64,000 nucleotides of DNA. It comes from Bacteroidota bacterium. GTDB lineage: Bacteria; Bacteroidota; Ignavibacteria; Kryptoniales; JAKASW01. Made by a program: the position numbers and the translations under genes. Position 1 is the stretch's first letter, and each line of letters begins with the position of its first letter. The DNA is taken from contig JAJYIT010000003.1 in NCBI GenBank assembly GCA_021789975.1, positions 62,001-126,000 on the forward strand, written 5' to 3'. This document shows, piece after piece, positions 1 through 64,000 of the stretch. Under the pieces are notes generated by a model. The model was not told where the DNA came from. It did no database searches and was given only the letters and a program-made list of their open reading frames with translations.

Positions 1-506
1 CGCAGCAATTTGAGAACTTCTATTTCACGCTTCGACATTCCGATCTCCGGCTGCGAGGGTGGGATATTATCCAATTGCAGGGAGCGGAGCAGACAGAGAG
101 CCTTTCTTCCAACACTTCCCGACATACGCACTCCGCCTTCAGCCACCACTCTGATTCCTTCGACTATCTTTTCTACCGGCTCCTTCTTCAGCAAATAACC
201 GGATGCGCCGGACCGGATGGCGTGGATTATTGTGTCTTCATCCTCCGATGCTGTGAGGACAATGATACCGATCCAAGGGTATTTAATTTTGATTTCGTTC
301 GCCGCGCCCAGACCGTTCAGCGCCGGCGCTTCGATGTCTATTAGAACGGCATCAACAGCGCTATCGTCGGCGAGTATGGTCAGAAGCTCAGTGCCGTCCT
401 TTGCGCGGAACTTACACCGGACATCATCCGAAAATGTCTCTAACTTCTCTTCAATCGAACGTGCAAAGGACTCGTTGCTTTCAACAATTGCTACTAATTT
501 GCCCAT
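1..506 (-). CDS. NarL/FixJ-type response regulator, partial (C-terminus beyond window)
   Basis: Reading the minus strand from the ATG at 506 gives an uninterrupted frame to the window edge. It begins MGKLVAIVESNESFARS and carries a receiver domain: phosphoacceptor Asp57 in VLIDIEAPALNG, the switch Thr in IVLTASED and the Lys in GYLLKKEPV. The last visible residues, MSKREIEVLKLL, match the start of a LuxR-type helix-turn-helix, whose remainder lies outside. The acidic pocket is thin: only Glu9 appears where two acids are usual, so phosphorylation chemistry may be altered. The usual role is transcription control after phosphorylation by a sensor kinase, but no cognate kinase is adjacent. A GTG at 515 is an alternative start; no convincing ribosome-binding site distinguishes them. 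Confidence 0.88.
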   Translation of the reverse strand, partial: MGKLVAIVESNESFARSIEEKLETFSDDVRCKFRAKDGTELLTILADDSAVDAVLIDIEAPALNGLGAANEIKIKYPWIGIIVLTASEDEDTIIHAIRSGASGYLLKKEPVEKIVEGIRVVAEGGVRMSGSVGRKALCLLRSLQLDNIPPSQPEIGMSKREIEVLKLL

Positions 507-854
507 GCCAATCACATTCTGTTCGTGCTTCTGAGTAGCGCTCTAACGGGGTACTTCCAGCATAACTATCACATCCAAGTCAGGCAATACGTCATATGCC
601 CTATACACCCATGAACGCGCGCTGCAAATCGGTTCCACTCTTTCTAAATCTGGTTGAACGGCGGCGTCCAAATCTTCGATCACCTTTGATCTATGTCTTC
701 CAGGACAATCAAGAATCTAAAACAACGCCGGACAGAGAAACAACAGACATATTTTGGAAAGAAGAGACATTAAAAACAAGAAATGAACCCATCGGGTGGA
801 ATCCTCCTGGTTAGAAGAGAAAGTTCCTTCAAGCCGGCTTTTCGCAATAAACAG
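507..854. other. Intergenic stretch without a recognisable gene
   Basis: About 350 bases lie between the response regulator start (minus) and the 3' end of the purine permease (minus). The short open frames here have no family resemblance and no ribosome-binding site. It presumably holds the response regulator promoter, but I see no clear -35/-10 pair or strong terminator. Confidence 0.5.
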
Positions 855-2219
855 TCATACCATCAGCGCAAGTACTGAAAACGCGTCGATCACGAGAAGC
901 ATCCAGCCTATCTCGCTCCGTTTTCCCACGGCGAGTTTGATTAGGGTCCATGAGATGAATCCCCAGACTATACCCTGTGTTATCGAATAAGTGAGAGGAA
1001 TTAGGACCATCGCGAAAAACGCTGGAAAAGCATCGTCGAATTTCGTCCAGTTGATTTTCAATACCGGTTTCATCATGAAGGCGCCCACGAGTACAAGAGC
1101 CGGAGCAGTAGCTATCGGTGGAACGACTGATAGTAGTGGCGAGAAAAACATAAACGGCAAGAACAACACCCCCGCCGTCACCGCCGTCAATCCGGTTCTT
1201 CCTCCTTCTTCAACTCCCGTTGCCGATTCGATGTAGGCGGTCCCGGGGCTCGAACCGAATAGACCTGCTATGGTCGTCGAGATAGCATCGACTATCAGAG
1301 ATCGTTTCAATTCCCTCGGCTCGCCATTCTCGTCAACAATGTCCGCAGCTTCCGCCACTCCGATAAAAGTAGATAGTGAATCGAACATGTCTGTGAAGAG
1401 CATCGAGAAAATCACGGGGAACATTGCAAGTCTAAGGGAACCGAGGAGATCCAGCTTGAAGAGGACGCTGAAATCGGGAATGGAAACAACGCCCTTCCAT
1501 GTCACGAGAGTCGGAACACCGGCGTTTATTGCAGACGCGTCTCCGTACCACCTCCCGATCGGGATTGCAAGCAACGTAGTTACGGCTATGCCCAGCACCA
1601 TAGCTCCCTTCATTCTCTTCACAACCAATATCGAGGTTACGATCAAGCCTGCCAGGAAGGTGAGGACCACCGGATTCATTTTAGCTATCCCGACTAGCGT
1701 CGCAGGATTACCGACGACAAATTTCGCGTTTGCGAAGCCGATGAAGGCAATGAACAGCCCGATGCCAGCAGCAATGGCATAGCGGAGTTGTTTTGCGATT
1801 GCCCCGACGATCATGTTGCGAACATTGAATGCTGAAAGAAGAATGAACACGATTCCCGACCAGAACACCGCGCCCAAAGCAGTTTCCCATCGAACGCCCA
1901 AGCCAAGGACGACCGAATAAGCAAAGAATGCGTTGAGTCCCATGCCGGGCGCGACCGCAATCGGATTGTGCGCGTAAACTCCCATGGCGATGGAGCTGAA
2001 TGCGGTCACAAGCACGGTCGCGGTTAACACGCCACTGAACGGCATGCCGGCGGCGGACAAAATCGAAGGATTGACGACAATGATGTACATCATTGCGAGA
2101 AAAGTCGTCATCCCGGCAATGATTTCGGTTTTGACGTCGGTGCGGTCGTGATCACTTATCCTGCCGGGAATTCTCGGCCGGAATAATGCAAGGTGGTCAA
2201 CTTCGGAATTGTTTTTCAC
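855..2219 (-). CDS. NCS2/AzgA-family purine permease
   Basis: A 454-residue polytopic inner-membrane protein of the AzgA/PbuG-like (COG2252) branch of nucleobase transporters, predicted to import hypoxanthine, guanine or adenine by proton symport. Supporting features are the N-terminal GMTTFLAMMYIIVVNPSIL segment, the ALGAVFWSG and GIGLFIAFIGF membrane stretches, the FTDMFDSLSTFIGVAEAA motif and the SSPGTAYIESATGVEEGGRT signature. The length is normal for the family. The start is GTG at 2219, chosen because AGGAGG sits at the right distance upstream. It stands alone, divergent from the acetyltransferase gene. I see no purine riboswitch in the short upstream region. The exact base transported cannot be told from sequence. 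Confidence 0.93.
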   Translation of the reverse strand: MKNNSEVDHLALFRPRIPGRISDHDRTDVKTEIIAGMTTFLAMMYIIVVNPSILSAAGMPFSGVLTATVLVTAFSSIAMGVYAHNPIAVAPGMGLNAFFAYSVVLGLGVRWETALGAVFWSGIVFILLSAFNVRNMIVGAIAKQLRYAIAAGIGLFIAFIGFANAKFVVGNPATLVGIAKMNPVVLTFLAGLIVTSILVVKRMKGAMVLGIAVTTLLAIPIGRWYGDASAINAGVPTLVTWKGVVSIPDFSVLFKLDLLGSLRLAMFPVIFSMLFTDMFDSLSTFIGVAEAADIVDENGEPRELKRSLIVDAISTTIAGLFGSSPGTAYIESATGVEEGGRTGLTAVTAGVLFLPFMFFSPLLSVVPPIATAPALVLVGAFMMKPVLKINWTKFDDAFPAFFAMVLIPLTYSITQGIVWGFISWTLIKLAVGKRSEIGWMLLVIDAFSVLALMV

Positions 2220-2368
2220 ACAGCCCTCCTACGCATGACTCATTCAGGTATCTCAAGAAATTAAAACTCCGGGTCATTAAATAGAAAGATTAGTTTTGTG
2301 TTTCGGTGACAGCGTGGATATATTCAGACATTGACTAACGCAGTGCAACTCTTCATGCAGAGGGTAAG

Positions 2369-2878
2369 ATGGAACAAAGGACGAAGAGGGACATTAGAGT
2401 GAAGATTAGACCGGCTGAAGAAAAAGAAGCCGGCAAGGTTCTGGAATTCATAAAATATCTCGCCGAGTACGAACTGCTCCCCGGGGAGGTGACTGCAACT
2501 GAAGAACTCATAAGAGAGAATGTCTTTCATAAGCACGGGGCGGAAGTAGTATTTGCAGAGATTGATGGCACACCAGTCGGTTTTGCACTCTTCTTTCACA
2601 ACTTCTCTACATTCCTAGGCAAACCGGGTATCTACCTCGAGGACCTTTTCGTCAAGCCCGAACACAGGGGAAAGGGAGTCGGAAAGGATCTCCTGATGTA
2701 TCTTGCTAAGCTGGCAATTGAGCGCGGCTGCGGGCGATTCGAGTGGGCTGTGCTAAACTGGAATCAAAGTGCGATCTCTTTCTACGAATCTCTGGGAGCT
2801 AGGCCGATGAACGAGTGGAAAATCTACCGGCTCTCGGGCACAGACCTGGAAAGAGTGGCGGGGATGGCAACTGAATAG
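2369..2878 (+). CDS. GNAT-family N-acetyltransferase, diamine/thialysine acetyltransferase-like
   Basis: A 169-residue cytoplasmic GNAT enzyme resembling the spermidine/spermine and thialysine N-acetyltransferase branch. The acetyl-CoA binding loop is seen in VKPEHRGKGVGKDLL, preceded by GIYLEDLFV and followed by WAVLNWNQSAISFYESLGA, the usual SSAT-like C-terminal signature. It would transfer acetyl from acetyl-CoA to a primary amine such as a polyamine or a lysine analogue; the substrate is inference. The start is uncertain: ATG at 2369 gives the longest protein, but GTG at 2399 has a better ribosome-binding site (AAGAGGG) and begins exactly where family members start (VKIRPAEE). It is monocistronic, convergent with the small cupredoxin-like gene across a strong hairpin. 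Confidence 0.92.
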   Translation: MEQRTKRDIRVKIRPAEEKEAGKVLEFIKYLAEYELLPGEVTATEELIRENVFHKHGAEVVFAEIDGTPVGFALFFHNFSTFLGKPGIYLEDLFVKPEHRGKGVGKDLLMYLAKLAIERGCGRFEWAVLNWNQSAISFYESLGARPMNEWKIYRLSGTDLERVAGMATE

Positions 2879-2900
2879 CCAACTGTTATCGGCCATCGGG

Positions 2901-2929
2901 CTTGTGCGGGAGTTGATCTCCTGCACAAG
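2901..2929. terminator. Bidirectional terminator-like hairpin between convergent genes
   Basis: CTTGTGCGGGAG at 2901-2912 pairs with CTCCTGCACAAG at 2918-2929 over 12 positions (one G-T pair) around a 5-base loop. It lies between the 3' ends of the acetyltransferase and the cupredoxin-like gene. There is no T-run on either side, so it may act as a bidirectional or Rho-assisted terminator. Confidence 0.6.
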
Positions 2930-2941
2930 AGCACCGCAGAA

Positions 2942-3247
2942 TCATATCACGATCATTACCGGCGGGCTGTTCAGCCCTCTTGCATGATGCTCATTTCCAT
3001 GACAATGGACGGTATACTCGTATGTCCCCGGTTCGGCATTCTCACTGAGTTGGACGGCTAGAGTGCCATTAGTACTTTCGAATGTGTTACCTCCTGCGAG
3101 CGGACATTTCCTCGGTGAGAACCAAATCGTGAAATCCGTTCCGTCGGAAGTTTGCCAGGCAGCAGGACCTGACCCTTTGGCGATTTCATATTTCGGCACA
3201 GCATATTCCCCTCCGAGCTTTGCGATCTGACAATTTGGTGAGCCCAT
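2942..3247 (-). CDS. Small cupredoxin-like protein without export signal
   Basis: A 101-residue protein of beta-rich composition. Its C-terminal third, GTYEYTVHCHGNEHHARG then SPPVMIVI, resembles the copper-site end of plastocyanin-type cupredoxins (aromatic-x-V-x-C-x-x-H region, then a last strand). Candidate ligands are His81, Cys82, His83, His87 and His88; Cys6 and Cys48 are also present. No signal peptide or lipobox is seen, so it would stay in the cytoplasm, unlike most cupredoxins. The ATG at 3247 has an upstream AAAGG. Neighbours give no pathway. A metal role is inference; it could equally be a beta-sandwich with no metal. Confidence 0.6.
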   Translation of the reverse strand: MGSPNCQIAKLGGEYAVPKYEIAKGSGPAAWQTSDGTDFTIWFSPRKCPLAGGNTFESTNGTLAVQLSENAEPGTYEYTVHCHGNEHHARGLNSPPVMIVI

Positions 3248-3333
3248 ATCTTTTCCCTTTCTCCTTTTTGTTAGTATTCAGATTATGACCTGTGGTAGCG
3301 ATCGGTAACACCCTATGTTTGTGTGGATTAAAC

Positions 3334-5916
3334 TCAATGATACTTGCTACCGTTTTTCTGAAGCAATTTCCGGTACCTCCTGTCCGCTCTCAGTCCCTTC
3401 ATTTCAGGGGCGTTCTCTACTTCCGCAGGCGAATAACCTTTCTTGAACGCCTTCAAGAGCAGCGCTATTGCTGTATTGCGGTCGCCTAATTCTTCATAGG
3501 TCATTGCCGCGTGTCCAAGAAGGACGGTGTTGTTCGGCGCGAGATTGAGAGCCCTCACGAGCAACGATCGCGCCTTTTCCTTTTTTCCCAGGGCAGCATA
3601 GTAGCCGGCGATCTGGCCGGTCAACTCCGCATTCTCCGGACTGAGTTCCAGAACCGCCTCGGCCTTCTTCACTGCCATCAGGTAAGCATTCACGGAGTTT
3701 TCCATTCTGCCAAGCTCCGAATATGCGGCCGCGAGATTGGCCCACACCGTGTAATCCTTGTCGTCCAGCTCAAGAGCGTGCTCGTAAGCAAAAGCTGCCA
3801 TTGAAATATTTCCCTGGTAATAGAGCAGGGTGCCGAGATTGGAGTAGCCATGATAATTCGGCTGCAAGGCGATAGACTTCTCGAAAACTGCCCGCGCCGA
3901 GTCCCACCAGTTCAAATAGAAGTACATTGCGCCGAGGTTATTGTAACCGCGATAATTGTCCGGAGTAAGATCCACGACCTTTTGGTATTCACAGGAAGCC
4001 TCGCGAGTCCGGCCTAAAGAGAAATAGTAGTGACCGAGATCGTTGTGAAACCCCCAATACGTGGGATTGATACTGACAGCTCTTTTGTAGGCTTGCTCCG
4101 CCTGCGCAGTGTCGCCGAGATTACCGTATGCACCTCCAAGACCCGAGTATGCCCGGCCGCTGAACGGATCCACCAGTATCGCCTCCTTGAATTGGGCAAC
4201 AGCTTTCTCGTTTTGACCGGTACCGGCATATATCATTCCGAGTGTAATGCGTACGGGCACGAGTTGACCGTTCAGTCGGACCGCTTTTGCACAATAGGCA
4301 ATGGCACTGTCGGCGCAATTCGGATCCTTATCATTTTCAAACTTGATCCAGTACGATTCACCCAGCCCGGCATAGGCGAGAGCATAGTGGGAGTCGATGC
4401 GGACAGCTCTTCCAAAAAGGATCGCGGCAGTATCGAGATTTTCCATCCGCTCGTATCTTTGCAAGTAACCACGACCCTGAAGATACAATTCGTATGCTGC
4501 GGACTTTCGAGTCTGCCCCGCACGGAGGAGTTGAACAGATTGCGGCTCAAGATTGATGTTAAGAAGAGAGGTTGCGGCTTCCACAATACCATCCTGGAGC
4601 AAAGAAAGATTCGCAGAAGCCTCATCGAACACGTAGGACCTGAGTTGTCTTAACGTGGCAGGGTCCACCAGGTTGAGCGTCAGTCGAAATCCGTTTCCCA
4701 TATGCTGCAGTGTTCCGGTGACAACGAGATTCGCACCGAAAACCCTCCGTGCTTGACTCGGACTCTGGACTTCGTTGCTCCACACTTCACTGCTTGCCAC
4801 CACCCAGAGCGATCCGGTCGACGGCTGGAATTGCGTGAGCTTGCTCGTCAGAGTTTCCATCAGCCCTCCGCTCATTGCGGTCTCTTTCTGGTCACAACCG
4901 ATGCACTTGAAAGGCAGAACGACAATATGCTTTTCAGTTGGAACTCCAGCGCTGCCCGCCCAGTCAAGAAATGCCCGCCAGCCAATTGGTGCAAAGATCA
5001 GCAGTGCTGTGACTATTACAATCCCAATTGTAGTTTTTCCTTTCCCCAAACGCGCGTTACCTGAAGGTTTGTTGATTCCTGACTTCACAGTCCATCGTCT
5101 GACATCGATATTCAATTTCTTCAGGGGCAACAGGAGCTCTTCGGCTGTCTGAAATCTATTTCGCGCATCCTTCTGCAAAAGACGCATAATCAACGAGTTC
5201 AGACTTTCCGGAATATTCCGACGGAGGGTTATCGGCTGGACAGGTTCGTTGTAGACTATGGAATAGAAGAGCGCCGCTTCGTGGTCGCCTTCAAACGGCC
5301 GCCTGCCGGTCACCATTTCGTATAAGACAACTCCGACAGAAAACAGGTCGGTCCTTGCATCGACGGGACCGTTTTGAATTTGTTCGGGTGACATGTAAGC
5401 AGCCGTCCCGGCACGCGACCCGGTCGTTGCACCTCCGGCTGGCCCCGCCAGCATTGCCAGACCAAAGTCAACAATCTTCACGACCTCTTCCTTCGTGATG
5501 AGTATGTTGGCCGGTTTTATATCGCAATGAATTATACCGGCGCCATGTGCCCTTTTCAATCCCTCTGCTATTTGGATCGCGATCCCGATTGATTCACCTA
5601 CATCGAGACGACCCCGGTCGATTCTCTTTTGGAGTGTCTCACCTTCATACAGAGCCATACAAATGAAGGAACGTCCGTCGTCGGTTTTGTCAATTTCATG
5701 GATCACACCGATATTCGGATGGTCTAGTGCCGAAGCAGCCTGAGCTTCCCGGAAGAAGCGTCTCTCCGCATCTTCATCGCGAGTCAACTCCGCCGGCAAA
5801 AACTTTAGAGCGACGTTCCGATTCAGCTTCGTGTCTTCGGCTTTATAGACAACGCCCATTCCCCCTTCGCCGAGTTTGCCGAGAATCCTGTAATGGCCGA
5901 CCGTTGTCCCTATCAT
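3334..5916 (-). CDS. Membrane Ser/Thr protein kinase with TolB-like and TPR domains
   Basis: An 860-residue one-component signalling protein. Residues 8-265 are a eukaryotic-type kinase: glycine loop GEGGMG (16-21), Lys38, alpha-C Glu57, catalytic Asp132, Mg-binding DFG at 150-152, and GTAAYMSPEQ. The catalytic loop reads HCD rather than HRD, making it a non-RD kinase. A single membrane span lies near 296-318. Residues about 330-440 look like the TolB/FlgO-type amino-terminal domain (HIVVLPFKC, GANLVVTGTLQ). From about 470 to the C-terminus run many TPR units (for example AYAGLGESYWIKFENDKD, SGLGGAYGNLGDTAQAEQAY). The kinase would sit in the cytoplasm with the TPR array outside. It starts 16 bases after the peptidase gene, with no separate ribosome-binding site, so the two are probably co-transcribed and translationally coupled. 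Confidence 0.93.
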   Translation of the reverse strand: MIGTTVGHYRILGKLGEGGMGVVYKAEDTKLNRNVALKFLPAELTRDEDAERRFFREAQAASALDHPNIGVIHEIDKTDDGRSFICMALYEGETLQKRIDRGRLDVGESIGIAIQIAEGLKRAHGAGIIHCDIKPANILITKEEVVKIVDFGLAMLAGPAGGATTGSRAGTAAYMSPEQIQNGPVDARTDLFSVGVVLYEMVTGRRPFEGDHEAALFYSIVYNEPVQPITLRRNIPESLNSLIMRLLQKDARNRFQTAEELLLPLKKLNIDVRRWTVKSGINKPSGNARLGKGKTTIGIVIVTALLIFAPIGWRAFLDWAGSAGVPTEKHIVVLPFKCIGCDQKETAMSGGLMETLTSKLTQFQPSTGSLWVVASSEVWSNEVQSPSQARRVFGANLVVTGTLQHMGNGFRLTLNLVDPATLRQLRSYVFDEASANLSLLQDGIVEAATSLLNINLEPQSVQLLRAGQTRKSAAYELYLQGRGYLQRYERMENLDTAAILFGRAVRIDSHYALAYAGLGESYWIKFENDKDPNCADSAIAYCAKAVRLNGQLVPVRITLGMIYAGTGQNEKAVAQFKEAILVDPFSGRAYSGLGGAYGNLGDTAQAEQAYKRAVSINPTYWGFHNDLGHYYFSLGRTREASCEYQKVVDLTPDNYRGYNNLGAMYFYLNWWDSARAVFEKSIALQPNYHGYSNLGTLLYYQGNISMAAFAYEHALELDDKDYTVWANLAAAYSELGRMENSVNAYLMAVKKAEAVLELSPENAELTGQIAGYYAALGKKEKARSLLVRALNLAPNNTVLLGHAAMTYEELGDRNTAIALLLKAFKKGYSPAEVENAPEMKGLRADRRYRKLLQKNGSKYH

Positions 5917-5932
5917 GGCTGGTTGCCGGTAG

Positions 5933-7363
5933 TTACCTGGTGTTTGCTGCTATGACGTCATCTATAGCCGCGGCACACACAGGATCGAAACCTACAAGGC
6001 TCAATGAGAACATCCGGCAGTCGGCGGAGGGGCGGTAAAGACCTTTCGATACATACCCTGCACCTTCGAAGGCACCGACTTTTCCCGAAAATTCCGTCTT
6101 CTTCAGAATCTCGTCCGTTTGTTTTATCAACGGTTCGCGCTTCTGATAGTAATCAGGCGCGAGACGGTCCAGTTTGCCGCGTAAAGCTTCGAGACTATCG
6201 AACTCCGATTTCTCCCACGGGGTCGGTACCGGTGTCTCGGGGGCGATAAATTCCTTCCACTTTATCGATTCGCGAGAGGCTATCGACGTCAAATTCGGCT
6301 CCCACGGCTCAGCCCCTTTAGGGTAGAATTCGTTGTAAGATACCTGCGAAGTATAATACTCGTCTCCAAGTCCTGCGAAGCAGTGCCCGAACTCATGAAC
6401 ATATACATAGTCCATCTGCCATTCCTGTCCGGGAGCATCGCTCTTTGTGTATGTGGTCGTGTACAGATTGTAGATTCCTCCGCCGCCATAGCGGTCGTCG
6501 TTGATGAGTACGGTTATGTAGTCGTACGGCACAATGCCGGCAATATCGCGGAGTGTCCGGTTGTCATCAATCAGTACATACCTCGCACTGCCGAAAGTAT
6601 TGTACGTACTGTTCAGCGCGGTATTCTTCCACACGTTCTTGTCCGGCTTGTCAATGCCCGATTCAGCAGACTCAACCTCGATGGCCCTAATATTGAAATC
6701 TGCTCTGTGCTCTTTGAACGGACTTGTATTCAAGAGCACCTCAGCGAAGTGCTTCGCGCCGTTTCGGAATTTCTCCATATCCTGTTTGGTATAGCCGTCT
6801 CCAATGATTACTATATCGACTTTGGTTTCAGGAGGGCCATTGTTCACAACGTCGTACGATGGATACCTATGCCTGGGTTCTCTGTTGATCTCAGTCGAGT
6901 CGTTCGGGTCGATTGTCGTGGCGAAGACTTCGCGGAAAGCCAGCTTCTGGCCGGAAGCCACGAACTTGTCGCGCCGTGAAATCGAGATCATGACGCGCTT
7001 CTTAGGGAATGGGAAACGCACAGTCTCGTTAAATGTTCGTGTTGTCCCGCCTATTGCCTCGTCGGTGGTTTGCCACTCGTTGAACATAGTCGAATACCCA
7101 TGCGAGTAGATGAGGGCGTTCGTTTCGAGGTCGAACACTCGAAGCAGATAATCGCCGCGGTTAAGGTTGTCAACGAGTTGTTTCTTACTCCCCGCCCAGG
7201 AGCCTTCATAATAGACTTTATCAAGCGATATCGACTCCTGCCCCTTTGTTCCCGCATGGTAGTAGTCGACCCGCATTGTAGAGTCTGAAAAATAATTCTC
7301 GAAATCCTGTCCGAATGCACTTGTGGATATAAAAAGAATTAACACTGACAGAGATAGTTTCAC
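5933..7363 (-). CDS. Secreted metallopeptidase of the M64 (IgA peptidase) family
   Basis: A 476-residue exported zinc peptidase. Residues 1-19 form a signal peptide (MKLSLSVLILFISTSAFGQ). An N-terminal beta domain of M64_N type (about 25-160) precedes the catalytic domain, which opens with KVDIVIIGDGYTK and contains HEFGH at 323-327 followed by GLGDEYY with candidate third ligand Asp334. Family members cleave extracellular proteins; the IgA name comes from the founding enzyme and need not apply here. No type IX sorting domain is present, so it may end in the periplasm or leave by another route. The start is GTG at 7363, supported by GGGAGG upstream. It is the first gene of a probable pair with the TPR kinase. 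Confidence 0.92.
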   Translation of the reverse strand: MKLSLSVLILFISTSAFGQDFENYFSDSTMRVDYYHAGTKGQESISLDKVYYEGSWAGSKKQLVDNLNRGDYLLRVFDLETNALIYSHGYSTMFNEWQTTDEAIGGTTRTFNETVRFPFPKKRVMISISRRDKFVASGQKLAFREVFATTIDPNDSTEINREPRHRYPSYDVVNNGPPETKVDIVIIGDGYTKQDMEKFRNGAKHFAEVLLNTSPFKEHRADFNIRAIEVESAESGIDKPDKNVWKNTALNSTYNTFGSARYVLIDDNRTLRDIAGIVPYDYITVLINDDRYGGGGIYNLYTTTYTKSDAPGQEWQMDYVYVHEFGHCFAGLGDEYYTSQVSYNEFYPKGAEPWEPNLTSIASRESIKWKEFIAPETPVPTPWEKSEFDSLEALRGKLDRLAPDYYQKREPLIKQTDEILKKTEFSGKVGAFEGAGYVSKGLYRPSADCRMFSLSLVGFDPVCAAAIDDVIAANTR

Positions 7364-7687
7364 TTTGCCTCCCGACTATTTACCTGAGTGTAGGGTCCGA
7401 CAATTATCTTTGATAGGAAATGGGAATATCAAGCGGACAGAAGCCTCGAAGGCTTCCTGCAGAAGCAATAATTTTCTTTTCACTTCTTGCCCTTCATAGA
7501 ATGCGGGTCACGACTGAGGTACTTCGCAATAGGACTATTGGTTGCTGCCCGCCTCGAAGCACGCACGACTCGGAACAACTCCCAAAATGTAACGGGATTT
7601 ACGAGCAGAGTCAAGTTTGGTGTGGTTCCATGGTTGGCGAGTTTTCAAGAAAGATGCTAACTTCAAAAAGACAAGGGAGGTCGGATT
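7364..7687. other. Divergent intergenic region, no gene seen
   Basis: About 320 bases between the divergent peptidase and lipoprotein genes. It should hold both promoters, but I cannot identify a convincing -35/-10 pair. The ribosome-binding site AAGGGAGG at its right edge serves the lipoprotein gene. Confidence 0.5.
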
Positions 7688-8086
7688 TTGAAGTACGTTT
7701 TAGTCCTCGCAGCGAGTTTGATTCTCGGATTCAGTTCGTGTCAAGTCAACAACACGGTCGTGGGAGGTGGAACGACAATTAACGGCATAACTTTCAGCGT
7801 CGACACTTTATATATGCAAACCGGCGGTTCCGGCGAACTCGTAGTGGGTGGTCTTGCAAGAAACTCGTCCAAGACGACGATAACCTCTCCGTGGTACATC
7901 GAAGCACAGTTCTACACCGACTCCACATTTGTCACAAAACTCGGAGGAAGCAACACACAGATCGGTGTACCACTATCCCCCGGCCAGCAGACATTCTGGA
8001 AGATATTTTTCTCCACATCGACTGTGGACGTTCGGCAATTCCCAAATTTTACAGTGTCGAGCCTTAGAGCTTATTACAGCAATTAG
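7688..8086 (+). CDS. Small lipoprotein with FxLYD-like beta domain
   Basis: A 132-residue predicted lipoprotein. The signal segment MKYVLVLAASLILGFSSC ends in a lipobox with Cys18. The mature part resembles the FxLYD extracellular beta-sandwich: a GELVVGGLARNSSKTTI strand-turn, YIEAQFYTDSTFV, then LSPGQQTFWKIFF. Such domains are found on surface lipoproteins of many bacteria and have no assigned catalytic role. The start codon is TTG at 7688, chosen because AAGGGAGG lies seven bases upstream and the frame begins cleanly with the signal peptide. A 13-bp inverted repeat follows the gene. Function is unknown. Confidence 0.75.
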   Translation: MKYVLVLAASLILGFSSCQVNNTVVGGGTTINGITFSVDTLYMQTGGSGELVVGGLARNSSKTTITSPWYIEAQFYTDSTFVTKLGGSNTQIGVPLSPGQQTFWKIFFSTSTVDVRQFPNFTVSSLRAYYSN

Positions 8087-8115
8087 CTTCGAAATGTGGT
8101 GAGAGTTGCGCGACT

Positions 8116-8161
8116 GAAGATTTCCTTCATCCTTGCACATGCTCCTCCGAAGGAAATCTTC
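8116..8161 (+). terminator. Perfect 13-bp inverted repeat downstream of lipoprotein gene
   Basis: GAAGATTTCCTTC at 8116-8128 is exactly complementary to GAAGGAAATCTTC at 8149-8161, with a 20-base loop. It begins 30 bases after the lipoprotein stop codon. There is no following T-run, so it may stabilise the mRNA 3' end rather than terminate by itself. Confidence 0.55.
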
Positions 8162-8347
8162 GTCATGGACCCTGGCAAGGTCGCCCATGTTGTTGTATTT
8201 CGAAATCCACGACGTTTAATTCCTTTGCTTAGGATCAGGGATAGAAGCAGGTTTCAGATGGACCTCAACCATACTAAGACTCGAATATAACTTTTCTACA
8301 TACAGAGTCTTTGATGAACGCAAGACAACTTTAACGGGAGGTTTGCG

Positions 8348-8992
8348 ATGAAAAGCATGGTTGGTCTTACTCTGCTATTGTCAGTCATGGCCGTTGCGGT
8401 ATCCCCTTTATCCGCCCAGGAGCTGTCCTTGAAGGACCGTTCGATAATCGAGCTCAACGCCGGCATTTGAGGAGGATCGAAGGTATCAAACACGATAAGT
8501 CCATTCGGCATTAACTCCACCGCTGACATAGGTTCTTTTGTGGGCAGTATTGCATATGCTTACGGGCTGCGGGAGAACGTAGCAGTTACTCTGAGCGCAG
8601 GAGTTCTTACGACAAATGCAAGCAGCAATGTTGAGTTTATGGGTGTCAGAAGTGAAGCAAGCACTGTGGTGCCGATACTGGTCGGTCTCAGGTACTATGT
8701 ACCGGCTCCCGAACCCGGCGCGAAAGTACGCCCGTTCCTTTCGGTAGGAGTCGGCAGCTACATGGGATTCGATTCAGGCGTTAACTTCGACGGTGCAATC
8801 GTCACCGAAAGTAGATCTGAATCCGCTTTCGGTGGGAGGTTGGGTGTCGGACTGGATCTCTTCACCGGCTATCATTTTAAGTTTGTGGTGAACGCCGGCT
8901 ACAATCTGATGACCGACTTTTCACAGCCGATCGGTGCGAGGAGTAATTACAACGGAGGCGATTTCTCGCTGGGGATCGGCTGGGCGATATAG
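8348..8992 (+). pseudogene. Outer-membrane beta-barrel gene interrupted by in-frame TGA at codon 41
   Basis: ATG at 8348, behind the ribosome-binding site GGGAGG, opens a signal peptide (MKSMVGLTLLLSVMAVAV then SPLSAQE). The frame reads IIELNAGI, then TGA at 8468-8470, then GGSKVSNTISPFGIN, and continues without interruption to TAG at 8990. The mature part has alternating beta strands and ends DFSLGIGWAI, as outer-membrane barrels do. The stop falls where barrel proteins of this type often have Trp (LNAGxWGG), so a single TGG-to-TGA change explains it. Full length would be 214 residues. Other genes in the window end in TGA, so general recoding is unlikely. It could be a real nonsense mutation, a strain polymorphism or an assembly error. 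The downstream part could only be made from an internal start. Confidence 0.85.
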
Positions 8993-8995
8993 CGC

Positions 8996-9844
8996 TCAGC
9001 TTTCTCTCAGTGCTATGACTTCTCTAAGAGTGTAAATAAAAGCCGGGACTGCAATTATCACCATAAAGAGAGCTATGAGCAGATAGCCGCTGTCTACAGG
9101 TAAGTTCCGATCCAGGCGGAGAAGTGTTGCGACACCGAAAATGGCGAACAAAATTCCACCGAAGAAAAGTGTTCCTCCGCCTGTTTGTCCCCCAATCAGT
9201 CTAATTTCCGTCTCACTCAAAAAATGTGACCATCGCATCGATGAGCCGAGCAGGTAACCGATTCCCGCGAGCATAATTGCCGTACCCAGCCCAAACGCCA
9301 AGCCCGGCATGAAACCGATCCACGGACTCCGCATCGCGGGTGCCGCAACCGTGTTGACAAAGAGTGAGAAGCCGCCGAACCCAAATCCGGCGATGAACCC
9401 ATGAACGATTGTCCACTTAGCGGGCATCGCCTCCGACTCGCGGACATCTGCTTCATGGTGGTGTCTTGAAAGAACCGAAAGTGACCTGCCCATCTCCAGT
9501 CCCTTCTCATGATGGTGGCCAAGCAAATGTAGATGCGGATAACGGTTCTTGCGCAGCACCACTGCACCGGCTGCCGACATTGCACCACCAACTATCATAT
9601 AAACGATTCCGTTGACGGATGCGGACAGGAGAAACGGAACAAGGGCCAGGTACGCGACTTCCGCGAGAAGCATTCTCTGCACTGTGAATGCGGCCGAGAA
9701 AAAAAGCCCGGCCTTCATTCCCTCTTTGCCGGTTGCTCCGCCGACTGCATAGCTGAATGTTATGGGCCACGTGTGCTCATCCGGAAGGACACCATGGAGC
9801 AGCCCGAAGAGGAATGAGTATAAAACAGCTGTTAATGGTGTCAC
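8996..9844 (-). CDS. NicO/UreH-like membrane transporter with histidine-rich loop
   Basis: A 282-residue polytopic membrane protein. The first helix contains LHGVLPDEHTWPI, which resembles the metal-binding helix HxxxxDH of the NicO/RcnA nickel-cobalt exporters and UreH-like proteins. The central cytoplasmic-type loop is rich in histidine (HLHLLGHHHEKG and SRHHHE), again as in metal exporters. The second half has paired helices around HGFIAGFGFGGFSLF and GIGYLLGSS. A divalent metal cargo is likely but unproven; sulfite-exporter-like proteins share the topology. The start is GTG at 9844. It lies 18 bases downstream of the DsrE-like gene, so the two probably form one transcript. Confidence 0.75.
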   Translation of the reverse strand: MTPLTAVLYSFLFGLLHGVLPDEHTWPITFSYAVGGATGKEGMKAGLFFSAAFTVQRMLLAEVAYLALVPFLLSASVNGIVYMIVGGAMSAAGAVVLRKNRYPHLHLLGHHHEKGLEMGRSLSVLSRHHHEADVRESEAMPAKWTIVHGFIAGFGFGGFSLFVNTVAAPAMRSPWIGFMPGLAFGLGTAIMLAGIGYLLGSSMRWSHFLSETEIRLIGGQTGGGTLFFGGILFAIFGVATLLRLDRNLPVDSGYLLIALFMVIIAVPAFIYTLREVIALRES

Positions 9845-9862
9845 CTTCAGTACTCCAGAAAT

Positions 9863-10213
9863 TTATGGGCGTATGTATGCCCAGCCGTCAGTCTGTTTCT
9901 TGACGAGTTCGCTCACGCCTGAAGAAACAACTTCAACATGATTGAAGAGCGAATCCGGCGCGAAGCCCAACTTCCGCAGCGAATTTGCGCAAGCCACCAA
10001 GCGAACTCCCTTTGCGGCTAGAGTCTCTATCCGGGAAGCGTGCTGGCCAGGCGTGCCGAGAAATATCCTCACTCCTTCAGAATTTGAAACCAACTCTATT
10101 TCCACGTCTTCCTGTCCCACATCTGCGATAAGATTTTCAATGTTGTTAAATACGAGCTCAGCTCGTGCGTTTGTTCCCTCGTCTATGTGAAATACGACTT
10201 TATACTTCTTCAT
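9863..10213 (-). CDS. DsrE/DsrF-like sulfur-relay family protein
   Basis: A 116-residue cytoplasmic protein with the DsrE-type fold: MKKYKVVFHIDEG at the N-terminus, alternating beta-alpha units, and a Cys in the position used by DsrE-like carriers (VRLVACANSLRKLG, around residue 75). Relatives carry sulfur as a persulfide or act as small regulatory subunits. No other dsr or tus genes are nearby. It starts at ATG 10213 and precedes the NicO/UreH-like gene by 18 bases, so a link between sulfur chemistry and metal export is possible but speculative. Confidence 0.8.
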   Translation of the reverse strand: MKKYKVVFHIDEGTNARAELVFNNIENLIADVGQEDVEIELVSNSEGVRIFLGTPGQHASRIETLAAKGVRLVACANSLRKLGFAPDSLFNHVEVVSSGVSELVKKQTDGWAYIRP

Positions 10214-10386
10214 ATGGAGACTTTATAATTTAACACGGATTACTGTTTCTATGCGATTGCGAATTTTGTCTTCTCAATAGTTTGATGCTACAACCATCTC
10301 CGCAGATTCCGACAGGCCACGAGTAGTGAAGAAAAGGGACATATCTGCGCCATCCCATGAATCCACTAAAAGGTTATTAGCCGAGA

Positions 10387-11568
10387 TTGTCGAAGAGATA
10401 TTTACGAGGATTTTCTTTATCTTCAAACATGTTCAACGTCATCATTCTCGGTCTGACATCTTTCTTCACTGACATATCGTCTGAGATGATTTATCCGCTT
10501 ATACCCTTCTTTCTTACTACAACGCTCGGCGCGAGTCCAGCAGTGCTCGGTCTCATTGAAGGTGTTGCGGAGAGTGCCGCAAGCCTTCTCAAAGTAGTAT
10601 CGGGGTACATCTCAGACAAATTTAGAAACAGAAGAGTCTTAGCTATCAGCGGATACTCATCTTCGGCTATAGGCAAGTTTCTGTTGTACGCTGCCAACAG
10701 CTGGGGCATAGTCTTCGGCGCGCGAGTTGTCGACAGGTTGGGAAAAGGCATTCGCACTGCCCCGCGCGACGCGCTCATCGCCGACAGTACCGATGAGAAG
10801 AAAAGAGGCATGGCCTTCGGATTACATCGGACTCTCGACACAACGGGTGCGGCCATAGGTGTGGTCCTGGCATATTTCTTTCTGACTCGATACGGGGGCG
10901 AGTATTCTCATGTTTTTCTATGGTCGCTCGTCCCCGCCGGGATCGGAGTAGTCTTGCTGTTCTTCGCGCGAGAGAAGAAAACGAAGTTGAGCGCGCGGAA
11001 GCCGCCGCCGCTAAAGTGGAAAGTCCTGCCGAGAAAACTCCAGCTCTTCCTGGTAGTCGCCTTCGTCTTTACTCTTGGAAACTCCTCGAACACATTTCTC
11101 CTTTTAAGGTCTCAAAATGTAGGCTTCACTCCGGCGAGTGCAATCCTCCTCTACCTGGTCTACAACATTGTGTACGGCCTCGTCTCCTATCCGGCTGGTA
11201 GACTCTCCGACCGGTTCGGCCGAAAGCGGCTGCTCGTTTCAGGATATTTGTTCTACGGTCTGGTATATCTCGGCTTCGCGGTCGTGACCGGAGCAGATCG
11301 GGCATGGTTGATGTGGGTTCTCTTCGGAATGTACGGTTTGTACAGCGGGTTCACGGAAGGGGTTGAGAAGGCTTTGATCGCAGACCTCGCTCCGTCGGAG
11401 ATACGCGCAACAGCAATTGGACTTCACGCTACAATCCTGGGAATCGGTCTATTCCCTGCATCTCTCGTCGCCGGAGAACTCTGGCAGCATATCGGGCCCT
11501 CCGCCGCATTCTATTTCGGGGCCGGCACAGGCGTCGTCGCCGCAGTAGGATTGCTTTTCACGTTGTGA
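10387..11568 (+). CDS. Major facilitator superfamily transporter
   Basis: A 393-residue inner-membrane MFS protein with about twelve helices. The opening helix NVIILGLTSFFTDISSEMIY is typical of a widespread subgroup of putative drug or metabolite exporters. The loop 2-3 motif appears as GYISDKFRNRRVLAISGY, and its second-half repeat is GRLSDRFGRKRLLVSGY. The substrate is unknown. TTG at 10387 gives the N-terminal extension seen in relatives; ATG at 10429 is the alternative. It is monocistronic, followed by the epimerase gene on the same strand after about 100 bases. Confidence 0.9.
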   Translation: MSKRYLRGFSLSSNMFNVIILGLTSFFTDISSEMIYPLIPFFLTTTLGASPAVLGLIEGVAESAASLLKVVSGYISDKFRNRRVLAISGYSSSAIGKFLLYAANSWGIVFGARVVDRLGKGIRTAPRDALIADSTDEKKRGMAFGLHRTLDTTGAAIGVVLAYFFLTRYGGEYSHVFLWSLVPAGIGVVLLFFAREKKTKLSARKPPPLKWKVLPRKLQLFLVVAFVFTLGNSSNTFLLLRSQNVGFTPASAILLYLVYNIVYGLVSYPAGRLSDRFGRKRLLVSGYLFYGLVYLGFAVVTGADRAWLMWVLFGMYGLYSGFTEGVEKALIADLAPSEIRATAIGLHATILGIGLFPASLVAGELWQHIGPSAAFYFGAGTGVVAAVGLLFTL

Positions 11569-11664
11569 CGGGAAAAATAGTTTTCCTCTTTTCGTTGGAT
11601 TATATTCCCCTGTTGAGTGTCCATGGCATCCACGGGATCTAAGAACTGTGAGAGAGGAGGACAT

Positions 11665-12597
11665 GTGAGTTATCATACAATACTCGGGGCCGGCGGAATC
11701 GTCGGAAACGGAATTGCGAGCGCGCTGGTCTCGGAAGGAAAACTCGTTCGATTGGTTTCGCGAACCGGGTTCGCGATGGATGGGGCTGTTTCCTCGAAGG
11801 CCGATATTTCAAATGCGAGTCAAGCGGCCGAGGTCGTCAAAGATTCAGCAGTAGTGTATTTGAGTGCAGGGTTGAAGTACGACCACAGAATATGGGCTGA
11901 ACTCTGGCCACGGATCATGTCGAACACGATCGAAGCCTGCAAGCAGGCAAACGCAAAACTGGTTTTCTTCGACAACGTTTATGCGTACAGGAAAGTGAGC
12001 GGTCCGATGACAGAATCTACTCAATACAACCCGTGCAGTAAGAAAGGCGAGATAAGGGCAAAGGTCGCAACACAACTATCTGATGAGATGAAAGGCGGAA
12101 ACATCAGTGCCATGATAGTAAGGTCGGCAGATTTCTACGGCCCGGGTGCTGACAAAACCGGTGTGCCGAATATTCTGGTCTTTCAATCCCTTGCCGGCGG
12201 AAGGAAACCGAGCTGTCTGGTTACTGACGGCGCTAAACATTCGTACACTTACACAACGGATATTGGGCAGGCCGTTGCGGCTCTGGCAGGATCCGATGAT
12301 GCCTATGGTGAGGTGTGGCACCTTCCGACGGCGCCGAACCCGTTCACAGCCAGAGAATTTATAATTCAAGCCGCACGCGAGTTCGGAGTTGAGGGACGAT
12401 ACCGTGTTTTATCCAAAGGGATGATCCGGCTGATGGGATTGTTTGACCGGACCATTGCCGAACTGTTCGAGATGGCCTATCAGAACGAATTCGAATATAT
12501 CTTCGACTCTTCAAAATTCCAGAACGCTTTCGGAATCCGCCCGACTCCATACACCGTCGGGATACGAAACACCGTTGAATACTACAGAAAGAAATGA
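11665..12597 (+). CDS. NAD(P)-dependent epimerase/dehydratase-like protein (atypical SDR)
   Basis: A protein of about 310 residues with an N-terminal Rossmann fold (TILGAGGIVGNGIASALV). Downstream are KLVFFDNVYAYRKVSGPM and NPCSKKGEIRAKVA, conserved in a family usually annotated as NAD-dependent epimerase/dehydratase. The classical YxxxK catalytic pair is not evident, so it belongs with atypical extended SDRs. The DFYGPGADKTG motif and the sugar-epimerase-like C-terminal half are present. The start is GTG at 11665: GAGAGGAGG lies just upstream and the Rossmann strand begins straight after; the ATG at 11617 would add 16 residues that look unrelated. Substrate unknown; soluble. Confidence 0.82.
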   Translation: MSYHTILGAGGIVGNGIASALVSEGKLVRLVSRTGFAMDGAVSSKADISNASQAAEVVKDSAVVYLSAGLKYDHRIWAELWPRIMSNTIEACKQANAKLVFFDNVYAYRKVSGPMTESTQYNPCSKKGEIRAKVATQLSDEMKGGNISAMIVRSADFYGPGADKTGVPNILVFQSLAGGRKPSCLVTDGAKHSYTYTTDIGQAVAALAGSDDAYGEVWHLPTAPNPFTAREFIIQAAREFGVEGRYRVLSKGMIRLMGLFDRTIAELFEMAYQNEFEYIFDSSKFQNAFGIRPTPYTVGIRNTVEYYRKK

Positions 12598-12615
12598 AAC
12601 CAGGCTTAGTGAGAG

Positions 12616-13191
12616 ATGAAAGAGAATAGAGTGTTGGGTTATGCGCTGACAGCCATTCTACCGGCGATCTGCTCAATTGCCCTCGGGGTGTTACTCTTCC
12701 GCGAAAATGTGTTCAACCGGGCCGGCGTCGGCTTTCAATTTATTTCTCTTGGTACAATAGGCGGAATCGTCTATGCAAGCCTGCTGTACCTGCCGAAGCT
12801 TCCGTCGATCTTGATAGCGATCCTGCTTCTTGTCCTGGATGAAGTCCTTCTTCATTCTTATCGATTGACGTATCCCTGGGAGGATGTACTTTACTTCTTG
12901 GGATTATGTGTGGTTTTGTGGCTCTCGGCCGGATATTTTCACAAGAGACTGCGTCACGTGGTTCTTGCACGTATGTTAATTATCGGCGCGTTGACCGGAA
13001 TATCATATGTAATCGTAACAGTCGTGCTTTATGTTGCGATCCGGTTAATTCCTTCTATGCCGGCTTTCAATCTCACACAAATGTTTTACTACGACTCGGC
13101 GCAGGGATTCCTCCTCGGATCCAGTCTCGGAGCGGGTGTAGAACTCGCAGAGAGTTTTCTGCGAAGGATTGCTCGGGATAAAGGGGTTTAG
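12616..13191 (+). CDS. Conserved membrane protein of unknown function
   Basis: A 191-residue protein with about six hydrophobic spans (for example LTAILPAICSIALGVLLF, ILIAILLLVLDEVLL and ISYVIVTVVLYVAI). It ends in a charged tail, ESFLRRIARDKGV. I do not recognise a family. It begins 18 bases after the epimerase stop, so the two genes are probably co-transcribed. No catalytic motif is visible. Confidence 0.7.
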   Translation: MKENRVLGYALTAILPAICSIALGVLLFRENVFNRAGVGFQFISLGTIGGIVYASLLYLPKLPSILIAILLLVLDEVLLHSYRLTYPWEDVLYFLGLCVVLWLSAGYFHKRLRHVVLARMLIIGALTGISYVIVTVVLYVAIRLIPSMPAFNLTQMFYYDSAQGFLLGSSLGAGVELAESFLRRIARDKGV

Positions 13192-13288
13192 CTGCATCTG
13201 AAGTTGTCGGTGAACCTGAAACAACTTGGCTGTTGATCCGTCGATTCAGGTAAGCTGAATCATCCAGGTCGCAAGGTGCAAGGCAAAA

Positions 13289-14407
13289 ATGGTTGAAGAC
13301 AAACCGAAAAAGAGAGGAAGGAAAAGGGATCGCATCCTGCGGGAAACGATCGTCAACGATTTCCGCAGCGGCGACATCGTCGCTTCGCTTAGGAGAGATT
13401 TCAGGGACCTGTACGCATTTTACATCGACGCAGAAACCCAGGAAAGACTTCGAACATACCCTCGTGTCTCAAAGTTCATCCACGCATCATGGTATTTACT
13501 TAAGAGCCTCATACTCAAGCTTACACCGGCCAGGCGGCTCCTTCTACTCATCAGCATAGTGCTCTTCTTCTTCGGCGATATAAAGGTTACCGGGCATCAA
13601 TTCACGGTATCGGTAGACAACGGCATCCTTAGTTATTTCCTTCTCCTCCTTGTGTTGATGCTTGAACTGAAAGACAAACTGTTGGCACACGACGAACTGA
13701 GGATCGGGCGCACCGTACAGCGCGAGCTCTTGCCGGAGGAGAACCCGACTATCGCGGGATGGTCGGTCTGGCTTTTCACGAGACCCGCGAACGACGTGGG
13801 AGGTGATCTGGTCGATTACATCAACCTGGACGAGAACCGGCTGGCATTAGCCATCGGAGATGTAGCAGGCAAAGGACTGGGCGCTGCACTACTTATGTCG
13901 AAATTACAGTCCACGCTTCGAGCAATCGCACCGGATTATGAATCTCTTTCAGAGCTTGGTAATAGACTAAATCTTATTTTTTGCCGTGACAGTCTGCCAA
14001 ACAAATTTGCGACGTTGGTTTACTTCGAGGTTGCTCAAAACTCCGGCAGGGTACGGCTCTTAAACGCAGGCCATCTTCCCCCGCTCTGGCTTCACGGCGG
14101 AAAAGTAGAAGAACTTCCGCATGGCGCGCCGGCACTTGGTTTAATGAAAACCTCAAAGTATGAAGAGCATGGACTGGACCTGGACCCCGGAGATTTGCTG
14201 GTTGCTTATTCTGACGGTGTCACAGAAGCGCGGAATGAGAGGAACGAATTCTTCGGAGATCAGAGGTTAAGGGCAATCGTCGAAAGATCGGTTGGTGTTT
14301 CTCCGGAAAAAGTGGGAGAGAGAATCCTGCAGGAAGTAGACCACTTCGTCGGCGAGGCACCTCCGAGCGATGACCTCTCACTTGTGATAGCGAAGAGGTG
14401 GAGTTAA
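13289..14407 (+). CDS. Membrane-anchored SpoIIE/RsbU-type Ser/Thr phosphatase
   Basis: A 372-residue protein. A basic N-terminus (KPKKRGRKRDR) and two hydrophobic stretches (ARRLLLLISIVLFFFG and LSYFLLLLVLMLEL) are followed by a PP2C SpoIIE-type phosphatase from about 150 to the end. Typical motifs are VQRELLPEENP, ANDVGGDLVDY, AIGDVAGKGLGAALLM, LNAGHLPPLW, LLVAYSDGVTEARN and PPSDDLSLVI. Metal-binding aspartates sit in GGDLVD, GDVAGKG, SDGVTE and DDLS. Relatives dephosphorylate anti-anti-sigma proteins in partner switching. No STAS or anti-sigma kinase gene is next to it; a SpoIIAA-like gene occurs near 42.9 kb. No sensor domain other than the membrane segment is seen. Confidence 0.92.
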   Translation: MVEDKPKKRGRKRDRILRETIVNDFRSGDIVASLRRDFRDLYAFYIDAETQERLRTYPRVSKFIHASWYLLKSLILKLTPARRLLLLISIVLFFFGDIKVTGHQFTVSVDNGILSYFLLLLVLMLELKDKLLAHDELRIGRTVQRELLPEENPTIAGWSVWLFTRPANDVGGDLVDYINLDENRLALAIGDVAGKGLGAALLMSKLQSTLRAIAPDYESLSELGNRLNLIFCRDSLPNKFATLVYFEVAQNSGRVRLLNAGHLPPLWLHGGKVEELPHGAPALGLMKTSKYEEHGLDLDPGDLLVAYSDGVTEARNERNEFFGDQRLRAIVERSVGVSPEKVGERILQEVDHFVGEAPPSDDLSLVIAKRWS

Positions 14408-14439
14408 CAAATTCACAATTCAAGATTCTGAAGTTTTAA

Positions 14440-15216
14440 TTACTTCCCAAAGATTCCGTATTTGTCATGTTCAAAGTGGTAAATCTTCGCCACTTCAACC
14501 TCGAATTTCTTGAGCCATGTGAAACGGTGTAAGGTTACGCCAATCAGCATCCCGACCAGCGGCCCTACAAAATAAATCCACCAGCCATACCAGACTCCCG
14601 AAACAAGCGACGGACCGAAGCTCCTCGCGGGATTTGTGCTTGTTCCTGAGATTGGCGCTTCCAACCAAACCATGACGGCGTACAAAAATGGGAAGAGGAG
14701 CGGAGTATATTTCCTGAGTCTTTTGTGTCCGAGGAAAGTGAAGAGCCCTAAGATAAGACAAATGGTTGTAGCGATTTCGCCGATAAGTGCTTCGAACATG
14801 GTGTACCCGTTGCCGGGTGTCGTGCTGGCGAAAGCGATGCTCTTCCCCGATTGTCCCCACAACAGAAGTGGGACAGCACCGGCAATGGCACCAACGAACT
14901 GTGCCACGATGTATCCGATGGTTTCTCTGGAGGATAGCTTTCCTTTGATTCGGAACGCGAGCGTCACCACCGGGTTTATGTGTGCACCGCTAATCTTGCC
15001 AACCTGTGAATAAGCTATAGAAGCACCGGTAGCGCCGAAGAGGAACCCGGTGATAAGTCGCCTCAGTCCTTCGCTTGGGATGACCGAGGCCATCGGCGTT
15101 CGCGTGCCGAAATCAAGAATAACAAACGAGCAGCCGATGCCGATCAGGAGCGCAGTGCCGACAAGTTCAGAGAGATAAGTTTGCCAAGGAAGCTTCATAA
15201 AGATCAGTCTAAACAT
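14440..15216 (-). CDS. Aquaporin / MIP-family channel
   Basis: A 258-residue six-helix channel of the major intrinsic protein family. The second signature is classical, SGTSTNPARSFGPSLVSG, while the first reads SGAHINPVVTLAFRIKG, with NPV in place of NPA. The length and helix pattern are normal for water or small-solute channels. NPV variants of the first motif occur in some bacterial aquaporins and could alter selectivity. Start candidates are ATG 15216 and ATG 15198; the second gives MKLPWQTYLSELVGTALL, typical of the family, and may be the true start. It is divergent from the lipoprotein gene. Confidence 0.9.
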   Translation of the reverse strand: MFRLIFMKLPWQTYLSELVGTALLIGIGCSFVILDFGTRTPMASVIPSEGLRRLITGFLFGATGASIAYSQVGKISGAHINPVVTLAFRIKGKLSSRETIGYIVAQFVGAIAGAVPLLLWGQSGKSIAFASTTPGNGYTMFEALIGEIATTICLILGLFTFLGHKRLRKYTPLLFPFLYAVMVWLEAPISGTSTNPARSFGPSLVSGVWYGWWIYFVGPLVGMLIGVTLHRFTWLKKFEVEVAKIYHFEHDKYGIFGK

Positions 15217-15268
15217 TCAGAGTGAAAGATTCCAAGCCGAGTAAAACACAGAGTAATCAATCGTCGGC

Positions 15269-15297
15269 TTGACAATCCCAGAATATGCTCCTACATT
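15269..15297 (+). promoter_or_regulatory. Sigma-70-like promoter for the lipoprotein gene
   Basis: TTGACA at 15269-15274 and TACATT at 15292-15297 are separated by exactly 17 bases. Transcription would start near 15304, leaving a short leader with GGGGGC ahead of the GTG at 15325. Confidence 0.6.
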
Positions 15298-15324
15298 GTC
15301 GCTACTGTCAGGGGGCGTTAAGTC

Positions 15325-16116
15325 GTGCGCAAGGGATTAGATGTCCTTGCTCTTTTTGCATGGATTGCAATCGCCGCGATACTATTTACTGAGTCGGGCT
15401 GCCGTAGAAATCCAGTCGCACCTACCCCGCCCAAGGACCCGTGCACATACACGTGGACAATAGACACGCTCTCATATCTCGGAAGTGCCCAAACAATAAT
15501 GCAGTCTATATGGGGAAGCTCGCCAAAAGACGTTTATGTCGTTGGACATAACGATACGGGGGATGGCAAGATGTATCACTTCGACGGCAAAACGTGGACA
15601 CCGGTCACTCTTTACTTCCCTGACAGATGGGGAAATGCCGCAATTGATCTCGGCGATATTTACGGTTTTGCACCCAACGATATATGGGCGGTAGGACAAA
15701 GGGTTCTATCCAACCCCAATCCGCCACCAAATTTCCTGGACAGCAGTCTCGTAATTCATTTCGATGGGATTCAGTGGAACGAGGTCATGCTTCCGAGAAA
15801 GCGTCTTCTTAACCGTGTGGGGGGAAGCTCACCAAACGATATCTGGATGGGAGGCATAAATGGCACGTTGTACCATTATGATGGTTCAAAGGTGAAGCCT
15901 GATTCGGTTCCATTTCAAATTCCCTCTAACGCGGAGCCGTTTTACAATTTCATTTCCTTCTCGGGCAGTTCTACCGAAGGTAGGTATGCACTTTTGTCGA
16001 CTCCAGGTGGCAGCTATCTTCTCTTTAGCCATCAGTCAGGAACATGGGCAGTAACCGATAGCTTCCTCTATCACTCCAAATCAATGCTTGCGAAGGTAAC
16101 AGGGTCTTGCCCGTGA
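15325..16116 (+). CDS. Lipoprotein with propeller-like repeats, possibly truncated
   Basis: A 263-residue predicted lipoprotein: signal segment then lipobox FTESGC (Cys26) and a Pro-rich linker. Three repeat units of roughly 50 residues each start with a pattern like IWGSSPKDVYVVG (62-74), IYGFAPNDIWAVG (112-124) and VGGSSPNDIWMGG (165-177), each followed by HFDG or HYDG. This suggests blades of a beta-propeller on the cell surface. The chain stops abruptly at SMLAKVTGSCP, inside a 9-bp inverted repeat, where further blades would be expected, so the gene may be shortened. The start is GTG 15325 behind AGGGGGCG. Function unknown. Confidence 0.7.
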   Translation: MRKGLDVLALFAWIAIAAILFTESGCRRNPVAPTPPKDPCTYTWTIDTLSYLGSAQTIMQSIWGSSPKDVYVVGHNDTGDGKMYHFDGKTWTPVTLYFPDRWGNAAIDLGDIYGFAPNDIWAVGQRVLSNPNPPPNFLDSSLVIHFDGIQWNEVMLPRKRLLNRVGGSSPNDIWMGGINGTLYHYDGSKVKPDSVPFQIPSNAEPFYNFISFSGSSTEGRYALLSTPGGSYLLFSHQSGTWAVTDSFLYHSKSMLAKVTGSCP

Positions 16117-16128
16117 AGTCTTCGCAAG
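16087..16128. repeat. Inverted repeat spanning the lipoprotein stop codon
   Basis: CTTGCGAAG at 16087-16095 is exactly complementary to CTTCGCAAG at 16120-16128; an inner GGG-TCTTG-CCC hairpin sits in the loop. The TGA stop at 16114-16116 lies in between. It separates the convergent lipoprotein and nucleotidyltransferase genes and could be a bidirectional terminator or the scar of an insertion that shortened the lipoprotein gene. Confidence 0.55.
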
Positions 16129-16160
16129 GTTGAAGGCAAAGTGACACATCACGTTCCCAA

Positions 16161-16718
16161 TCACGAATTGCGAAGCACTTTCAGTTTTCTCATTATATCC
16201 GGTGATTCCTTAAGCTCGCAGAGGGGTTCCAACTCTGACATGATTAGTTGCCAGTCTAATGTATCGCCCTGGCGTGCTATGATTCCCTTGATGTCAGCCC
16301 AGTCGCGGTCGCGTTCCGCAAAAGCTTTCATCACCATCAGATCCTCCGCGGAGCAAGTGCGCAAGGCTATTCCCGGATAGAACTCAAATTGGGTGGCTCT
16401 TTCGACTACTCGTTCCTCGAAAGGCAAACCGCCGAGCGCCAAATCGATGTCCGTACCATCTTCTGCCTTCAATAACATCACACGGCGCTTCAGTGCAAAC
16501 TCCCGCGCCTCCGGAACACGCGTGCCGAAATGTTTCAGCAAGTCATCGATGTATTCTTCTTCATTGCCAAACCCAGACAGAAGTGTCACGTCCACATCGA
16601 GTGTCAATCGAGGTTCTCCCCATCGCTGCACCGCCAGCCCGCCGATAATGCACGACCGCCATTCCCTCGAATCCAGATAACTCTGCAGGCGCCTGGCAGC
16701 TTCAAACAAATCCCTCAT
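16161..16718 (-). CDS. AbiEii/MNT-like nucleotidyltransferase-fold protein
   Basis: A 185-residue protein of the nucleotidyltransferase fold. IIGGLAVQRWGEPRLTLDVDV carries the family core: the GG of the active-site turn and the paired acidic residues DVD. TDIDLALGG provides a third acidic position, and AEDLMVMKAFAERDRDWADI is the conserved helical signature of AbiEii/DUF6036-like proteins. Such proteins include toxins that add nucleotides to tRNA or other targets, and uncharacterised relatives. Its ATG overlaps the stop codon of the upstream 74-residue gene by four bases (ATGA), a layout typical of two-gene toxin-antitoxin modules. Toxicity is inference. Confidence 0.8.
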   Translation of the reverse strand: MRDLFEAARRLQSYLDSREWRSCIIGGLAVQRWGEPRLTLDVDVTLLSGFGNEEEYIDDLLKHFGTRVPEAREFALKRRVMLLKAEDGTDIDLALGGLPFEERVVERATQFEFYPGIALRTCSAEDLMVMKAFAERDRDWADIKGIIARQGDTLDWQLIMSELEPLCELKESPDIMRKLKVLRNS

Positions 16719-16939
16719 CGATGTGCCCGCATAAAGAGGCGCTGCTGTTCTACCAGACCGGAGGTTTCTCGCGGCTTCGAATTCAAACGCGCTGACTTGT
16801 AAGCGAGTTCAAATGCGGCTATCGCTTCCTGCGTATCAACCAGTCTGAGACTAGCTGCTCGCAAATCTTCAAGAATGGGTCCAAGCTCTTCCCAATTCTT
16901 TATCCAGGTCCGCGTCTGCTCCTTTTCCTGCTCGGTCAT
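16715..16939 (-). CDS. Small helical protein paired with the nucleotidyltransferase
   Basis: A 74-residue charged, mostly helical protein beginning MTEQEKEQTRTWIKNWEE. No DNA-binding motif or membrane segment is obvious. It immediately precedes and overlaps the nucleotidyltransferase gene by 4 bases, so the two are translated as a unit. Small acidic or helical partners of this kind are often the antitoxin in MNT-type systems, or a scaffold for substrate choice. No strong ribosome-binding site precedes the ATG at 16939. Confidence 0.7.
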   Translation of the reverse strand: MTEQEKEQTRTWIKNWEELGPILEDLRAASLRLVDTQEAIAAFELAYKSARLNSKPRETSGLVEQQRLFMRAHR

Positions 16940-16951
16940 AGTCGATGTAAT

Positions 16952-18070
16952 TTACTTCCTCTGATCAACAGCATCCAGCATACTCAACGCGAACGCGTAC
17001 GCGCCTATTGAAATCGCTCTGCTCGTTCCGACCTTCGAGATGCCGACCCCGATCCTCATTTCAGGATCATATTTAACTTTCTTCGATGTCCCGTAAACAG
17101 ATATCTCTTTCGTCTTAGAGTGCAAGAATGTCTTCAGCTCGCTTTCAACTTCGAGGTTGTAAACCTTTGACGACAAACGACGCAAATGGTTGCCGTCAGG
17201 GCCAACGAAATAACTGTTCATCTCATTTACCAGGTAAGGCAGAAAGATGTCCGCAGCACCAGCAAGTCCTCCTCCGATTACGACGAGACCGTCGATCAAC
17301 GTGATCGCATTCGATATAGCGTCGCCTGCCGCTTCTGCCATTTCCTGAAAAGCTTTTATCGCCGCAGGTATGTGCCCTTTCTTTTTGGCCACGGCAATCT
17401 CATAAATCTCTTTAGGCGTCGGTGATTTCTCAAACTCGATTCCGGTCTCATGTGCATAAGTTCTTCTCACCGCACGTATGCTCGCGTTTTCCTCGGCGTT
17501 CATTGCCGGGTTGAGTTTATTCCTGACAAGCCAGATCTCCGCCGCATCGGCATTATCTCCGATAAAGAGTCTGCCGTCGGACACGATGCCCGCGCCGAAC
17601 CCTGTCCCGAGTGTGAGACCTAACAGGTTCCTGTATCTTTTGTGGCTTCCCGCTTCTTCCAGCATTTCGTTGACATACGGAAGGAATCCGGCTATTGCCT
17701 CGCCGTAGGCATACAGGTCGCCGTCGTTGTTGATAAAGACCGGCAAGCCAAATTTCTCTTCGAGTGCGGGTCCGAGGGCAACTCCGCCGCGGAACGCACG
17801 CAGGTTCGGCAAGTCGCCGATGATTCCGTTCGGATAATCTGCCGGGCCGGGAAACGCAAAACTAATCGCGACCGGTTTGTCTTTCAAAGTCGACTTGACT
17901 CTCTCAAATCCATCGAAGACGGAAGCCATGCATTTGTCCAGGTCGTCCCCGTGTGTGGGCAAGGTAATCTCATCGGCAATCTGCTCGTTGCCTCTCATAG
18001 CGGTAAACACGAGGTTCGTGCCGCCTGCATCGAGTGTAAGAACGGTTCGCTTGTCTGAAGCATAAGTCAT
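16952..18070 (-). CDS. ROK-family sugar kinase
   Basis: A 372-residue cytoplasmic ROK protein. The ATP phosphate-1 loop is VLTLDAGGTNLVF, the sugar-binding and catalytic Asp lies in VFINNDGDLYAYGE, and the phosphate-2 segment is LTLGTGFGAGIV; VVIGGGLAGAADIFLPYL is the adenosine-binding region. The usual ROK zinc signature with clustered cysteines is absent, and the GEIGH segment is replaced by DAAEIW, so it belongs to a zinc-independent subgroup. No DNA-binding domain is present, so this is a kinase, not a repressor. It lies nine bases after the FucP-like permease gene and probably phosphorylates the imported sugar (hexose or amino sugar; not determinable). Confidence 0.88.
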   Translation of the reverse strand: MTYASDKRTVLTLDAGGTNLVFTAMRGNEQIADEITLPTHGDDLDKCMASVFDGFERVKSTLKDKPVAISFAFPGPADYPNGIIGDLPNLRAFRGGVALGPALEEKFGLPVFINNDGDLYAYGEAIAGFLPYVNEMLEEAGSHKRYRNLLGLTLGTGFGAGIVSDGRLFIGDNADAAEIWLVRNKLNPAMNAEENASIRAVRRTYAHETGIEFEKSPTPKEIYEIAVAKKKGHIPAAIKAFQEMAEAAGDAISNAITLIDGLVVIGGGLAGAADIFLPYLVNEMNSYFVGPDGNHLRRLSSKVYNLEVESELKTFLHSKTKEISVYGTSKKVKYDPEMRIGVGISKVGTSRAISIGAYAFALSMLDAVDQRK

Positions 18071-18079
18071 ATCGGCGTC

Positions 18080-19501
18080 TCAAACAGCTTCAGATGTTCG
18101 TTTGCGTCCTACGCTGTGTCCTTTGAGTCCGTAGAAGCCGACGTACGCGTATGCTATGAGAGGCACGATGTAGGCAATTTGCGGATTGCCGACATCGGCA
18201 ATATGTCCCCAGGTTGGAGGCAAGATCGCGCCGCCCAGGATTGCTGCTACAAGAAGCGACGAAACCTGGCTCTTGTAAATCCCGGTGCCTTCAAGTGCGA
18301 GCGAAAAGGTATTTGACCAGCCGATCGAGCTAAACAGTCCGACTCCGACTACACACCACATGGCAACCATCCCGCCGGCAAAGATGGCGGTGGATAAGAG
18401 TACCACGATGGCAGCCATGAAGATTGTCAGGGTGCGGGCATCATTCGATTTCCCAAACTGGAAGAGGAGCCAGCACGCAAAAAGAATAGGGAGATAATTC
18501 CTGGAAACCTGCCAACCCATCCATATAGTAAGAACGGCAAAAGCAAGTATCGGCAATACGGCCAATATGAGCTGCTTAACCCACGACCTGACTTCACTCA
18601 GCTCCGTCGCACCCATGAAACGTCCGATCAACATCCCTCCCCAGAACAGCGAAACAAACTTGCTTGCCTCCACCGGAGTCAACCCTGCGATGCTCTTCTG
18701 GCCCAGAAAACTTATGATCGAACTACCGATAGAAACCTCACCTCCAACGTACATGAATATCGCGATCACTCCCAGGACAACATGCGGATATTTCAAAGCC
18801 TGCGCACCCTTCTCGATATTTCCTTCACCGACATGAGGGAGATGCACGAAGTAGAACACCACCGCGAGGATCAGGAACACGATGCAGAACGCGAGGTAGG
18901 GTACCTTGACGGACTCTGCTCCGTTCGCACCGGCTTTATTAAAATATTGGAAAATCAGATAGCCTCCTATCAAAGGACCAAGAGTCGTCCCGACCGAATT
19001 GAAGCCCTGAGCTAAGTTCAGTCGACTCGACGCGGTCTTTTCGGGACCAAGAATGGTTACATACGGGTTCGCAGCAATCTGGAGGACTGCAAACCCGAGG
19101 CCGACGACGAATAGAGCGATGAGGAACAACGGATACGATATCAAGCTTGCTGCCGGCCAGAACAGCAGACTTCCGAATGCAGACATCAGCAGGCCAATCA
19201 CTATCGCATTCTTGTAGCCGATCTTGGCGATGGGATCTCCACTCGTCGCGGAGATAATGAAATAGAGGAGGGAGCCGATAAAGTATGCACCGAAAAACGC
19301 GAGCTGTACCAGCATGGCCTCGAAGTAATTCAGTGTGAAGGCTTCCTTGAACCGGGGAATCAGGATGTCGTTCCATACGGTCATGAACCCCCAGATGAAG
19401 AAGAGCGATGTCATGATCGCAAACGGCCCTCGGTAAGAGGCCGCTTTGCCTGCATTACCCGTTGTGGATACGGTTTCGGTTGTAGGACTCAAACTTGTCA
19501 T
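18080..19501 (-). CDS. FucP-type sugar:H+ symporter (FHS family MFS)
   Basis: A 473-residue twelve-helix MFS protein of the fucose/galactose/glucose symporter group. Family marks are FIWGFMTVWNDILIPRFKEA, FFGAYFIGSL, LQIAANPYVTILGP and NLAQGFNSVGTTLGPLIGG. It imports a monosaccharide with protons; the precise sugar (fucose, glucose, galactose or N-acetylglucosamine) cannot be called. The ROK kinase follows after nine bases, indicating an uptake-and-phosphorylation operon. An additional predicted segment near 330-390 (IFMAAIVVLLSTAIFAGG) makes it slightly longer than E. coli FucP. No regulator is adjacent. Confidence 0.92.
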   Translation of the reverse strand: MTSLSPTTETVSTTGNAGKAASYRGPFAIMTSLFFIWGFMTVWNDILIPRFKEAFTLNYFEAMLVQLAFFGAYFIGSLLYFIISATSGDPIAKIGYKNAIVIGLLMSAFGSLLFWPAASLISYPLFLIALFVVGLGFAVLQIAANPYVTILGPEKTASSRLNLAQGFNSVGTTLGPLIGGYLIFQYFNKAGANGAESVKVPYLAFCIVFLILAVVFYFVHLPHVGEGNIEKGAQALKYPHVVLGVIAIFMYVGGEVSIGSSIISFLGQKSIAGLTPVEASKFVSLFWGGMLIGRFMGATELSEVRSWVKQLILAVLPILAFAVLTIWMGWQVSRNYLPILFACWLLFQFGKSNDARTLTIFMAAIVVLLSTAIFAGGMVAMWCVVGVGLFSSIGWSNTFSLALEGTGIYKSQVSSLLVAAILGGAILPPTWGHIADVGNPQIAYIVPLIAYAYVGFYGLKGHSVGRKRTSEAV

Positions 19502-19828
19502 TTGTATGTTCCAATCAGGTTAATAGGTGGGCTTTTTGAAGTCCGAAGAGTCTGAAGAAGTGACTCAATAGAATGCCTCGGAAGGTCGTATCGAAAAAGT
19601 ATCTCTAATCATCCGGGTTCAATTTCGGAAAAGGCATGGCGTGAATCAAGATTGGGATAGTATCCCGCATTGGCCGGAGCGATTGTTCATTCACATATAC
19701 CGGAACCATCTTAAGGTTCTATGTTTGGAGACTGGTAAATAACGACCGATCCATTCTTATGATCTCAATCGCACTGCAGTTTAATGTACCTCGTGGTTTC
19801 GAAGTTGGCCCACATGCGCTGTTGTTCA
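19502..19828. other. Intergenic region upstream of the sugar operon
   Basis: About 330 bases between the FucP-like start and the 3' end of the flavoprotein gene, both on the minus strand. It should carry the sugar operon promoter, but no strong promoter or palindromic operator is evident and no gene is supported. Confidence 0.5.
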
Positions 19829-21109
19829 CTAATAGAAAAACAGTTCTCGCTTGACCGCTGACCTGTTGACACCGAGAATCTTCTGGAGAGACTGAAGTAC
19901 GGATTCCTGCATTTGCGGCGGTCCGCATAAGTAGAATGAGGCGTTGGTCGAAGTAACGTACCTGGACAAGATCTTTCCGTCAATGTGCCCTGCTTCAAAA
20001 ATGATTCTGTCGCCAGACTGGGGCATACCACTCCCGGGAGGTCTGCTGAGAACATGAACTACGCGGAGAGAAATGCCACCGACAGCAGCTTTCAGCTCCT
20101 CCATTGCAATTATGTCCTCCATATTTCTATTCCCGCATATCAATGTGATCCGAGCATCGGTTTGAATCGCCACAGCATGGCGGATGTTGCTGAGGAACGG
20201 CGTTATCCCGACTCCGCCACAAATCATAACCACATCATGCTCGCTTGAAAAATCCACGTTGAAAATGCCATAAGGCCCTTCGCATAGCACCGCCGTCCCG
20301 GGCAACAAAGATGGAACTGCGGAAGTGAATCTCCCGGCTGACTTGATTGTGAAGCTAAGTTCGGGTGAAGAAGGAGCTGATGAAATTGTGAACGGATGCG
20401 GATCACTCCATCTATTTCCTTCCAGAACCCTGATAATTGCAAACTGCCCTGCCTTACGCTGTTCAAACCTGCCCGGCCCATTTGGCCGTCTGACAACAAG
20501 TGTCATTGTGTCCTTAGTCTCCTTGACCAGTTGCGAGACGATCCAGGTCCCGTTTCTTTCTCTACGAATGGAGTATGCGGCTCGATAGAAATACAAGCCT
20601 GCTAACGGACCTGCCAGGATCAAGAAGATGAGGATGCTTCTGGCTGAGTCAAGTTCATGGCTGCTTTCGAGAAAGACATGGAGAAAGGCAACGGCTACAA
20701 TCGGATAAAGCAGAAGGTGAACAGATTTCCAGGATCGGAAAGAAATTCGATGTCTCGAAAATAAGGCAACCGCCGCAACAACAATGAGGGCGTAGATTGC
20801 CAGATGTCCGAAGAGCAACGGCAGATTTTGTGTCCCGAAGTAAAACAGGAATGACCAGTTCCAGGTCCCTCCGTGTAGCAAGGAGAAATGGAGCGTGCGA
20901 AGGATGGCGTGCGCGATAAACAGGATAACCACAGCCGGGCCGAGGATCTTATGGTATTGATACACTCGATCCAGCCCAATCCTACGCTCGATGGCAGAAA
21001 GTCTTACGCCAAGTGCCACCATGGCAATGAGTCCGGCAACGGCGCCGATTGCAACAATGTTCCCGGCAGCGCTGATGATCGATAAGGGGGAGAAGATCTT
21101 GGCAAGCAT
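19829..21109 (-). CDS. Ferric reductase-like membrane flavoprotein (FAD/NAD(P)H)
   Basis: A 426-residue protein. The N-terminal half (about 1-190) is a ferric-reductase-like transmembrane domain with candidate haem histidines in VYQYHKILGPAVVILFIAHA and SVHLLLYPIVAVAFLHVF. The C-terminal half is a ferredoxin-NADP reductase module: FAD motif HPFTISSAPSS, pyridine-nucleotide motif MICGGVGITPFLSNI and the terminal FYLCGPPQMQESVLQSL. It would move electrons from cytoplasmic NAD(P)H across the membrane to ferric iron, oxygen or a partner protein. No iron-uptake genes are adjacent. Length and domain order are normal for this bacterial group. Confidence 0.9.
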   Translation of the reverse strand: MLAKIFSPLSIISAAGNIVAIGAVAGLIAMVALGVRLSAIERRIGLDRVYQYHKILGPAVVILFIAHAILRTLHFSLLHGGTWNWSFLFYFGTQNLPLLFGHLAIYALIVVAAVALFSRHRISFRSWKSVHLLLYPIVAVAFLHVFLESSHELDSARSILIFLILAGPLAGLYFYRAAYSIRRERNGTWIVSQLVKETKDTMTLVVRRPNGPGRFEQRKAGQFAIIRVLEGNRWSDPHPFTISSAPSSPELSFTIKSAGRFTSAVPSLLPGTAVLCEGPYGIFNVDFSSEHDVVMICGGVGITPFLSNIRHAVAIQTDARITLICGNRNMEDIIAMEELKAAVGGISLRVVHVLSRPPGSGMPQSGDRIIFEAGHIDGKILSRYVTSTNASFYLCGPPQMQESVLQSLQKILGVNRSAVKRELFFY

Positions 21110-21188
21110 TGTCAGAAGATAACCCGCGCGCCTCTTTGCCGCAATCTACTCAGGCGTGATCAGCAACTGAGGGATCGCTGCTATTGGC

Positions 21189-21353
21189 ATTGACAGATAT
21201 GTCGCCCCTAACGGGGGTTTGCTTGTTTTTATGGCTTGCACTACGAGAAAATTTTCGTCCCTAAGAGACTTATACTCTGCTCCGTAGGAACAGAATTCTT
21301 TCAGTAGTCAATAGCGTAACAGCATGGAAGCTCCGCAGGAGCGACATGTCAAT
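21189..21353. repeat. Small interspersed element with imperfect terminal inverted repeats
   Basis: The left end (21189-21208) reads ATTGACAGATATGTCGCCCC. The right end (21338-21353), read on the other strand, is ATTGACATGTCGCTCC, so both ends share TTGACA...TGTCGC. Inside are further short palindromic cores, CCCCTAACGGGG and CTCCGTAGGA. The unit is about 165 bases with no coding capacity, in an otherwise empty gap between the flavoprotein and SCO1 genes. It looks like a MITE or REP-like repeat; other copies in the genome are not visible here. Confidence 0.55.
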
Positions 21354-21401
21354 TCTCGCCCTGGGACCTTCGGCGGGATTGCCAGGTACCATGGTATAAA
21401 T

Positions 21402-22097
21402 CTATTCCAGTGATTTTATGTCTCGGATTATCTTCGTAAAATTCAGGTTGCTTCCTCCGTAGACTCCCCGGACTCTTGCTTGACGATCCAAGAGGACGCA
21501 CTCGTCCGGATGGAAAATAGAATAAGATATCTTAGCGGTTTTTGAAAATGTTGTGTCCTGGATGAAATAGTGTATTTGTATCCGGTACAGAATAGAATCG
21601 GTATTCGCCGTGCGCCCGGTAAGGAAATTCCATTTTTTACCGTCTGAGCTGGTGAACTCAACACCATGCTGCTCCGCAAAGTGTTTCAATACCGAAGGTG
21701 TATCACGATGCGGGTCAAAAGTCAGCGCCACAAACCTCACTTTACGTATCCCATCAAGAGCAAGAGTATCCTGAAGAAGGTGGAGGTTCTCGATTGCCTC
21801 CGGGCATACGTCTGTGCAGTGAGTCCAGATAAAAGTCATCACGACTACGTGCCCCTTGAATCCGGAAGGGAACTTTACCTCAGAGCTATCCTGGGTCAAA
21901 AAGGTGTAACTCTTTCCGCCGGCATTGTAAATAACAGGGAGCTGCTTTGCGCATCCCGGGAGGAGACTCAAAGTGATGAGCAAACACAGAAGAGGAATAA
22001 TGGATTGATGAAGTAATGGATTGGTGCGGAAATCATCCACAAGGTTTGACAAGCAAATGGTCCATCTATCCAACAAACTCACCTGACATTCTCTCAC
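21402..22097 (-). CDS. SCO1/SenC-family copper chaperone lipoprotein
   Basis: A thioredoxin-fold protein. The metal or redox site THCTDVCP (CxxxC) follows VVVMTFIW, and the distal His lies in SIFHPDECVLLD, giving the two-Cys-one-His copper ligand set of SCO proteins. ALTFDPHRDTPSVL is also characteristic. The hydrophobic segment LLCLLITLSLLPGC provides a lipobox, so it would face the periplasm on a lipid anchor and help build the CuA centre of a haem-copper oxidase. The start is unsure: the frame opens at 22097, but the first 20 residues look random and GTG 22040 gives a more natural signal peptide. No oxidase genes are adjacent. Confidence 0.87.
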   Translation of the reverse strand: MRECQVSLLDRWTICLSNLVDDFRTNPLLHQSIIPLLCLLITLSLLPGCAKQLPVIYNAGGKSYTFLTQDSSEVKFPSGFKGHVVVMTFIWTHCTDVCPEAIENLHLLQDTLALDGIRKVRFVALTFDPHRDTPSVLKHFAEQHGVEFTSSDGKKWNFLTGRTANTDSILYRIQIHYFIQDTTFSKTAKISYSIFHPDECVLLDRQARVRGVYGGSNLNFTKIIRDIKSLE

Positions 22098-22183
22098 TGT
22101 TCCACCATTCTGTCTTTCCGTCCAGTATTACGACGAGGGCTGCCATTCGGGACAATAATCCAGGATTCCATCACTCCATCACC
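21999..22183. repeat. TGATGGAGTGATGGA-type repeats in inverted orientation
   Basis: TGATGAAGTAATGGA on the plus strand within 21999-22024 and TGATGGAGTGATGGA on the minus strand within 22163-22183 match at 13 of 15 positions, in opposite orientation. They flank the gap between SCO1 and uvrC. The left copy underlies part of the SCO1 signal region and the right copy encodes the last residues of UvrC (NGVME). Confidence 0.5.
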
Positions 22184-24045
22184 CCGTTCACCTGTTCCTC
22201 AAAATAACTCTTAACCGCCCGGGCGGCCTTCATTCCAACCACTTTAGCAATGTCATCAACCGACGCTTCCTGAACGCCTTTGACTGATCCGAATTCCCTC
22301 AGAAGCTTAGTGGCTTTCGTTTCGCCGATGCCTTCGATCCCCGTAAGCTGCGTGGAGACCACACGTTTTTCACGCAACGATCTGTGAAAAGTTATGGCAA
22401 ACCTGTGAGCCTCGTCTCTGATATGCTGCAGAAGTTTCAGAGCCGAAGAGGTCCTCGGCAACAATATCGATTCACTGTCGTCCGGCACGAAAACCTCTTC
22501 GAGCCGTTTCGCCAGTCCAATTATCGGCTCGTTCGGCAGGCCGATCCGCCTCAAAGTATCCACCGCCGAGGACAGTTGTCCTTTTCCACCATCGACCACT
22601 ATCAAGTCAGGGAGTTGGGAACCATCGTTCATTACACGAGTATATCGCCTTTCAATTATCTCCTCCATACTTGCAAAGTCGTCAGGGCCGACTACGGTTT
22701 TGATCTTGAATTTTCTATAGTCGCTTTTTCTCGGCTTGCCGTCGACGAAGACCACCATCGATGCCACAGGATCGCTTCCCTGAATGTTTGAATTATCGAA
22801 GCACTCGATCCTCCTCGGCGGGGCGGGAAGGTGAAGATCTCTTTGAAGTGCCTGCAATGTATGCGGGATAGTCTCTTTCGATTTCTCTTTTTGGATCTTC
22901 AGCTCATCGAGCATGAACTTAGCGTTTGCTCTGCACATCCTGATGAGCTTGAGGTCCTCGCCATCCGTCGGCACCACAATCTTGACTTCATTCCCGCGCT
23001 TCGACTTCAGCAAGTTTTCGACAAACTCCATGTCATCAGGTTCAGCAGAGAGATAAACCTCAGGTGGGACGTAGTCTGCATTGATATAGTACCTCTCGAT
23101 CAATGTCCCGACCATGTCAGATTCGCTCCGGTCGGAAACGTTCGACAGATAGAAATGCTGCTTGCCTACGAGTTTTCCGTCGCGAATTTTGAATATGACG
23201 CCGCAGCCGTCGTCGTCCTCGCTGACCGCCGCTATAATGTCCCGCTCGATCAGCTCCAGCGAAACCATCTTCTGCTTTTCGGAATAGACTCTTATCGCAT
23301 CGATCTTTTTCTTGATGTCCCCGGCCTTTTCATACTCCAACCCTTCAGAGTAGATCTTCATCTCTTCGGTTAACTGACGGATCAAATCGTGTGTTTTGCC
23401 CTTCAGGAGTTTCTCGACTTGAGAGATCATGTCGTTATACTCTTCCTGCGTGACAAAACCCTCGCAGGGTCCGCCGCACTTCCCGATATGATAATCGAGA
23501 CAGACTTTGAACTTCTTTCTTCGGATTACCTCCTCAACCAGAAACCACTTGCAGCTTCGGATCTGGAAAATATTCCTGATGGACTTCAAAGCGTAGCGCA
23601 TGGTCTTGACATCTGTGTAAGGCCCGTAGTACCTCGATCCATCCTGCTTTATTTTTCGGGTTACATAAACCCTCGCGTATGGCTCGTTCGTGACCACGAT
23701 GTATGGATAGCTCTTGTCGTCGCGGAGATCGATGTTGTAGCGCGGCTTAAGTTTCTTGATGAGCGTGTTTTCGAGTATGAGAGCTTCCATCTCCGAGTCG
23801 GTAACGATCACTTCCAGGTTGGCAATCTTGGCAACCATCACCTTCGTCTTCGGATCGTGATTGTGCCCTTTCTGGAAATATGACCGGACACGGTTTCGGA
23901 GTATCTTTGCCTTACCTACATAAATAACCTTGCTCTCGGCGTTCTTGAATTGGTAAACTCCGGGTTGACGCGGCAGGTTGTCCAGCTTTTCCTTCAGTTC
24001 GAAGCCGACTTCCTGAATCTCTATGTCCTCATATAGGCTCGGCAT
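22171..24045 (-). CDS. uvrC: Excinuclease ABC subunit C
   Basis: About 624 residues, the usual length. UvrC makes both incisions around damage recognised by UvrAB in nucleotide excision repair. Domains in order: GIY-YIG nuclease (LPRQPGVYQFKNAESKVIYV then GKAKILRNRVRSYF), a Cys-rich region (CKWFLVEE, CLDYHIGKCGGPC), UVR motif (GLEYEKAGDIKKKIDAI), an RNase H-like 3' domain (FDNSNIQGSDPVASMVVFVD, LIVVDGGKGQLSSA) and a terminal helix-hairpin-helix pair (IEGIGETKATKLLREFGS). I place the start at ATG 24045 (MPSLYEDIEIQ); GTG 24096 would add 17 atypical residues. The final residues lie in a TGATGGA repeat. Methylmalonyl-CoA epimerase lies upstream on the same strand. Confidence 0.96.
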   Translation of the reverse strand: MPSLYEDIEIQEVGFELKEKLDNLPRQPGVYQFKNAESKVIYVGKAKILRNRVRSYFQKGHNHDPKTKVMVAKIANLEVIVTDSEMEALILENTLIKKLKPRYNIDLRDDKSYPYIVVTNEPYARVYVTRKIKQDGSRYYGPYTDVKTMRYALKSIRNIFQIRSCKWFLVEEVIRRKKFKVCLDYHIGKCGGPCEGFVTQEEYNDMISQVEKLLKGKTHDLIRQLTEEMKIYSEGLEYEKAGDIKKKIDAIRVYSEKQKMVSLELIERDIIAAVSEDDDGCGVIFKIRDGKLVGKQHFYLSNVSDRSESDMVGTLIERYYINADYVPPEVYLSAEPDDMEFVENLLKSKRGNEVKIVVPTDGEDLKLIRMCRANAKFMLDELKIQKEKSKETIPHTLQALQRDLHLPAPPRRIECFDNSNIQGSDPVASMVVFVDGKPRKSDYRKFKIKTVVGPDDFASMEEIIERRYTRVMNDGSQLPDLIVVDGGKGQLSSAVDTLRRIGLPNEPIIGLAKRLEEVFVPDDSESILLPRTSSALKLLQHIRDEAHRFAITFHRSLREKRVVSTQLTGIEGIGETKATKLLREFGSVKGVQEASVDDIAKVVGMKAARAVKSYFEEQVNGVME

Positions 24046-24125
24046 GTGCAGGCATCGCGTACAGCGCATGGAGCACAGCGTGCTGGATACTATCACTTTT
24101 CCACTATGCGCCTTGCGTTACGCTA

Positions 24126-24539
24126 TTATTTGTCCTTCTTTTTCTCGCTTAATTCCACAAGCACTCCGCCGGTACTCCTCGGATGTATGAACGCAATTTC
24201 GTGTCCGTCCGCTCCCCGCCTCGGCTTCTCATCTATCAGATGGAAACCTGCGGCTTTTAATCTGGCAAGTTCGGCTTTAATGTCTTCAACCTCGAAACAA
24301 ACGTGATGAATTCCTTCTCCACGTTTCTCGATGAACTTCGCTATCGTCGATGTGCTATCAGTCGGTCCGGCTAGTTCAAGTCGTGATTCACCGATAGGTA
24401 TCATCCCCACCCTTACCTTCTGGTCAGGCACCTCTTCAGTGGCCTGCACCCTATTCCCAACCAACGTCTCGAACGCTTTCCTGGCCGTGTCCAGGTCTTC
24501 GACCGCGATAGCAATATGGCTTATCTTTAGAAAACTCAT
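24126..24539 (-). CDS. mce: Methylmalonyl-CoA epimerase
   Basis: A 137-residue vicinal-oxygen-chelate protein. MSFLKISHIAIAVEDLDTA supplies the first metal His, GEGIHHVCFEVEDI the second region and GGVLVELSEK the metal Glu, the pattern of methylmalonyl-CoA epimerase. It interconverts the R and S forms of methylmalonyl-CoA in propionate/succinyl-CoA metabolism, alongside a B12-dependent mutase that is not in this window. The start is ATG 24539 because GGAGG lies seven bases upstream; an in-frame start at 24578 adds 13 unlikely residues. Confidence 0.9.
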   Translation of the reverse strand: MSFLKISHIAIAVEDLDTARKAFETLVGNRVQATEEVPDQKVRVGMIPIGESRLELAGPTDSTSTIAKFIEKRGEGIHHVCFEVEDIKAELARLKAAGFHLIDEKPRRGADGHEIAFIHPRSTGGVLVELSEKKKDK

Positions 24540-24682
24540 TTTTGCCTCCGAGGAAAATTTACCGAACCAGGAGACCAAAGGAAAGCTATTCCGATGACCA
24601 ACCTTGAGCCTTTACTCGGAAACCAAACACTCGGATCAGGACGACACAGCATCCAGGCACTCCTCGCAGAACTTAAGTGTAC

Positions 24683-24696
24683 TTGATAAATATCAA
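24683..24696. promoter_or_regulatory. Perfect FNR/CRP-type palindrome TTGAT-N4-ATCAA
   Basis: TTGATAAATATCAA at 24683-24696 equals the FNR consensus without mismatch. Its centre is about 48 bases before the GTG of the small lipoprotein gene (24738) and 150 bases from the divergent mce start. An FNR- or CRP-like regulator could act here under low oxygen; no such regulator is encoded in the window. Confidence 0.5.
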
Positions 24697-24737
24697 ACGA
24701 CTCCGCAACTTCAATTGTTGCAAAGGGCAAAGCGAGC

Positions 24738-25016
24738 GTGCATCCGGTAAAAATACTGCTGTTTATTATACTCATGGTTCCGGTAATGGCATCCGGTGCC
24801 GGTTGTGTGCATTCAGAAAGCGCCGCGAGCGTCCCGCAACAAATTACGGGCGAAATCACAATGGTCGGAAACGAGCCGTTCTCACGTTTAGCCGTGACGG
24901 CCGGCGGGACTTTGTTGCTGATAAACTGCGACAGGAAAATACGCGGCAAATTGCTTGCACTCCAAGGAAGAACCGTAAGGCTCATATATGACAAGATGAT
25001 CCGGTCTTCCAATTGA
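24738..25016 (+). CDS. Small lipoprotein with OB-like domain
   Basis: A 92-residue product starting at GTG 24738. A hydrophobic signal (ILLFIILMVPVMASGAGC) ends in a lipobox. The mature part, about 70 residues, is beta-rich (QITGEITMVGNEPFSRLAV, GTLLLINCDRKIRGKLLAL, GRTVRLIYDKM), compatible with a small OB-type barrel. I do not recognise a named family. It is preceded by a perfect FNR-type palindrome, so expression may respond to oxygen. Confidence 0.6.
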   Translation: MHPVKILLFIILMVPVMASGAGCVHSESAASVPQQITGEITMVGNEPFSRLAVTAGGTLLLINCDRKIRGKLLALQGRTVRLIYDKMIRSSN

Positions 25017-25084
25017 ACAGAGATAGATGTGATAGCTGCAGATCTTCCGAGCCATTGAATTGAACTAAGAAACCAGGGGACTAC

Positions 25085-26144
25085 GTGAAATCGATAACCA
25101 CCTTCCTGATTATCGTCGCCGCAGTCGGCGAGACACTCGGACAAACGGCTCAAATTGGTCTAACAAAAGAAGACTCCTCGACAGGGATTTATGCGCTAGA
25201 CAGTACTCCCCTGCTTCAAAGACAGTTCGAGGACACTGCGGCGTACTTCGGTTCCCACGCCGATCACGATAAGAGACCAAACTCGCCCGAACGAGCCAAT
25301 GGAATTTCAGCGTCGGAGACAGCCGCACATGGAGGGTGAATAATTTCGCGACAAGCCAGTACTATCAGACCAAGTCCACCTGCAGGATGATAGGATCGCA
25401 CTGTTATATCTTCGTCGAGGATTCGATGTGGACAAACGGCCGTGTCGATCAGGCGGCCGTTGGTTCCATAGAAAGTGCTTTCGATAAGTCGACACCCTCA
25501 AATCCGAAATCAGGGATTCCCGACATGGACATAAGCGCCTTCGGTTCACCGCCAGACCTCGACGCCAGAACAATCATCCTAGTCTGTAATATTCAGGATG
25601 GTTTCTCCGGCACCGGGCGGGTATATTGCCGGATACTTCGACCCCACAAACGAACTCCCCGCTTCAAGTACGATGTACAGTAACGCCGCGGAGATTTATT
25701 ACATCGACGCAAATCCGGGCAACCTGAATACTGCAAGCGGCATACGCTCGGCAATGACGACTACAGCTCATGAGTTCCAACATATGATCAACTGGAATTA
25801 TCACAGGGCAATCCAGCAAATGACTTTCGTGGATGAGAGCTGTTCCGAACTTGCAGAAGTCTACTGCGGATATCCATCCACCGATCTGTCACGTTATGCA
25901 AACGAGACCAATCGTTACCTCTTTGATTGGAGAACGAACGACAACAGGCTGGTGCTCAATGATTATGCCCGCGCCCAGCGCTTCTCACTCTACCTTCGGA
26001 ATGGGAATACTGTACTTTCTCACAGCTGGCCTCTGCATCATCTGTACAATAGTAGGTCTGGTCAATTACAAACGTATCGCGTTCGATTACAACGCCAGAA
26101 GAGCGCAGGAAGTCGCCCGTACAGTCAAGACCACAAACTGACAT
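25085..26144 (+). pseudogene. Frameshifted secreted HEFQH metallopeptidase gene
   Basis: Fragments of one gene run through three frames. A signal peptide (MKSITTFLIIVAAVGETLGQ, 25085) and propeptide end near 25320. Residues from RTWRVNNFATSQYYQTKS to DARTIILVCNIQDGFSG continue in another frame to about 25600. Then YIAGYFDPTNELPASSTMY through TTTAHEFQHMINWNYH and DESCSELAEVYCGYP follow, up to about 25990, where the frame breaks again. HEFQH followed by the distal Glu is the zinc site of M30/hyicolysin-like peptidases, which in this phylum are often type IX cargo. The expected C-terminal half with a sorting domain is missing. At least two, probably three, indels make it a pseudogene, unless the assembly is faulty here. 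Confidence 0.75.
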
Positions 26145-26574
26145 GCGCCTGCAATCTTAAACGGTCCACATCACCCCTGGGCATGTGGACGAGAACGACC
26201 GTATCTAAAAAGATGCGTCGCGATACGGTAGAAAATTCAGATTGAGTTTTCACTGAGAGACCTTCTCCTCCACATCTCCTGCGGCCTGTTTTCACTTTCA
26301 GGATTGCTGTGGTTCAATCGAAGTGACGACTGTTTGCGGAGTCGAAGACAATTTGTTGATTCTTTCCGGAAAATTAATCATAATAAGTCGGGATAAGAAC
26401 TGACGCGAGCGGGTACCACCGGTACAGATGATTCAACGGGTATACTGTCGTCAGTCCGGACACAAGTGCGACTGTAACTCGGAACCTGTTCTTGCGGTGA
26501 CACACCTGCTACTGGAAGAATCTGCCGCTGCCGTCAGGTAATTTGTTTAAATACGATGAACAATTGAGGACACG
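26145..26574. other. Gap after the broken peptidase, no intact gene
   Basis: About 430 bases without a supportable reading frame. Stop codons interrupt all frames. It could be the eroded 3' part of the peptidase gene plus the promoter of the GH5-like gene; no strong promoter motif is visible. Confidence 0.45.
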
Positions 26575-28590
26575 ATGAAAAGCACAAATGAGGTAAGAAA
26601 GTGCAGAGCCATATTTAGAGCGATCTCTTCACTGATACTGCTTTCCTACCTCCCAGCATCAGCAACCGCTCAACCGGGTATCCAATTCGCAGGCAAAAGC
26701 ACGTTCTTAAATGGCACAAACGTGGCATGGATCAACTTCGCCGGGGATCTCGGACCGAGGAGCGCCTCCTCTCCTAATAACGAAAACATCTCAGCGTTCG
26801 AGCAAATCTGCAAAACAGTCCGAGCAAATGGAGGAAATGTTTTAAGGCTCTGGCTAAATACCAACGGAGTCGAAACGCCGGTTTTTGATTCAAACGGTTA
26901 TGTGAGTGGACCAGGGCCGTATGCAATCGCAAACTTGAAACAGTTTGTCGCTATCGCCCAGAAGAATAACGTAGGGTTGATCTTATGCCTTTGGTCATTT
27001 GACATGTTGACCCTCCCTCCGGGTGAGAACATGACACAAACGCAGCTCAACGACAACTACGATCTCCTGACAGACACATCCTATACATCAGCATATATAA
27101 GGAATGCACTAATACCGATGGTTGTTTCGGTAAAGGACAATCCGGCTGTGGTTGCTTGGGAAATATTCAACGAGCCAGAAGGGATGTCGAACGAGCTCGG
27201 TTGGTCCGGATTCGAGCACGTCCCGATGGCGGATATCCAACGATGTATTAATCTAATGGCCGGTGCGATACACAGGGCCGCCCCGAGTGCATTGGTTACA
27301 AGCGGAGCTCTGGCATTCTTGAGTCTGTCGGATGTGACTCCTCTGGCCGCGTCCCTGAAATCTCGTTTAAAAGAGGCGAATAGTATCTCGCCAAATAGAC
27401 TGGCTGCCATGACTGGTGAGTTCAACAAAATCTACAGGACAAATTTAAGCGAGCAGCAGCTTACGGAGTACCTTGACAAGATTGCTGCGACCGGTGACTA
27501 TAACCACTATAGGGATGATCGGCTAATCGCGGCCGGTGGCGACAGCCTCGGAACTCTGGACTTTTACTCCGTCCATTATTATGCCTGGATGGGAATTGCC
27601 TTTGCTCCGTTCCTCGTCGGCTATGCGACATGGGGTCTCACGAAACCGCTGGTAATTGCAGAGTTTTCATTCTCAGATATTCTCGGAAGCGGGCTCTTCA
27701 GTGCACTCAACTCACAGGCAATCTATCCGGCAATCTACTCGAATGGTTATGCCGGAGCTTTGAACTGGGCATGGACCAGCGTTTCAGAACACTCAGAGAC
27801 TTTGCAGGCAATGAGTGCTTTATCCAGCGAGCATCCGCGCGATGTGCAAATAGACATTGTCAATGAGGCGCTCGGGGCGAAGGTGACTGCTTCATCCAAC
27901 TACCAATCGGGAGATTCAGCGAGTAACCCTTCCAATATTACCGATGGCGATGCATCCACGATCTGGGAAGCCTCCCCCGATTCTACGCAGTGGGTTGTCC
28001 TGGACCTGAGCCGAATCGATAGCATCGATAGGATCCAGATAAATTGGGTGAATAATAGTTTCGCTCGTGAACTGGAAATTGAGATCTCACAGGACTCCAC
28101 CGCATGGACCCTTCTAAGGACGGTGACAGCAGATCAGGAAAGTCCCGGCGACGTGGAGAATCTAGATAGCCTTGCCGCCGTTTCCAGGTTTATCAAATTC
28201 ATATTTCTGGGCGCGGGAAGTGGCCCATACGCTATTTCAGAAATCCAGGTCTACGGCAAACCGGGAGCTGCAACGGCCGTGGTGTCGAACCCTGTCGTTC
28301 CAACCGGCTACGAGCTATTTCAAAACTACCCGAATCCATTCAATCCGACGACCACGATTAGATATCTGCTTCCCCGTGAGGCACACGTAACGCTGGAGGT
28401 GTTCGATATCCTGGGAAGGAAAATTGGAACCCTGGTTGACGGTGAAATGACTGCCGGTACACACTCAACGATCTTGAATGCAAGCAATCTCTCGAGCGGA
28501 GTGTATTTCTATAGGCTAATAGCAAATGCGATTCCGTCGCACAAGGGTAAAGCATATATCGAAACGAAAGCTCTGATGGTAATCAAGTAA
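26575..28590 (+). CDS. Secreted GH5-like glycoside hydrolase with discoidin and type IX sorting domain
   Basis: A 671-residue exported enzyme. Signal peptide 1-32 ends SATAQ. A TIM-barrel domain (about 35-420) resembles glycoside hydrolase family 5 beta-mannanase/cellulase: acid/base Glu200 in AWEIFNEPE and nucleophile Glu363 in PLVIAEFSFSD, with FYSVHYYAW carrying the conserved His-Tyr. Residues about 430-565 form an F5/8 type C (discoidin, CBM32-like) module: GAKVTASSNYQSGDSASNPS, ITDGDASTIWEA, EIQVYGKP. The C-terminus (about 575-671) is a type IX sorting domain: FQNYPNPFNPTTTIRYLLP, then VFDILGRKIGTLVDGE and SSGVYFYRL. It is probably a cell-surface polysaccharide hydrolase; the polymer is not determinable. 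ATG 26575. Confidence 0.9.
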   Translation: MKSTNEVRKCRAIFRAISSLILLSYLPASATAQPGIQFAGKSTFLNGTNVAWINFAGDLGPRSASSPNNENISAFEQICKTVRANGGNVLRLWLNTNGVETPVFDSNGYVSGPGPYAIANLKQFVAIAQKNNVGLILCLWSFDMLTLPPGENMTQTQLNDNYDLLTDTSYTSAYIRNALIPMVVSVKDNPAVVAWEIFNEPEGMSNELGWSGFEHVPMADIQRCINLMAGAIHRAAPSALVTSGALAFLSLSDVTPLAASLKSRLKEANSISPNRLAAMTGEFNKIYRTNLSEQQLTEYLDKIAATGDYNHYRDDRLIAAGGDSLGTLDFYSVHYYAWMGIAFAPFLVGYATWGLTKPLVIAEFSFSDILGSGLFSALNSQAIYPAIYSNGYAGALNWAWTSVSEHSETLQAMSALSSEHPRDVQIDIVNEALGAKVTASSNYQSGDSASNPSNITDGDASTIWEASPDSTQWVVLDLSRIDSIDRIQINWVNNSFARELEIEISQDSTAWTLLRTVTADQESPGDVENLDSLAAVSRFIKFIFLGAGSGPYAISEIQVYGKPGAATAVVSNPVVPTGYELFQNYPNPFNPTTTIRYLLPREAHVTLEVFDILGRKIGTLVDGEMTAGTHSTILNASNLSSGVYFYRLIANAIPSHKGKAYIETKALMVIK

Positions 28591-29044
28591 CATCATCTTC
28601 AAGGTGGATTTTTCCAGAACATGTGGTCTCGGTGATTCATTCGGGTAAAACTGAGAAATGAGTTGTGGATAGTTAGATTTGCGTTTGGACAATGTTATCG
28701 CTAAAATAATGATTGCTCTTCCAAACCACGGATCATAACGCTGCCGGGTGGAAGAAGATGTCAGGGAGGTAAGTGGACGGCTTACAAAGCAGTCACGAAA
28801 GGCTTCGCAAAGGTACGTGCCGTGTCACCGCCAAGAAGGAACCGATACTGCATCACGAAGTGGATCGCACACACCAAGTGCACCATCACGTAGTGCTTCG
28901 CTATGACTGTGATGCGCTTGCAGATCAAAACAAAGAGCAGAAGAACAACGAACAAACAGTCTAGATTTGAAAGAATCACAAAAACCGGGTTGTCGCGCAA
29001 TTTAGACATACTTCAATCTTTAAGTTCAAGGGAGCTGTACATCA
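28591..29044. other. Intergenic region between the two type IX cargo genes
   Basis: About 450 bases with no supportable gene. GGGAGG at 28764-28769 looks like a ribosome-binding site, but the frame after it closes within about 70 codons and resembles nothing. The promoter for the following gene is expected here. Confidence 0.45.
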
Positions 29045-31765
29045 ATGAAGAACAAATCATTTCTTCTACTTTCGCTCTTGTTCATAACCTATCGAACATC
29101 AGCGCTTGCACAGGGTAACGTCTACTTAGTTCTAAGTTCAGATACCGGGATCTGGGACGGACTAAACGTCGATACGTACCATGACTACTACAGGTTCGGT
29201 CTATACACAGATCCAGCGATGAATGGGTACAAAGTCATGGACCCGGCATTCAGAAACCAGATAAAGGATTCATACGGGCAAACGCTGAAAATGACCTGGT
29301 ATATGATGGGCGGAAACACGTTCCGGTACGCCACAAATACAAATGTGCCTCTCGACAATACCATGGTCTTGTACCTCATGAAGAAATATCATGGTGATGC
29401 AATTGACACATGGGGCGACGAAGTGACGCTCCATTACCACGACTGGATCTGGTCGGATTTCAATGGCGACGGCCGATACTGGTGGAACCAATCGACCAGC
29501 TTCCCGGAATTCAAAGAAGACTTCGACCTGATCATGGCACAGTTTCTACTCGAAGAAAATGTCTACCCGGTTTCTTTCAGGAGCGGTTGGCATTATATGA
29601 ATACAGAATGGCAGAACTATTTGAACGGTCTGCTCCCGTTCAGCATGCACGACGATTACCCGCACGTCCGTGCAGACACGGTCGAGCCGCTCGACAACAT
29701 CTACGACTGGTCGAAATCCGCAAAGGAGTTTGTTCCGTTTCATCCTTCTACTTCAAACTATCAGCTTCCCGGCGACGGAAAAGGATGGGATAACAGATCT
29801 ATATACATGGCATCGATGGACACAACTCTCATGGACCATGTGTTTTCGCAGGCACAAAAAGGAATCGATCAGGTAGTTTGCATTTGGGCGCACCTCCCGG
29901 AAGACAATTTCCTCGACAACATAAAGAGGATAGACCAGATCGCCCACGGCTCGGCTTCGAGATATCCCGACGTCAAATTCAGGTACTGTACTGCGGTAGA
30001 AGCGATGCAGCGCTGGATGAAGGCGACTGGCCTGCCCAAACCCAGTTTGAACTTTGGGTACGAAGAGAGCGGCGGCAAAGTGAATCTTGTCGTCACTACA
30101 AACGAGCCGATATTTCAGTCACAGCCGTTTGTTGCTGTGAAGGACCGAGACCAGCAGTACTCGATAGTCCAGTTTTCGCAGGTTGGACAAAACCAATGGA
30201 GAAGTGTGAATTCCTTCGATGCCGGGATGCTGGCAAAAGCGGGTGCGGCGGTGACCGACACAGTCGGCAACCTGGCAACGGCATTCATTAATTTCCTTCC
30301 CGACGATATCTACATCGACAACCTAGACAGCGGCTACGCCGAAGCAAGAGGCAACTGGTCGACTTCAACAACCGTCGCCTGGGGAACGAACTGGAGACAA
30401 GCGGTACTCGGACCAAACGATTCGGCGAAAGTGGTTTGGACACCGAAGATCGAAAGGTCTTGCCCTTACAGCCTTTTCGTTCAGGCCCCAAGAACATCGA
30501 ACCCGGTGACCAGTATCGGCTTCAGAATATACTCCGGTGGACAACTTGTGAATTCGGCGCGATTCGATTCGCCGATGCCTGACAGACAATGGGTGTATGT
30601 AGGGACGATGACGCTCGACTCGCTCCAGGACACCCGTGTTGAAGAAACCTTTTACTCGGACTCAACCTCGGGGGAGATGGCATCGGCAGACGTGATCAGG
30701 CTGTCCGCGGTTATCATCGACCGCCGGTTGTCTATACCGCAGAGCATGGTCGATTTCGGAACGGTAAGTCAGGACGACTCCGCATCCTTTGATCTGGAGT
30801 TGCGAAACGACGGCATAGAGTCGCTGACGGTAAGCGGAATCACCATCCGGGGGAATGATGTCACATGTTCAGCTGCCTTTCCACTCACCATACCCCCAAT
30901 GAGCAAAACCGTGTTGCCCCTCCTCTTCCGCGCAGGGAACGCAAACAGCGTGAGGGACACCCTCTACATTTTCAGCAACGACTCTCTCAACCCGGTCTAC
31001 CCTGTGGAGTATCATGCTACTCTACGGCCTTACTTTAGTATAGTAGACAATGAAGACAGTCTGCATTACAGCGAGAGAGGCGTCTGGACTTACAGTAATG
31101 CCAGGGCATATGGGCCGACGAGCCGATACGCAAATCTTCAGCAGTCACCGCCCGCATCGGCAACTTACTCAGTTGTCCTCAAGCGCACGGGAATCTATGA
31201 CATCCAGGAGATCGTGCCTAAGACAGTGAATGCCGCCATGAATGCCCTTTACGTTTTGATCATCGACGGCGTGCCTGTCGATTCTGTTTATGTTAATCAA
31301 AACACAGGTAGTGGAGACTGGGTGACGATCGCGCGGTCATTCCTTCCGGCAGGGCCAATTATCCAGTTGAAAGTAATAGATTCGGGCGAGAAGACATCGG
31401 GCGTCGTCTTGAGAGCAGACGCCGCACAATTCTCAATAGTCAAAGAAGTGACGGGGGCCGAAGGTCGTGTGGCCGATAATCTCCCGAAGGATTTCGAGCT
31501 CTCGCAAAACTATCCGAACCCGTTCAACCCGACGACAATCATCAATTACCAGTTACCAATGAACAGTCATGTGAATTTAAAAGTGTATGATGTGCTTGGC
31601 AGAGAGGTACGGACATTGGTGAATGCAAATGAGAATTCCGGAACTTATGAAATCCGATTTGATGCAGCAGGTCTTCCGAGCGGCGTGTACTTCTACAGGT
31701 TGGAGGCGATCGGGGAAAATGGCAAGCGATTCAGCTCGGTGAAGAAACTCCTTTTGATGAAGTAG
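29045..31765 (+). CDS. Secreted polysaccharide deacetylase-like protein with golvesin-like domains and type IX sorting
   Basis: A 906-residue exported protein. Signal peptide 1-23. Residues about 24-335 look like a NodB-related deacetylase fold: VLSSDTG (Asp33), TLHYHDWIW (His130, His132), FRSGWHYMN and IWAHLPEDN (His283) could form the metal and catalytic site. The assignment is by motif order, not a strong match. Residues about 422-550 are a golvesin/xanthan-lyase-like carbohydrate module (YIDNLDSGYAEARGNWST). About 556-660 is an Ig-like choice-of-anchor domain (DFGTVSQDDSASFDLELRND). A second golvesin-like unit follows (IVDNEDSLHYSERGVWTYSN). The type IX sorting domain begins LSQNYPNPFNPTTIINYQLP and ends KKLLLMK. 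It probably acts on an extracellular glycan. Confidence 0.85.
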   Translation: MKNKSFLLLSLLFITYRTSALAQGNVYLVLSSDTGIWDGLNVDTYHDYYRFGLYTDPAMNGYKVMDPAFRNQIKDSYGQTLKMTWYMMGGNTFRYATNTNVPLDNTMVLYLMKKYHGDAIDTWGDEVTLHYHDWIWSDFNGDGRYWWNQSTSFPEFKEDFDLIMAQFLLEENVYPVSFRSGWHYMNTEWQNYLNGLLPFSMHDDYPHVRADTVEPLDNIYDWSKSAKEFVPFHPSTSNYQLPGDGKGWDNRSIYMASMDTTLMDHVFSQAQKGIDQVVCIWAHLPEDNFLDNIKRIDQIAHGSASRYPDVKFRYCTAVEAMQRWMKATGLPKPSLNFGYEESGGKVNLVVTTNEPIFQSQPFVAVKDRDQQYSIVQFSQVGQNQWRSVNSFDAGMLAKAGAAVTDTVGNLATAFINFLPDDIYIDNLDSGYAEARGNWSTSTTVAWGTNWRQAVLGPNDSAKVVWTPKIERSCPYSLFVQAPRTSNPVTSIGFRIYSGGQLVNSARFDSPMPDRQWVYVGTMTLDSLQDTRVEETFYSDSTSGEMASADVIRLSAVIIDRRLSIPQSMVDFGTVSQDDSASFDLELRNDGIESLTVSGITIRGNDVTCSAAFPLTIPPMSKTVLPLLFRAGNANSVRDTLYIFSNDSLNPVYPVEYHATLRPYFSIVDNEDSLHYSERGVWTYSNARAYGPTSRYANLQQSPPASATYSVVLKRTGIYDIQEIVPKTVNAAMNALYVLIIDGVPVDSVYVNQNTGSGDWVTIARSFLPAGPIIQLKVIDSGEKTSGVVLRADAAQFSIVKEVTGAEGRVADNLPKDFELSQNYPNPFNPTTIINYQLPMNSHVNLKVYDVLGREVRTLVNANENSGTYEIRFDAAGLPSGVYFYRLEAIGENGKRFSSVKKLLLMK

Positions 31766-31795
31766 AGAGATAGGGACATCAGCTGTAAGGGTATA

Positions 31796-31933
31796 ATGGA
31801 TGCTGGCACATACAGCGAAGTGGTGGACATGAGCAGGCTCGCGAGTGGAGTGTATTACTAGAGGTTGAAGGTAATAGGTGGTAGGGATGGAGAGAGATTT
31901 GTAGCAATTAAGAAAGCGACGGTTGTTAAATAA
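31796..31933 (+). pseudogene. Orphan type IX sorting-domain fragment with internal stop
   Basis: Just after the deacetylase-like gene a second copy of a sorting-domain tail can be read: MDAGTYSEVVDMSRLASGVY, then Y, TAG at 31859-31861, and RLKVIGGRDGERFVAIKKAT to TAA at 31931. The stop replaces the Tyr of the normal SGVYFYRL motif (TAC to TAG). No body of a cargo gene precedes it. It is a relic of a second cargo gene or of recombination between sorting domains. Confidence 0.75.
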
Positions 31934-32088
31934 GTCGATAGAGTCGAACGGTGAGAAATCTCCCGTCAAAGAATATTTACATGATGGAATGGCGCAAGGC
32001 GCTCACCGCTTGCCCTTCGGGCTTTGTGGGAAAGGCAATGCTGATGAAATGATTCGGAATCAAGAAGGAAGAGGCCAAAGGTCGGGGG
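31934..32088. other. Gap after the sorting-domain relic, no gene
   Basis: About 155 bases separate the sorting-domain relic from the 3' end of the protease fragment on the other strand. CTTGCCCTTCGGGCTTTG near 32010 could form a small hairpin. Nothing else is recognisable. Confidence 0.4.
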
Positions 32089-32313
32089 TCAGAAAAATGT
32101 AGTTTGTTTTACCCATTGCATCTGGTACGTTGCACCGCTATCAACCAGGAATCTTACCGTCACATGCTTCTCGTTATCGCCTTTTATGTATGTTATGCCC
32201 ACAGGTGTCAATTCCTTTTGCTTAGAGACGATAGAGAATGTAAGATGGATTTCCAAGTCTCTTCGCCGCTTTGCAGAAGTTGAACTCCTGCTCGACAAAG
32301 TCAGCTCCTCCAT
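32089..32313 (-). pseudogene. Fragment of a retropepsin-like aspartyl protease
   Basis: An open frame of 74 residues from ATG 32313 contains ELTPVGITYIKGDNEKHVTV followed by RFLVDSGATYQM. The FLVDSGATY core is the active-site signature of bacterial retropepsin-like aspartyl proteases, which normally continue for another 60-80 residues after it. Here the chain ends QWVKQTTFF soon after the catalytic motif, so the protein cannot fold as a whole protease. The N-terminal 30 residues also look unrelated. I read it as a decayed fragment; a functional short peptide is less likely. Confidence 0.5.
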
Positions 32314-32370
32314 GATGATACAATAAATTCCCTCCCTATCCGTTATAATTAGCAGAGGCACAAAATAGAA

Positions 32371-32940
32371 TTGACAGCTGCTACTTCGAAGCAATTGGAT
32401 GCCACAATCAGGCGAGAAAGAGGAAAGCTCTTCAGCTTTATCAGGCGTAATGTGCCCACAAAGGAAGAGGCAGAAGACATTCTCCAGGACGTTCTTTACC
32501 AATTTGCGAATTCGTTCGAAAGCATCAGGTTAATGGATCGTGTCTCAGCATGGTTGATGCATGTCGCCCGAAACAGGATAATCGACACACAGAGGAAGAA
32601 GAAACCCGACCCCTTCAGCAAAATCAAAGTCAGATTCCCCGGCGATGAATCGGGAGATCGACTATCACTTGAAGAGATGATTCACGATCTTGAAGGTCTC
32701 CCCGACGAAGTATACTGGCAAAACCAATTCTGGGATGAGATCGAAGACGCGCTCGACGAATTGCCCGAAGAGCAACGTCGGGTATTTGAGATGAATGAGT
32801 TTCAAGGTCTGAGCTTCAAAGAAATTTCTGAGAAGACAGGCGAACCGCTAAACACGCTCCTCTCGAGGAAACGATATGCGGTCCTGTACTTAAGGAAGCG
32901 TTTGAAAAATCTATACGAGGAGTTAAAAAACAATGTGTAG
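32371..32940 (+). CDS. ECF-type RNA polymerase sigma factor
   Basis: A 189-residue sigma-70-family protein lacking regions 1 and 3. Region 2 spans about 15-80 (AEDILQDVLYQFANSFESIR, then VSAWLMHVARNRIIDTQRKK) and region 4 about 120-180 (LDELPEEQRRVFEMNEFQGL, SFKEISEKTGEPLNTLLSRK). It would direct RNA polymerase to a small regulon. The start is TTG 32371, weakly supported by AGAGG upstream. Its stop overlaps the start of the next gene by eight bases, so a small membrane protein is translationally coupled to it. That protein lacks the zinc motif of ZAS anti-sigma factors. Confidence 0.9.
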   Translation: MTAATSKQLDATIRRERGKLFSFIRRNVPTKEEAEDILQDVLYQFANSFESIRLMDRVSAWLMHVARNRIIDTQRKKKPDPFSKIKVRFPGDESGDRLSLEEMIHDLEGLPDEVYWQNQFWDEIEDALDELPEEQRRVFEMNEFQGLSFKEISEKTGEPLNTLLSRKRYAVLYLRKRLKNLYEELKNNV

Positions 32941-33259
32941 CTGGAACACCCACAGAGATGTCGTTGGCAGACGGAGAAAGGGTTTGTGGTTTCTGATCGG
33001 CCTGCCTATCTTCCTGCTCCTTTTGGGATTGGGAAGTCTCATCTTCATGTTGCTGTGGAATGCGCTAATTCCCGGAATATTCGGTTTGAAGTTGATAGGC
33101 TACTGGCAAGCGCTCGGATTACTCGTTCTTGCCCGGATACTGTTCGGTGGGTTCAAACGACCGCGACCCTTCTACGGTTGGCCGCGACATCCGAGAGACT
33201 GGCGAAGATGGCACGAAGAGGAACACGGGCCTTCGGAACCCGAAGGCAAACAGGGCTGA
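32933..33259 (+). CDS. Small membrane protein coupled to the sigma factor
   Basis: A 108-residue protein with two hydrophobic segments (GLWFLIGLPIFLLLLGLGSL and YWQALGLLVLARILFGG) and a basic, Trp/Arg-rich tail (PRHPRDWRRWHEEEHG). Proteins with the WNALIPxIFGL...WQALGLLVL pattern are often found beside ECF sigma genes in Bacteroidota-like genomes; their role is unknown. The ATG lies inside the last codons of the sigma gene (overlap 32933-32940). It may tether or inhibit the sigma factor, but no anti-sigma domain is recognisable. Confidence 0.75.
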   Translation: MCSWNTHRDVVGRRRKGLWFLIGLPIFLLLLGLGSLIFMLLWNALIPGIFGLKLIGYWQALGLLVLARILFGGFKRPRPFYGWPRHPRDWRRWHEEEHGPSEPEGKQG

Positions 33260-33371
33260 TCAGAGTACTGAAGCATTTGCCAGAGGTCAGAAATCTGTGA
33301 TGTGGAGCCTTGGACTGACCACTGATAGCCGAACACTGAATACTGGTAGCAAATAAGGATGAAGCGATCTG

Positions 33372-34004
33372 ATGAGCAACCTTGAATTTTACTACAAGAT
33401 GGCATACTGCCGTGCATCCGATGAATCGCAAGTTCACTGGCATCGCGAAGAAATCCCGCGGCTTTTGAAAGACGCAGTTGAGGCACTTGGCGGGTCAGGA
33501 AACGCTCTTGATATCGGTTGTGGAACAGGAGTGAACTCGGTTTTCATGGCAGATCACGGGTTTCACGTAACTGCCCTCGACTTCGCGCCGGAGGCACTGA
33601 CTTTTGCCATCAAGCGCGCAGAAAAAGCCGGAGTAGAAGTCGACTTCAAAGCGGCTGATGTGACAAAGTTCGAGACGGCAGAGAAATTCGATTTGATACT
33701 GGACTCCGGTTGCTTTCATGGATTCAACGACAGGTCTCGTCTCGTGTATCGGGATCGGTTGCTCAAGTGGCTATCAGTCGGTGGTCAGTATGTCTTGATT
33801 CACTTCGGCAAGCGCCACACGATCGGTCCGGGATTTATCGGCCCGCGGGCCAGAACGAAAGAAAAAGTCGAGAGATTTTTCGGCCCCGATCTAGTGTTGG
33901 AAGATTTTCATCCCGAGACGGGCGGCAAGCCACTTTTCCACTATAGGTTCAGGAGAACAGCAGAGTATTTGAATAGAGCGAAATGGAAATCTGGCAAGCA
34001 TTAA
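33372..34004 (+). CDS. Class I SAM-dependent methyltransferase
   Basis: A 210-residue soluble methyltransferase. Motif I is ALDIGCGTGVNSVFMADHG, followed by the acidic motif II region VTALDFAPEAL, VDFKAADVTKF and the post-motif FDLILDSGCFHGF. The last resembles thiopurine S-methyltransferase and tellurite-resistance-type enzymes (DxGCFH), which methylate small thiols or metalloids, but the assignment is tentative. The C-terminal part is basic. A 43-residue membrane peptide overlaps its 3' end by 22 bases. Confidence 0.85.
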   Translation: MSNLEFYYKMAYCRASDESQVHWHREEIPRLLKDAVEALGGSGNALDIGCGTGVNSVFMADHGFHVTALDFAPEALTFAIKRAEKAGVEVDFKAADVTKFETAEKFDLILDSGCFHGFNDRSRLVYRDRLLKWLSVGGQYVLIHFGKRHTIGPGFIGPRARTKEKVERFFGPDLVLEDFHPETGGKPLFHYRFRRTAEYLNRAKWKSGKH

Positions 34005-34114
34005 TCATAGTGACCCTGGCAACAACATTTGCCGTCATTGTTATCGAAAAACGGATTGCGAAACCGTTTGGCCTCTATGTGAAGAGGGCGAAGTTCGGCC
34101 GACACGTCAGATAA
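33983..34114 (+). CDS. 43-residue single-span membrane peptide
   Basis: ATG 33983 opens a frame of 43 codons that ends at TAA 34112-34114 and overlaps the methyltransferase 3' end by 22 bases in another frame. The product starts MEIWQALIIVTLATTFAVIV, a clear membrane span, followed by a basic tail, EKRIAKPFGLYVKRAKFGR. This span-then-positive-tail plan is common for small inner-membrane peptides. Only composition and frame support it. Confidence 0.45.
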   Translation: MEIWQALIIVTLATTFAVIVIEKRIAKPFGLYVKRAKFGRHVR

Positions 34115-34233
34115 ATCTGCTTGCGACTTTTTCGTATTTGATGCATCAAATCGGCGAATTAAAAATGCCGGCCGTCAGGGGGAGGAGGGGCGGCTGGTAA
34201 TTCTTTCAAGAAGCAATTGGAGTGATTTGTAGT

Positions 34234-35172
34234 ATGATGATGAACGAGAAATCTGTGATGGAGCGTGTGGCAAAGATGCCCGAAGGAGTTTACTCCGCTT
34301 CCAGCAAATACTGGTGTGTCACATGCAAGCTCCTCTTCGACATCGATAAGCCGGTTTGTCCTTATATGCCGAAGATGTGCATCAACACACCGGTCCCTGT
34401 CGAGGTCATGAAGCCCGAGTCGACTGTGAGTATTGAGAAGTTCGGCCTCTTCTACCCGAAGGTGCCGCAGAAAATGATGAATTATCTTGCCGGTAGTGAA
34501 CCCGCAAAGATCGGCAGGATGTGGGCCGAAGCATACATCGATTTTTTGAAAGCCTGGCGGTTTGAATACAAGAATGAGCCTCTTCAGACTCTCAAGAGCT
34601 TCATAATCACCGTCAGCGGAAGCGAAACCGCACAGCGCGTGACAAAAGATGGCATAGTGTTCGTGCTGACAGATCTCAGTAAAGTCTGGGAAAAGAGGAA
34701 GCTCTTTCCTATACTAGGCTCCGCAGTCGAGGTCTTAAGAGACGAACTCGGAATAGAGTACAAAATTCTTTTCGATGAGATCGACATACTCGGAGAGAAA
34801 GCCACGGGAAAATACTATTGCTCGATGTGCAGAAAGTTCTTCGAGTTCTCATCCCAGCGTGATTCGGTCACCTGTCCGCTGATGCCGCAGAAGTGCGTCG
34901 CGGTTCCGCACAGCCTTGACAAGATGAGGTATTCATTGAAAGACCTGATTGCGGTTTACAGTCACACGCCTGATATCTACAAAAGGCTCATGAAGGTGCT
35001 GCCGCTGAGGGAAGGGTGGCGGGAATACCTCGCCGCGCTACTTGAAGATGAGTGGAAATTCGCAGTGATGAAGGAAGGTCTGAACTGCATCGCTTCCGAA
35101 ATCGGTCTGACCCATGAGGAGATAACATGCCTGCCCGCGGAAAACGAAAGTACGATGCAGATGGCGGGGTGA
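34234..35172 (+). CDS. Unknown protein with two repeated four-cysteine (CxxC...CPxMPxxC) sites
   Basis: About 312 residues, soluble, no signal peptide. Two copies of a Cys pattern stand out: YWCVTCKLLF then VCPYMPKMC, and YYCSMCRKFF then TCPLMPQKC. Counted from the GTG at 34222, the Cys are 32, 35, 46, 53 and 200, 203, 218, 225. Each copy fits a zinc ribbon or Fe-S site, and each is followed by a similar helical stretch (YPKVPQKMMNYLAGSEPAKI against YSHTPDIYKRLMKVLPLREG), so the protein arose by internal duplication. I do not recognise a family. The ATG at 34234 is favoured by GGAG 11 bases upstream; GTG 34222 is in frame. The NifX-like His-tailed gene follows after 180 bases. Confidence 0.75.
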   Translation: MMMNEKSVMERVAKMPEGVYSASSKYWCVTCKLLFDIDKPVCPYMPKMCINTPVPVEVMKPESTVSIEKFGLFYPKVPQKMMNYLAGSEPAKIGRMWAEAYIDFLKAWRFEYKNEPLQTLKSFIITVSGSETAQRVTKDGIVFVLTDLSKVWEKRKLFPILGSAVEVLRDELGIEYKILFDEIDILGEKATGKYYCSMCRKFFEFSSQRDSVTCPLMPQKCVAVPHSLDKMRYSLKDLIAVYSHTPDIYKRLMKVLPLREGWREYLAALLEDEWKFAVMKEGLNCIASEIGLTHEEITCLPAENESTMQMAG

Positions 35173-35354
35173 ACGAAGAACAGCAGATTTGTGGAATACT
35201 TAAATAGTGGATTAACGGTTTGATGGTTGTTGGACGAAGTCGTGCTTCTTGCTAGGTGGTCGTGGAGCATCGGAATGAGCAAACAAAAGAACTGAGAAGC
35301 GAGAGACCACAGTTCGGTTTCTGATCGCCAAAAGGGAGAATTCAAGGAGAGATT

Positions 35355-35729
35355 ATGAAATATCTTGTTGCATCAGAAGGAAGTTCGCTAGAAAGCGATG
35401 TGAGCGGTCATTTTGGAAGGGCACCGTTCTTTCTGGTTTATGATGACGAAACAAAGACGCTGCAGGCAAATGCCAACGATGGCTCGCTTGACCCGCATCT
35501 TGTGATACGCGATAACGCGAAGAGCGGCGTGAAGAAAATGATATGCGGCGGTATCGGGCCGCATGCGTATCAGATTGCAGAAAGATTCAAGGTGGAAATC
35601 TGTATCACACAAGGCATCCCGGTGAAAGAAGCGATCAGACTTGCTTCCGAAAACAAGCTCCCCGTAACCACCGGACCCACGATGCATCACCACCACGAGC
35701 ATGGCGGACACATGCATCATGAAAGCTGA
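35355..35729 (+). CDS. NifX/NifB-like (dinitrogenase Fe-Mo cofactor fold) protein with His-rich tail
   Basis: A 124-residue protein with the NifX/NafY/NifB-C fold: MKYLVASEGSSLESDVSGHF, GRAPFFLVYDDETK, a KKMICGGIGPHAYQIAERF segment and ITQGIPVKEAI. Members bind metal clusters or their precursors; many are unrelated to nitrogen fixation. The C-terminal tail HHHHEHGGHMHHES could bind nickel, zinc or another metal. The ribosome-binding site AAGGAGAG precedes ATG 35355. No nif genes occur in the window, so nitrogenase is not implied. Confidence 0.88.
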   Translation: MKYLVASEGSSLESDVSGHFGRAPFFLVYDDETKTLQANANDGSLDPHLVIRDNAKSGVKKMICGGIGPHAYQIAERFKVEICITQGIPVKEAIRLASENKLPVTTGPTMHHHHEHGGHMHHES

Positions 35730-35758
35730 AAATGCAGACGCCAGATGGAAGTGTAGAC

Positions 35759-36340
35759 CTAATTTTGTTTGCCGACTCGATCCTGTTCGTCAAGCAAAGC
35801 CCTGAATTTCTTCCAGTTGAAATTCCACGGATCTGTCTTCCTGCCTGGCGCAATGTCTTTGTGTCCGAGCACGAACTTAATCGGGTATTCGCTCTCTAAG
35901 CAGCGTACAAGCTTTGCCAGCGAAATGTACTGGGCCTCTGTCGGTGAATCCTTCGTCGTGTTTATGATTTCGATGCCGATCGACACCGCGTTGACATTCG
36001 TTGTGCCATCAGGCAGACGGCTTCTGCCGGCCTGGTAGGCAATATCCCCGTCAGGCACGAGCCGATAGATCTTTCCCGCCCTGTCGATTATGTAGTGTGG
36101 GGAAACTCCGGCGTCTTTGTATTCCTGCAACACACCTTTGAGACTGAAGGAATCCGCGGTTGTGGCGTTGTACGACGAGTGTATGATTATGGCTTCGATC
36201 TTCCGCGGGTGACTTACGCTTTTGAAACCCCAACTTACGAGGCGACTTACGATATGGACGCTGTCACAGCCGCTCGGTTTCGCACTCGCGCCGGCGACGC
36301 ATACCAGCAAGAAAACGACCAAGAACATTGACGCCTTCAT
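35759..36340 (-). CDS. N-acetylmuramoyl-L-alanine amidase (Amidase_2)
   Basis: A 193-residue exported amidase. Signal peptide MKASMFLVVFLLVCVAGASA. The amidase_2/PGRP fold shows IIIHSSYNAT with the first zinc His, VSPHYIIDRAGKIYRLVPDG, SIGIEIIN and FVLGHKDIAPGRKTDP with the second His and catalytic Lys region. It cleaves the amide bond between MurNAc and the stem peptide in the periplasm, for cell-wall turnover or recycling. The start at ATG 36340 has AAGGAG upstream. The nrdJ terminator separates it from that gene. Confidence 0.93.
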   Translation of the reverse strand: MKASMFLVVFLLVCVAGASAKPSGCDSVHIVSRLVSWGFKSVSHPRKIEAIIIHSSYNATTADSFSLKGVLQEYKDAGVSPHYIIDRAGKIYRLVPDGDIAYQAGRSRLPDGTTNVNAVSIGIEIINTTKDSPTEAQYISLAKLVRCLESEYPIKFVLGHKDIAPGRKTDPWNFNWKKFRALLDEQDRVGKQN

Positions 36341-36365
36341 AATGGACTCACTCCTTGGCTGAAAT

Positions 36366-36398
36366 AAAAAAAGCCGCCGGGGAAATCCAACCGGCGGC
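36366..36398 (-). terminator. Rho-independent terminator of nrdJ
   Basis: On the minus strand GCCGCCGG (36398-36391) pairs with CCGGCGGC (36380-36373), an eight-base GC stem with a 10-base loop, followed at once by seven T (36372-36366). It lies 25 bases after the nrdJ stop codon. Confidence 0.85.
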
Positions 36399-36422
36399 GG
36401 GATGGGAGGTTGTAATTCAAAA

Positions 36423-39152
36423 TTAGGAACAACCGCTGGTGGAACCGCAGTTCAGGCATTTATAGCAAGAACCGTTTCGTATCATAATAGATCCGCATTC
36501 ATGACACGGAGGGGCATCCGCCTGTTCCTGGAACACTTTCTTCTCTGTCTGTTCAAGCGAGATGCTGAACTCCCTTTTCTCATCAGCTTTCGAATCGGCA
36601 GCGATCGAATCCACGATGACCGAGGCAGGCTGGTCTTCCCTTGGTAAAAACTTCAACCCCATCCACCTGAATATGTAATCAAGCACAGATTTAGCAATGG
36701 GGATTTCCTTGTTGTTAGTGAATCCGGACGGCTCGAACCTCATGTGACTGAACTTATCGACGAGCACTTTTAGTGGCACACCGTACTGCAAAGCCAGCGA
36801 GATGGCAGTCGCAAATCCGTCCATCAATCCGCTTATAGTCGATCCCTCTTTGGACATGGTGATGAATATCTCGCCTGGATTGCCATCCTCATACAACCCG
36901 ACGGTAATATATCCCTCGTGTCCACCGATGCTGAATTTATGCGTAACCGCCCGTCTCTCGTCCGGGAGTCTGTGCCGCATCACCGTTGGCTGGACGACGG
37001 GCTTACCGTCCGATTTTGTTTCGTCTTTCTTAGTGCTGAGGGGTTGCGTACGCTTCGATCCATCCCGGTAGACGGCGATTGCTTTCAGCCCGATCTTCCA
37101 CGCCTCGATATAGGCCTGCTCGATATCTTTAAGCGTCGCATCTGTCGGGAGGTTGACTGTTTTGGAGATCGCACCCGACAGGAACGGCTGGACCGCAGCC
37201 ATCATCTTGATGTGTCCCATATAGTGGATTGATCGGGTACCGTTAACTGCCCTGAACGCGCAATCGAATATCGGCAGGTGCTTTTCCTTGAGATGCGGGG
37301 CGCCGTCGACAGTGCCATTGTCGTCTACATACTTTACTATCTCGTCGACCTGGGCGGGAGTGTAACCTATCGTCTTCAATGCAAGCGGAACAGTATTGTT
37401 TACTATCTTGATGTATCCGCCGCCGACAAGCTTCTTATACTTGATGAGCGCAATATCCGGCTCGACACCGGTTGTATCGCAATCCATCATGAACCCGATA
37501 GTTCCTGTAGGGGCAAGCACCGATATCTGCGAGTTCCGATAACCGTATTCCTTCCCGATCGTCAGTGCGTCATCCCATACCTTTGTCGCAGCTTCGGTAA
37601 GTGATGTCGGTATCAGAACGGAATCTATCTTATCGACGTGCGCCCGGTGTTTTCGAATTACACCCAGCATCGGTTCGCGATTCGCTTCGTACCCTTCGAA
37701 CGGGCCGATGGTCTTCGCAATGAGAGCACTCTGGCGATATCCACGCCCCGTCATTAGTGCAGTAATGCCACCTGAGTACGCACGGCCTGCGTCACTATCG
37801 TAAGGCATGCCGAGGGACATCAGCAAAGCTCCGAGGTTGGCATAGCCGATGCCAAGGGGTCTGTATGCGTGGCTATTCTTTTCAATGGCCTTGGTCGGAT
37901 AGCTCGCATTGCCGACGATTATCTCCTGAGCAGTTATGGTAATATCAACTGCGTGCATGAATTCCTCAACGTCGAACGAGCCGTCTTCCTTTCTGAACTT
38001 CATAAGGTTAAGAGATGCAAGGTTGCAGGCACTGTCATCCAGAAACATGTATTCACTGCAAGGATTCGAGGCGTTGATCGGCGCGGTGTTCGGACAAGTA
38101 TGCCAATTGTTGACCGTAGTATGGAATTGCATACCGGGGTCGCCGCTAATCCAGGCCGCTCCGGCAATCTCATTCATAAGGTCGCGGGCGCGATAGGTTC
38201 CGGCCGTCTTTCCGTCCATTACATTCTTCGTGTTCCACTCTTTGTCCTCAAGAACGGCCTTCATAAAGTCATCGGATGCTCGAACACTATGATTGGCATT
38301 CTGGAACTGAACGGAGTCATACGCGCCGCCGGGAACGTTGAACCCAGGATCGTATCCTGTCTCGATCAGCGCCCACGCCTTTTTCTCTTCTTCGGCTTTG
38401 CTCTTTATGAAATCCATAATGTCCGGGTGATCGGCGTTCAGTATGACCATCTTGGCGGCGCGGCGGGTCTTCCCTCCCGATTTTATAACACCCGCAAAGG
38501 AATCGAAGCCGCGCATAAAGGAGACGGGGCCGGATGCCGTGCCGCCTCCCGAGAGATTTTCTCTGGATGAACGCAGGCTGGAAAAATTAGTACCTGTGCC
38601 GCTGCCCCATTTGAACAGCATCCCCTCGGTCTTTGCCAGATCCAAAATGGACTCCATGGTATCCCTGACGGAGTTGATAAAGCATGCCGAGCATTGCGGC
38701 TTTTCCTCAATCCCGACGTTAAACCAGACCGGGCTGTTAAATGACACATACTGGTTCACGAGAAGATATGTCAGCTCATCGTAAAAAGCGGCCGCGTCGC
38801 CGGTCGAGGCAAAATAACCGCCTTTAATCCCCCACGAAGTGAAAGTACGTGCAACACGCTCAACCAGTTGCTTTACGCTTTGCTCCCTTTCGGGCGTCCC
38901 TAGTTGGCCGTGAAAGTATTTCGACACTACGACGTTAGTCGCGGTCATACTCCAAAAGTCCGGCACTTCAACATCATCTTGCTTGAAGATGACATCACCC
39001 TTCTCGTTTGCGATCAGGGCTGTCCTCTTTTCCCAATTGATATCGTCAAAGGGATGAACACCTTCTTTGGTGAAATGCCTTCGAACTGATAAACCACCCC
39101 ACTTTGATTCAGCCCTCGTATCCTCGGATACAGAGACGTCATTGTATCCCAT
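36423..39152 (-). CDS. nrdJ: Adenosylcobalamin-dependent (class II) ribonucleotide reductase
   Basis: About 909 residues, a single-chain B12-dependent reductase making deoxynucleotides irrespective of oxygen. Marks: SFNSPVWFNVG and CSACFINSV early in the chain, KWGSGTGTNFSSLRSSRENL, the NPCSEYMFLDDSACNLASL active-site loop, SVLAPTGTIGFMMDCDTTG, MMAAVQPFLSGAISKTVNLP, and a C-terminal Cys-rich tail (CHECGSIMIRNGSCYKCLNC) that shuttles reducing equivalents. The start is ATG 39152 because GGGAGG lies seven bases upstream; TTG 39158 is in frame but less likely. No cobalamin riboswitch is evident upstream. Terminator follows the gene. Confidence 0.96.
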   Translation of the reverse strand: MGYNDVSVSEDTRAESKWGGLSVRRHFTKEGVHPFDDINWEKRTALIANEKGDVIFKQDDVEVPDFWSMTATNVVVSKYFHGQLGTPEREQSVKQLVERVARTFTSWGIKGGYFASTGDAAAFYDELTYLLVNQYVSFNSPVWFNVGIEEKPQCSACFINSVRDTMESILDLAKTEGMLFKWGSGTGTNFSSLRSSRENLSGGGTASGPVSFMRGFDSFAGVIKSGGKTRRAAKMVILNADHPDIMDFIKSKAEEEKKAWALIETGYDPGFNVPGGAYDSVQFQNANHSVRASDDFMKAVLEDKEWNTKNVMDGKTAGTYRARDLMNEIAGAAWISGDPGMQFHTTVNNWHTCPNTAPINASNPCSEYMFLDDSACNLASLNLMKFRKEDGSFDVEEFMHAVDITITAQEIIVGNASYPTKAIEKNSHAYRPLGIGYANLGALLMSLGMPYDSDAGRAYSGGITALMTGRGYRQSALIAKTIGPFEGYEANREPMLGVIRKHRAHVDKIDSVLIPTSLTEAATKVWDDALTIGKEYGYRNSQISVLAPTGTIGFMMDCDTTGVEPDIALIKYKKLVGGGYIKIVNNTVPLALKTIGYTPAQVDEIVKYVDDNGTVDGAPHLKEKHLPIFDCAFRAVNGTRSIHYMGHIKMMAAVQPFLSGAISKTVNLPTDATLKDIEQAYIEAWKIGLKAIAVYRDGSKRTQPLSTKKDETKSDGKPVVQPTVMRHRLPDERRAVTHKFSIGGHEGYITVGLYEDGNPGEIFITMSKEGSTISGLMDGFATAISLALQYGVPLKVLVDKFSHMRFEPSGFTNNKEIPIAKSVLDYIFRWMGLKFLPREDQPASVIVDSIAADSKADEKREFSISLEQTEKKVFQEQADAPPCHECGSIMIRNGSCYKCLNCGSTSGCS

Positions 39153-39564
39153 CAACAATCCTCCCTTCTATATTGAAATGAATGCCAGTAAAGTACTGGG
39201 TCGCACGTTAACTCATTTGCCCAGAAACGCGATCATGAACCCTACACTTCAAGCCGATTGGTTCGGATTCCCCTTGCAGAGGTATGATTCATAAGGTAGG
39301 GAACTCCTAGTCCTCGTTTCCAAACACAACGTACATGTCAAGCAAAATCGCCAGAAAAACAGTTGATTAGTCCTGTTGCTCTCAACCAAGAAAGAGCAAG
39401 GAATCGGCTTTCAAATTATTGCGGTGTTAGAGGAAAGTCAAGAAATATAGAGCAAGAATTGACATCGACTCAAGGTCTGTTTGGTGTTTCGCTAAATTCC
39501 GAAATTCGCTCTTCCGTTTCCTGAACGAAAGACGGCAGTATGTGTATCCCTTCTATTCCATGCC
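39153..39564. other. Intergenic region upstream of nrdJ and the Rrf2 operon
   Basis: About 410 bases between divergent genes; it must hold the nrdJ promoter and perhaps regulatory sites. I found no B12 box, NrdR box or FNR palindrome by eye. Confidence 0.45.
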
Positions 39565-39594
39565 TTGACTCAAAAGCGAACCATAGCATATATT
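39565..39594 (+). promoter_or_regulatory. Sigma-70-like promoter of the Rrf2-NapH-YwiC operon
   Basis: TTGACT at 39565-39570 and TATATT at 39589-39594 are 18 bases apart. Transcription would start close to 39601, giving a leader of about 15 bases before ATG 39616. The -35 overlaps a small palindrome TTGACTCAA that could serve as a regulator contact, perhaps for the Rrf2 protein itself. Confidence 0.55.
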
Positions 39595-39615
39595 CAGATG
39601 CAAAGGTCTGATAAT

Positions 39616-40065
39616 ATGGCGCTTATTTTTAGTAGACAATGTGAATACGCACTACAGGCCGTATTGTACATGTCGGCCAAGCCCCAGAAAGAGTATACGA
39701 ATATCATCGAGATCAGTGATCGGCTGGATATTCCAATGCCATTCTTAGGAAAAACACTTCAGCTTCTCGTACAAAAGAAAATTCTCTCTTCTCAGAAGGG
39801 TCCCAAAGGAGGATTCAAACTTTCAAAGCCGCCGGATGAGATCGCACTCTATCACATCGTAGAAGCAATTGACGGTACTGATTTATTCAGCTCATGCGTC
39901 CTCGGCTTTCCCAAATGCTCAAGTACAAATCCCTGCCCGATGCATGAGGAGTGGAGCGTGATGAGGGATCGCGTATACCAGATGCTTGCGGGCAAGACGA
40001 TCAGCGATATCTCAAAGGAAATAAGCTCAAGCAAACAGCTTCGTATGAAGCTGAGGCTGGCGTGA
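39616..40065 (+). CDS. Rrf2-family transcriptional regulator with three-Cys cluster site
   Basis: A 149-residue winged-helix repressor. MALIFSRQCEYALQAVLYM and IPMPFLGKTLQLLVQKKILS are the DNA-binding part; KGPKGGFKLSKP is the wing. Three cysteines, CVLGFPKCSSTNPC, sit where IscR and NsrR bind an Fe-S cluster, so it probably senses iron-sulfur status, NO or oxygen. ATG 39616 is preferred over in-frame TTG 39565, which lies in the predicted -35. The NapH-like gene begins five bases after its stop, so it likely regulates its own operon. Confidence 0.9.
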   Translation: MALIFSRQCEYALQAVLYMSAKPQKEYTNIIEISDRLDIPMPFLGKTLQLLVQKKILSSQKGPKGGFKLSKPPDEIALYHIVEAIDGTDLFSSCVLGFPKCSSTNPCPMHEEWSVMRDRVYQMLAGKTISDISKEISSSKQLRMKLRLA

Positions 40066-40070
40066 TTTTT

Positions 40071-41168
40071 ATGGAATTATATAGGACTAAAATATCTGAT
40101 ATTGATCCAAGCAGTCCCATCAGAACCGTGCGTCTCAAGGATGGTCGGACGATTAGAAAAGTTGTCGACAAATCAATCATAAAGAGAGGGAGGAAATCTG
40201 ATATTCGAAGCTACGTGCAGATCTTCCTTCTCACCATCACACTCTGGATCGGCATCGACTTTTACCTGTTTGTATCCGGTTTGGAGAAAGGAGTCGTTAC
40301 GTATCGTCCACCTGGGGTCGAGGGCTTCCTTCCGATCAGCTCTCTCATGAGTTTAAGGTATTACTTGTTGACCGGTGTTCTCAGCCACGTCCACCCTGCC
40401 GGCTTCTTCATCTTGGTTGCGGCAATCATGGTCTCCATGCTGATGAAGAAAGGATTCTGCAGTTGGATCTGTCCTGTGGGATTTATATCCGAGTCAATGC
40501 ACCAGCTAGGTAATAAGATTTTCGGAAGAAGCTTCAGGCTTCCAAGGTTCCTGGACGTAGCGCTGCGACCCGTCAAATATCTGCTTCTGGCTTTTTTCCT
40601 TGTCACGATTTCCATGCTGTCGGTGTCACAACTTGGACAGTTTCTGAATTCGGACTACAACAAAGTGGCGGATATAAAGCTATACTTCTTTTTCGTACAC
40701 ATCTCGGACTTTTCTCTGACCGTAATCGGAATTCTAATCGTGCTCTCCGTTCTCTATGAGAATTTCTGGTGCCGATACGCATGTCCGTATGGAGCGCTTC
40801 TCGGACTAACAAGCCTCTTCAGTCCCATGAAAGTTCGTAGGATTGAAGAAAGTTGCATCGACTGCGGCAAGTGTGCAGAGGTCTGCCCGTCGCTTCTCCC
40901 TGTTGATAAGCTCGATCAGGTGAACTCCGCCGAATGCACCGGCTGTTATTCCTGCGTAGAGGCCTGCCCGATCAGGGATACTCTCAAATTCTCAGTGAGC
41001 TCCGGCTCGAAAGGATTATCGCAGAGAAGGTATGGGATATTGATGTTGGCATTATTTTTTGGAATTATCGGGCTGGCTATGATTTCCGGGTTTTGGACGA
41101 CCTCAATAACGGGAAGGGAATATTTGTACCTGTTCAGGAAAATAGGAGCTTTGGGCCACTCCTTTTGA
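40071..41168 (+). CDS. NapH-like polyferredoxin membrane protein (4Fe-4S)
   Basis: A 365-residue membrane protein with four to six spans, two NapH/NosR-type CxxxCP motifs (GFCSWICPVG and WCRYACPYG) and two classical 4Fe-4S ferredoxin sites (CIDCGKCAEVCP and CTGCYSCVEACP). Relatives (NapH, NosR C-terminus, CcoG) pass electrons from the quinone pool to periplasmic reductases or help cofactor assembly. The start at ATG 40071 lies five bases after the Rrf2 stop. The neighbouring YwiC-like gene suggests nitrate, nitrite or NO metabolism. No reductase gene is in the window, so the acceptor is unknown. Confidence 0.9.
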   Translation: MELYRTKISDIDPSSPIRTVRLKDGRTIRKVVDKSIIKRGRKSDIRSYVQIFLLTITLWIGIDFYLFVSGLEKGVVTYRPPGVEGFLPISSLMSLRYYLLTGVLSHVHPAGFFILVAAIMVSMLMKKGFCSWICPVGFISESMHQLGNKIFGRSFRLPRFLDVALRPVKYLLLAFFLVTISMLSVSQLGQFLNSDYNKVADIKLYFFFVHISDFSLTVIGILIVLSVLYENFWCRYACPYGALLGLTSLFSPMKVRRIEESCIDCGKCAEVCPSLLPVDKLDQVNSAECTGCYSCVEACPIRDTLKFSVSSGSKGLSQRRYGILMLALFFGIIGLAMISGFWTTSITGREYLYLFRKIGALGHSF

Positions 41169-41179
41169 AATAAGACATC

Positions 41180-41962
41180 ATGCGACTGGGTGAATTAATA
41201 CCGAAGGAACACGGCACATGGGCAATGTGGATTGTACCGATGCTGTCAGCGGTCGTTGTGACGCGCTTTTCCCCTGCGTTCTTGATATTCTTTGTCTGCT
41301 TCGCCCTGCTTTACATTCTGCATCGTCCAACCGTCTCAATGACAAGGAGGAAGACATTTGAGGGAGAAGAAGCGCGGTGGGTGATAGGCGGCGTGCTCGT
41401 GGCTCTAATCCTTGGTTCGATTCTCATTTCCGTTTTCAATCTGACATGGCTCCTCGTTTTCGGAGTTGTGGAAGCCGCAGTGTTCGCCTTCTCCATAAAA
41501 ACCTTCCTGGATCGTGAGCAACGATCTGTTTTCAATGAGCTAACTGTCATCGCTTCTCTCACCTTATCAGCACCCGCGGCCTATTACACGATCACCGGCA
41601 GAATCGGAACCGAAGCATTACTCCTTTATGTATTCAACTTTCTGTTCTTCGGAAGCAGTGTGTTCTATGTAAAAACTAAAATTGAGTTCCTGAAGACTGA
41701 CGGGATTTGGAGAAACCGGGCAAAGAGTTCGTTGATTATTTTGATTTTGTATCATTCCATTCTAATCATGATTATAGTAGTGCTCGCATTGCTTGGCGTT
41801 TTCAAGCTCTATGTTTTTCTTGGCTTCGTGCCTATGCTGGTCCAGGTAATCGCCGGCATTCTGTCCGGGAAAACCCGCGTAAATTTCAAGCGGCTCGGAG
41901 TGGGCCTGGTGATTCAATCTGCAATTTTTCTGGCCGTGCTGGGACTTTTCCTGAGAAAGTGA
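41180..41962 (+). CDS. YwiC-like membrane protein
   Basis: A 260-residue protein of the YwiC-like family with about eight hydrophobic spans. The N-terminal signature LIPKEHGTWAMWIVPMLSA is diagnostic, and TMTRRKTFEG-like basic loops follow. In Bacillus, ywiC lies beside nitrate respiration genes, but no biochemical role is established. Here it is the last gene of the Rrf2-NapH operon, 11 bases after it, in agreement with an anaerobic respiratory role. Confidence 0.85.
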   Translation: MRLGELIPKEHGTWAMWIVPMLSAVVVTRFSPAFLIFFVCFALLYILHRPTVSMTRRKTFEGEEARWVIGGVLVALILGSILISVFNLTWLLVFGVVEAAVFAFSIKTFLDREQRSVFNELTVIASLTLSAPAAYYTITGRIGTEALLLYVFNFLFFGSSVFYVKTKIEFLKTDGIWRNRAKSSLIILILYHSILIMIIVVLALLGVFKLYVFLGFVPMLVQVIAGILSGKTRVNFKRLGVGLVIQSAIFLAVLGLFLRK

Positions 41963-41967
41963 TGTGG

Positions 41968-42573
41968 CTACCTCGCGAATTTTCTAACATCGAGAACTTC
42001 ACCAGTTCTCCTGCTATTCAAACTTTCCAGGTAAGCGGCTGAGAACTTCGCAACAGGAATCCCAATTGAAGTGTCCATCCCGAGAGCTTTGAGTGTCTCG
42101 ACGGCAAAGGGGGGGCTGACGACATTGATTCTTACACCGTTCTTCATCTCCAGTGCAGCAGCGCCAACGAATCCCTCAAGGCCCGCATTCACGATGCTGA
42201 TCGCAGAACTTCCCGGCATGGGCTCACGCGCCAGGACGCCACTTGTGAGCGTGAAGACTCCATTTTCACTCACATAGTTCACTCCAACCCGCACGAGATT
42301 CACCTGGCCCATCAACTTGTCCTTTAGCCCAAGCGCGTAATCGTCATCAGTCAGTTTCTCCATCATGCCGAATGCAGCCGAACCGGCTGTACATATCAGC
42401 GCATCGAATCTGCCAACAGAGTTGAACAACGATTCAATGGATTTTTTCTGAGTTATGTCGACCCTTGGTTCGCCGCCCTTGTGACCCGCTTCGATAACCT
42501 GGTGTTTTGATCCGATCGCCCTCACCACCTCTTTCCCAATTAGGCCAGTTGCCCCGACGACTATTATTTTCAT
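41968..42573 (-). CDS. Short-chain dehydrogenase/reductase lacking the usual catalytic pair
   Basis: A 201-residue Rossmann protein. The nucleotide site is IIVVGATGLIGKEVVRAIG; ALICTAGSAAFG replaces the NNAG motif and LTSGVLAR holds the Ser. The YxxxK pair is replaced by ISIVNAGLEGFVGAA, so the usual Tyr and Lys are missing. Related small SDRs of this kind are common and uncharacterised; activity is doubtful, and ligand binding or an atypical mechanism is possible. The start at ATG 42573 is supported by GAGAGGAGAG upstream. It is convergent with the YwiC-like gene (5 bases apart). Confidence 0.83.
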   Translation of the reverse strand: MKIIVVGATGLIGKEVVRAIGSKHQVIEAGHKGGEPRVDITQKKSIESLFNSVGRFDALICTAGSAAFGMMEKLTDDDYALGLKDKLMGQVNLVRVGVNYVSENGVFTLTSGVLAREPMPGSSAISIVNAGLEGFVGAAALEMKNGVRINVVSPPFAVETLKALGMDTSIGIPVAKFSAAYLESLNSRRTGEVLDVRKFAR

Positions 42574-42855
42574 ACCGGTTCTCTCCTCTCTGGTTTGAAT
42601 GAAAGTTCCTCAAGAAATGGGTCGAATCGGCCCATGGCCGAGGTCGTTTGCAAGAATAACAATCGATGCCCGGCAGTGGTTTCTTTGCCGTGGGAAAGAG
42701 CGCCCTTGTGCCGTCAGTCATGAGCCGATCAGTTGTGCGCCGTCACAAAATGTTAGCTGCGGCCATATTACTATTCCTACGCACATTCGGCATACATCAT
42801 GTGCGCTGTTGAGCCTGAAGACGGTGAAGAACCAACTTGGAATGGGAATTTTAGT

Positions 42856-43281
42856 ATGAATTTGACTTTTCAAAAGAGTATGAGAGAGAACAACGGATTT
42901 CCCCTCGCCGGTGAAAGAGAACCGAATTTCAGAATAGAATCCAGAGATGAAGACGGAGTCCTGCGTCTATTCCTCACCGGAACGTGGACCGGGAAAAACG
43001 ATGCATCTCTGGAATTAGAAATGTCGGAACTCATCAAGCAGCATTCGGCGAAACGGGTTCTCGTGGACATTTGCGACTTGAAAGGGCGCCTGGGCGTGGT
43101 CGATTGCTACGTCCATGTGCAGAGACTTCCTCCGGAGTGCCGTGCACGAAAGACGGCATTTATCGACGTTCCCGAGAATCTGGAAGATGATTCTTTCTTG
43201 CAGACTATCGCACAGAACAGGGGATTCCCCATCAAGTATTTCATCAACAAAGCAGATGCCATCCTGTGGCTCAACGAATGA
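42856..43281 (+). CDS. SpoIIAA/STAS-like domain protein
   Basis: A 141-residue cytoplasmic protein of alternating beta-alpha type: DGVLRLFLTGTWTGKND, SAKRVLVDICDLKGRLGVVD and a C-terminal NKADAILWLNE. The pattern suits SpoIIAA-like (STAS-related) proteins often annotated as domain of unknown function. The Ser or Thr phosphorylation site of true anti-anti-sigma factors is not clearly present. The ATG at 42856 is the likely start (GGAATGGG upstream). It is convergent with lysA. Whether it works with the SpoIIE phosphatase at 13.3 kb is unknown. Confidence 0.65.
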   Translation: MNLTFQKSMRENNGFPLAGEREPNFRIESRDEDGVLRLFLTGTWTGKNDASLELEMSELIKQHSAKRVLVDICDLKGRLGVVDCYVHVQRLPPECRARKTAFIDVPENLEDDSFLQTIAQNRGFPIKYFINKADAILWLNE

Positions 43282-43317
43282 TTGACCAGCCGGGAAGCTC
43301 TGTTTTGGGATTCCGTT

Positions 43318-44589
43318 TTAAACCAGATCTTCAAGATTCTCGCGATCTCTTACAATACGCGAGTAGTCTTTGTCCACAAGTATCTCGGCGGGTTTCAACC
43401 TGGAATTGTAATTAGAAGCTAGCGAATATCCATAGGCGCCCACGGTCATAATGGCGAGCAGATCCCCTCTGTCTACTCGCGAGATCTCCCTCTGAGCTGC
43501 AAAGACATCGGTAGATTCGCAAACCGGTCCGACAATGTCCACAAGCTCGAATGCCTTTTCACCTAGTTCAACCGGCACAACTTGATGATACGCCGAATAA
43601 AGGGCATGCCTCATCATGTCGTTCATCCCGGCGTCGACAATTACGAACGTCCTTCCCGAGGATTCCTTTCGGTAAAGAACGCGCGTCAATAGAATTCCCG
43701 ATTCTGCCGTCAAGAACCGCCCTGGTTCCATGAGAATTTCATAACCCGAAGACGAGAGACCGTCTTTGACAACCTTTGCAAGAGTGCGGAGGTCGATAGA
43801 AGGCTCCTCGCTCGTCTCGGTCGGAAGCAATCGATCTTTCAGCGCGTTCTTGTACCTGACTCCAATTCCCCCTCCTAGATCGATTTGAGAAACTTCTATT
43901 CCGTCTCGTGAGAGTTTTGCAAGGAACTCCCTGATCGAGTTCACAGCTTCCGCGAACGGTTCCACTTCGGTGATCTGAGAGCCGATGTGAGAATGTATCC
44001 CGACGAGCCTGATGTTCTTCATTTTCGCGGCAGCTCTTGCCGAACCGACAGCATCGCGTATGTTTATTCCGAATTTGTTTTCCTTCAGACCGGTCGAGAT
44101 GTGAGGGTGTGTTCTGGCATCGACATCCGGATTGATTCTCAGAGACACGTTGGCAGTTTTGCTCATGGCTGCCGCCCGCTCAGAGATTGCACGCAATTCC
44201 TCATCGGATTCCGCGATGATTGTCCCTATCCCGCGATCAAGCGCAAAATCCAGATCGTAGTCGGTCTTCCCCACTCCCGCGAACGAAATTGAATCGGGAG
44301 CGAACCCGCTTCTCAAAGCGAGGAAGATTTCCCCCGCGGATACGGTGTCCGCACCGGCCCCCAGCGATGAGATAAGCTTCAGAAGCTCCGAATTGGAGTT
44401 AGCCTTCAGCGCGTATAGGAATTTCAGATTTGGCACGATATCGAACGTGTCCTTAAGAATTCGGAATTGTTCCGCAATCTGATTGGAACTGTAAACATAG
44501 AGCGGGGTCCCGTATTTCTCAGCGAGCAACGCTGCGGGAATATCTTCCACAAAGAGTTTCTTGTTGTCGTACCTGATATGGCTTGTCAT
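43318..44589 (-). CDS. lysA: Diaminopimelate decarboxylase
   Basis: A 423-residue PLP enzyme of fold type III that decarboxylates meso-diaminopimelate to lysine, the last step of lysine synthesis. The PLP Lys lies in LKFLYALKANSN; the phosphate-binding and substrate segments are GIHSHIGSQI, DLGGGIGVRY, LMEPGRFLTAESG and GPVCESTDVF (active-site Cys). The length is normal. It is 25 bases downstream of lysC, so the two form a lysine operon. Confidence 0.96.
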   Translation of the reverse strand: MTSHIRYDNKKLFVEDIPAALLAEKYGTPLYVYSSNQIAEQFRILKDTFDIVPNLKFLYALKANSNSELLKLISSLGAGADTVSAGEIFLALRSGFAPDSISFAGVGKTDYDLDFALDRGIGTIIAESDEELRAISERAAAMSKTANVSLRINPDVDARTHPHISTGLKENKFGINIRDAVGSARAAAKMKNIRLVGIHSHIGSQITEVEPFAEAVNSIREFLAKLSRDGIEVSQIDLGGGIGVRYKNALKDRLLPTETSEEPSIDLRTLAKVVKDGLSSSGYEILMEPGRFLTAESGILLTRVLYRKESSGRTFVIVDAGMNDMMRHALYSAYHQVVPVELGEKAFELVDIVGPVCESTDVFAAQREISRVDRGDLLAIMTVGAYGYSLASNYNSRLKPAEILVDKDYSRIVRDRENLEDLV

Positions 44590-44614
44590 TCTTGATTCTT
44601 GGGTATGCGGCCTC

Positions 44615-46006
44615 TCAATCGAATATCTCTTTGGGGAGGCCGTGTGATGAGGGGTTAGAAAACAATTCCTTGTGCAATGCTTTTACTGCAGGTTCGATGT
44701 CATTTTCATCGACAACAAACCCGATATTTATTTCCGACGCACCGAGCGAGATCATATTGATTCTTATCCCATCCAGTGCCGAAAATATTCGACCCACAAT
44801 ACCCGGGTTGTTGCGAAGATTTTCTCCGACGACGCAAATAATGGCCTTTCCGTTCGAAGAGGACACTTCAGCGAACCGCTCAAATTCGTTCTTCATCTCT
44901 TCAAGGTTCGTCGTATCATCGACCGCGACCGAAACGCTGACTTCGCTTGTTGCGACGGTGTGCGCAATCGTTCCGTAATTGTTGAAAACCGCGAAGACTT
45001 CTTCCAGGAAGTCGTGAGCAAGGAACATTCTGCTGGAGACCAGGTTCACAAGAGTTATATGCTCTTTGTAGGCAATCGACTTCGCGACGCTCGGATCCTT
45101 GCCGTCTCCCTTTGCTATCAGTGTACCACCGTATGAGGGATTCCGCGAGTTGCGGACATAGACGGGGATATCCTTTTCGATCGCCGGGAGGATTGTGAGC
45201 GGGTGAAGCACACGCGCACCGAAGTAGGACAGCTCAGATGCCTCGTTGAAAGTCATTTTCTTGATCCGCCGGGCATCACCGACTATCGACGGGTCAGCGG
45301 ACAAAACTCCATCCACGTCTGTCCAAATTTGGATCTCTTCTGCACCCAGCATGGAACCCACCAGCGCGGCTGAATAGTCCGATCCGCCTCTACCGATAGT
45401 CGTGGTGATTTTCTTTTCTGTCGCACCTATAAACCCCTGGGTAACCGGGACGCATCCTTGTTCTACCGGCGTTAAGAGGGATTCCTTCGCTTTCCTTTCA
45501 ACAATATTAAGAATTGGAACCGCCTGAGTGTAGCTCGCATTTGTAATCATGAATTCGCGGGCATCAACGAGACTCGCTTTGATTCCGTTTTCTTCCATCG
45601 CCTGCGCAATAATCATGGAGGAAAGGCGCTCGCCGTAGGCAGCAAGCGCGTCCCGTGCTACATTCGTCGCCTCCCCAAGAATCGAAATTGCTTGCGAGAG
45701 ATTTCTTATCTCGTGAGCATACACAGAAATTTTGCCCTTGAGGTAATTCTTAGGCAGCTCCGTGCTGATGAGTTCATCGACGAGGTGTTCGTGTCTCGAC
45801 TTTATCTTCGCTATGAGGTCGTCGACCTCGCTTTTCTTCTGGTCGGCCGATAGGAGGGCAATCTTCAAAAGCTGATTTGTGACACCGGCACATGCCGAAA
45901 CAAAGACGATCGGTTTTCTCCCGGTCTCGGATTTTACTATTTCAATCACTCTAAGGATCGCAGCGGAATCCTCGACCGAGGTTCCGCCAAATTTCATGAT
46001 TAACAT
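44615..46006 (-). CDS. lysC: Aspartate kinase
   Basis: A 463-residue monofunctional aspartokinase, the first step of the aspartate pathway. The amino-acid kinase domain starts MLIMKFGGTSVEDS and includes FVSACAGVTNQL, TTIGRGGSDYSAALVG and IWTDVDGVLSADP. Two ACT regulatory units follow from about residue 315 (ITLVNLVSSRM and ICVVGENLRNNPGIVGRIFS), which usually bind lysine or threonine for feedback control. It is followed by lysA. Confidence 0.95.
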   Translation of the reverse strand: MLIMKFGGTSVEDSAAILRVIEIVKSETGRKPIVFVSACAGVTNQLLKIALLSADQKKSEVDDLIAKIKSRHEHLVDELISTELPKNYLKGKISVYAHEIRNLSQAISILGEATNVARDALAAYGERLSSMIIAQAMEENGIKASLVDAREFMITNASYTQAVPILNIVERKAKESLLTPVEQGCVPVTQGFIGATEKKITTTIGRGGSDYSAALVGSMLGAEEIQIWTDVDGVLSADPSIVGDARRIKKMTFNEASELSYFGARVLHPLTILPAIEKDIPVYVRNSRNPSYGGTLIAKGDGKDPSVAKSIAYKEHITLVNLVSSRMFLAHDFLEEVFAVFNNYGTIAHTVATSEVSVSVAVDDTTNLEEMKNEFERFAEVSSSNGKAIICVVGENLRNNPGIVGRIFSALDGIRINMISLGASEINIGFVVDENDIEPAVKALHKELFSNPSSHGLPKEIFD

Positions 46007-46077
46007 ATCGGTCTATTTCAAATCAAGTTTATACGATGATCTTTGCTTACTGATCACGCGAGTCGGCAGCGCTCGTG

Positions 46078-46746
46078 TCAAAGTCCCGCGAAGCTGTTTA
46101 CCAGGTTGTTCAACGGCGTGAAGAAGAATCCTATTATTCCGTTAAAGATCGCGAGAAATGCCGGTATTTGCAGCAGGAGTATGATGAGGAAAATCCCCAT
46201 GAATCCGATTCTGCCGTACGACGCCGCCGCCGCATCTGGAAGGAATGATTCGAGCACGTGTGACCCGTCGAGCGGTGGAATCGGTAAAAGATTGAAAACG
46301 CCAAGCATGATGTTCAAGTATATCCCTCCGTAAAACATCCTTACGAGGAAAACAAAAAAGGGCGATGACGCTGCGACAGGGCCTATCAGGGGCTGCAACT
46401 GAAGAAGGCCGATCGTTATCATGGCACAGATGAATGCCATGATGAGGTTTGAAAGCGGCCCGACGGCAGAAACGATCAGCTCATCACGTTTGTAATCAGA
46501 AAAGTTCATGGGATTTACTGGTACGGGCTTGGCCCAAGCTATAAAAATCTGCCCCGCCAAAAGAAGCGAAAAAAGGGGAACAAGTATGGATCCCCATAGA
46601 TCGATGTGAGGGATCGGGTTGAGAGTAAGCCGCCCGGAGTCGCGTGCCGTCGGGTCGCCGAGTTTCAGCGCCGCGTATCCATGGGAGATCTCGTGTATGA
46701 TCACGGAAAAAAGGAGTATCGGCAGAATGTAAAGTTGGTTAAGCAT
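46078..46746 (-). CDS. Site-2 protease family (M50) membrane peptidase
   Basis: A 222-residue intramembrane metalloprotease of the YwhC-like M50 group. The zinc motif is FSVIIHEISHGYAALKLG; the second conserved segment NLLPIPPLDGSHVLESF contains the third ligand Asp. It has about five spans and no PDZ domain, so it belongs to the minimal group rather than RseP proper. Its start overlaps the xerD 3' end by 8 bases, pointing to translational coupling. The substrate is unknown. Confidence 0.9.
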   Translation of the reverse strand: MLNQLYILPILLFSVIIHEISHGYAALKLGDPTARDSGRLTLNPIPHIDLWGSILVPLFSLLLAGQIFIAWAKPVPVNPMNFSDYKRDELIVSAVGPLSNLIMAFICAMITIGLLQLQPLIGPVAASSPFFVFLVRMFYGGIYLNIMLGVFNLLPIPPLDGSHVLESFLPDAAAASYGRIGFMGIFLIILLLQIPAFLAIFNGIIGFFFTPLNNLVNSFAGL

Positions 46747-47710
46747 GTCTTTCCTTCAGTACGTTCGAGGCATTGCCTCTTGGATGATACTTCTCAATAA
46801 CTTCTCTAAGATGGTTCCGGTCCAGGTGAAGATATATCTGTGTGGTGCCGATGTCGCTGTGACCAAGCATCTCCTGCACGGCTCGAATGTCCGCGCCCCC
46901 TTCCAGAAGGTGGGTCGCGAATGTATGCCTCAATGTGTGTGGATGGATTTGCTTCCTTATCCCAGCATCCCGCGAATACTTCTGGAGCATCCGCCATACG
47001 GAGATCCGCGAAAGTCTCCCGCCGCGGAAATTGAGAAACACGATATCGCTCGCAACCGTCTTTTTGTTCGCCGACCTATTGTACACCAGTTTAGATCGAA
47101 CCGACGAATCGTACCGCTCGATCCACTCTAGCGCTATGTCGTTTATCGGTACGATTCTCTCTTTGGATCCCTTACCAACCACTTTGATTACATTGTCGTC
47201 TTTAATTAAATCTCTTTTCTTGAGATTAACAAGCTCGCTTACTCTTATGCCGGTGGCATAGAGCGTCTCAATAATTGCACGATCTCTGACTCCAAGCTCC
47301 GAACTTACATTAGGAGCGGCGATAAGCCTCGTGGTCTCTTCCAAATTCAGCACCACCGGGAGTCTCCTCGTAGGTTTCGGACGGTCAAGATTAGCTGTCG
47401 GATCATTCTCCGACAAATTTCTGGAAGTGAGGAATCTGTGGAGGTTTCTTACAGCCGAGAAGTTGCGGGCAATGCTGCTCTGTTTCAAGCCGAGGTCGAA
47501 AAGAGACCTGAAGTAGGCTCTCACCTTGTCTCGCGAAATCTCAACGGCACTTTTGATACCACTCCCCTGCATGAACGTCGCATATCGGTATAGATCGAAC
47601 CGGTATGAACTCAAGCTGTTATCCGAGAGGCCCTTTTCAAACTTCATGTACTCAAAGAAAAGGTCAAGTTGGCTGGAAAACTTTTCGTTAAGATCGGTCG
47701 AGTCCGGCAT
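46739..47710 (-). CDS. xerD: Tyrosine recombinase XerD
   Basis: A 323-residue site-specific recombinase. The N-terminal SAM-like core-binding domain (FEKGLSDNSLSSYRFDL) and the catalytic domain show the four-residue active site: Arg in YATGIRVSELVNL, HxxR in HPHTLRHTFATHLL, His in EMLGHSDIGTTQ and Tyr in IYLHLD. XerC/XerD resolve chromosome dimers at dif during division. The housekeeping neighbourhood argues against a phage integrase. It lies between the PgpH-like gene and the M50 peptidase gene. Confidence 0.94.
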   Translation of the reverse strand: MPDSTDLNEKFSSQLDLFFEYMKFEKGLSDNSLSSYRFDLYRYATFMQGSGIKSAVEISRDKVRAYFRSLFDLGLKQSSIARNFSAVRNLHRFLTSRNLSENDPTANLDRPKPTRRLPVVLNLEETTRLIAAPNVSSELGVRDRAIIETLYATGIRVSELVNLKKRDLIKDDNVIKVVGKGSKERIVPINDIALEWIERYDSSVRSKLVYNRSANKKTVASDIVFLNFRGGRLSRISVWRMLQKYSRDAGIRKQIHPHTLRHTFATHLLEGGADIRAVQEMLGHSDIGTTQIYLHLDRNHLREVIEKYHPRGNASNVLKERHA

Positions 47711-47725
47711 AGTTAGCGAGATGTC

Positions 47726-50173
47726 TTACTTACCGCGCGAGCGTTTTCCTGAACCATCGGATGGACGAGTCTTGGTCCGCTTACGCGGAGTTTCTTCAGG
47801 CTGCTCTCTCGATTCACCGGGCTTCTCAGCAGACGGTTCCGCTTTTTCGGAGGGGCATTTCTCTATCTGTGCTGCCATCTGAGGACCTGGCGCGCTCCCC
47901 AGCTCTTCAGCCAGTTTCTCCTTTTGTCCGGGATACTCGATCCGTTGATGATAAATCCCTGAGAGCACGCCAAGGAAGCTCTCTTTGATCCGCGTTAGAT
48001 CGGCAAATGTCAAGTTTGTCTCATCGAGCTGACCTTCCTCATACCTGCTTTTTACAATCGCGTCTACCATGGCCTCGACATTTTCCAGCGATTTATCCTG
48101 CAGCGACCTCGTGGCCGCCTCCACAGAGTCGGCAAGCATGACAATCGCAGTCTCCTTAGAATTCGGCTTCGGCCCCTCATACTTGTAGTCTTCCTCGCTC
48201 ACATCTCCTTTAGCGAACGGACGTCTCATCGCTTTACCGTAAAAATACGCCACCAGCGTCGTTCCATGATGCATTGGTATGAAGTCGGCAACTCTTTGGG
48301 GAATGTGATTCTTTTTGGACAGTTCTACCCCCTCCGAGACATGTGAAACCACCACCTGCACACTGATATCCGGGGGAAGCCAGTCGTGCTTAGACTTCGT
48401 GGGGTCCATCGTATTCTCGACAAAATATTCCGGCTTCACCATCTTGCCGATATCATGATAATACGCGCCAACCCTTGCCAGGATTGGGTTACCACCAACC
48501 GCCTCAGCTGCCTTCTCAGCGAGTGTTCCCACTATGATTGAATGATGAAAAGTTCCGGGGGCTCTCTGTGAGAGTTCTCTCAGAAGTGGCTGGTTGAAAT
48601 CAGAGAGCTCAAGGAGAGTAAGATCGGTTGTTATATTGAAAACTCTCTCGAAGAAAATCAGCAGGCCGAAAGTAATTATCGGGGAGAGTATCGAATTCAC
48701 GCCTATAAGCGACAGCTCTGTAAGTAGCGTGGATGCATCTTCCGCACGCTGAAGTGACGTTGCCAATGTCGCTATGCCATAACCCAGAAAGATAAAGACG
48801 AGGCTTCTGAATATCTGCGTTCGGTTCTTGATGTCGCGTACCGTATAAAGCGCAATTGCACCTCCGCTCAGGGAAGCGAATGCAGCTGCAAAATCGTTGC
48901 CTCTCATCGCACCGACCAGAAGTGCCATCGCCACCGTTGCCTGAAACGCCAGTCGCGAGTCGAATATTACCGTCAGTATCATCGATGCGACCGGGATGAG
49001 AACAAGGTATTGCAAGGGAAGGCTGGTTTGCGTTGTAAACGCAAAGAACATCAGAAGAGACTCAAAGATCAGTAGTACTCCGATAAGGGCAAGCATCCGG
49101 TTGCTGTAGAACACCTTCTTCCTGAATAAAAAGAGATAAATGGCCAGAAGGCCAATAATCACGAATACCATCAAAAGCCTGCCGAGGAATTGAAGGATCA
49201 GGTCGGCGGTGCCCGTGCGCTCGCTCAGAGCTTTCGCAAGCGAATCCAGCTTCAACTTTATGTCAGCAGTAATTCTATCATGCCTTCCTATGATTCTCTC
49301 GTTTTCCTTTACCAGCCCGACTGTTCGCGGCACGAGATCGACTGCCGCTTCAATCTCGCGTCGCGTCTGCACGCTGTTGTAAGAAAGGTTCGGCAGGACT
49401 TCGCTCACCACAGCGCGGGCAACTAACCGTGCCGCAGCAGTGTCGTTGTAAAGCACCGGCCCGATTTTCCTCGCAAGCTCTTCCGAAACATCCGATAGAG
49501 TTAGAACGGCATCCATTGATAACGGTGTTTCAGAATTGTCCTTTCTGACCACTATCACATTTGACTTGACCTGACTGCGGGGGCGGTCGATAATTCCTAC
49601 CCCGTAATCGTGAGAAAGCACCGAGATTATCAATGGTTGCATGTTTCCCAGCGCATTTAGGATTGCGCGGTTTTTCCGCGTGCGCTCAGTCAGGTATGTC
49701 CAGCCGGTAACCGAAAATGTGTACGGCATATTTTGCAGAAGATTCCGGAGCGCCACCGAATCTCGCGCGCGAGCTGTTCGGTTTCTCTCCCTATCAACCG
49801 CAATCTGCAATTTCAGCGCTCTCTGGAGTCCTAAACTCAACGATGCCGCGGAATCGATGCTGTGTTCTCCAATCGTAATCTTATCGAACACCGGCTTCAC
49901 ATTTGCCTTGGCCTGCTGAACTTCTTTATCATACTCTGATTTTTCCATGTATATCGGAAAAGAAAACGGGGCTATCACATCTTCGTGAGTCCACACAGTC
50001 CCAATCTCAAAATGGCGAGGAATCTGGTTCTGGGAAGGAGTCAATGCGCTTATCACAAGCACCAGACCGACAAGAAGGATGACCTTCACAATCATGCTGG
50101 TATCGAGATCGACATCCTTGACCAATCGCCGGACAAAACTTAACGAGAGGATTTGTCTTAGCTTTGCAGTCAT
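47726..50173 (-). CDS. 7TM-HD family c-di-AMP phosphodiesterase (PgpH-like)
   Basis: About 815 residues. The extracellular 7TMR-HDED-like domain (about 45-310) is followed by seven membrane spans (LLMVFVIIGLLAIYLFLF and others) and a cytoplasmic HD domain: RAPGTFHHSIIVGTLAEKAA, then GAYYHDIGKMVKPEYF and HVSEGVEL. This is the PgpH architecture that hydrolyses c-di-AMP to pApA. The Lys/Glu/Pro-rich C-terminal tail (RKRTKTRPSDGSGKRSRGK) is an addition. ATG 50173 is chosen because GGAGG lies eight bases upstream; an ATG at 50191 is in frame but sits in that ribosome-binding site. No diadenylate cyclase gene is in the window. Confidence 0.92.
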   Translation of the reverse strand: MTAKLRQILSLSFVRRLVKDVDLDTSMIVKVILLVGLVLVISALTPSQNQIPRHFEIGTVWTHEDVIAPFSFPIYMEKSEYDKEVQQAKANVKPVFDKITIGEHSIDSAASLSLGLQRALKLQIAVDRERNRTARARDSVALRNLLQNMPYTFSVTGWTYLTERTRKNRAILNALGNMQPLIISVLSHDYGVGIIDRPRSQVKSNVIVVRKDNSETPLSMDAVLTLSDVSEELARKIGPVLYNDTAAARLVARAVVSEVLPNLSYNSVQTRREIEAAVDLVPRTVGLVKENERIIGRHDRITADIKLKLDSLAKALSERTGTADLILQFLGRLLMVFVIIGLLAIYLFLFRKKVFYSNRMLALIGVLLIFESLLMFFAFTTQTSLPLQYLVLIPVASMILTVIFDSRLAFQATVAMALLVGAMRGNDFAAAFASLSGGAIALYTVRDIKNRTQIFRSLVFIFLGYGIATLATSLQRAEDASTLLTELSLIGVNSILSPIITFGLLIFFERVFNITTDLTLLELSDFNQPLLRELSQRAPGTFHHSIIVGTLAEKAAEAVGGNPILARVGAYYHDIGKMVKPEYFVENTMDPTKSKHDWLPPDISVQVVVSHVSEGVELSKKNHIPQRVADFIPMHHGTTLVAYFYGKAMRRPFAKGDVSEEDYKYEGPKPNSKETAIVMLADSVEAATRSLQDKSLENVEAMVDAIVKSRYEEGQLDETNLTFADLTRIKESFLGVLSGIYHQRIEYPGQKEKLAEELGSAPGPQMAAQIEKCPSEKAEPSAEKPGESREQPEETPRKRTKTRPSDGSGKRSRGK

Positions 50174-50187
50174 ACGTTCTTCCTCCT

Positions 50188-51075
50188 TCATCGCCGGGCG
50201 GAGCCTGCTTGCGCGTGATCTGTTCTCAATTTCAAGAGGAGATCGAAGAATTCAGCTGCTCCGTCTTCGTCATTTGTTGATTCAGTGATCAAGTCGGCTT
50301 CCTGCTTCAGTTCCCAAACCGCGTTCTTCATTGCCACACTCACTCCTGCCCGCCTAAATGCCGCAGCATCGTTTCGGAAATCTCCGAGAACGACTACTTC
50401 ATTCCTTCTGACATGGAACTGCTTCTGAAGATGCGCAAGGCCGGTTGCCTTTGAATGGCGCTTATTCTTCAGTTCGAGATACCATCTGTCATCGTACTGG
50501 GAACTGCGGTAGAATTTGATATCAACCCCGTTGAAAAAACCGGCAGCCTTCCTTGCAATTATGTTCACCGCTCTCTTTGAGTCCGCTCCGACGATAATTT
50601 GGATCGTGCGTGTGGCAAATGAATACAGGTCTTCACATTCGTGTGGATTCAACTCCAGATTCTCAACATAACTCGGTATCATCACTTCAGATTCGCGGTG
50701 CACCAACTTGTCATCCGCGAAGAGAGCGATTCCTGCGACCCGCCTTTCCGCCTCGGATATAACCCGCTTGACTATTGCCGGATTGATGTAGCTTGCAAAT
50801 ATGTTGATGTCGGCATGCGGCTTACGCACCAGCCCGCCGTCCAGAGATACAATTGGAGAAGCGATCCCGATCTGGTCTGCAATCCGCTCGGCTGAGCAAT
50901 GAGCCCGCGCGGTCATAATTGCCACCGCCAAGCCCGCACCCTTGAGTTTCCTGATGGCTTCCAGAGTGGCATGTGAGAGCTGGCTGCTGTTATTCAGGAG
51001 GGTCCCGTCAAGGTCTGTGGCTACCAGTTTGATCTTTTTCAACCTCTTGATGAGATCGGGCGACAGATTCTTCAT
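50188..51075 (-). CDS. Cof-type HAD-superfamily phosphatase
   Basis: A 295-residue cytoplasmic HAD hydrolase of type IIB. Motif I is LVATDLDGTLLN, motif II lies in AIMTARAHC (Thr), motif III Lys in LKNKRHSKATGLA and motif IV VVVLGDFRNDAAAF. The C2 cap lies between residues 85 and 205. Substrates of this group are sugar phosphates, flavin or PLP precursors and others; none can be picked. Its 3' end lies just upstream of the PgpH-like gene, so they share a transcript. It is divergent from pfkA. Confidence 0.9.
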   Translation of the reverse strand: MKNLSPDLIKRLKKIKLVATDLDGTLLNNSSQLSHATLEAIRKLKGAGLAVAIMTARAHCSAERIADQIGIASPIVSLDGGLVRKPHADINIFASYINPAIVKRVISEAERRVAGIALFADDKLVHRESEVMIPSYVENLELNPHECEDLYSFATRTIQIIVGADSKRAVNIIARKAAGFFNGVDIKFYRSSQYDDRWYLELKNKRHSKATGLAHLQKQFHVRRNEVVVLGDFRNDAAAFRRAGVSVAMKNAVWELKQEADLITESTNDEDGAAEFFDLLLKLRTDHAQAGSARR

Positions 51076-51147
51076 TCCTTCCCTATCGACTTAATACTTA
51101 AATCTCATAAAAAATACAACGTTCTCCGCCCATCTTCTACCCTTTCT

Positions 51148-51176
51148 TTGCATTTTCTGGGGTCAGATGGTAAATT
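51148..51176 (+). promoter_or_regulatory. Probable promoter of pfkA
   Basis: TTGCAT at 51148-51153 and TAAATT at 51171-51176 are 17 bases apart, with transcription expected near 51183. It lies in the divergent HAD-pfkA gap, upstream of ATG 51211. Confidence 0.5.
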
Positions 51177-51210
51177 TAAAGCGTTTTTCCACTAAAAGGT
51201 TCCGAAGGGT

Positions 51211-52224
51211 ATGAACCAGCCGGTATCATACTCGTTCGTGACAAAGGTGAATGTGAGCAAGATTAAGAAAATCGGAGTATACACAAGCGGCGGAGACGCT
51301 CCGGGCATGAATGCTGCGCTACGATCCATAGTCAGAACAGCAGCTTATCACGGTGTTGAAGTCGTCGGTATCCAACATGGTTATAACGGGATGATCAAAG
51401 GTGACTTCGTGCCCATGGGTCCCCGTTCGGTCTCAAACATCATACAGCGTGGCGGCACTATATTGAAAACAGCCCGATCAATGGAATTCATGACGCGGGA
51501 AGGAAGGGCCAAAGCAGCCGCTAATCTCGGCCAACAAGGAATAGACGGGCTCGTCGCGATCGGAGGAAACGGTACATTTCAGGGAGCCACCCTGCTTTAC
51601 GACGAACACATGATCCCCACTATTGGCGTACCGGGCACCATCGACAACGATCTCTATGGGACTGATTTCACGATCGGTTACGACACTGCCATCAATACGG
51701 CAGTGGAAGCGATTGACAAGATACGCGATACTGCAGATGCACATGATCGCGTTTTCTATGTCGAGGTCATGGGGCGCGATTCCGGCTTCATAGCTCTGGA
51801 TGTAGGCATCGCAGGAGGTGCGGAGTACATCGCGATACCAGAAATAGAGGAAAACTTCGAAGCGATCAGGGAAAAACTGACCGCCGGTGGACGCCAGAGA
51901 AGCAGCATTGTGGTTATAGCGGAAGGCTGTTTTAAAGGCGGCGCTGTCGACCTGGCAAGGCGAATGAGCGAATTCGTCCATCTCCATTACAGGGTTACCG
52001 TCCTTGGACACATACAGCGAGGCGGAAGCCCCAGTGCACGAGACCGAGTTCTGGCGGCGAAACTCGGAGCACAAGCCGTGAAGTCACTGCTGGCCGGCGA
52101 TGGAAATGTCATGGCAGGAGAAGTGAACAGCAAAGTGGTCCTCACGCCGATGCGCGATACGTGGGAAAAGAAGAAAGGAATAGACAACACTCTGGTCGAT
52201 TTATCCCAGGTGCTTTCCATTTGA
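51211..52224 (+). CDS. pfkA: 6-phosphofructokinase
   Basis: A 337-residue group A phosphofructokinase that makes fructose 1,6-bisphosphate in glycolysis. Key segments: YTSGGDAPGMNAALRSIVR, the PGTIDNDLYGTD catalytic loop (Asp127/Asp129 in E. coli numbering), EVMGRDSG and GHIQRGGSPSARDR. In the nucleotide site the usual GGDGS is GGNGT, an Asp-to-Asn change at E. coli position 103. The PPi-enzyme GGDD signature is absent, so ATP is still the likely donor. The start may be GTG 51253 (MSKIKKIGVYTSGGD), the usual family N-terminus; ATG 51211 adds 14 residues. Confidence 0.94.
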   Translation: MNQPVSYSFVTKVNVSKIKKIGVYTSGGDAPGMNAALRSIVRTAAYHGVEVVGIQHGYNGMIKGDFVPMGPRSVSNIIQRGGTILKTARSMEFMTREGRAKAAANLGQQGIDGLVAIGGNGTFQGATLLYDEHMIPTIGVPGTIDNDLYGTDFTIGYDTAINTAVEAIDKIRDTADAHDRVFYVEVMGRDSGFIALDVGIAGGAEYIAIPEIEENFEAIREKLTAGGRQRSSIVVIAEGCFKGGAVDLARRMSEFVHLHYRVTVLGHIQRGGSPSARDRVLAAKLGAQAVKSLLAGDGNVMAGEVNSKVVLTPMRDTWEKKKGIDNTLVDLSQVLSI

Positions 52225-52291
52225 TGACAACTAAAGTCCGCCGGGTACCGCAGACGAACATGGTCCATTAATTTACTCAGGCTATCTGTCA

Positions 52292-53164
52292 ATGAAGAGA
52301 TTTCAAGTAACTGTTGCAATTCTGGCGGCAAGCATGCTCGCATTCCAGGGGTGCAGCATAACCCAGCTAACCATCGGCGCAACCAGCGGTATAATCAAAG
52401 GCGCGTTTGAGGCGATGAACCGCGAGACCGATCTTGAACTGGCGTCACAGGCAATACCTTCCGATCTAAAACTTCTTGACGGCTTAATCCTTGAAGCCCC
52501 GAAAGACAAGAGCCTTCTTCTACTCGGCGCAGAAGGTTATACGAGTTACGCCCTCGGCTTCGTGGAAGACTCCTCCGCTCCACGCGCGAGTCTATTCTAT
52601 CTCCGCGCAAGAAATTATGGATTGCGAATCCTCTTCAAGAATAAAGACTTCAAGGATCATTTCAAGGGAGATGTTGCCGATTTCCAGAAAGCCCTGAACA
52701 AGTTCGGCAAAGACGACGTGCCCGCAGTTTTCTGGACAGCAAATGCGTGGGGAAATTACATCAATCTGAATCGCGACAACGTAGATGCACTTTCAGATCT
52801 CCCGAAGGCGGAGGCAATGATGAGATTCGTGTTGAAGTACGATCCAGCCTATTTCTACGGCGGTGCCCACCTCTTCTTCGGGACCATCCTCGGCAGTCTG
52901 CCGGCGATGTTCGGTGGCGATACGACTAAGTCCAGGGAACACTTCGAAAAGGCTATCCAAATATCCGACGGCAAGTTCATGATGACCTACTATTATTACG
53001 CGAAGACATATGCCGTCATGACACAGAACAAGACATTATTCGAGTCCCTGCTGAGCAAGGTGATCGACCAGCCGGCAAATTTGCTTCCACAGCAGAACCT
53101 CGCAAACGAAATTGCCAAAGAGAAAGCCAGGGCGCTCCTTAGTGATGAGAGCGACTATTTCTGA
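52292..53164 (+). CDS. TRAP transporter-associated TatT lipoprotein
   Basis: A 290-residue protein with a lipoprotein signal ending AFQGC. The body is helical and TPR-like, with the TatT signature (LLGAEGYTSYALGFVEDSSA, RASLFYLRARNYGLRIL and GGAHLFFGTILGSLPAMFGG). TatT proteins form trimers that dock the TRAP substrate-binding protein in the periplasm. It leads the operon: dctP starts 85 bases later. It matches the treponemal TatT/TatP organisation. Confidence 0.9.
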   Translation: MKRFQVTVAILAASMLAFQGCSITQLTIGATSGIIKGAFEAMNRETDLELASQAIPSDLKLLDGLILEAPKDKSLLLLGAEGYTSYALGFVEDSSAPRASLFYLRARNYGLRILFKNKDFKDHFKGDVADFQKALNKFGKDDVPAVFWTANAWGNYINLNRDNVDALSDLPKAEAMMRFVLKYDPAYFYGGAHLFFGTILGSLPAMFGGDTTKSREHFEKAIQISDGKFMMTYYYYAKTYAVMTQNKTLFESLLSKVIDQPANLLPQQNLANEIAKEKARALLSDESDYF

Positions 53165-53249
53165 GAGTACTTTCAATGAAAATCAAATGTGAATCTCGGC
53201 AGCCATTCTTTAGAGGTCAATGATTGAGCCAAGTAGATGAGGACAAAAA

Positions 53250-54269
53250 ATGTTAGAGACTATTAAACGATGGTTTATTCTTTTGCTTCCCTTGATGTTC
53301 CTGAGCTTTCCCGTTCAGGCACAGCAATACATAATCAAGTTCGCCACAGTTGCTCCCGACGGGAGCACATGGATGAACGTCATGCACGAGTACGATGCCG
53401 CAGTGAGAAAGGCGAGCGGCGGTAAGCTGGGATTCAAATTCTATCCGGGCGGAATTGCCGGGGATGAAAAAGATGTGCTGCGGAAAATAAGGATCGGCCA
53501 ATACCAGGCGGGCGGCTTTACAGGGGTCGGAATGGGCGAAATAGCACCGGAAGAACGCATTTTAGATACCCCCTTCCTTTTCCGTGACACTTCAGAGATC
53601 GACTACATCTACGACAAATTCACTCCTCTCTTCAAGCAGGCTTTTGAAAAAGGAGGATTCGTTTTCCTGGGTTGGGCCGAGGTCGGGTTCGTATATGTCT
53701 TTACCCAGAAGCCGATCTACTCCGTGAACGACATGCGGGATGTGAAAGCCTGGATGTGGGAGGGTGATCCTATAGCACAGGCCTCGTTCAAGGTCCTCCA
53801 CCTTTCGCCGATACCGCTTTCAGTCACCGATGTGAACACCGCGCTCCAGACGGGAATGATCAATTGCGTCTATTCACCGCCCCTTGCGATGATAGCGCTG
53901 CAATGGTTCACTAAGGTGAAATATATGCTCGACGTTCCTCTCGCGAACTCTACGGGAGCTGCGCTTATTTCGAAAAGATATTTCGACACTATTCCCCAGG
54001 ATTTGCAGCAGATACTTCTGAAGGAAGGTGCGATATACATGGCCAAACTTACCCGTCTCAGCAGAGAAGACAACGTGAAGGCTATCAAGACTCTGCAATC
54101 CAAGGGCATCGTAATAACCCATCCGAGATCAAAGAGTGAGCTGGCTTACTACTATCAGACAGGCGAAGAGGCACGTCAGATGCTCGTAGGAAAGTTGTAC
54201 TCGGCTGATTTGTTGCACCAGATCGAATCTGCACTGGACCAGTTTCGGAAAGAGCACCCCGGCAAGTGA
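53250..54269 (+). CDS. dctP: TRAP transporter substrate-binding protein (DctP/TatP family)
   Basis: A 339-residue periplasmic binding protein. Signal peptide MLETIKRWFILLLPLMFLSF then PVQAQ. The DctP fold appears in IKFATVAPDGSTWMNVM, KLGFKFYPGGIAGDEKDVLR, FLGWAEVGFVYVFTQKPI and SVTDVNTALQTGMINCVYSP. It pairs with the upstream TatT. The ligand class (organic acid, lipid-like or other) cannot be read from sequence. GAGGA upstream of ATG 53250. The dctQ gene overlaps its stop by four bases. Confidence 0.93.
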   Translation: MLETIKRWFILLLPLMFLSFPVQAQQYIIKFATVAPDGSTWMNVMHEYDAAVRKASGGKLGFKFYPGGIAGDEKDVLRKIRIGQYQAGGFTGVGMGEIAPEERILDTPFLFRDTSEIDYIYDKFTPLFKQAFEKGGFVFLGWAEVGFVYVFTQKPIYSVNDMRDVKAWMWEGDPIAQASFKVLHLSPIPLSVTDVNTALQTGMINCVYSPPLAMIALQWFTKVKYMLDVPLANSTGAALISKRYFDTIPQDLQQILLKEGAIYMAKLTRLSREDNVKAIKTLQSKGIVITHPRSKSELAYYYQTGEEARQMLVGKLYSADLLHQIESALDQFRKEHPGK

Positions 54270-54778
54270 AAATACTGAACAGAATCGAAGGCCTTATCGG
54301 CTTTCTTGAAAATACACTCCTTGTCATCTTTCTGACTGTGACAGTTGCAATGGCGTTCTTGCAAGTTATCCTGAGAGTGTTTTGGTCGACGGGATTTGTC
54401 TGGGCTGATGTATTTCTGAGGCACCTGGTTCTGTGGATTGGATTCTTAGGTGCAGCTTTGGCGGCAAAAGAATCGCGTCATTTTTCAATTAACATTATCA
54501 CGAAAAAACTTCCCGTGATACTGCAGAAGATTGTGCAGGCGTTTCTCCATGTCACTTCAGCTGTGGTTTGTTACTTCCTCTTCACGGCAAGTGTATCATT
54601 CATAAGTGACGAGATAAAATATAACAACGAGCCTCTCTTCACAGTCTTTGGAAAGAACGTCATGCCCTACTACATGGAGATGATAATTCCGATCGGATTC
54701 GGATTGATCGGTTTGCATTTTCTCTTCAAGGCAATAGAAGTCGCGCTGACCGGCCCGAAATCCGCTGAGGTCGTTTGA
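54266..54778 (+). CDS. dctQ: TRAP transporter small permease DctQ
   Basis: A 170-residue membrane protein with four spans, starting with GTG 54266 within the GTGA overlap of the dctP stop. Family marks: LVIFLTVTVAMAFLQVILRV, FLRHLVLWIGFLGAALAAKE and a last span near LIGLHFLFKAIE. It couples to the large subunit in Na+-driven solute import. Its stop overlaps the dctM TTG start by four bases. Confidence 0.92.
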   Translation: MKILNRIEGLIGFLENTLLVIFLTVTVAMAFLQVILRVFWSTGFVWADVFLRHLVLWIGFLGAALAAKESRHFSINIITKKLPVILQKIVQAFLHVTSAVVCYFLFTASVSFISDEIKYNNEPLFTVFGKNVMPYYMEMIIPIGFGLIGLHFLFKAIEVALTGPKSAEVV

Positions 54779-56052
54779 CATACATAATAATCGGCATTGC
54801 AATTCTCCTGCTCGTCCTTTTGGGCGAGCCTGTATTTATTCTCATCGGTGCTGGAGGACTCCTTCTCTTCAAGTCCATCGGTGTAAACACATCCGCAGTT
54901 ATTGTCGAGCTATATCGACTGGCGAGCTTGCCTGCTTTGATTGCCATTCCGTTATTCACGTTTGCCGGCTATCTTCTTGCCGAGAGTCAGGCGCCGAGGA
55001 GGCTGGTGCGGCTGGCACAAGCATTTTTCGGATGGATGCCCGGCGGCCTGGCGATAGTATCGCTCATTTCGACGGCAATATTCACTGCATTTACCGGAGC
55101 TTCCGGCGTTACAATAGTAGCTCTTGGCGGCCTTCTGTATCCCGTCCTTGTCAAGGAGTCATATCCGGAAATGTTCTCCACCGGACTCATGACAACTTCG
55201 GGCAGTCTCGGTCTTCTCTTTCCGCCAAGTCTTCCTATTATCCTCTATGGCATAGTTGCCGGTATAAGCATCGACAAGCTCTTCGCTGCCGGGGTTATTC
55301 CTGGGATTCTCCTTATCGTCATGCTGTCGATCTACAGTGTTTACACAGGAGTGAAGTCCAACGTCAAACGCCAGGCGTTTTCGATTCGTGAGGCGCTAAG
55401 CTCGATCAAAGAAGCCGGATGGGAAATCCCTCTTCCTTTCGTCATCATCGGCGGCATTTATGCCGGGATCTTTACGGCAACGGAGGCGAGTGCTGTCATG
55501 GCGTTCTACGTCTTTGTCGTGGAGGTGTTTATCCGCGGAGACGTCAAGTTTTTCAGGGATCTTCCGCGCATCACGAAGAAAAGCATGATGCTCGTCGGAG
55601 CGATTTTTGTAGTCCTCGGCACGGCGCTGGGACTTACCAGTTATCTGATCGACCAGCAGATACCGACGCTCCTTTTCCAGATCATACACAAGTATGTTTC
55701 AAGCCAACTCGCGTTTCTTATCCTCCTCAACCTGTTCCTGCTCGTGATAAATATGGTTGAGATATTCTCGGCGATAATAATTGTCGTCCCCCTTATAGTT
55801 CCGGTCGCCATGCAATATGGCATCAACCCGATTCACCTCGGAATAATCTTTCTGTTGAATCTTGAAATTGGATACATGCTTCCGCCTCTTGGTTTGAACT
55901 TATTCATATCAAGTTTACGTTTTGAGAAAGACATCGTGAAGATTTACCGCGCTGTCTTGCCTTTTCTCGCGATAGCGTTGTTGGCATTGTTCATGGTGAC
56001 TTATTTGCCGGATTTGAGCCTTTTCTTGACGAGGATAATGAAGGTGCAGTAG
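54775..56052 (+). CDS. dctM: TRAP transporter large permease DctM
   Basis: A 425-residue twelve-span transport subunit of the DctM (DedA-like/ion transporter) family. Start TTG 54775 in the TTGA overlap. Signatures: VLLGEPVFILIGAGGLLLF, LPALIAIPLFTFAGYLLAES, TAFTGASGVTIVALGGLLYP, SLGLLFPPSLPIILYG and a second-half repeat TATEASAVMAFYVF. It carries the solute with sodium across the inner membrane. The operon continues with a methyltransferase gene four bases later. Confidence 0.94.
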   Translation: MTYIIIGIAILLLVLLGEPVFILIGAGGLLLFKSIGVNTSAVIVELYRLASLPALIAIPLFTFAGYLLAESQAPRRLVRLAQAFFGWMPGGLAIVSLISTAIFTAFTGASGVTIVALGGLLYPVLVKESYPEMFSTGLMTTSGSLGLLFPPSLPIILYGIVAGISIDKLFAAGVIPGILLIVMLSIYSVYTGVKSNVKRQAFSIREALSSIKEAGWEIPLPFVIIGGIYAGIFTATEASAVMAFYVFVVEVFIRGDVKFFRDLPRITKKSMMLVGAIFVVLGTALGLTSYLIDQQIPTLLFQIIHKYVSSQLAFLILLNLFLLVINMVEIFSAIIIVVPLIVPVAMQYGINPIHLGIIFLLNLEIGYMLPPLGLNLFISSLRFEKDIVKIYRAVLPFLAIALLALFMVTYLPDLSLFLTRIMKVQ

Positions 56053-56056
56053 AAAA

Positions 56057-56692
56057 ATGAGCGCCCACTTGTTCGTGGCAGCGGTTTATGATGCTTTGAT
56101 GGTGCCGGCTGACAAACTCGGCTTCGAACAAGTGCGGAAGTTGGTTGCCGAAAAGGCTTCCGGCAAGGTGCTCGAAATCGGTGCAGGCACCGGACTCAAT
56201 TTCAGATTCCTCGCCAATGCGGATTGTGTGCTTGCAATCGAACCCGATATCTTCATGCTTAGAAAGGCTGTATCGAGACTGTCGGAAATTTCTTCTAATA
56301 ACGATGGAGGGTGTGCTGTCCTCGTCCAGGCCGAGGCAGAAAGCATACCATTCCCGGATAATTCGTTTGACACGATAATCTCGACTTTAACCTTCTGCAC
56401 GATTGGGAATCCTCAGCAGGCAGCGGCTGAGATCCGCCGGGTGCTCAAACCCGAAGGCCGGTTCTATTTTGCCGAGCACCCTATCGCGGATAAATCTTTT
56501 CTGGCAAAGGCAGAGAGAGTAGTAACTCCGATCTGGAAAATCCTTGCGGGTGGATGTCATCTCGACAGAGATATCCTCGCCTATTTCAGATCCGTCGGAC
56601 TTGACATCGTAAAAACGACCCGGCTTGACAGCTTCTTCGTCGCGGGCGAGGCTTTAAAGAATAAACCCAACCAAATAGTGGAAAACCCTTGA
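56057..56692 (+). CDS. Class I SAM-dependent methyltransferase, PEMT/UbiE-like
   Basis: A 211-residue methyltransferase (Methyltransf_11). VLEIGAGTGLNFRFLANADC is motif I; VLAIEPDIFMLRKA motif II; ESIPFPDNSFDTIISTLTFC motif III; LKPEGRFYFAEH motif IV. The C-terminal KILAGGCHLDRDILAYF resembles phosphatidylethanolamine or menaquinone-type methylases, though the substrate is not sure. It follows dctM by four bases and overlaps the phosphoesterase gene, so it is in the TRAP operon. Confidence 0.87.
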   Translation: MSAHLFVAAVYDALMVPADKLGFEQVRKLVAEKASGKVLEIGAGTGLNFRFLANADCVLAIEPDIFMLRKAVSRLSEISSNNDGGCAVLVQAEAESIPFPDNSFDTIISTLTFCTIGNPQQAAAEIRRVLKPEGRFYFAEHPIADKSFLAKAERVVTPIWKILAGGCHLDRDILAYFRSVGLDIVKTTRLDSFFVAGEALKNKPNQIVENP

Positions 56693-57387
56693 GGTACGCG
56701 GTCATCTCCGACATACACGGAAACCTTGAAGCACTTGTCACGGTGCTGAGGGAGATCCAGGATAGACATCTCAATGAGATAATATGTCTCGGAGACATTG
56801 TCGGCTACGGTGCAAACCCTGACGAGGTAACAGAGATTGTAAGAAATGAAGCGCGGTATGTTGTTCGTGGGAACCATGATGATGCCGTGTTTAATATTGC
56901 CAGTTTCGACATGATAAATCCGTATGCAAAGGCGGCCATCACTTACACCCGCGGACTTCTCTCGGAGCAAAATAGCGAGTGGCTGAAGAGCTTGCCACTG
57001 ACACAGAAGTTCGACGATGTACTGCTGGTTCACTCTTCCCCATCCGACCCGCAGGATTGGAATTACGTCTTCAGCGATGAAGATGCCCGCTTCGAGTTGT
57101 CGTCGTTTGCAGAAAGAATCTGTTTTATCGGGCATACCCATGTACCCGTTATCTTCAAAGAGAGAATAAAGGACGACCCGGAACGGCGATGGCGTGAGCT
57201 AATAAACGTCGGCAGCGTCGGCCAGCCTAGAGACGGCGATAACCGCGCAAGCTATGGTATCATCGACACCGACAATTTCACATACGAGAACTTCAGGGTG
57301 GAATACAACTACGAAGGTGCGGCGGCTAAAATAATCGCCGCCGGATTGCCCCCTCTTCTCGGAGAGAGGCTGAAGAAGGGAAGGTAA
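56689..57387 (+). CDS. Calcineurin-like metallophosphoesterase (YfcE/MJ0936-like)
   Basis: A 232-residue cytoplasmic phosphoesterase. TTG 56689 overlaps the preceding stop by four bases. All metal motifs are present: AVISDIHGNLEAL (Asp8, His10), CLGDIVGYGANP (Asp36), VRGNHDDAVF (Asn62, His63), LLVHSSP and FIGHTHVPV. These enzymes hydrolyse phosphodiesters or phosphoproteins with manganese or similar ions; the natural substrate is unknown. It is the last gene of the TRAP transcript, with a hairpin after it. Confidence 0.91.
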   Translation: MRYAVISDIHGNLEALVTVLREIQDRHLNEIICLGDIVGYGANPDEVTEIVRNEARYVVRGNHDDAVFNIASFDMINPYAKAAITYTRGLLSEQNSEWLKSLPLTQKFDDVLLVHSSPSDPQDWNYVFSDEDARFELSSFAERICFIGHTHVPVIFKERIKDDPERRWRELINVGSVGQPRDGDNRASYGIIDTDNFTYENFRVEYNYEGAAAKIIAAGLPPLLGERLKKGR

Positions 57388-57399
57388 GCATCGCAAGTT

Positions 57400-57445
57400 G
57401 AAGATTGCTTTCTGCCGAGCCTGGGCTAAGAAGAAAGCAGCCTTC
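57400..57445. terminator. Hairpin between convergent phosphoesterase and aminopeptidase genes
   Basis: TGCTTTCT at 57406-57413 pairs exactly with AGAAAGCA at 57432-57439. After a two-base mismatch GAAG (57400-57403) pairs with CTTC (57442-57445). It is a probable bidirectional terminator, but without a T-run. Confidence 0.5.
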
Positions 57446-57456
57446 ATCATACACTT

Positions 57457-58446
57457 TCAGTGCAAGAAATTGTCCACCGTCTTAATGAACATGTCCGGTT
57501 GATCCACAAAAGTCATGTGTCCGCTGTGAGGAAAGATGACGAGCTTGGAACCGGCAATCTTCTCATGCATTTCCTCTGCCAGTGACGCGGGGCATTCGTC
57601 GTGGTCTCCGCACGTAATCAGGGTCGGAACTTTGATAGTCGATAGCTTATTTACATACTCTACCGATTTCAGATTTCCGTCGATAACGAACTCTCCATCA
57701 GATCCCCACATTTCGCGGTAGAGACGCCACGACATAACTCCGTTTGCTACCGGGTCGTAGTTTGGGTCCGGCCGCCGCTGGTACAGATACGGGAAATAGG
57801 CCTCTCCCCATGCAGCAATCATATACGCGTCGGTGTACCTGTTCCGCTGATAAGGGAGTCCATGTCCGAAGAGACCTTCCTTCTCCATCTTGTGGATGCG
57901 ATTCCGGAGATCGGGCGCCATTTTCTCCTTCATCTTTTTGAAGACTTCATTCATCTGCGACGTACTGGGGAACGTACTGCAGAGGATCAAGTGAGTGAGG
58001 TGCTGCTGATATTTCAGAGCGTATGCCTGAGCCAGCACGCCGCCATAGGAATGACCCATGAGGCTCATCTTTCCGAGTCCCAGATCTTTACGAACCGCCT
58101 CGACATCCTCCACCATGTTTCCCACAGTATACAGCGCCGAATCCTCAAGTCTTTGAGATTGACCCGAGCCACGCTCGTCGATGAAAACAAGTTTGTTTTC
58201 TTTTGCCAGTGGGAGAAGGTAAGGGAGAAAGTAGTCGTGAGAGGCACCAGGTCCGCCGTGGAGGATCATGAGCGGTTGACCTTTTCCGAACTCTTCGTAA
58301 TAAATCATCACTCCGTTTGCGTTGACGAAGCCCTGTTGGATCCTGTAGACGTTGTTAGAAGTAGTCGTGGAAGAATTGTGGCTGTTACATCCTATGAAGA
58401 ATGAAGCGGTTGCCAGGATCGTCAGAATAGCGGTAGTCGTTTTCAT
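57457..58446 (-). CDS. Proline iminopeptidase-like alpha/beta hydrolase lipoprotein
   Basis: A 329-residue exported S33-family hydrolase. The lipobox SFFIGC (Cys20) would anchor it to a membrane. The oxyanion segment HGGPGASHDYF, nucleophile elbow MGHSYGG (Ser), the ITCGDHDECP region with the acid Asp and HSGHMTF with the His give a full triad. VFIDERGSGQS is typical of prolyl aminopeptidases. It would trim N-terminal Pro from peptides in the periplasm, although esterase activity cannot be excluded. GGAGGAGG precedes ATG 58446, and a near-consensus promoter lies upstream. Confidence 0.9.
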   Translation of the reverse strand: MKTTTAILTILATASFFIGCNSHNSSTTTSNNVYRIQQGFVNANGVMIYYEEFGKGQPLMILHGGPGASHDYFLPYLLPLAKENKLVFIDERGSGQSQRLEDSALYTVGNMVEDVEAVRKDLGLGKMSLMGHSYGGVLAQAYALKYQQHLTHLILCSTFPSTSQMNEVFKKMKEKMAPDLRNRIHKMEKEGLFGHGLPYQRNRYTDAYMIAAWGEAYFPYLYQRRPDPNYDPVANGVMSWRLYREMWGSDGEFVIDGNLKSVEYVNKLSTIKVPTLITCGDHDECPASLAEEMHEKIAGSKLVIFPHSGHMTFVDQPDMFIKTVDNFLH

Positions 58447-58532
58447 GCCGGAACCTCCTCCGGATTAAATTGAATTAGTCGCACTCGGCTACCACTCGAC
58501 TGTCTCCTCGTTCCCCTCTGTCATGACACAAC

Positions 58533-58561
58533 ATATTAAGATGGCACATGGGCATTGTCAA
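58533..58561 (-). promoter_or_regulatory. Near-consensus sigma-70 promoter for the aminopeptidase gene
   Basis: On the minus strand TTGACA (58561-58556) and TAATAT (58538-58533) are 17 bases apart, matching the sigma-70 consensus at 11 of 12 positions. The expected start near 58526 leaves an 80-base leader before ATG 58446. Confidence 0.7.
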
Positions 58562-58615
58562 GCGAAAGCGCGAGCAGAGTATGCTGACAACGGCCCCGCT
58601 GACATTCTCACTTTT

Positions 58616-59611
58616 TTATTCTCCCAGTCTTTTCCCCTTCACCAAATAGTTCGTGACGTAGTCACTGACCGCCTCTGAAAGTGGCGTAACCCCGCTGGTG
58701 TATCCAGCCTTCCTGATTTTGGACATATGCGCGCAGGTGTAATATTGATACTTGTCCTTGATCGACTCCGGCATATCCACGTACTCAATGTTCGCCGCCT
58801 TGCCAAGCGCCTTGAAGATCGATGCGGCAAGATTGTTCCATGTATTTGCCACACCGCTTCCTATGTTGAACAAGCCGGCCAGATTCCTCTGTTTGAGAAA
58901 GAACAACGTCATCTCGACCGCGTCCTTTACGTACACGAAGTCGCGAACCTGTTCGCCGTCCCCATAATTCTCATGATAAGATTTGAATAGCTTCATTTTG
59001 CCGGTGGATTTTATCTGCTCGAATGCCTTAAGCACAACCGAGCTCATGTCGCCCTTATGATACTCGTTCGGACCATACACATTGAAAAATTTTACGCCGA
59101 CAATTCTGTTGAACAACCCGTGCCTCAATGCCCACTGGTCGAACATTTGTTTGGAGTAGCCGTACATGTTGAGTGGCCGAAGTTGGTCGATTTGTTCCTC
59201 GTCATCGACGAATCCTCTGCTGCCGTCGCCATACGTTGCGGCACTCGACGCATAGACGAACCGGCTCCCTTCTTTTACCGCGAACAATGCAAGCTGTTTG
59301 GTGTATTCGAAATTGTTTTTGACGAGAAAAGTTGCATCGTGCTCGGTGGTTGACGAACAAGCCCCCATATGTATTATGGCATCGACCCTGTCCGGATTCT
59401 CGGCCGTTTTTCCTACCAGCTTGCCTTCAGTCACCAGCCTGATAAAATCCTCTCTCTCCACGTAATCACGGAATTTCAACGGTACAAGGTTTTTCCACTT
59501 TTCATCACTGCCAAGGCTATCGACGACGAGTATGTCATCTCTCCCAAGCTGATTCAATCTCCAGATAATGGCGCTTCCGATAAAACCTGCGCCTCCGGTA
59601 ACTACTATCAT
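58616..59611 (-). CDS. hldD: ADP-L-glycero-D-manno-heptose 6-epimerase
   Basis: A 331-residue extended SDR that converts ADP-D-glycero- to ADP-L-glycero-D-manno-heptose for the LPS inner core. Motifs: TGGAGFIGSAIIW (NADP site), VDSLGSDEKWKNL typical of HldD, SSAATYGDG with the Ser, YGYSK with Tyr150 and Lys154, and VKFFNVYGPNEYHKGDMSSV. The length is close to the E. coli enzyme. Its presence implies an LPS outer membrane. No other LPS genes are adjacent; dprA lies about 100 bases upstream. Confidence 0.95.
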   Translation of the reverse strand: MIVVTGGAGFIGSAIIWRLNQLGRDDILVVDSLGSDEKWKNLVPLKFRDYVEREDFIRLVTEGKLVGKTAENPDRVDAIIHMGACSSTTEHDATFLVKNNFEYTKQLALFAVKEGSRFVYASSAATYGDGSRGFVDDEEQIDQLRPLNMYGYSKQMFDQWALRHGLFNRIVGVKFFNVYGPNEYHKGDMSSVVLKAFEQIKSTGKMKLFKSYHENYGDGEQVRDFVYVKDAVEMTLFFLKQRNLAGLFNIGSGVANTWNNLAASIFKALGKAANIEYVDMPESIKDKYQYYTCAHMSKIRKAGYTSGVTPLSEAVSDYVTNYLVKGKRLGE

Positions 59612-59717
59612 CTTTCTTCGTTTCCCTCTTTCTTAAGTGTTAATAAAAACAAGACTCAATTGATCCCGGAACACCGGCGGCACAAACAGCCAAGCGTAGT
59701 CTCTCCTTGCAGCCACC

Positions 59718-60818
59718 TCAATCGCATTTGACGAAATATTTCCCAGGGAGTTGTTTTACGACACCTTTAAGCTCCAGACTCAGAAGCTGCACAAGTAGGT
59801 CCGAGGTCGATGCAGAGCATTTTTCTCCAAGGACATCTATGTGAATCGGATCATCGGTCAGAGCATCGAACACTCTCTGCTCAAAGATGGCCAGTTGGAT
59901 TTTCTGCGGTGGTTTCGACGCTTCTTTCAATACCGGTTTGAGCTTATAGCGGAGCTCATCCAGTATGTCCGAGACATCCTCTATCAGCTTCGCGCGGCCT
60001 TCCTTAATCAGCTTGTTCGTTCCTCGGCCTTTGGCTTCGATGATGCTTCCGGGAACCGCAAACACCTCCCTGTTCTGATCGAGGGCAGTTCCGGCAGTAA
60101 TCATGGCCCCGCCGTTTACATCCGTCTCGATGAGTACGGTACCAAGCGAGATCCCGCTGATTATCCGGTTCCTGCGGGGGAAATTCACGGCATCCGGCTT
60201 TGAGCCCATGTAATATTCAGAAACGACGGCGCCATCTTCGATTATTCGCTCCGACAGCTTTCGGTTCTCACTCGGGTAAATTACATCTACGCCGCTGCCG
60301 AGCACAGCTATCGTCCTGCCGCCGGCCCGTACAGCCGCAGTATGGCAAGCGGTGTCAATCCCGCGGGCCAATCCGGATACTATACATATTCCTTTCTCAG
60401 CAAGCTCTCTTGCAATCTTCTCTGCAATATGCCTTCCGTAATCCGACGGGGCGCGCGTCCCGACAATGGCTATTGAATATTTGTCCTTGTCTGACAGGGT
60501 CCCTCGAACGAAAAGCATTACCGGCGGATCGTATATTTTTTTCAGGTTGTCCGGATACTCTTTATCCCAGAATGTGACGATGCGGGCTTGCACCTTCTCA
60601 AGACGGGTCAATTGAACATCGATTTCTTCTTCAAAACTTTTTGAAGATGCGATCGCCTTCGCGGCTCTCCGGTCGATCACATCGACTTCGCCGAGTTCAT
60701 GTTCCGTCGCTGAAAAGACAGAGTCCGGATCGCCGAAGTGGTTGACCAGAGCGCGTAATTTTGATGCGCCGATCCCCGGAACCATCGAAAGAGCGAGCAG
60801 AGATCGAATTTCGATCAC
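59718..60818 (-). CDS. dprA: DNA-processing protein DprA
   Basis: A 366-residue DprA/Smf protein that loads RecA on incoming single-stranded DNA in natural transformation. An N-terminal SAM/HhH-like part (LSMVPGIGASKLRALV) is followed by the Rossmann-like domain: AIVGTRAPSDYGRHIAEKIA, VSGLARGIDTACHTAA, AVLGSGVDVIYPSEN, FPRRNRIISGIS and GTALDQNREVFAVPGSI. A C-terminal winged helix (residues about 305-366) is present. The start is GTG 60818. Confidence 0.95.
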   Translation of the reverse strand: MIEIRSLLALSMVPGIGASKLRALVNHFGDPDSVFSATEHELGEVDVIDRRAAKAIASSKSFEEEIDVQLTRLEKVQARIVTFWDKEYPDNLKKIYDPPVMLFVRGTLSDKDKYSIAIVGTRAPSDYGRHIAEKIARELAEKGICIVSGLARGIDTACHTAAVRAGGRTIAVLGSGVDVIYPSENRKLSERIIEDGAVVSEYYMGSKPDAVNFPRRNRIISGISLGTVLIETDVNGGAMITAGTALDQNREVFAVPGSIIEAKGRGTNKLIKEGRAKLIEDVSDILDELRYKLKPVLKEASKPPQKIQLAIFEQRVFDALTDDPIHIDVLGEKCSASTSDLLVQLLSLELKGVVKQLPGKYFVKCD

Positions 60819-60864
60819 TCAATCGCCCTGAGATCGTGTTGAAGTATAATCCAAATCGTGCGTG

Positions 60865-61998
60865 TCACTGCGAGACCATCTCCTCCTCTGTTACAGGAAT
60901 GACTACAGTAAACTTTGTACCTTTGCCGAGAGACGACTCTACAAAAACCCTTCCACCATGTGATTCAGTTACGCGTTTGACAATTGTCAGTCCGAGTCCG
61001 GTACCCTTTTGCACAGAATTCTTTGCGCTCCTCGCCTGCCGATATCTGTCAAAAATCATGGGGATTTCGTCCGAGGAAATTCCGACGCCCGTGTCCTCGA
61101 CATCGAGAGCGGCAAACGTCCCTTTTAGTCCCAGCACATCATTTTCAAATCGCCTGATATATGTCCTTATCAAGACTTTCCCGTCTTTAGGAGTGAACTT
61201 GATGGCGTTGCTTACGAGATTGGTTACTACCTGATCCATCTTGCCGCTATCAAATTCACCTATGGGGAGATCTTTACCAAATTCCACCGTCAACACGATT
61301 CCCTTTTCTCTCGCGAGAATCTTTAGGCGTGCAACTGCGCTTGCAACAACTGCGTTCAGATCGTTCGGCTGTTTATTAAGTTGAAGCTTCCCTGCCTCAA
61401 GCTTGGCAACGTCGAGAATATCGTTGATGAGGCCGAGCATCTTCTGCGACGTATCTAAGGCTGAGCTCATAAACTCTTTCATCTCGCCTGGATTCTGGTC
61501 AAATTCTCCATTTACTCCGAGTTCCAGTACGCCGATGATTACGGAAAGCGGACTTCGCAGATCGTGTACCAGCATTGACTGGAAATCCGACTTCAACTGC
61601 TCGATCTCGTGTTCGGCCTTGACCGCCCGCAAAATCGACCTCACTCTGGCTATCAACTCTTCCTGGTCAATTGGTTTGGTCAAATACTCATCCGCACCGA
61701 GCGAGAACCCCTGTTCTATGCTCACGGCATCTTTCGAGTTTGCAGTCAGTATTATCACCGGGATGTCTTTGCTAAGTTCGTTCGCCTTAAGATGTTTAAG
61801 CGTCTCAAAGCCATCCATCTCCGGCATCGCAACGTCCAGTAGTATCAAGTCGGGATGCTCACCGGCGGTTTTCGAAAGACATTCCTTTCCGCTTGCAGCG
61901 TTTGAAACATCAAACCCCTGCCGTTTAAGAAGCTTGTTAAGCAGGATCAGATTATCAGGGGCGTCGTCGACAGCCAGGATTCTGGAACGCTCTTCCAT
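60865..61998 (-). CDS. Response regulator-histidine kinase (REC-HisKA-HATPase)
   Basis: A 377-residue soluble sensor. REC domain 6-120 has Asp11, Asp12 and phosphoacceptor Asp55 (LILLDVAMPEMDG) and Lys in YLTKPIDQEEL. HisKA has the phosphohistidine in MLVHDLRSPLSVIIG, and the HATPase contains VTNLVSNAIKFTP, DVEDTGVGISS and GTGLGLTIVKRV. No membrane or other sensor domain is present; input is likely by phosphotransfer to the REC part. ATG 61998 with GGAG upstream. It lies 56 bases downstream of the large hybrid kinase, suggesting a relay. Confidence 0.93.
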   Translation of the reverse strand: MEERSRILAVDDAPDNLILLNKLLKRQGFDVSNAASGKECLSKTAGEHPDLILLDVAMPEMDGFETLKHLKANELSKDIPVIILTANSKDAVSIEQGFSLGADEYLTKPIDQEELIARVRSILRAVKAEHEIEQLKSDFQSMLVHDLRSPLSVIIGVLELGVNGEFDQNPGEMKEFMSSALDTSQKMLGLINDILDVAKLEAGKLQLNKQPNDLNAVVASAVARLKILAREKGIVLTVEFGKDLPIGEFDSGKMDQVVTNLVSNAIKFTPKDGKVLIRTYIRRFENDVLGLKGTFAALDVEDTGVGISSDEIPMIFDRYRQARSAKNSVQKGTGLGLTIVKRVTESHGGRVFVESSLGKGTKFTVVIPVTEEEMVSQ

Positions 61999-62054
61999 AC
62001 ATCAGCTCCACTCTCAATTCATCTCGCGGCACAGCACGCCTGGGCTCTGAGCCG

Positions 62055-64000
62055 CTAATTCTTCCTTTGAATAAATTTGTTCACTTCCCTGAGTATTATC
62101 TCGCGGGTGAGTCCTTCCTTCCGAACTATGTTCTTGATCTTGGAATTAAGAGCCGTGCGATCTTGCTCGGTCACTTCTTTCGCGGTCAGAACAACTATCG
62201 GCACTCCTCTCAACCGCTCGTCTTCGTACATCAGACTTGCGACTTCGAATCCGTCCATTTCCGGCATCAGGAGATCCAGGAATACCAGTGAAGGGACCGT
62301 TTTGCTGAGAATGTCCATGGCTTCAATACCGTTGCGCGCGGTATGGATGGTGAAGCTGCTCTTCTCGAGCAGACTCCGCAGGAAATTTGTAAAATCTTCA
62401 TTGTCGTCTATCACGAGAATTTCGCCGCCAACTGTTCCAGTATAGGAGCGAATCACCGAAACAATCTGCTTGGAATCTACAGGCTTCACCAGGTAAGATT
62501 CGGCACCAAGAGACACAGCAAGCGCTTTGTTATCGACGACCGAATGGATGATGACCGGTATTTCTTTCAGTTGAGGATCCGACTTGAGCTCCTGGAGAAT
62601 TACCCAGCCGTCCTTGTTCGGCATCATGATGTCAAGTGTAATCAGTATCGGTTTTGATTGTCGCACCGTGTCGATGGCGGTTCGAGAATCGCTGATCCCG
62701 AGGAACTCGAAGCCTTCGGACTCCAGATGGTTCTTAAGAAGCACGAGGACATCGGGGTCGTCATCGATACAGATCACGAGATTATTCATCTGGGAAGACG
62801 GTGTCGGCGGCGGTGGAGGTGCCACCTCCTCATCGACGTTAGACTTTTCCCGGCGAAACTGTAATGGAACAGTCAAAGTGAAAGTCGATCCCTTTCTCAT
62901 CTCGCTCTGCACAGTAAGATCGCCACCCAGCATTCTTGCGAGCTTCCTGGAGATTGCCAGACCAAGCCCTGTCCCGCCGTGCTTCCTGGTGTTAGAACCG
63001 TCTACCTGTCGAAACTCCTCGAATACAAGGTCCAGATAGTCCACAGGAATGCCGGAACCAGTGTCCTCAACGGATAAGGATAGAAAATTCTCTTCGACAA
63101 GTTTTGTAGCAACTTTGATGTGGCCCTGTTCGGTAAACTTGGCAGCGTTGCTCAGCAGGTTAAGGATTATTTGTTTAATTCTTGCCGAGTCCGAATAGAT
63201 CACAGGTATTTGCGGATCGCCTTCACTTAGCAACTTCACCGGTTTACTGCCGACAAGCGGTTCCACAGTTATGAGCGCGTCCTTGACGACCTCATCGATT
63301 GCAAATTCTTCCGGAGATATGGTCAGTTTGCCCGCTTCAATCTTTGAGAGGTCGAGAATGTCGTTAATAAGGGCTAAAAGGTTCTTTGCGTTTCTAAGAA
63401 CTATCTCCAGACCTTCTTTCTGCTCACCTGTCGGCGGCTGCAGATCATCGGTGAGGATTAGGTTCGTGAATCCGATTATGGAGTTTAACGGCGTCCTTAA
63501 CTCGTGGCTCATGTTAGCAAGGAACTGACTCTTAAGCCTGCTTGCTTCTTCGAGCTGCTGGTTTGCCCGTACCAGCTGGGCGTTTGCCTCCTCAACCCAG
63601 AGCTTGGACATCGTTAATTGTTCATTCGAGTCTTCAAGTTCTTTAGACTTCTCAAGAACATCTGAATAGAGGAGCGCATTTTCTACGGCCGCACCTATGA
63701 CGCGCGATATCATCGTAACGAACTCTTCATCTGTCTTTCCAAAATCCTTCTCAGATTCTGATGTCAAAAGGAGTACGCCGTGAAGCTTCCGTGTACCTAT
63801 GATCGGCACAAATGCGGCCGAAATGACGAGTTCACTCTCCAAAACTTCAAACAACACATCTGTTCTTTCTTCCACAGAAACTTCGGGTATCAGCACCGCT
63901 TCACCGGCATCGATGACCTCGGACATAATTCCACTTTTCGCCGGGATATGATTGATCCTATCGTCCGATTCAAATGACGTTGTAAAACCGAGAGAGGCTG
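62055..64000 (-). CDS. Hybrid sensor histidine kinase with GAF and two receiver domains, partial (N-terminus beyond window)
   Basis: Open at the window edge: the frame continues upstream of the Met at 63926 as TTSFESDDRINHIPAKSGI, so the true start lies outside. Visible order: GAF (VIDAGEAVLIPEVSVEERTD, FVTMISRVIGAAVENALL), coiled coil (KSKELEDSNEQLTMSK), HisKA (FLANMSHELRTPLNSIIG), HATPase (NLLSNAAKF, VEDTGSGIPVDY, GTGLGLAISRKL), then two receivers (LITLDIMMPNKDG and LVFLDLLMPEMDG). It is a soluble or peripherally sensing hybrid kinase, ligand unknown. It probably starts the transcript that includes the smaller REC-kinase. Confidence 0.93.
   Translation of the reverse strand, partial: ASLGFTTSFESDDRINHIPAKSGIMSEVIDAGEAVLIPEVSVEERTDVLFEVLESELVISAAFVPIIGTRKLHGVLLLTSESEKDFGKTDEEFVTMISRVIGAAVENALLYSDVLEKSKELEDSNEQLTMSKLWVEEANAQLVRANQQLEEASRLKSQFLANMSHELRTPLNSIIGFTNLILTDDLQPPTGEQKEGLEIVLRNAKNLLALINDILDLSKIEAGKLTISPEEFAIDEVVKDALITVEPLVGSKPVKLLSEGDPQIPVIYSDSARIKQIILNLLSNAAKFTEQGHIKVATKLVEENFLSLSVEDTGSGIPVDYLDLVFEEFRQVDGSNTRKHGGTGLGLAISRKLARMLGGDLTVQSEMRKGSTFTLTVPLQFRREKSNVDEEVAPPPPPTPSSQMNNLVICIDDDPDVLVLLKNHLESEGFEFLGISDSRTAIDTVRQSKPILITLDIMMPNKDGWVILQELKSDPQLKEIPVIIHSVVDNKALAVSLGAESYLVKPVDSKQIVSVIRSYTGTVGGEILVIDDNEDFTNFLRSLLEKSSFTIHTARNGIEAMDILSKTVPSLVFLDLLMPEMDGFEVASLMYEDERLRGVPIVVLTAKEVTEQDRTALNSKIKNIVRKEGLTREIILREVNKFIQRKN

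Follow-up and report, generated by a model that had tools for sequence, protein, structure and literature searches.

The window analyzed here, a stretch of 64,000 nucleotides, carries a 312-residue open reading frame in which two units rich in invariant cysteine and methionine positions lie on either side of an alpha/beta core (Table 1). An earlier note, made from the letters alone, had described an open reading frame with two copies of a CxxC...CPxMPxxC motif at this place, and both the frame and the copies were present there. A ribosome-binding site precedes the frame, which is certainly coding. In comparison with seven homologs from the host genus, the gene showed saturated synonymous divergence (pS 0.74 to 0.81) and pN of 0.09 to 0.14, and in the less diverged pair L013-L015 dS was 1.16 and dN 0.049. 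Since synonymous sites are saturated and dN is about 0.1, the gene is under strong purifying selection. On inspection, no signal peptide or membrane segment was seen in the protein, which is soluble and proposed to be cytosolic. Two further reading frames of the window, characterized by reading, are included in the table.

Table 1. Features of the locus, with positions counted from the first letter of the window
Feature	Position	Strand	Description
Large secreted protein	29045-31765	+	C-terminal end resembles a sorting signal for type IX secretion, NYPNPFNP... (by reading)
26-bp element, degenerate copy	34123-34148	+	GCATC(C/T)TTT-N10-GGCATCA
GC-rich leader hairpin	34167-34200	+	-18.4 kcal/mol for the folded leader piece; loop TCAGGGG recurs in the genus
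Ribosome-binding site	34219-34222		GGAG
312-residue protein	34234-35172	+	Alpha/beta core between two Cys/Met units
Unit 1	34297-34491	+	Residues 22-86; YWCxTCK..F....P.CPYMxxxCIN and helix pair EKFGLFYPKxPQ; invariant alignment columns, unit alignment
Core domain	34411-34803	+	Residues 60-190; helices, then alpha-beta-beta-alpha-beta (predicted); overlaps the unit 1 helix pair
Unit 2	34801-35007	+	Residues 190-258; GxYxCxxCxxxFEF...CPLM(P/A)QKC and helix pair
Nitro_FeMo-Co domain protein	35355-35729	+	Downstream; His-rich tail (HHHHEHGGHMHHES); Pfam E 1.9e-12
Long open reading frame	36423-39158	-	Resembles a vitamin B12-dependent ribonucleotide reductase; Cys-rich tail at the C-terminus (by reading)

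The 26-bp element recurred with exact spacing in seven other members of the genus (L010-L016), about 100 to 150 bp before the start, and nowhere else in the 685 kb searched, a partly redundant sequence set rather than whole genomes. It is a putative operator or promoter. In the leader hairpin, three of the five consensus pairs showed two-sided change, and the folding z-scores were mild (0.04 to -2.5), giving weak statistical support; Rfam had no match to a known riboswitch in the leader.

The first unit reads C28-x2-C31-x10-C42-P-Y-M45-P-K-M-C49 and the second C196-x2-C199-x14-C214-P-L-M217-P-Q-K-C221, the general form being C-x2-C-x(10/14)-C-P-x-M-x3-C in two copies of about 65 residues. The same cysteine spacing had been claimed for both halves; it is exact within CxxC and within CPxMPxxC, but the gap between these half-motifs is 10 residues in one unit and 14 in the other. 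When profiles of residues 18-90 and 186-260 were compared by hhalign, the N-terminal and C-terminal units aligned over 70 columns, including the helices after the Cys/Met motif, with 96% probability and P 1.4e-9, compared to P 0.19 for the control with the second profile reversed. Judged from the sequences, the internal repeat is real, and the similar helices noticed earlier after each motif align as well, IEKFGLFYPKVPQKMMNYL pairing with LKDLIAVYSHTPDIYKRLMKVL. All eight cysteines, both methionines, and the proline after the third cysteine were invariant in the 16-member alignment, as were GLFYPK, KSF, and the Q-R of an ETAQR stretch, and the second proline of CPxMP was replaced by A, T, or S in some members. 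Across the aligned homologs, both units have CPxM-x3-C as the second half-motif, except for CPYM-x2-C in one homolog. A literature search for the peptide CPLMPQKC gave no match.

No significant match to the protein was obtained in Pfam, NCBIfam, PHROGs, or PDB sequences, in agreement with its earlier description as unrecognized, and the family appears from these searches to be an undescribed bacterial one, with parts resembling known kinds and an unusual motif containing methionine. No known zinc-ribbon family, a match to which would argue against a new kind of site, exceeded its Pfam cut-off. Zn_ribbon_19 (PF14369) matched all 16 members at E values up to 10, with a sub-threshold best of 0.043, and scored 11.0 bits against a cut-off of 30.8; PF11682 scored 9.8 against 24. 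Of the two knuckles that define a zinc ribbon, CxxC and CPxC, which in such ribbons lie on beta-hairpins and hold zinc tetrahedrally, the first is present, with strands predicted at the CxxC pairs in the full-length model (residues 25-27/34-36 and 192-196/201-205), and the second is replaced by CPxM-x3-C. The alignment of the unit profile with the ribbon of archaeal RNA polymerase subunit P was not significant (E 0.2) and placed the methionine opposite the fourth cysteine of the ribbon. The unit is read here, as an inference, as probably zinc-ribbon-like, with a second knuckle CPxM and an extra cysteine four residues later.

A zinc or Fe-S site in the units, as the earlier note had suggested, is plausible in view of the invariance, the predicted strands, and the neighboring genes. 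The copper-type site using methionine that it had also raised is only a possibility and, as an explanation of the protein, highly improbable, the least likely of those considered. The methionine between the third and fourth cysteines is invariant throughout the alignment, in the first unit as in the second, as such a site would require, but it is not needed, because the cysteine four residues on is equally invariant and four cysteines per unit suffice. Moreover, the identified neighbors concern nickel, ABC-3 metals, Fe-S, and iron (Fur/VIT1), and no copper gene was recognized among the neighbors examined, the substrate of one ArsP_1 permease being unestablished here.

The scan of 84,980 species genomes, one pass with short exact peptide patterns, returned 16 loci. 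They belonged to the host genus (Bacteroidetes metagenome-assembled genomes), Tindallia, two loci of the Edwardsbacteria kind, a Thermoleophilia and a Myxococcales metagenome-assembled genome, WOR-3, two Chloroflexi (one Thermoflexales), and Marinitoga, the source genomes being mostly metagenome bins in which single assignments could be wrong. The alignment of 16 members spans about eight phyla, and the homologs were 38 to 85% identical to the window protein, with 76 to 85% in seven other genomes of the genus, where 8 of 13 genomes are carriers, and 38 to 58% outside it. Profile sampling, each sample being centered on an already known carrier, found the gene in 4 of 10 Edwardsbacteria and 4 of 38 Petrotogales (the order of Marinitoga), and in 1 of 400 Chloroflexota, 1 of 391 Clostridia, and 1 of 147 WOR-3 genomes, the last three samples yielding no additional carrier. 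A search for single-unit relatives with the unit profile in 395 genomes of the phylum gave, outside the genus, weak chance-like matches only (best E 0.003 per genome). By these sequence comparisons the family is rare, patchily spread, and strongly conserved, and the rare, patchy distribution suggests horizontal transfer; a search for carriage of the gene by phages or plasmids had no match. In Marinitoga lauensis (L025, 4986-5848; also L034 and L035) the homolog is interrupted, with each unit in a frame of its own, and three other genomes of the order have it intact, which points to a frameshift or sequencing error rather than a split gene. The apparent second copy in genome G009 was a fragment at a contig edge.

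The full-length model (mean pLDDT 88.5, pTM 0.88) predicts an alpha/beta domain between the units, and with Foldseek the whole model had no match in PDB or viral structures with E under 0.001. The core domain folded alone with AF2 reached pLDDT 88.1, and VIA-align related it to the TRAPP chains 2cfh_C (Z 6.3, 111 residues, 4.0 A), 6aq3_D (Z 6.1, 114 residues, 3.6 A), 7b6d_A (Z 5.1, 114 residues), and 7u05_F (Z 5.0, 120 residues), all Z values being below 8 and near those of unrelated rows, and Foldseek giving no match to the core at E under 0.001. TRAPP/Bet3 chains were the only natural structures in the top rows to span the whole core; most others cover the alpha-beta-beta-alpha-beta half, and designed proteins also cover much of the domain. 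A TRAPP/Bet3-like fold of the core, which would have helices packed against a twisted antiparallel sheet of four strands, is thus a weak lead from modeling and not proof.

Prokaryotic V4R domains share the TRAPP fold and are thought to bind hydrophobic ligands (PMC2253512), and in the V4R regulator DmpR a zinc site formed by Cys, Glu, Cys, and Cys lies beside the phenol pocket (PMC7264223). The protein might accordingly be a purely structural zinc protein, its units bracing a TRAPP/V4R-like core that binds a small hydrophobic molecule or a partner protein, as V4R regulators do. This alternative, which the whole-core TRAPP/Bet3 alignments also favor, is possible, although doubtful in view of the Z values. 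Furthermore, a profile-profile test against 36 V4R proteins, drawn from relatives and from Chloroflexota, gave a probability of 0.1 for the core and 1.6 for the full protein, on which V4R membership was rejected, and PF02830 (V4R) had no match in the 16 members. Residues 60-190 of the window protein hold no cysteine and so offer no counterpart of the DmpR zinc ligands; other lineages have one conserved core cysteine (SGCE). As a separate observation, V4R-domain proteins are encoded in six of the eight genus genomes with the gene (G000:C79, G002, G003, G005, G010, and G012; L057-L062) and in none of the five without it, which could be clade history, and where read (L057, L060, and L061) they are of the sigma-54 activator type.

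The Nitro_FeMo-Co protein follows the gene in all seven genus loci where that side could be read. In MrpORP the related Di-Nase domain carries a bound Fe-S cluster (PMC6345978), so that metal chemistry is plausible in this partner. On the other side, ABC-3 permease and ATPase genes, divergent where strands were read, were present in six of the eight genus genomes, the window genome and G005 having no such transporter beside the gene, and one genus genome adds NikR (NikR_C, E 3e-26) and a TonB receptor. In the Chloroflexi locus L052, an acetyl-CoA synthase/ferredoxin operon, the gene is preceded by an old-yellow-enzyme-type flavoprotein (by reading), acetyl-CoA synthase (ACS_CODH_B_C, E 1.4e-94), and a small protein with two ferredoxin-type cysteine clusters (by reading); it is directly followed by a methyltransferase-MOSC protein and, further on, by a metallo-beta-lactamase-fold protein, MinD-ferredoxin ATPases, and FeS_assembly_P. 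Acetyl-CoA synthase was rejected as an obligate partner, being present in 3 of 37 genomes tested and absent from 34, 20 of which carry the gene. Elsewhere, VIT1 and Fur lie two and three genes downstream (L021), an ArsP_1/Band_7 permease adjoins the gene (L024), and a QmoC/HdrC-like Fe-S membrane protein (by reading) and DsrE lie upstream (L020). No obvious metal gene was adjacent in Edwardsbacteria, Tindallia, or Marinitoga.

These neighbors bear on two further explanations. An Fe-S protein, in which each C-x2-C...C-x6-C would hold a cluster and the clusters or electrons would be carried to ferredoxin-linked enzymes, is consistent with the Nitro_FeMo-Co partner in the genus and with the Fe-S genes of L052, but neither Pfam nor NCBIfam gave an Fe-S family match, and strands at CxxC suit zinc ribbons better, so that we consider it quite unlikely. 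To our knowledge, the cysteine spacing of the units resembles no ferredoxin motif. A redox switch, in which the CxxC pairs would switch reversibly to disulfides, or release metal when oxidized, and so signal redox or oxygen stress, is unlikely too. Besides the invariance of these pairs and the neighbors in L020, the cysteines of the V4R domain of the methanogen regulator MsvR, which affect its redox-dependent DNA binding (PMC3729527), argue for such a switch; no DNA-binding domain was recognized in the window protein, and a simple disulfide pair leaves the CPxM...C half of the units unexplained.

Taken together, the neighbors are suggestive, but no proof, of a function in metal handling (nickel, zinc, or Fe-S clusters, for example). 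Anaerobes commonly have metal and Fe-S genes, and the links seen here could be due to chance. Against a metal role, the neighbors differ between phyla and several lineages have no adjacent metal gene.

Our preferred reading, held tentatively and with somewhat less than even confidence, is a cytosolic metalloprotein family of anaerobes that would act as a metal-handling or metal-sensing accessory factor, with two zinc-ribbon-like sites on a rigid TRAPP/V4R-like core. CxxC on a beta-hairpin would form the first knuckle and CPxM...C the second, the methionine taking the position usual for the fourth cysteine of CPxC. The two sites, which arose by duplication, would flank the core and bind a soft metal ion, Zn2+ or Ni2+, or an Fe-S species, and the metal, or a conformational signal, could be passed to partner proteins that act in the uptake of metal or the maturation of metalloenzymes. 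The more specific proposal, that two mixed Cys/Met sites (CxxC + CPxM + C) on this scaffold make the protein a new kind of metal carrier or sensor serving the nickel or Fe-S metalloenzymes of anaerobes, methionine being a true ligand, is improbable. The interest lies in an undescribed family, deeply conserved and yet patchy, whose ribbon-like motif holds a ligand-like invariant methionine. Should the family handle nickel or Fe-S clusters, metalloenzyme maturation in anaerobes would gain a component, and the family would test whether the TRAPP/V4R fold has served metal traffic.

Among known systems, MrpORP and the Nitro_FeMo-Co (Di-Nase) proteins are linked to the family through gene neighborhood only, in the genus and through the MinD-ferredoxin ATPases of L052, no sequence similarity being found. 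The likeness to TRAPP/Bet3 and V4R proteins (PF02830; DmpR, PoxR, and MsvR) lies in the predicted order of helices and strands in the core; it differs from V4R proteins in that no sequence relationship to them could be detected, in the absence of the V4R zinc ligands from the core, and in the extra Cys/Met units on both sides. With zinc ribbons (archaeal Rpo12 and PF14369) it shares the Y-x-C-x2-C...CP knuckles, the predicted strands at the first knuckle, and a weak alignment over the whole motif. Unlike these ribbons, whose second knuckle is CPxC, it scores under the curated cut-offs and has CPxM, followed four residues later by an additional invariant cysteine, as well as a conserved pair of helices.
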